NCBI GenBank assembly: GCA_030619985.1
Contig: JAUXAI010000037.1
Span: 1-12,186, forward strand
Direction of reading: 5' to 3'
Source of the DNA: a bacterium
GTDB taxonomy: Bacteria > UBP18 > UBA7526
DNA length: 12,186 nt
Shown here: piece after piece, positions 1-12,186 of the stretch
Position numbering within the stretch: the first letter of the stretch is position 1
Layout: every line of letters begins with the position of its first letter
Program-made: the position numbers and the translations under genes
Notes under the pieces: model-generated
The model's input: the letters and a program-made list of their open reading frames with translations, nothing else
What the model was told of the DNA's origin: nothing
Database searches by the model: none

Positions 1-50
1 CTGCTGCTTTTCGCATGATTTGGGAAGAGGGCAATTATGCAAGGAGATAG
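1..50 (+). CDS. Possible 3' end of an unidentified upstream gene
   Basis: One frame is open from the window edge and ends in TAG at 48-50, reading ...AAFRMIWEEGNYARR. The stop overlaps the Shine-Dalgarno sequence of the next gene (AAGGAG, 41-46), as expected for tightly packed genes. Only about 15 residues are visible, too few to identify a family. The pyk frame is also open to the window edge, so this could be chance. Confidence 0.22.
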   Translation, partial: AAFRMIWEEGNYARR

Positions 51-55
51 ATAGT

Positions 56-1081
56 ATGGTAAAGACAAAGATTATTGCCACCTTAGGTCCTTCCAGCAGT
101 AGTTATACGGTAATCCGCAAGATGGTTATGGCCGGATTGGATGTGGTGCGCCTCAATTTTTCACACGGTACCCATGAGAAACATCTGCGCTGTCTGCAGC
201 TGGTAAGAAAGGTTAACAAAAGATACCGGCGGCACATCCGCATCATGCAGGACCTGGAAGGATATCGTATCAGGATCGGCCGTTTTAGAGGTAAAAGGCA
301 TAAAATTCTAAAGAAAAGAACCATCGTCTGGCTAACCAGGGACCCCGATGAAGGGGATGCGCGTATGATTCCTTTTGATTACGAAGGAGATTTAAAGAGA
401 ATCAAGCCCGGGCAGCCCATATATATCGATGATGGTAACATAATTCTGAAGGTAAAGCATTCAGCAAAAAAGGCCATAAAAACAGAGGTGGTAGAGGGCG
501 GTATATTAAAAGAGCGTAAGGGCATCAATATGCCCGGGGTGCGCCTCCCCTTTTCCGGCCTGACACCCAAAGACAGAAGGGACATAGAATTTGGGATAAA
601 ACAGAGAGTTGATTACCTCGCCCAGTCATTCGTGAGCCGAAAAAAGGATGTTGATACCATCCGGGATCTTATTAAACCAGAAGTCCCCCGCTGTCGGATT
701 GTGGCCAAAATAGAAAGTAGAGAAGCCATAAAAAATATAGATGAGATCATCGCTGCTTCAGACGGTATAATGATCGCCAGAGGAGATATGGGCATTGCGG
801 TACCTATTTACCAGATACCCATAATCCAAAAACTTATTATCAGAAAATGTAACCAGAAGAAAAAGTTTGTGATTACCGCCACCCAGATGCTGGAGCACAT
901 GACCGAGCATTCCCGTCCCACGCGCGCTGAGGTCACTGATGTCGCCAATGCCATCCTGGACGGGACCGATTTCGTGATGCTTTCCGCAGAAACCGCCGCC
1001 GGAAATTATCCTGTGGAGTCTGTGAGGATGATGAACGAAATTATCAAATTTACCGAAAGCTATGACCAGTTGACCAGTTAG
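56..1081 (+). CDS. pyk: Pyruvate kinase lacking the C-terminal domain
   Basis: Pyruvate kinase transfers phosphate from phosphoenolpyruvate to ADP in the cytosol, the last step of glycolysis. Start ATG 56 is preferred over TTG 20: it follows AAGGAG (41-46) and gives the family N-terminus MVKTKIIATLGPSS. Visible landmarks are RLNFSHG (32-38), the DLEG segment (66-69), VAKIES with catalytic Lys218 and metal-ligand Glu220, ARGDMG (241-246, Asp244), ITATQMLE (273-280, Thr276) and LSAETAAG (309-316). The protein stops at 341 residues; most family members have about 470. The TIM barrel and B domain are present but the C-terminal regulatory domain is absent. What follows the stop is repeat DNA and a new gene, so this is not an obvious frameshift. 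The usual GPKIRTG reads GYRIRIG (69-75). Arginine codons are more often CGN than in the downstream genes, so a separate history is possible. Confidence 0.9.
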   Translation: MVKTKIIATLGPSSSSYTVIRKMVMAGLDVVRLNFSHGTHEKHLRCLQLVRKVNKRYRRHIRIMQDLEGYRIRIGRFRGKRHKILKKRTIVWLTRDPDEGDARMIPFDYEGDLKRIKPGQPIYIDDGNIILKVKHSAKKAIKTEVVEGGILKERKGINMPGVRLPFSGLTPKDRRDIEFGIKQRVDYLAQSFVSRKKDVDTIRDLIKPEVPRCRIVAKIESREAIKNIDEIIAASDGIMIARGDMGIAVPIYQIPIIQKLIIRKCNQKKKFVITATQMLEHMTEHSRPTRAEVTDVANAILDGTDFVMLSAETAAGNYPVESVRMMNEIIKFTESYDQLTS

Positions 1082-1119
1082 CCAGTTTGCCGGTTAGCCA
1101 GTTAACCGGTTAACCAGTT
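1064..1119 (+). repeat. Seven 8-bp tandem units spanning the pyk stop
   Basis: Seven consecutive 8-bp units fit the consensus NRCCRGTT (for example GACCAGTT, AGCCAGTT, AACCGGTT). The pyk stop codon (1079-1081) lies across units two and three, so the last residues (DQLTS) are repeat-encoded. Some units are near-palindromic (AACCGGTT), so the single strand could fold in several registers. Related ACCAGT/ACCGGT words recur at 9011-9065 and 10290-10357. Confidence 0.85.
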
Positions 1120-1139
1120 TTGTCAAAGGAGGTGAGACC

Positions 1140-1316
1140 ATGACACCGGTAGAAGCTTTAGAAGTAGCTTTAGAGAAGGAAAAGGCATCAATAGCGTTAT
1201 ATCAGGATTTAATTGCAAAACACTCCGTGATTAAAAATTTACTTTATTCTTTGCTCATTGAGGAACAAAAACACAAAAAACTGATTGAGGAGAAAATTGT
1301 TGAATTAACTCGATAA
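1140..1316 (+). CDS. Small two-helix ferritin/rubrerythrin-like protein
   Basis: A 58-residue ORF starts at ATG 1140, 7 nt after GGAGG (1128-1132) in a near-perfect Shine-Dalgarno AAAGGAGGTGA (1125-1135). The strong ribosome binding site argues that it is translated. The product reads as two amphipathic helices. Helix one has EKASIALY (14-21), matching the E-x6-Y spacing of a rubrerythrin first helix. Helix two has EEQKH (41-45), supplying the ExxH metal-ligand motif. A full ferritin-like domain has two such helix pairs and about 130 residues, so this is half a four-helix bundle. It could form a di-iron site by dimerising, as encapsulated ferritin-like proteins do. Iron binding is inferred from motif spacing only; a simple coiled-coil protein is the alternative. 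It lies 58 bp after pyk. Confidence 0.6.
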   Translation: MTPVEALEVALEKEKASIALYQDLIAKHSVIKNLLYSLLIEEQKHKKLIEEKIVELTR

Positions 1317-1392
1317 TGCCCACCCCAAACTCTCCTTGTCAACCTTAGCGCACCTTTATTTCCCTATTTTTTCTTTTATTTTTCATTATTTA

Positions 1393-1418
1393 TTTTCAAA
1401 TTCTTAAGAATTTGGAAA
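1393..1418. promoter_or_regulatory. Palindrome upstream of the rpmH promoter
   Basis: CAAATTCTTAAGAATTTG (1397-1414) is a perfect 18-bp palindrome. With TTTT before it and GAAA after it, it extends to 26 bp with one mismatch. It sits inside a looser inverted repeat formed by 1355-1370 and 1421-1438 (TTTATTTCCCTA against TAAGGGAATTTAA). It ends 42 bp upstream of the -35 box at 1456. It could be an operator or activator site for the rpmH operon, or a stem at the end of the preceding transcript, though no T-tract directly follows. It does not match a DnaA box. Confidence 0.45.
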
Positions 1419-1455
1419 CAACAAATAAGGGAATTTAATGGTTAGAGAGAAAGAT

Positions 1456-1484
1456 TTGACAGTCTATTTAAAGTGAGGTATAAT
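1456..1484 (+). promoter_or_regulatory. Consensus sigma70 promoter of the rpmH operon
   Basis: A perfect -35 TTGACA (1456-1461) is separated by exactly 17 bp from a perfect -10 TATAAT (1479-1484). Transcription would start near 1491, leaving about 20 nt before rpmH with GGAGGAG at 1501-1507. A full-consensus promoter is uncommon and fits strong expression of ribosomal protein L34. Confidence 0.88.
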
Positions 1485-1510
1485 ATATTTTACTTGATTT
1501 GGAGGAGAAC

Positions 1511-1648
1511 ATGGTAAAGAGGACTTATCAGCCGAAAAGAAGGAAGAGAAAGAGGACTCATGGCTTCCGAAAGAGGATGAGGAGTAAGTCGGGAAGGAGG
1601 GTCTTGAAGAGGAGAAGAAGGAAGAAAAGAAAACGCTTAACGGTTTAA
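1511..1648 (+). CDS. rpmH: Large ribosomal subunit protein bL34
   Basis: The 45-residue product is a very basic component of the 50S ribosomal subunit. It carries the family signature [21 protein letters not shown] (residues 3-23), then a [18 protein letters not shown] tail with the usual ending. Length is typical (44-46). The start ATG is preceded by GGAGGAG (1501-1507). It is the first gene after the consensus promoter and precedes rnpA, the ancient rpmH-rnpA pair that lies near many bacterial origins. No dnaA gene appears on its upstream side in this window. Confidence 0.97.
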
Positions 1649-1740
1649 GAGATTTCTAAAAAAGTCCGAAATCTCTGATTTCACAGATAAAGTACAGATT
1701 ACACAGATTTGAGGGCACTGAAACTTTTTTCAGAGGCCTC
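1648..1740 (+). repeat. Two hairpins and CACAGAT repeats between rpmH and rnpA
   Basis: A perfect 9-bp stem, AGAGATTTC (1648-1656) with GAAATCTCT (1668-1676), begins in the rpmH stop codon and has an 11-nt loop. It is followed by degenerate CACAGAT/TACAGATT/ACACAGATT units (about 1681-1710). A second hairpin pairs CTGAAA (1718-1723) with TTTCAG (1728-1733), flanked by GAGG/CCTC (1711-1714 with 1737-1740). Neither stem has a downstream T-tract, so they are not clear terminators. They could slow exonucleases or partly separate rpmH from rnpA expression. Confidence 0.6.
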
Positions 1741-1752
1741 TTTAAAGGAGCT

Positions 1753-2133
1753 ATGAGTAAATATAGCCTGAAGAAAAGCGAGCATCTCAGAAAGAATTCC
1801 GATTTTAAGAAAGTATATTCTAAAGGAAGGTCCTGCGCCGATCACTTCATCGTCCTCTTCATCCTCCCCAATGATTTGGGAAAAAACAGGATTGGCCTCT
1901 CAGTGAGCGCCAAGGTTGGAAAAGCGACAAAGAGAAATAGGGTCAAGCGGCTATTCCGAGAAGTCTATCGGCTGAATAAGGATAAGCTCATTCAAGGAAT
2001 AGATCTGATCTTCTTGGCAAGGAAGGATGCTACCAAGTTAGATTTTCATAAAATGGAGAGGTCCATATTGAGGCTATATAAGAGAGCAAGGATATTGAAG
2101 GATCAAGGATTAACAGGGACTAGAAAGGATTAG
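1753..2133 (+). CDS. rnpA: Ribonuclease P protein component
   Basis: RnpA is the protein cofactor of RNase P; it binds the catalytic RNA and the 5' leader of precursor tRNAs. The 126-residue product has the family N-terminus LRKNSDFKKVYSKGRS (12-27), the central strand RIGLSVSAKVGKA (46-58) and the RNR box KRNRVKRLFREVYR (60-73). Length is normal. ATG 1753 is the only start giving the family N-terminus. Its Shine-Dalgarno AAAGGAG (1744-1750) leaves just 2 nt to the ATG, shorter than usual, so initiation may be weak. The last residues (about GLTGTRKD) are encoded by a 10-bp tandem repeat and look like an added tail. yidD starts 18 bp after the stop. Confidence 0.96.
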   Translation: MSKYSLKKSEHLRKNSDFKKVYSKGRSCADHFIVLFILPNDLGKNRIGLSVSAKVGKATKRNRVKRLFREVYRLNKDKLIQGIDLIFLARKDATKLDFHKMERSILRLYKRARILKDQGLTGTRKD

Positions 2134-2150
2134 AAGGGAGTAGCAGGGGA
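2111..2150 (+). repeat. Four 10-bp tandem units across the rnpA stop
   Basis: Four 10-bp units stand in register: TAACAGGGAC, TAGAAAGGAT, TAGAAGGGAG, TAGCAGGGGA. The rnpA stop codon is the TAG that opens the third unit (2131-2133). The third unit also supplies the likely yidD ribosome binding site (AGGGAG, 2135-2140, 11 nt from its ATG). Confidence 0.75.
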
Positions 2151-2151
2151 A

Positions 2152-2388
2152 ATGGTTAAGGTATTAGTTGGGTTGATTCGGTTTTATCAAAGGTTTATTT
2201 CACCCTGGAGAGTCCCCTGCTGTCGCTTCTATCCCACTTGTTCAGAGTATGCCATTGAGGCCATAAGAGAATGTGGTCTTATCTTTGGGGCCTTTTTGGC
2301 CTTAAGAAGGCTTCTCAAGTGTCATCCCTTTCATCCCGGGGGCTATGATCCTGTAATCGCAGATGACCGCAGATCAAAACGCAGATGA
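2152..2388 (+). CDS. yidD: Membrane protein insertion efficiency factor YidD
   Basis: YidD is a small protein, usually encoded between rnpA and yidC, that associates with the inner face of the membrane and assists Sec/YidC-dependent insertion. The 78-residue product shows the full signature: FYQRFISP (11-18), [15 protein letters not shown] (24-38) and [15 protein letters not shown] (54-68), including Cys24, Cys30 and Cys57. Start ATG 2152 gives the expected hydrophobic, basic N-terminus. The C-terminal tail ADDRRSKRR is encoded by CGCAGATGAC tandem units and looks like a repeat-derived extension past the conserved GGYDPV end. Confidence 0.96.
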
Positions 2389-2399
2389 CCGCAGATGAT
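2358..2399 (+). repeat. CGCAGATGAC tandem units across the yidD stop
   Basis: Units begin at 2358 (CGCAGATGAC), 2368 (CGCAGATCAAAA), 2380 (CGCAGATGAC) and 2390 (CGCAGATGAT). The yidD stop TGA (2386-2388) lies inside the third unit. The word resembles the CACAGAT and CACGGAT units found at 1681, 4146, 8294 and 8420. Confidence 0.8.
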
Positions 2400-2400
2400 T

Positions 2401-2510
2401 TAGTTCGGAATTTAGAGTTCGGAGAAAAAGGAAACATAACTATTAGATCAGCGGAAATCAGCGTCTAAGCCTCAAGGTAAACGAAGTGCGTTGAGTATCA
2501 GCGTTTAAAG
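2401..2510 (+). repeat. ATCAGCG repeats and AACGAAGTG hairpin before yidC
   Basis: The yidD-yidC spacer holds two TTCGGA-containing units (about 2401-2423) and three ATCAGCG words (2447-2453, 2457-2463, 2497-2503). Between them CTCAA (2471-2475) pairs with TTGAG (2491-2495) around a loop containing AACGAAGTG (2480-2488). That 9-mer recurs at 8389 and 8447, also in hairpin loops. No promoter or terminator was recognised here. Confidence 0.6.
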
Positions 2511-2522
2511 AAAGGTTAAGAT

Positions 2523-4145
2523 ATGGAGAAAAGAACTTTACTGGCTATTGTTTTATGTATCCTGGTCATCATCTTCTATAATATCTTCCTTGCTCCCAAG
2601 GCTCCCAAGATGGTTCCCCCCCAGCCCCAGGCACCAGTACCAGAGAAGATTGTTGAGGTGCCGAAAGAGGAAGTCCCTGCCCTTCCAGAGATCCCAATAA
2701 TTGAATCCCGGGATATCATAGTTGAGACCGATCTAGTGAAGGCCGTCTTTACTACCCAGGGAGCGAGGCTCAAGAGTTACTGGCTAAAGAATTACGACCA
2801 TGAACTAATCTCTACTACAGAGGAAAATAAGTATCCCCTATCCTTAGAGATCCCGGGCCAGAAAGAATTGGTCTCAGAGAACTGGAGACCAGATAGAGAG
2901 AGACTAATCTTAAGTGAGAATAATCCCACTGGGGAAGTAAAATTCACCTATCTCAATCCTCAGGGTTTGAAGATTATAAGGACTCTCAGATTCTATAACG
3001 ACAGTTACAAGATAGATGCCAAGGTCAGTCTCCAGAATACTACTTCTCAGGATATCTATATCCCGGAGTATAGGCTCTCCTGGGGTCCGGGAATTGGAGA
3101 AGAGGAAAAGAAAGCGGGCAGGAGGTATGGCCAGTTTGCCGGTCCGGTTTCCTTCATCAATGGGAAGTTAGAAAAGGACACCCTAACAAGAAGTTTCATT
3201 AAGGGCCCCACAGTGAAAGTAGGGGTTCCCACCATCCACCAGGGAAAGGTAGGGTGGGTGGCCTTGAAGAGTAAGTATTTTATGGCTGCTTTTGTTCCTC
3301 TTGAGGCCGCTCAGGCCACGGTTATTGAGAAGGACGAGAGGAATAAGGCCACTGTGGGAATAAAGATGGCTCCCTTTTCCCTCAAGGGGAAAGGGACCAT
3401 CAGTCATGAGTTTACCATCTATCCCGGTCCAAAGGATTATGAGTTAGTAAAGGGATTGGGTCTGGGGCTGGAGCAGGCAGTGGACCTTGCCTGGTGGAGC
3501 TGGGTTACTCCTATATCTCTTCTACTGCTCAAACTCTTCAAATGGTTCTATAAGATAATACCGAACTATGGGGTGGCCATCATCCTGATTACCCTCCTCA
3601 CTAAAGTAATCCTTCTTCCCTTTACCCAGAGGAGTTTTACCCATATGAGGGCCATGCAGGCCATCCAGCCCAAGATAAATGCTCTGAGGGAAAAACATAA
3701 GGATAATCCCCAGGAACTCAATAGACAGATGATGAGGCTCTATCGGGAGCATAAAGTGAATCCTCTGGGTGGATGTTTCCCCATGCTTCTGCAGATGCCC
3801 ATCTTCTTTGCCCTATTCGGCCTCCTCTATACCTCTATAGAACTGAGGGGGGCAGGCTTTATCTGGTGGATTAAGGATCTCTCCCTTCCAGATACTGTTG
3901 GCTATTTGGCTGGCTTTCCCATCAATATCCTTCCCATTCTGATGGGTCTCACTACTGTCATCCAGCAGAAGATGACCACTGTTGATCCCAGGCAGGCCAA
4001 GATGATGCTCTTCATGCCCGTCTTCATGACATTTATTTTCTACAATTTCCCGTCCGGCTTAGTCCTTTACTGGTCGGTAACAAACGTTCTCACTATCGGC
4101 CAGCAGTACATCATCGCCAAGAGAATGCCCGCCCCAGCCAAGTAA
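2523..4145 (+). CDS. yidC: Membrane protein insertase YidC, diderm type
   Basis: YidC inserts and folds inner-membrane proteins, alone or with SecYEG. The 540-residue product has an N-terminal membrane segment (about 6-24), a Pro-rich linker (26-60), a large periplasmic P1 domain (about 60-315) and the conserved insertase core (about 325-535). Core landmarks are TLLTKVILLPFTQRS (357-371) with Lys361 at the usual basic groove position, the cytoplasmic hairpin IQPKINALREKHKDNPQELNR (381-401), VNPLGGCFPMLLQMPIFFAL (412-431) and the last helices LPILMGLT, MPVFMTFIFYNFPSGLVLYW and VTNVLTIGQQYII. The P1 domain points to a diderm cell. ATG 2523 follows AAAGG (2511-2515) by 7 nt. Repeat DNA begins at the stop codon. 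Confidence 0.97.
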   Translation: MEKRTLLAIVLCILVIIFYNIFLAPKAPKMVPPQPQAPVPEKIVEVPKEEVPALPEIPIIESRDIIVETDLVKAVFTTQGARLKSYWLKNYDHELISTTEENKYPLSLEIPGQKELVSENWRPDRERLILSENNPTGEVKFTYLNPQGLKIIRTLRFYNDSYKIDAKVSLQNTTSQDIYIPEYRLSWGPGIGEEEKKAGRRYGQFAGPVSFINGKLEKDTLTRSFIKGPTVKVGVPTIHQGKVGWVALKSKYFMAAFVPLEAAQATVIEKDERNKATVGIKMAPFSLKGKGTISHEFTIYPGPKDYELVKGLGLGLEQAVDLAWWSWVTPISLLLLKLFKWFYKIIPNYGVAIILITLLTKVILLPFTQRSFTHMRAMQAIQPKINALREKHKDNPQELNRQMMRLYREHKVNPLGGCFPMLLQMPIFFALFGLLYTSIELRGAGFIWWIKDLSLPDTVGYLAGFPINILPILMGLTTVIQQKMTTVDPRQAKMMLFMPVFMTFIFYNFPSGLVLYWSVTNVLTIGQQYIIAKRMPAPAK

Positions 4146-4440
4146 ATACACGGATAGACACGGATAGACACGGATTAGTTTAAATTTAAAAATCAAATAT
4201 CAAAAATCAAAATTACACATTATAAAAAATCAAATGTTAAATATCAAAAATAAAAATGACATATTAAATATCAAAATCAATAAATTCTAAACCTTAGAAA
4301 CTTTTACATTTTGCATTGTCATTTTAATTTTTGAACTTTCATTTTTCATTTTACTATGTCATTTTACACTTTAATTTTTGCATTTTGCATTTAGTCATCT
4401 GTGGCCATCTGTAAAAAATCTGTGATTATCTGTGTATTAA
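4143..4440. repeat. Long imperfect inverted repeat filling the yidC-jag spacer
   Basis: The gene-free stretch 4146-4451 is mostly one imperfect inverted repeat with its outer end on the yidC stop. The left outer arm is three 10-bp CACGGATAGA-type units (4147-4175). The right outer arm is CTGTGATTATCTGTGTATT and related words (4395-4438), the near complement of the left. The inner arms are A-rich TCAAAAAT/TCAAATAT units on the left (about 4190-4285) against TTTTGCATT/TCATTTTAATTTTTG on the right (about 4305-4390). Transcribed, it would fold into a long bulged hairpin. No protein-coding potential was seen. Confidence 0.75.
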
Positions 4441-4451
4441 AGGGGGAGAGA

Positions 4452-4922
4452 ATGGAAACAGAGAGAGCAAAAGAGATTTTAGAGGAATTGTTAAAGAGGA
4501 TGGGAATCGATGCTGGAGTGAGCGCCAAAGAGATTGAGGATTATATCTCTTTGGATATTACTACCCCGGATAGTGCTTTAGTCATTGGAAGGCAAGGGAA
4601 GACCTTGGGAGCTCTGCAGTACCTTGTGAATCTGATTATTAACAAGGAGAAAGAGGAGAGAATAAAGGTCATCCTGGATACCGAAGGCTATCGGGAGAGG
4701 AGAAAGGCGAGATTAATGGAGCTTGCCAAGAAATTAGCTCAGAGAGCAAAGGAGGGAAATACCGAGGTCTTTCTCGAGCCCATGAACCCCTATGAGAGAA
4801 GAATCATCCATACCACCTTGGCAGAAGACCCGGATGTTGAGACTGAGAGTGTGGGGGAAGGGATCGAAAGACAGGTGGTCATTATCCCTAAGGGAATAAA
4901 AGGCAAGGAGCAGGAAGTTTAA
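4452..4922 (+). CDS. jag: Jag/KhpB RNA-binding protein (KH and R3H domains)
   Basis: Jag (KhpB) is a cytosolic RNA-binding protein with a KH and an R3H domain; in Gram-positive bacteria it works with KhpA and influences elongation and division. The 156-residue product has a KH domain (about 30-105) with the GxxG loop GRQGKT (46-51), then an R3H domain (about 105-146) with MNPYERRIIHTTLAEDP (111-127) and GIERQVVIIP (137-146). ATG 4452 follows GGGGGAGAG (4442-4450). An in-frame GTG at 4401 would add 17 residues from repeat DNA and is rejected. The Jag_N domain of longer homologues is absent; the protein begins almost at the KH domain. mnmE starts 13 bp after its stop, so the two are probably co-transcribed. 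Confidence 0.93.
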   Translation: METERAKEILEELLKRMGIDAGVSAKEIEDYISLDITTPDSALVIGRQGKTLGALQYLVNLIINKEKEERIKVILDTEGYRERRKARLMELAKKLAQRAKEGNTEVFLEPMNPYERRIIHTTLAEDPDVETESVGEGIERQVVIIPKGIKGKEQEV

Positions 4923-4935
4923 CCTCGGAGATTTT

Positions 4936-6306
4936 ATGTTAGTGGATACCATCGCTGCCATATCCACACCCATCGGTGAGGGAGGCCTGGGAATCGTCAG
5001 GATAAGCGGTCCCCGGGCCTTTTCCATTGCCGATAAGATATTCTCCAAGAAAGTTTCCCGACTCCCCTCCCATACTGTCCATCACGGCTATATCATTGAT
5101 CCCAGAAGCAAGGAAAGGATAGACGAGGTTATGCTCTCCATCTTCAAAAAGCCCAAGTCCTTCACCGCAGAGAATATGATCGAGATCACTGGCCATGGAG
5201 GGATCGTTCCTTTGAAAAGAATATTAGAAGTAATCTTATTCACTGGGGCCAGATTGGCCGAGCCAGGGGAGTTCACTAAGAGGGCATTTCTGAATGAGCG
5301 AATAGATCTGGCCCAGGCAGAAGCGGTAGTGGACATCATCAGGGCCAAGACAGAGATGGGACTAAAGGTTGCCTTACATCAATTGGACGGGGAGCTTTCC
5401 TCTAGAGTAGAGGGTCTTCGCCGGGAGCTCATCCATCTCTCTGCTTACCTCGAAGCAGCCATCGACTTTCCTGAGGAAGATATCGAGAGGCTTGAGTCTC
5501 CTCAGATGCTTCTTAGAGCAAGGAAGGTCTTAAGAGAAATAAAGGAACTTCTGAAAGGTGCCGAGGGAGGTAAGGTCCTGAGGGAAGGAATAAAGACGGT
5601 CATTATTGGCAGGCCGAATGTGGGGAAGTCGAGCCTTCTTAACGCCTTATTAAAGGAAAAGAGGGCCATTGTGACCCCGATTCCCGGAACCACCCGAGAT
5701 ATCATTGAGGAGATCATCAATGTAAAGGGGATTCCTCTGAAGATCATCGATACTGCAGGACTCACTACTGCAGCGGGGATCGTTGAAAAGGAAAGTATAG
5801 CCAGGACGAGGAGATCTCTGAAAGCAGCGGATCTTGTCCTTCTCGTCATGGATGCTGCCACCCGTTTGTCGAAAGAGGACCACAGAATAATGGAGGATGT
5901 CAGAGATAAGAAGGTCATTGTGGTCATAAATAAGACCGACCTTCCCGAGGTCATTGAGGTTAATGAGATAAGGAAGATTTTGCATGATAAGAGGATAATA
6001 AAGGTCTCGGCGACGAAGAAGACCGGGTTAGGAAGATTAGAAAAATTCGTTATCGACCTTATTTTCGAGGGAGGAGTTGCTCCTTCAGATAGGACACTAG
6101 TGACCAATATCCGACATAAGGATGCTTTAGAAAGGACGAAGAAAAGCCTGAAGAATATGGTAGAAAGCATAAAGAAAAATATGTCAGCAGAGTTTATCTC
6201 TCTTGATCTCAAGGCAGCCTTAGATAGCCTGGGAGAGATTACGGGAAAGACGGTGACCGAAGATATCCTGGATGAGATCTTCTCTCAGTTTTGCATCGGC
6301 AAGTAA
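4936..6306 (+). CDS. mnmE: tRNA modification GTPase MnmE
   Basis: MnmE, with MnmG, modifies uridine 34 of certain tRNAs to (carboxymethyl)aminomethyl derivatives, using GTP hydrolysis and a folate cofactor. The 456-residue product has the N-terminal folate-binding domain (about 1-118), a helical domain containing the inserted G domain (about 219-380) and the C-terminal CIGK motif (453-456). GTPase motifs are GRPNVGKS (225-232), GTTRD (251-255), DTAG (272-275) and NKTD (332-335). Glu284 aligns with E. coli Glu282, the catalytic glutamate. After DTAG the usual L-R-E/D reads L-T-T (276-278), a small deviation in switch II. ATG 4936 lies 5 nt after CGGAG (4926-4930) and gives the family start DTIAAISTPIGEGGLGIVRISG. 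Confidence 0.97.
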   Translation: MLVDTIAAISTPIGEGGLGIVRISGPRAFSIADKIFSKKVSRLPSHTVHHGYIIDPRSKERIDEVMLSIFKKPKSFTAENMIEITGHGGIVPLKRILEVILFTGARLAEPGEFTKRAFLNERIDLAQAEAVVDIIRAKTEMGLKVALHQLDGELSSRVEGLRRELIHLSAYLEAAIDFPEEDIERLESPQMLLRARKVLREIKELLKGAEGGKVLREGIKTVIIGRPNVGKSSLLNALLKEKRAIVTPIPGTTRDIIEEIINVKGIPLKIIDTAGLTTAAGIVEKESIARTRRSLKAADLVLLVMDAATRLSKEDHRIMEDVRDKKVIVVINKTDLPEVIEVNEIRKILHDKRIIKVSATKKTGLGRLEKFVIDLIFEGGVAPSDRTLVTNIRHKDALERTKKSLKNMVESIKKNMSAEFISLDLKAALDSLGEITGKTVTEDILDEIFSQFCIGK

Positions 6307-6314
6307 TTAAAAGT

Positions 6315-6403
6315 AAGGGTTACAGGGGAAACAAGGGCTACAGGGGTAACAGGGGTTTAAAACCCTTATCACCCTTATTACCCTTGCCACCCTTGTTACC
6401 CTT
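6315..6403. repeat. AAGGGTAAC tandem units as an inverted repeat between mnmE and mnmG
   Basis: The left half contains AAGGGTTACAGGGG, AAACAAGGGCTACAGGGG and TAACAGGGGTTT. The right half contains their near complements ACCCTTATC, ACCCTTATT, ACCCTTGCC and ACCCTTGTT. The halves meet at GGGTTTAAAACCC near 6359, giving an imperfect hairpin of about 89 bp from 9-bp units. It ends at the mnmG ribosome binding site (GAGGA, 6404-6408). No T-tract suggests termination. Confidence 0.85.
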
Positions 6404-6414
6404 GAGGATAATTA

Positions 6415-8292
6415 ATGCGTAAGCTCGAAAAGGAGTATGATATTATTGTCATCGGTGGGGGGCATGCTGGTTGTGAGGCCTCTTTGGCTTCAGCAAGGAT
6501 GGGAGCGAGAGCTTTATTAATAACTTCGAACCTGGATAATATCGCTCATATGTCCTGTAACCCGGCCATCGGTGGATTGGGTAAAAGCCATCTGGTTAGA
6601 GAGATAGACGCTCTTGGTGGTGAGATGGCCAAGAATATCGATAAAACCGGGATTCAATTCCGGATGCTCAATACTAAGAAGGGGCCAGCGGTTCAGGCCC
6701 CACGTGTCCAGGCAGATAGGAGAGATTACAGGATAAGCATGAGAAGGGTTCTGGAAAAAGAGAAAAACCTCGATATAAAACAGGACTTAGTAAAAGAAAT
6801 CATAGTTAAAGGTAAGAAAGCGACCGGGATTAAGACTCAGACAGGTATAGAATATAAGGGAAAAGCAATCATCTTAGCAACAGGGACCTTCTTAAGGGGC
6901 CTAATTCTCATGGGCAAAGTATCCTTTCCTGCGGGAAGGATGGGAGAGTTCCCTGCTGATAGACTCTCTGATAGCCTGAAGAAAATAGGCCTCAAGATAG
7001 AGAGACTCAATACCTGCACCCCTCCCAGGATCGAAGGAAAAACAGTCAATTTTTCCAAATTAATTAAGCAACCTGGAGACACTCCCCCACCGCCCCTTTC
7101 ATTCTCAACTAAAGAGATCAAAACCAAGCAAATCCCCTGCTATCTTGCCTTCACAAATGATGCCACCCACAAGGTAATTAAGAAGAATTTAAGAGATTCC
7201 CCTCTTATCACTGGTGAAGCAAAGGGCCTTCCCCCAAGATACTGCCCCTCTATTGAGGAGAAGATCGCCAGATTCCCAGAGAAGAAGAGGCATCAGATAT
7301 TCATAGAGCCAGAGGGAAGGGATACCACTGAATACTATGTGAACGGCTTCTTTACCGGATTTTCTGAAGAAATCCAGCTTGAAGCACTGCGCACCATGAA
7401 GGGTTTGGAGAAGGTTAAGATTGCCAAGCCGGGATATGCCATAGAGTATGACTTCGTTTCCCCTACCCAGCTGAAACCCTCCCTTGAGACAAAGAGGATT
7501 GAGAACCTCTTCCTCGCTGGACAGATAAATGGGACCTCAGGATATGAAGAGGCTGCTAGTCAGGGCTTGATGGCAGGGATAAATGCAGTATTGAAGATTC
7601 AAGAAGAAGAACCCTTTATTCTCGATAGGTCCGAAGCCTATATCGGGGTCTTAATCGATGATTTAGTGACTAAGGGAACGAAGGAACCCTATCGCATGTT
7701 TACCTCCCGGGCAGAGTATAGGCTAATCCTGAGGTGCGACAATGCAGATCAGAGACTTATAAGGTATGGCCACAGGTTCGGTCTTATTTCCGACGAGGAT
7801 TATGAAAGATGTCAGAGAAAGTATACTCAAATAGAAGAAGAGATCAAAAGGTTGAAGAAGAGTCGCGCCCGAACGACTAAGAGAGTGAATAACCTCTTAA
7901 AGAAACTTGGAACGGATCCGATAAAGGAGGATACTCCCCTAGCGCAGATTCTTAAGAGACCAGAGGTGAGATACAGAGATTTAGTCAAGATTGATGATGA
8001 GGACGAAAGGAAAATATCTTCTGAGGTTGCCCAGGGAGTGGAAATCGCTCTAAAGTATGAGGGCTATATTAAGAGGGAGTTGGACCAGGTAGAAAGATTT
8101 AAGAGGCTTGAAAAGAAGAAAATTCCTTCGGACTTTGATTACTCTAGACTGGAGGGACTGAGGATTGAATCTAAGGAGAAACTAAGTAGCATAAGGCCGA
8201 TTTCTATCGGTCAGGCATCGAGGATCTCTGGAGTAAATCCCTCTGATATCTCCTTACTTTTAATCTATCTAAAGCGTCGGGAATTTGAATAG
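6415..8292 (+). CDS. mnmG: tRNA wobble-uridine modification enzyme MnmG (GidA)
   Basis: MnmG is the FAD-dependent partner of MnmE in forming (carboxymethyl)aminomethyl-uridine at tRNA position 34. The 625-residue product has the FAD-binding GGGHAG (14-19) and MSCNPAIGGLGKSHLVREIDALGGEM (46-71). It also has KTGIQFRMLNTKKGPAV (77-93), RYCPSIEEK (275-283), FIEPEGRDTTEYYVNGF (296-312), the second flavin segment NLFLAGQINGTSGYEEAASQG (364-384) and SRAEYRLILRCDNAD (431-445). Cys48 and Cys277 match the conserved cysteines. The usual KTGTPPR reads NTCTPPR (199-205), placing a Cys where Gly is common. ATG 6415 is 6 nt after GAGGA. Length is as expected. ACACGGAT repeats begin directly after the stop. 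Confidence 0.97.
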   Translation: MRKLEKEYDIIVIGGGHAGCEASLASARMGARALLITSNLDNIAHMSCNPAIGGLGKSHLVREIDALGGEMAKNIDKTGIQFRMLNTKKGPAVQAPRVQADRRDYRISMRRVLEKEKNLDIKQDLVKEIIVKGKKATGIKTQTGIEYKGKAIILATGTFLRGLILMGKVSFPAGRMGEFPADRLSDSLKKIGLKIERLNTCTPPRIEGKTVNFSKLIKQPGDTPPPPLSFSTKEIKTKQIPCYLAFTNDATHKVIKKNLRDSPLITGEAKGLPPRYCPSIEEKIARFPEKKRHQIFIEPEGRDTTEYYVNGFFTGFSEEIQLEALRTMKGLEKVKIAKPGYAIEYDFVSPTQLKPSLETKRIENLFLAGQINGTSGYEEAASQGLMAGINAVLKIQEEEPFILDRSEAYIGVLIDDLVTKGTKEPYRMFTSRAEYRLILRCDNADQRLIRYGHRFGLISDEDYERCQRKYTQIEEEIKRLKKSRARTTKRVNNLLKKLGTDPIKEDTPLAQILKRPEVRYRDLVKIDDEDERKISSEVAQGVEIALKYEGYIKRELDQVERFKRLEKKKIPSDFDYSRLEGLRIESKEKLSSIRPISIGQASRISGVNPSDISLLLIYLKRREFE

Positions 8293-8293
8293 T

Positions 8294-8353
8294 TACACGG
8301 ATGGGCGCGGATTAAAAGATACGGATTAGCACTGATGCTCATTGCTAATCCGT
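8294..8353. repeat. ACACGGAT units with an 11-bp perfect hairpin after mnmG
   Basis: Starting one base after the mnmG stop are 10-bp-like units (TTACACGGAT, GGGCGCGGAT, then GATACGGATT). The last one opens a perfect 11-bp stem, ACGGATTAGCA (8321-8331) with TGCTAATCCGT (8343-8353), around an 11-nt loop. There is no clear T-tract afterwards, so it is not called a terminator. The units resemble those at 4147-4175. Confidence 0.8.
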
Positions 8354-8380
8354 GTCAATGCTTAATTATTTATGCTCTCT

Positions 8381-8466
8381 AGGATGCCAACGAAGTGCAT
8401 CCTGTAATCAGTTTAGTCAATCTGTGCTAATCTGTGAAGATTGCCAAACGAAGTGAGGCTTATCTT
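8381..8466 (+). repeat. Two AACGAAGTG-loop hairpins and AATCTGTG repeats before DUF4416
   Basis: AGGATGC (8381-8387) pairs with GCATCCT (8397-8403) around CAACGAAGT. A second hairpin pairs AAGAT/ATCTT (8437-8441 with 8462-8466) and GCC/GGC (8443-8445 with 8457-8459) around AAACGAAGTGA. Between them are AATCTGTGCT and AATCTGTGAA units (about 8419-8438). The 9-mer AACGAAGTG occurs at 8389-8397 and 8447-8455, and also at 2480-2488. The second hairpin reaches close to the DUF4416 start and could affect its translation. Confidence 0.75.
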
Positions 8467-8488
8467 GCGAGAGGAGAGAGAAAGAAGA

Positions 8489-9022
8489 GTGAGCGAGCCA
8501 AGAGAGCATAAACCAGTAAAATTAGTAGTAGGGATGTTTACTAATAGGTTAGAACTCTTTCAAGAAGCCTTAAGAGTATTGGAGAAGAGGTTCGGGCCAG
8601 TAGATTATGAGAGTCCCCTACTCCCCTTTGATAAGACGGATTACTATGAGGAGGAGTTTGGAAAGGATCTGAAGAGGAAGTTTTACTCTTTTAAGAAGTT
8701 GATTAAAGCAGAGGATCTGCCAAAGATTAAGATATTTACTAATAGTCTAGAGAAGAAATTTGGTGAAAAGGGGAATCGTTTGATTAATTTGGATCCTGGG
8801 TATCTTGCTCCGGCTAAGTTAGTCTTGACCACCACAAAGGATTATCAGCATAGGATATACTATGGAAAGGGAATCTATGGAGAGGTAACCTTAAGATACA
8901 AAAGGGGAAGTTTCATTCCTTGGGAGTGGACCTATCCAGAGTATAGGACGAAGGAATATATCAAGATCTTCAACCATATCCGAAAAATCTATATGGAGCA
9001 ACTCAGGAACCGTGAACAGTGA
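8489..9022 (+). CDS. DUF4416 family protein of unknown function
   Basis: The 177-residue product matches the remembered pattern of the DUF4416 family, whose biochemical role I do not know. Family-like segments are KPVKLVVGMF near the start, RFGPVDYESPLLPFDKTDYYEEEFG, LKRKFYSFKKLI, NRLINLDPGYLAPAKLVLTTTKDYQHRIYYGKGIYGEVTL and PWEWTYPEYRTKEYIKIFNHIR. No signal peptide or membrane segment is visible, so a cytosolic protein is likely. GTG 8489 is chosen because it yields the family-like start MSEPREHKPVKL, with AGGAG at 8472-8476 (12 nt away). TTG 8465 (after GAGG, 8455-8458) and TTG 8441 are in-frame alternatives; the latter would start in repeat DNA. The last residues (NREQ) come from a 14-bp tandem repeat. 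It sits between mnmG and rsmG, usually neighbours. Confidence 0.82.
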   Translation: MSEPREHKPVKLVVGMFTNRLELFQEALRVLEKRFGPVDYESPLLPFDKTDYYEEEFGKDLKRKFYSFKKLIKAEDLPKIKIFTNSLEKKFGEKGNRLINLDPGYLAPAKLVLTTTKDYQHRIYYGKGIYGEVTLRYKRGSFIPWEWTYPEYRTKEYIKIFNHIRKIYMEQLRNREQ

Positions 9023-9065
9023 TCGGTGAACAGTGATCGGTGACCGGTGATCGGTGACCGGTAAT
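9011..9065 (+). repeat. Four 14-bp tandem units across the DUF4416 stop
   Basis: Units are CGTGAACAGTGAT (13 bp, 9011-9023), CGGTGAACAGTGAT (9024-9037), CGGTGACCGGTGAT (9038-9051) and CGGTGACCGGTAAT (9052-9065). The DUF4416 stop TGA (9020-9022) lies in the first unit. A looser array of ATTGGT/ATTTGG words follows at about 9118-9190. Together they fill the first half of the gene-free region 9023-9461. Confidence 0.85.
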
Positions 9066-9204
9066 CAGGAGAAAGTGCGAGAATGAGAAAGTGAGCAGGA
9101 AATAGGGTGAACTGATTACCAACTGTTTGGTTCATTGGTTATTTGGTAATTGGTGATTGTTTGTGATTTGGGGTTTGTAATTTGGGATTTATGCCGAAGG
9201 CGTT

Positions 9205-9220
9205 TATTCCACGTGGAATA
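9205..9220. promoter_or_regulatory. parS: parS-like centromere site 1
   Basis: TATTCCACGTGGAATA is a perfect 16-bp palindrome, extended to 18 bp by T9204 and A9221. The classical ParB site is TGTTTCACGTGAAACA, with TGTTCCACGTGGAACA as a known variant. This copy keeps the CACGTG core and differs at the second base of each half (A for G). An identical copy lies upstream of parA at 10366-10381. Position beside parAB and exact duplication support ParB binding. Confidence 0.85.
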
Positions 9221-9227
9221 AGGAAGC

Positions 9228-9276
9228 CCTCCGATTTCATCGGAGGAATCCGTCCCTTCGGGGTCGGATTCCTTTT
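9228..9276 (+). repeat. Two overlapping triloop hairpins after parS site 1
   Basis: CCTCCGAT (9228-9235) pairs with ATCGGAGG (9239-9246) around a TTC triloop. GGAATCCG (9245-9252) pairs with CGGATTCC (9265-9272), and inside it CCC-TTC-GGG (9254-9262) forms another triloop stem. The stems share G9245-G9246, so full formation is mutually exclusive. TTTT follows at 9273-9276; a weak terminator is possible but the T-run is short. A smaller GCC-GAA-GGC hairpin lies at 9193-9201. Confidence 0.7.
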
Positions 9277-9340
9277 GGGGTAAACTGCGGTCAAGACGTA
9301 ATAAAAAGATAATGTCCCTTTCCGTTATATAGTCCAATAA

Positions 9341-9429
9341 AGCGGGTCCTGCCTCGGCATTTTCTCTTCGTGGGCCCCTCCGCCCGGTGTAGATCCTCCC
9401 ACTCACAGAGATCTGCCGAGTCACCCGCT
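9341..9429. ncRNA. Candidate structured RNA element upstream of rsmG
   Basis: Four nested helices stack over 89 bp: AGCGGGT/ACCCGCT (9341-9347 with 9423-9429), CGGCA/TGCCG (9355-9359 with 9414-9418), CTCT/AGAG (9364-9367 with 9407-9410) and GTGGG/CCCAC (9370-9374 with 9398-9402). That is 21 Watson-Crick pairs separated by small internal loops. On the + strand it would be the leader of rsmG, ending 32 nt before its ATG. On the - strand the internal loops are purine-rich, more typical of functional RNA. It matches no riboswitch or RNA family I recognise. A degraded mobile or palindromic element is the alternative. Confidence 0.4.
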
Positions 9430-9461
9430 CATTACAGTTTTTGAAACGAGAGAGAGTTCAG

Positions 9462-10265
9462 ATGTCAGATATCAGATCTCAGAGTAAATTGAAGAGAATA
9501 CTTGTTGATGGAAGTAAAGAATTAGGGATTGAGTTAAGTGAGAAGCAGGTCAATCAGTTTCTCACTTATCTAGAGATCCTTCAGGATTGGAATAAGAGGA
9601 TGAACCTAACTTCTCTTAAGAATCCGAAGGAGATTATCATCACCCACTTTTTGGATTCCCTAACTACTACTAAAGGAATAGAGGAGATTGGCCCTATTAC
9701 GCCCTACCCGAACTTTAACTTACAAAGTAACAAGGTTCTGCCCAAAGGGCAGGTTCTTATTAGAGTTATGGACATCGGGACTGGTGCAGGGTTTCCTGGG
9801 ATCCCTCTGAAGATTCTAAGGCCAGAGATTTCTCTGTCACTTCTTGACTCTAGAAAAAAGAGGATAGAGTTTTTGGAGTATCTCTCTAAGTCCTTGAAAT
9901 TAGAGGACTTAGAGATAATCTGGGGTCGGGCAGAGGAGTATGGAAGAAAGGAAGGATATAGAGAGAGATATGATATAGTTTTAGCTCGGGCACTGGCAAG
10001 GTTGAATATCCTGGTTGAGTTGGGAATCCCCTTCTTAAGAATTAGAGGTCTATTCATCGTTCAGAAAGGACAAAAGTTAAAGGAAGAATTAGAAGAAACG
10101 AGGAAGGCCATTGAGATACTAGGAGGAAAACTGAAAGGGATTATTTCTTTAAGACTCCCCTTATCCCGTAAATTGAGAAAATTAGTAATCATTGAGAAGA
10201 TATTAGAAACATCCGATAGATTCCCCCGCCGACCAGGAATTCCTCAGAAGAGACCCCTGAAATAG
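9462..10265 (+). CDS. rsmG: 16S rRNA (guanine-N7) methyltransferase RsmG
   Basis: RsmG uses S-adenosylmethionine to methylate N7 of G527 (E. coli numbering) in 16S rRNA. The 267-residue product has the family N-terminal helices (GIELSEKQVNQFLTYLEILQDWNKRMNLTS, 22-51), HFLDSL (62-67), the SAM motif DIGTGAGFPGIPL (104-116), RKKRIEFLEYLSKSL (131-145), DIVLARALARLNILVE (171-186) and the RFPRRPGIPQKRPL ending. The family is usually 205-240 residues. The excess is mainly an extra segment of about 24 residues between the DSL motif and the SAM motif (about 78-100), whose DNA holds a perfect triloop hairpin (9738-9752). ATG 9462 follows GAGAGAG (9448-9456); TTG 9441 is an in-frame alternative. The N-terminal MSDIRSQ comes from a TCAGAT-type repeat, so the start is uncertain by a few codons. 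Confidence 0.93.
   Translation: MSDIRSQSKLKRILVDGSKELGIELSEKQVNQFLTYLEILQDWNKRMNLTSLKNPKEIIITHFLDSLTTTKGIEEIGPITPYPNFNLQSNKVLPKGQVLIRVMDIGTGAGFPGIPLKILRPEISLSLLDSRKKRIEFLEYLSKSLKLEDLEIIWGRAEEYGRKEGYRERYDIVLARALARLNILVELGIPFLRIRGLFIVQKGQKLKEELEETRKAIEILGGKLKGIISLRLPLSRKLRKLVIIEKILETSDRFPRRPGIPQKRPLK
9738..9752. repeat. Triloop hairpin inside the rsmG coding region
   Basis: CTGCCC (9738-9743) and GGGCAG (9747-9752) form a perfect 6-bp stem around an AAA triloop. It has the same design as CTCCGCC-AAA-GGCGGAG before parB. It lies in the segment encoding the extra residues of RsmG and leaves the reading frame intact. Confidence 0.75.
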
Positions 10266-10289
10266 TGATTGGTGATCAGTGGTCTCAAA

Positions 10290-10357
10290 AGTAACCAGTA
10301 ACCAGCGAACAGTTAACAGTAAAAAAACTGGTTACTGTAAACTGGTAACTGTAAACT
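10290..10357. repeat. 31-bp imperfect inverted repeat after rsmG
   Basis: The left arm (10290-10320) consists of AGTAACC/CAGTAACCAG/CAGTTAACAGT words. The right arm (10327-10357) is its complement at 22 of 31 positions, with an A6 spacer at 10321-10326. Preceding it, TGATTGGTGATCAGTGG begins at the rsmG stop. The words resemble those at 1064-1119. parS site 2 starts 8 bp further on. Confidence 0.8.
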
Positions 10358-10365
10358 CTTTAAGA

Positions 10366-10381
10366 TATTCCACGTGGAATA
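10366..10381. promoter_or_regulatory. parS: parS-like centromere site 2, upstream of parA
   Basis: A second exact copy of TATTCCACGTGGAATA, a perfect 16-bp palindrome with the CACGTG core of parS. It lies about 100 bp upstream of the parA start, between the rsmG repeats and the terminator at 10391. parS sites often lie near parAB and the origin. ParB bound here could also influence transcription of its own operon. Confidence 0.88.
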
Positions 10382-10390
10382 ATGTGATTC

Positions 10391-10422
10391 CCCTACTGTA
10401 GTTAAACGGTAGGGATTTTTTT
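10391..10422 (+). terminator. Rho-independent terminator between rsmG and parA
   Basis: CCCTACTG (10391-10398) pairs with CGGTAGGG (10407-10414), with one T-G wobble and an 8-nt loop. It is followed by A and seven T (10416-10422). This is the clearest intrinsic terminator in the window. It would end transcripts from rsmG and implies that parA has its own promoter. Confidence 0.85.
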
Positions 10423-10423
10423 C

Positions 10424-10451
10424 TTGCTTTTTAGTATTTCTGTGTTAGAAT
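10424..10451 (+). promoter_or_regulatory. Possible parA promoter with extended -10
   Basis: TTGCTT (10424-10429), a 16-bp spacer and TAGAAT (10446-10451) preceded by TGT (10443-10445, an extended -10 TGn). It lies directly after the terminator and before the parA ribosome binding site (AGGTGA, 10458-10463). If real, transcription starts near 10458 with an extremely short leader. This would also exclude the upstream in-frame ATG at 10450 as the parA start. Confidence 0.4.
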
Positions 10452-10467
10452 GGTTTCAGGTGATGAA

Positions 10468-11229
10468 ATGGGAAAGGTCTATGCCATTGTCAATCAGAAA
10501 GGGGGGGTAGGAAAGACTACCACCGCTGTTAATTTAGCTGCTTATTTAGCTAGCCATCGTCGAAAAACGCTCCTAATAGACATCGATCCCCAGGGGAATA
10601 CAACAAGCGGTGTAGGTATAGATAAGAATAGAGTGGAGCACTCTATCTATGAGGTATTAATCGCTCATAAACCGATAGAAAGGGTCCTTCTACCCACCCA
10701 GATAAGGAACTTGGATCTTGTCCCTTCAAATATCCAGCTCTCTGGTGCTCAGATAGAGCTGGTAAATTTAGAATCCCGAGAGACATTGCTCAAGAGAGCA
10801 TTGGGGAATATTAAGGAAAGATACGATTACAACATCGTCGATTGCCCCCCATCTTTAGGGCTATTGACCATAAATACTCTAACCGCTTCTGATGAGGTTA
10901 TCATTCCCATGCAGTGTGAGTACTATCCTTTGGAAGGATTAGGCCAACTCTTGAATACCATTGGTTTAGTCCAGAGGAATTATAATCCGTCTTTAAAGTT
11001 GGCCGGGGTATTACTCACTATGTTTGATACCAGGACAAATCTATCCCATCAAGTAGCAAGGGAGGTCCGGGAATATTTCGGAGACAAAGTTTACAAAACA
11101 GTTATTCCGAGGAATGTTAGGCTTTCAGAGGCACCGAGTTTTGGAAAACCGATATCGTTGTACGATAGACATTGTGCGGGAGCAAAGGCATATAAAAAGT
11201 TCGCCAGAGAGATTATTGCTCAGGAATAG
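10468..11229 (+). CDS. parA: Chromosome partitioning ATPase ParA (Soj)
   Basis: ParA is a deviant Walker ATPase that binds DNA non-specifically as an ATP dimer and, with ParB on parS, moves the origin regions apart. The 253-residue product has KGGVGKTT (11-18, Lys11 and Lys16), the Walker A' DIDPQGN (38-44) and the Walker B-like NIVDCPPSLGLLTINTL. It lacks the extra N-terminal domain of plasmid-type ParA and has the length of B. subtilis Soj. ATG 10468 is preferred over ATG 10450: it gives the family start MGKVYAIVNQKGG, has AGGTGA at 10458-10463, and the upstream ATG overlaps a likely -10 box. parB follows on the same strand but 282 bp away, wider than the usual tight parA-parB junction. Confidence 0.96.
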   Translation: MGKVYAIVNQKGGVGKTTTAVNLAAYLASHRRKTLLIDIDPQGNTTSGVGIDKNRVEHSIYEVLIAHKPIERVLLPTQIRNLDLVPSNIQLSGAQIELVNLESRETLLKRALGNIKERYDYNIVDCPPSLGLLTINTLTASDEVIIPMQCEYYPLEGLGQLLNTIGLVQRNYNPSLKLAGVLLTMFDTRTNLSHQVAREVREYFGDKVYKTVIPRNVRLSEAPSFGKPISLYDRHCAGAKAYKKFAREIIAQE

Positions 11230-11253
11230 ATAAAAGAAGAATCGAGATTTTAT

Positions 11254-11438
11254 AGGGTCGTGCCTTTGCACGCTCTCTAAACTTCGAATCTGGACAAATC
11301 TAAAAAGCTTACGAAAGGGGAACCTCCGAAATTCTCTCGCCCTTTGGGCTCGGTCAGTTTCGGCTTCCTTTCCTTTCGTGTGCTTAAGATTTGTTCCCAT
11401 CTTCTCCGTCATGTTCGTTTTGCAAAGAGCACGCCCCT
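11254..11438. repeat. 185-bp imperfect inverted repeat between parA and parB
   Basis: Outer arms are AGGGTCGTGCCTTTGCA (11254-11270) against TGCAAAGAGCACGCCCCT (11421-11438). Middle arms are GGACAAATCT (11292-11301) against AGATTTGTTCC (about 11387-11397), then ACGAAAGGGGAA against TTCCTTTCCTTTCGT. Inner arms CCGAAA/TTTCGG lead to a central GCCC-TTT-GGGC triloop (11339-11349). The arms are symmetric about 11346. It fills most of the 282-bp parA-parB spacer and would form a long bulged hairpin in a parAB transcript. It could be a decayed palindromic mobile element or a structured RNA; no coding sequence was recognised. Confidence 0.75.
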
Positions 11439-11441
11439 TAA

Positions 11442-11497
11442 ACTCATAACGCATAACTTAATAACTCGTAACTTATAACTCTCCGCCAAAGGCGGAG
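11442..11497 (+). repeat. ATAAC tandem words and a perfect triloop hairpin before parB
   Basis: Five words ending in ATAAC or GTAAC follow one another (about 11445-11479: CATAAC, GCATAAC, TTAATAAC, TCGTAAC, TTATAAC). Next comes CTCCGCC (11481-11487), an AAA triloop and GGCGGAG (11491-11497). The hairpin ends 3 nt before the parB ribosome binding site GGAGG (11501-11505), so it might influence parB translation. Confidence 0.8.
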
Positions 11498-11511
11498 CAG
11501 GGAGGTTAATG

Positions 11512-12186
11512 ATGGCTAAAAGGGCATTAGGCAAGGGACTGGCTGCTCTCATACCAGAGGTAGGACCGGTTAAGGAGGAGGATGTTATTGAGGCCAGATT
11601 GTCCTCAATAAGGCCAAATAGGTTCCAGCCACGGGAGGAGTTCGATCTCCAAAAGTTAGAGGAACTTATCTCTTCTATAAGAGAGAAGGGGGTCATCCAA
11701 CCTGTCCTGGCAAGGGTAGTAGAAGGAGGATATGAGCTAATTACTGGAGAAAGAAGACTTAGGGCAGCGAAGAAACTGGGCTTGGAGAAGATCCCTTTGA
11801 TTGTGAGGGAGGTTTCTAATACTGAGATGCTCGAGCTGGCTCTCATTGAGAACTTACAGAGGGAGGATCTGAATCCTATGGAGGAGGCTCATGCCTATCG
11901 CAGGGTAATAAAGGAGTTCAAAATAAAACAGGAGGACTTAGCGAGAGAGATTGGAAAGAATCAGGCAACGGTAGCCAATACCTTAAGACTTCTAAAACTC
12001 CCTAAAGAGGTCCAGGGGGAGATCTCTAAGGGAAACCTCTCTCGAGGCCATGGACTGGTGATTCTGGGTCTTGAGAACCGGGCTTTACAGATAAAGGCAG
12101 CCAAGAAGGTAAAGAGAAACGGACTATCTGTAAGGAAAACAGAGGATTTGGTCAATAAATTAAAAGGAAAGGTAGTCCTTCCACCG
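11512..12186 (+). CDS. parB: Chromosome partitioning protein ParB (Spo0J), 3' end cut by the window
   Basis: ParB is a CTP-dependent DNA clamp that loads at parS and spreads along nearby DNA to recruit ParA and SMC. The frame is open to the window edge (225 residues; full proteins have roughly 280-300), so only the C-terminal dimerisation region is missing. Visible parts are the N-terminal ParA-contact segment MAKRALGKGLAALIPE, the CTP-binding GERRLRA (79-85) and ENLQREDLNPMEEA (113-126). The helix-turn-helix QEDLAREIGKNQATVANTLRLLKLP spans 140-164, followed by the linker with GHGLVIL. ATG 11512 gives the usual start and is 6 nt from GGAGG; ATG 11509 directly before it is possible. The recognition helix reads GKNQATVANT where ParB normally has GKSRSxxANx (see findings). 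Confidence 0.97.
   Translation, partial: MAKRALGKGLAALIPEVGPVKEEDVIEARLSSIRPNRFQPREEFDLQKLEELISSIREKGVIQPVLARVVEGGYELITGERRLRAAKKLGLEKIPLIVREVSNTEMLELALIENLQREDLNPMEEAHAYRRVIKEFKIKQEDLAREIGKNQATVANTLRLLKLPKEVQGEISKGNLSRGHGLVILGLENRALQIKAAKKVKRNGLSVRKTEDLVNKLKGKVVLPP

Follow-up and report, generated by a model that had tools for sequence, protein, structure and literature searches.

Short palindromic repeats between co-directional genes, and their reach into gene ends, in a small bacterial phylum

The locus

The window considered here, a stretch of 12,186 nucleotides (G000:C79:1-12186), belongs to a draft genome of 1.25 Mb in 91 contigs (G000; 84% complete) from a small bacterial phylum of which six genomes were examined, and whose genomes are themselves small, with lineage drafts of 1.1-1.4 Mb. 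A single strand carries pyk, an open reading frame of 58 aa, rpmH, rnpA, yidD, yidC, jag/khpB, mnmE, mnmG, DUF4416, rsmG, parA and parB. Co-directionality is almost complete in the wider samples, neighbouring genes switching strand in 8 of 414 pairs in G000 and in 12 of 361 pairs in its relative G005 (window; L004-L043, L164-L183). The pyruvate kinase (56-1081) comprises the barrel domain only, at 341 aa; its C-terminal domain is without a match, and a similar end point is found in the related locus L045.

An earlier note on this DNA had placed the stop codons of pyk, rnpA, yidD and DUF4416 inside short tandem repeats, and arrays called by TRF do cover all four, all features described here being on the forward strand. 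At pyk, an 8/16-nt array of CCAGTTA/CCGGTTAG words (1065-1119), which forms a self-complementary hairpin (fold z -4.25), spans the stop at 1079-1081, a site at which relatives carry other sequence and other C-termini. The rnpA stop (2131-2133) lies within a 10/20-nt array of GGGACTAGAA (2105-2148), and that of yidD (2386-2388) within a 10-nt array of CGCAGATGAC (2358-2398), similar words to which occur at many loci; both of these arrays are weak, with 75-84% matches and TRF scores of 40-57. At DUF4416, a 7/14-nt array of GTGATCG/GTGACCG (9007-9066) covers the stop at 9020-9022.

The same note had repeat or hairpin DNA beginning at, or within a base or two of, the stops of yidC, mnmG, rpmH and rsmG, and this too is broadly what is found. 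A 9-bp hairpin, GAGATTTC...GAAATCTC (1646-1676), starts at the rpmH stop itself; it is missing from the related locus L044, where the gap between rpmH and rnpA measures 7 nt. Three nucleotides past the yidC stop (4143-4145) lies a 10-nt array of ACACGGATAG in 2.8 copies (TRF; 4148-4175), followed by AT-rich repeat stretches and then by words of the opposite arm (ATCTGTG) ahead of the jag/khpB Shine-Dalgarno sequence (TRF; 4182-4438). The gap between mnmG and DUF4416 holds a composite palindrome of CACGGAT words (8293-8457; fold z -6.70) that begins no more than 4 nt from the mnmG stop and has cross-matches elsewhere in the genome. Its inner part (8348-8412) occurs alone elsewhere and is missing in other copies of the outer hairpin, as befits a nested insertion. 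At rsmG, short 7-nt words adjoin the stop within the rsmG-parA hairpin of GTAACCA / CTGTAAACTGGTAA words (10266-10358; fold z -2.72), the TRF array itself starting only from 10290. Between mnmE and mnmG, a further hairpin of 9-nt words (TRF; 6314-6404; fold z -4.72) is built of regular 6-7 bp stems with 3x3 internal loops between them; a search for a known RNA family returned only a sub-threshold, chance match to mir-365 on this hairpin.

Two other sequences in the region deserve mention in their own right. A perfect 16-bp palindrome, TATTCCACGTGGAATA, flanks rsmG at 9205-9220 and 10366-10381, near parA-parB; G000, G001, G002 and G005 each have exactly two copies of it, and G007 has one. It is kept while the surrounding arrays are replaced, contributes codons to the DUF4416 C-terminus of L044, and looks like a candidate parS. 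A dispersed element of ~97 bp, AGCGGGTCCTGCCTCGGCATTTTCTCTTCG...GAGTCACCCGCT, lies at 9338-9434 and is also found in L044, at 5670-5766 in the mnmE-mnmG gap (96% identical) and at ~8665.

Abundance and dispersal of the repeats

Arrays with a period of 5-30 nt were counted in 446 kb of contig stretches from G000, about one third of the genome, and in partial samples of three related drafts (G001, G002 and G005). Outside of the window, genes were called with a simple home-made codon-usage caller that overlooks short genes, rpmH and yidD among them. The repeats occur genome-wide: in the G000 sample arrays take up 9.4% of the intergenic DNA and 0.75% of the coding DNA by base count, and 30 of 422 stops but 7 of 434 starts lie inside them. 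In the relatives 16/166, 20/166 and 22/367 stops are in arrays, G001 and G002 coverage being inflated by contigs partly selected for holding a CACGGAT match and G005 contigs having been picked among long ones with matches. G000 contigs were taken mostly by numerical order, and the G000 result agrees with that of the selected-contig relatives. Pooling the four genomes, arrays hold 88 of 1121 stops and 19 of 1143 starts (p = 1e-12), which supports the earlier note in that repeats are commoner at stops than either at starts or within genes. The array-poor exception is G007, from another genus of the same family, in which arrays hold 2 of 108 stops and 1.6% of intergenic bases. With 4 of 12 stops in arrays, against 7% for the genome, the window is a favourable sample (binomial p = 0.008).

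The weak arrays at rnpA and yidD might invite the suspicion that chance low-complexity sequence, or loose thresholds in the repeat finder, generates the pattern. Genome-wide, shuffling refutes this: dinucleotide-shuffled G000 intergenic DNA yields coverage of 0.07-0.36% and 3-5 stops in arrays in place of 9.4% and 30, and outgroup loci from Poribacteria and Bacillota given the same treatment, mostly one conserved region each, have arrays at 4 of 657 stops. We therefore regard a chance origin as scarcely credible.

Units of 7 and 8 nt are common, as are 10-mers, and all are degenerate, with variability within arrays somewhat concentrated in ~3 nt per unit; in CACGGATNNN arrays the 3-nt spacer varies and the word is kept. 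The vocabulary includes CACGGAT, CGCAGAT, AATCTGTG and GTAACCAG. Copies are widely dispersed: of 262 intergenic regions sampled in G000, 218 match another one of the sample, at up to 95% identity over 100-150 bp and in both orientations, near full-length element copies among them. The mnmG-DUF4416 region alone is matched, fully or in part, at 34 places in its genome. On contigs C43 and C67 its outer arms (query 1-68 and 119-171) directly adjoin, the middle part being absent, and that middle part occurs alone elsewhere, so the elements are nested. Poribacteria loci were dropped as a control for cross-matching, being orthologous loci.

Some of this vocabulary extends beyond the phylum: all six phylum genomes contain CACGGATNNNCACGGAT, G007 a single time, and several Poribacteria contain it too; in the reversed control it never occurs. 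Words shared with Poribacteria (L184-L192) include CACGGATTAACACGGAT, which often follows TTGTCTGAAT. Among plasmids, the rsmG-parA hairpin has a match in one from Nostoc (73% identity over 91% of the hairpin), and the mnmG hairpin has none. Viral contigs scanned for a triple CACGGAT array returned 7 stretches.

Secondary structure and transcript ends

The main rival to an account based on spreading elements holds that what keeps hairpins within operons is a role in protecting or defining transcript 3' ends, their sequence being free to vary so long as a hairpin follows the stop. Several observations speak for it: intergenic RNA folds beyond its shuffles, with a median z of ~-2 in G000 and G005 compared with -0.6 and -1.1 in array-free outgroup regions; 319 of 436 arrays have a stronger complementary partner in their own region than in others (p = 1e-39); hairpins persist though their words are replaced; and in Nostoc a transcript-stabilising role has been suggested for intergenic STRR hairpins (PMC2670836). 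Folding is however symmetric between strands, which palindromic elements explain equally well, and it is of equal strength in intergenic regions with and without arrays. As array-free regions fold just as strongly, intergenic structure itself may be under selection. Most hairpins in the window moreover lack a T-run, terminator-like sites number 18 against 13.2 +- 4.2 in shuffled sequence, and at some sites, such as rpmH-rnpA in L044, a sister species has no hairpin at all. Protection or definition of transcript ends is in our view a possible but rather unlikely main cause.

Stop codons as boundaries

The placement of 436 arrays between co-directional genes was analysed across the four genomes. 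Left ends of arrays peak at -3 to +6 nt relative to the end of the stop, at 8-10 per nt compared with ~3 at 15-30 nt, and right ends peak 15-25 nt ahead of the next start, sparing the Shine-Dalgarno sequence. Stops are overlapped 79 times, and free placement with a tolerated intrusion of 12-18 nt gives 63-96; arrays fill the whole intergenic gap, and overlap at this level is expected if intrusion of ~12-18 nt is tolerated. A first null model with a 45-nt tolerance had predicted 46 overlaps against 28 seen, and the idea that arrays are attracted to stops was rejected, the wide null over-predicting and the overlap fitting the narrower tolerance. Stops are not special targets, and the overlap count requires no attraction.

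Intrusion into the gene averages 13.5 nt (maximum 36), compared with 16.8 nt expected from reading in all phases (paired p = 0.005). The array-borne stop is therefore close to the first one met and slightly earlier than expected, and the shortfall means that selection or targeting trims the overlap. Arrays do not act as all-frame stop codons or a built-in terminator: sense-strand stops are enriched only in arrays that cover a stop (9.9 vs 3.1 per 100 nt), with 6.0 vs 5.6 in downstream arrays. Divergent or convergent gene pairs, considered as a test of association with 3' ends, are too few for it, with 8 strand switches in the sample.

Elements might still insert specifically at stop codons, or a stop might seed an array by local duplication, as the sharp peak of array starts at the stop, and several elements that begin directly past TAA or TAG, would suggest. 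The mirror-image pile-up ahead of the next Shine-Dalgarno sequence argues against this, as does an overlap count that fits untargeted placement, and in gaps so short the sole harmless site is the interval from stop to Shine-Dalgarno sequence. The stop as a seed or register for arrays was rejected, the units standing in register with it no more often than chance allows (7 seen, 5.5 expected, p = 0.31). We judge stop-specific insertion, or seeding by the stop, very unlikely. Of the process at gene 3' ends that the earlier note had envisaged, the enrichment of repeats at stops stands; targeting is not supported, given the mirror boundary, the lack of register and the absence of stop enrichment in downstream arrays.

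Replacement between species and its effect on C-termini

The orthologous loci L044 and L045 share the gene order of the window, with MnmG 87-89% identical, and yet differ in their repeat words. Downstream of rnpA, GGGACTAGAA-type units in the window give way to CTTGAAGC-type units in L045, and the mnmE-mnmG gap is filled by GGGTAACAG words in the window, GTTACTA words in L045 and an unrelated repeat in L044. Across species with ~92% protein identity, intergenic identity is mostly near background; even among the nearest genomes compared whole intergenic regions are replaced, and in several orthologous pairs the entire stretch from stop to Shine-Dalgarno sequence has been swapped with the latter retained, or a filled gap faces an empty one.

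These replacements reach into the proteins. Pyk ends in ESYDQLTS in the window and ERYQRLLD in L045, and in L044 runs ~20 residues further. Where an array lies at the stop, only 2 of 22 orthologue pairs end alike, compared with 59 of 101 other pairs, and amongst reciprocal best hits identity over the last six columns is 0.39 where an array lies over a stop and 0.68 otherwise (p = 1e-6). At columns -40 to -20 identity is equal (0.89 and 0.88), array pairs not differing from other pairs there; only the last few residues diverge. Neither outcome that would have spoken against the earlier note was obtained: C-termini in orthologue pairs mostly differ where an array lies at the stop, and repeats are not equally frequent at gene 5' ends or inside genes. 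The repeats have a measurable effect on proteins, those of core genes included, whose final residues they rewrite, and caution is required in that repeat-encoded C-terminal tails are not to be read as functional.

Interpretation

The best account, and in our view a probable one, is that small palindromic elements disperse and expand, held in check by purifying selection that protects the Shine-Dalgarno sequence and whatever stretch of the coding sequence is essential. Short dispersed elements populate the whole genome; their tandem arrays are degenerate and made of words of 7, 8 and 10 nt, two complementary arrays often pairing as a hairpin and sometimes nesting. Within the gaps that separate co-directional genes such elements would invade and expand, one displacing another, and would be retained only where harmless, from the dispensable last codons of the upstream gene to just ahead of the next Shine-Dalgarno sequence. 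A gene overrun in this way terminates at a stop within the array, with its last residues encoded by the repeat. Copies would arise via dispersal and slippage-like expansion, and purifying selection would set the array boundaries. Replication slippage, as raised in the earlier note, fails on its own to explain the same words and near-identical hairpins at many loci, and survives here as the inferred mode of expansion.

Several observations stand against the dispersal account. The pile-up exactly at the stop is sharper than a model of uniform tolerance predicts, intrusion falls slightly short of the all-phase expectation, and array-free intergenic regions fold as strongly as those with arrays. 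Moreover, no mobilising enzyme was found among the four families searched in incomplete drafts: Y1 transposase (PF01797) is absent from G000, G001 and G002, RVT_1 and DDE_Tnp_1 are absent from the genomes searched, and rve has one match, in G002; a REP transposase, a reverse transcriptase and a DDE transposase were accordingly rejected as movers in these drafts. No clear target-site duplications emerged from empty-site pairs. The same words spread through genomes and recur in Poribacteria without an evident transposase among the four families. A bolder and improbable reading is that these are transposase-free mobile hairpins, moved by virtue of their structure, whose 7-10-nt vocabulary is shared with other phyla and which have undergone a burst in this small phylum, turning over almost every co-directional gap and rewriting C-termini by a possibly undescribed DNA mechanism.

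Comparison with known systems

Dispersed intergenic palindromes, some in inverted pairs, liken the elements to REP/REPIN sequences. REP dispersal relies on a Y1-type transposase, and protection or definition of transcript 3' ends has been proposed for REP sequences; the difference here is that Y1 (IS200-like/RAYT) was not found in three incomplete genomes. As dispersed short elements with terminal inverted repeats they also resemble MITEs, with no parent transposon among DDE_Tnp_1, rve (the G002 match) and RVT_1. Most of the array hairpins are not intrinsic terminators of the GC-rich hairpin and T-run kind, 10391-10414 being the sole clear case in the window and counts being near those of shuffles.

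In enterobacteria, the small mobile sequences RU-1, RU-2 and RU-3 lie in some cases at gene 3' ends, where the original stop is lost and the protein gains, past its conserved domain, C-terminal residues encoded by the repeat (Delihas 2007, PMC2759123); unlike the elements here they have fixed lengths of 103-168 bp and are not tandem words of 7-10 nt. The STRR of filamentous cyanobacteria (PMC2670836) are ~7-nt tandem intergenic repeats capable of forming hairpins, and both traits are shared; our units of 7, 8 and 10 nt, mostly intergenic, fall within the 5-11 nt of STRR and long simple repeats, and lineage, unit lengths and frequent stop overlap set them apart. Intergenic TAACTGA heptamer arrays have been described in Beggiatoaceae, cyanobacteria and Bacteroidetes: in the BOGUAY genome 13 array sets run over the stop of the gene upstream, stops carried in all frames by the forward repeats limit the overlap to 18 nt, and near relatives can be without repeats at the same site (MacGregor 2015, PMC4679880). 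In essence, that account explains the stop overlap seen here. TAACTGA repeats, however, employ one dominant word just upstream of starts that mostly have no recognisable Shine-Dalgarno sequence, whereas here dozens of other words of 7, 8 and 10 nt are paired in hairpins, lie nearer the stop and end 15-25 nt before starts with the Shine-Dalgarno sequence spared. What is distinct is how many words there are, that they pair in hairpins and leave the Shine-Dalgarno sequence free, and how large a share of stops they affect, and extreme turnover of intergenic repeats is hereby documented in a lineage of small genomes: a dense, fast-changing variant of known repeats rather than a new gene-end mechanism.

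Follow-up and report, generated by a model that had tools for sequence, protein, structure and literature searches.

The chromosomal partition system of a bacterium in the candidate phylum UBP18 appears to have changed the code by which its ParB protein recognises its centromere. A natural switch in ParB/parS specificity is well supported by sequence covariation and, by analogy, matches biochemically the QTKG intermediate engineered in the laboratory. It is very probable that UBP18 ParABS is an ordinary chromosomal system except for a one-base-pair switch in the code linking ParB to its centromere, and that a pair of TATTCCACGTGGAATA palindromes is its parS. ParB and Noc are the reference case for the evolution of DNA-binding specificity, but the paths between them have been worked out from a single starting point, a single end point and a library of mutants. 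In chromosomal ParB, a supposedly invariant residue and the centromere change repeatedly, and each change needs matching at the centromeres.

The window, the whole stretch of DNA that was analysed (12,186 nucleotides), is an oriC-type end of a chromosome contig. Its gene order, read from the open reading frames, is rnpA, yidC, jag, mnmE, mnmG, a DUF4416 gene, rsmG, parA and parB. Pfam supports DUF4416, the ParA-type AAA_31 domain and ParB_N with HTH_ParB; the remaining gene names were read off the translations. The parA (soj) reading frame (10450..11229, + strand), which has the AAA_31 domain of the cognate ATPase, lies immediately 5' of parB (11512..12186, + strand), and the latter is truncated where the contig stops. 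Within the same assembly, contig C71 completes parB through a 141-bp overlap, giving 292 amino acids when numbered from an alternative start at ATG 11509; judged by ribosome-site spacing, ATG 11512 is the more likely start. The product has the ParB motif LGKGLAALIP at its N-terminus. PF02195 and PF17762 are both far over their Pfam cut-offs, so that the test for a CTPase ParB_N domain with HTH_ParB is met, and the NCBIfam parB_part model is also exceeded (TIGR00180, 190 bits against a cut-off of 58). With parA abutting parB upstream and oriC-type genes nearby, the protein qualifies as a chromosomal ParB, and it is the sole ParB-family match in its own genome. A second, distant ParB-like protein of 263 amino acids (GRTQSDISHHLRLLK; L041, contig C44 of G002) occurs in one UBP18 genome; no counterpart was found in the assembly to which the window belongs.

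The recognition helix named in the original prediction, residues 148-162, is present in the ParB translation as GKNQATVANTLRLLK. It lies at 11953..11997 (+ strand); the span first given, 11931-11994, covers the same HTH, but starts too far upstream and ends three bases short. When the helix is aligned without gaps to those of Caulobacter ParB (6s6h), Spo0J of B. subtilis (6sdk) and a protein of the ParB family (7bnk), Gln151 (codon CAG, 11962..11964, + strand) falls at position 173 in Caulobacter numbering, which is Arg in nearly all ParBs and Gln in Noc (PMC7383237); the alignment that would have refuted this placement did not occur. The same alignment bears out the assignment of Thr157 (ACC, 11980..11982, + strand) to position 179, where it is ParB-like, and of Lys162 (AAA, 11995..11997, + strand) to position 184, where Caulobacter has Ala. 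It had also been claimed that Noc has Arg at 184. This is wrong, because Noc has "almost invariably a lysine" at both 179 and 184 (PMC7383237), and the "permissive" Lys162 of UBP18 ParB thus matches Noc there. The residue set was moreover incomplete, since it left out position 201, which is the ParB-like Gly179 (GGC, 12046..12048, + strand) that goes with a CACGTG core. UBP18 ParB is therefore QTKG at positions 173, 179, 184 and 201. According to Jalal et al. 2020 (PMC7383237), R173 and G201 are "absolutely conserved" in ParB, a criterion that UBP18 ParB does not meet: G201 is kept and Gln replaces R173. R173 was not treated as defining ParB because, in the survey described below, some chromosomal ParBs that are linked to parA lack it.

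Both predicted palindromes are real. One lies at 9205..9220, separating the DUF4416 gene from rsmG, the other at 10366..10381 between rsmG and parA; both are in gene spacers, and each is a perfect match to TATTCCACGTGGAATA. They are hybrid sites as described, with the A of NBS at base 2 and the CACGTG core of parS. Only 0.03 such palindromes would be expected in the window by chance, even allowing three mismatches, and a search of the whole 1.25 Mb assembly found no other exact copies. The 16-mer is present in one or two copies in five genomes from three genera. Both sites are kept in relatives, and alignment of the flanks finds the 16-mer intact in changed non-coding surroundings, most clearly at the first site (9205), where the flanks are unalignable. 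Chance palindromes were excluded by shuffles, by the whole-genome search and by a 386-genome sample. The sites thus satisfy what is asked of cognate ParABS palindromes, being two in number, unique in the genome, located in the par region and conserved, albeit without binding data. A literature search restricted to open-licence PMC text found no paper mentioning the four TATT/CACGTG 16-mers.

The solved ParB-parS and Noc-NBS complexes, from which the roles of the three residues are inferred, suggest how such a site might be read. Gln173 would hydrogen-bond adenine, so that at base 2 (and 15) the 16-bp site is read as A:T instead of G:C. Gly201 would leave the A at base 7, and hence the central CACGTG, unchanged, while Lys184 may add phosphate contacts and so the affinity without which an engineered Q173 protein fails. 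From what is known of ParB biology, the protein would load at the TATTCCACGTGGAATA palindromes, close with CTP, spread and recruit ParA. That it binds TATTCCACGTGGAATA and discriminates against TGTT..AACA is likewise an inference.

The original prediction was that protein and site seem to have changed together, which can be examined by asking whether residue 151 (position 173) covaries with base 2 in relatives. In an initial sample of 41 genomes, 35 had parB relatives; the window's family is represented in the sampled set by five relatives. Q173 in chromosomal ParBs with flanking par context was confined to that family in this sample, and the chromosomal ParBs read outside it have R173 and a parS of the form TGTT..AACA. 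Among 386 genomes, TATTYCACGTGRAATA was found in five UBP18 genomes. Two further copies stood alone, lacking a parB within roughly 1.5 kb; these TATT palindromes, in G224 and G405, were set aside because their 3-kb loci contain no parB. About 85,000 species were scanned with a degenerate DNA pattern for Q173..G201 helices with a codon other than Lys at 179. This yielded at least 29 stretches, the figure being a minimum because the pattern misses GR and GL variants. All CACGTG-core palindromes at these loci start with TATT. Whole-genome searches concur, except in genomes with an additional R173 ParB and for one site in the Q173 genome G059, a TGTT site that was discounted because the contig carrying it is short, gap-filled and devoid of parB.

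The association is also seen within phyla. In Sysuimicrobiota (the NCBI phylum name, reached via ANGP1; 35 genomes) there is a clean split between Q173 with TATT and R173 with TGTT, and the same holds in Armatimonadota (91 genomes). The combined set contains 165 chromosomal ParBs, 125 of them with a scored nearby site, scoring being based on palindromes near parB with an equal base 2 in both halves (about a dozen rows by whole-genome matches). R173 goes with G at base 2 in 93 cases and Q173 with A in 32, with no off-diagonal case among these symmetric sites (Fisher p ~1e-30, kinship ignored). A symmetric site of the expected form was not found near parB for eight Q173 ParBs, four of them from Patescibacteria, and no matching site was recognised in the Q173 members of that phylum. 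The claim of joint change is upheld across several phyla, and the case that would have told against it, Gln at this position beside a standard parS, was not found for any Q173 ParB.

Some R173 genomes have mixed sites. The ParB locus L147 (G480) has two asymmetric sites, GATTTCACGTGAAACA, with A at base 2 in one half and G in the other, and G043 has the mixed half-site TATTTCACGTGAAACA. Such sites imply that Arg does not absolutely read base 2 in both halves; it is possible that they are transitional states.

Covariation of this kind could in principle reflect a single ancestral event, or a single horizontal transfer of parB together with its site, the two traits hitchhiking without any causal read-out. 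The number of changes was estimated on an IQ-TREE ParB tree from which the helix and intragenic-site columns had been removed, with six further sites assigned by eye. The best tree has nine changes per trait. Independent pairs are concordant in nine of nine cases on this tree and in three of three on strongly supported branches; as there are only three of the latter, a sign test there cannot reach significance. The tree is short and weakly resolved at depth, and its well-supported branches force only three changes, which leaves some room for a single origin. However, none of the 200 bootstrap trees has one (5-95% range, 8-9 changes), and the switches lie within phyla, next to R/G relatives. 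The places of the sites also differ (inside parB, just after parB, before parA or before rsmG), and the data on engineered proteins supply a direct chemical reason for the pairing (PMC7383237). Hitchhiking from a single origin is thus improbable. As far as sequences can tell, the same paired Q/A change appears to recur in several other bacterial phyla by repeated joint switching of protein and site, and UBP18 is one of several independent switches, not a unique one. The R clade of Sysuimicrobiota may be ancestral or a reversal.

It might also be supposed that the UBP18 protein is Noc, acting in nucleoid occlusion at NBS-like sites. Bacillus Noc-NBS shares with it Q173, K184 and a site whose base 2 is A, and the Noc model TIGR04285 is its top-scoring NCBIfam model. 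The score of the protein fragment, 235.8, nevertheless falls below the cut-off of 315, and an R173 ParB reaches 223.8 on the same model. The full set Q173/K179/K184/R201 is not matched, since UBP18 has T179 and G201 where Bacillus Noc has K179 and R201, and the core is CACGTG instead of the CCCGGG of Bacillus NBS. Unlike Noc, the UBP18 protein lies directly behind parA, has the N-terminal ParB motif and is without a second ParB in its genome of which it could be the duplicate. Its two sites are confined to the parAB region, whereas NBS are scattered over the chromosome, except ter (PMC7383237). The identification with Noc is thus very unlikely, and the proposal of a natural ParB/Noc intermediate survives as a biochemical analogy with the engineered QTKG protein, not as a statement about Noc ancestry.

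The analogy is with PtoN6, an engineered Caulobacter ParB (PMC7383237) with four specificity residues (QTKG) identical to those of UBP18 ParB. Jalal et al. 2020 (PMC7383237) report that this QTKG protein changed over to a site that is a parS/NBS hybrid. Its exact site is not printed in PMC7383237; a preference for A1 with A6 is inferred from the statements there that Q173 variants prefer A1 and that R201 prefers C6 (Jalal et al. 2020). PtoN6 is a laboratory mutant, while the UBP18 ParB and the site that goes with it both occur in nature. Caulobacter ParB-parS resembles the UBP18 system in having ParA-ParB-parS near oriC genes, ParB_N with HTH_ParB, a 16-bp palindrome with a CACGTG core, and G201; it differs in that its R173 reads G at base 2, where UBP18 has Q173 and A, plus K184. 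Naturally diverged 16-bp palindromic centromeres with matching ParBs also exist in the Bsr ParB-parS families of Burkholderia (PMC5450999), but there the divergence is between replicons of one cell or plasmids of Burkholderiales. Here it concerns the only chromosomal ParB that entire lineages have, and a residue-base rule is identified.

That the palindromes serve another DNA-binding protein, such as a regulator near oriC, and are not centromeres is scarcely credible: the lack of an experiment and the presence of only two copies, in gene spacers, leave it conceivable, but the sites fit parS in their length, symmetry and core as well as in their position and their linkage to parAB, and in other phyla comparable sites are located within parB or immediately after it and change with residues 173 and 201.

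Laboratory work showed a need for Lys/Arg at 179/184 (Jalal et al. 2020, PMC7383237), but 33 of the 40 Q173 chromosomal ParBs have neither residue at either position. Natural QTAG ParBs are encountered in the Sysuimicrobiota G073 (L084) and G075 (L086), both with TATTTCACGTGGAATA within their own parB. QTAG is dead in Caulobacter (Jalal et al. 2020, PMC7383237); if the natural QTAG proteins work, their affinity must come from residues elsewhere. The site often lies within parB, 209-215 bp past the helix start, in Sysuimicrobiota with Q173/G201 and in some Armatimonadota lineages. It codes there for ISREI-like residues where R173 relatives have VSRET, so a change of site alters the protein too.

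Position 201 also varies. In seven Sysuimicrobiota Q173 ParBs (G090-G095 and G097), G201 is replaced by Ala, and the sites of this clade are TATTTCTCGAGAAATA in five genomes and TATTTCCCGGGAAATA, the exact Noc NBS, in two. A whole-genome search for TRTTTCYCGRGAAAYA found it in 5 of the 35 Sysuimicrobiota genomes, all belonging to the Q173/A201 clade and always beside parB. The N-terminus of these Q173/A201 ParBs has the motif typical of ParB, a ParA motif lies upstream in three of six loci checked, and the two proteins tested are both below the Noc model cut-off. The loci L101, L105, L104, L107, L108 and L109 (G091-G095, G097) are outside Firmicutes. In Armatimonadota, an R173/A201 ParB (G472) has TGTTTCTCGCGAAACA directly 3' of its gene. 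Judging from these sequences, the pairing of residue 173 with base 2 seems to vary separately from that of residue 201 with base 7.

Natural combinations at 173/201 with their own sites (R/G, Q/G, R/A and Q/A) appear to be available from these genomes, which makes the inferred order of changes and the need for permissive lysines testable on natural proteins. It is somewhat favoured, with modest confidence, that the centromeres of bacterial chromosomal ParBs have been rewritten many times through a modular code of two positions, 173 with base 2 (Arg-G, Gln-A) and 201 with base 7 (Gly-A, Ala-T/C). Sysuimicrobiota would then have reached the exact Noc site in parB without duplication, and residue 173 could change under Gly201, mostly without permissive lysines, unlike the order suggested by deep mutational scanning. 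The pairs are also candidates for orthogonal ParB/parS combinations in DNA labelling.

In Armatimonadota, Q173/E201 ParBs at L219 (G493) and L232 (G485) adjoin the paired palindromes TATTCGCCGGCGAATA and TATGCGTCGACGCATA, and are possibly a further specificity class. A ParB with Pro at 173 (L102/L116, G069) has the palindrome GTTTTCACGTGAAAAC, with T at base 2, about 1.3 kb before its helix. The 6.7 Mb genome of G468, also in Armatimonadota, contains 112 TRTTYCACGTGRAAYA palindromes (e.g., L244:10943-16840), far above the usual number of parS; among those listed, the palindromes are TGTTTCACGTGAAACA, in small clusters on several contigs.

Pelotomaculum and relatives (L050, L055, L059, L075, L076 and L048) have a second ParB-like protein of about 250 amino acids with a GKPQ helix and Q173/G201. 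These proteins were excluded from the chromosomal ParBs as paralogs, because the same genomes hold an R173 ParB with TGTT sites; perhaps they are Noc-like. At L075, TATTCTACGTAGAATA lies immediately before the gene of the Q173/G201 paralog. Other ParB-like paralogs, at L177 (G056), L178 (G065) and L176 (G062), have intragenic A-type palindromes 68 bp past the helix start, and the one at L176 is a QKRR protein of the Noc type with CATTTCCCGGGAAATG.
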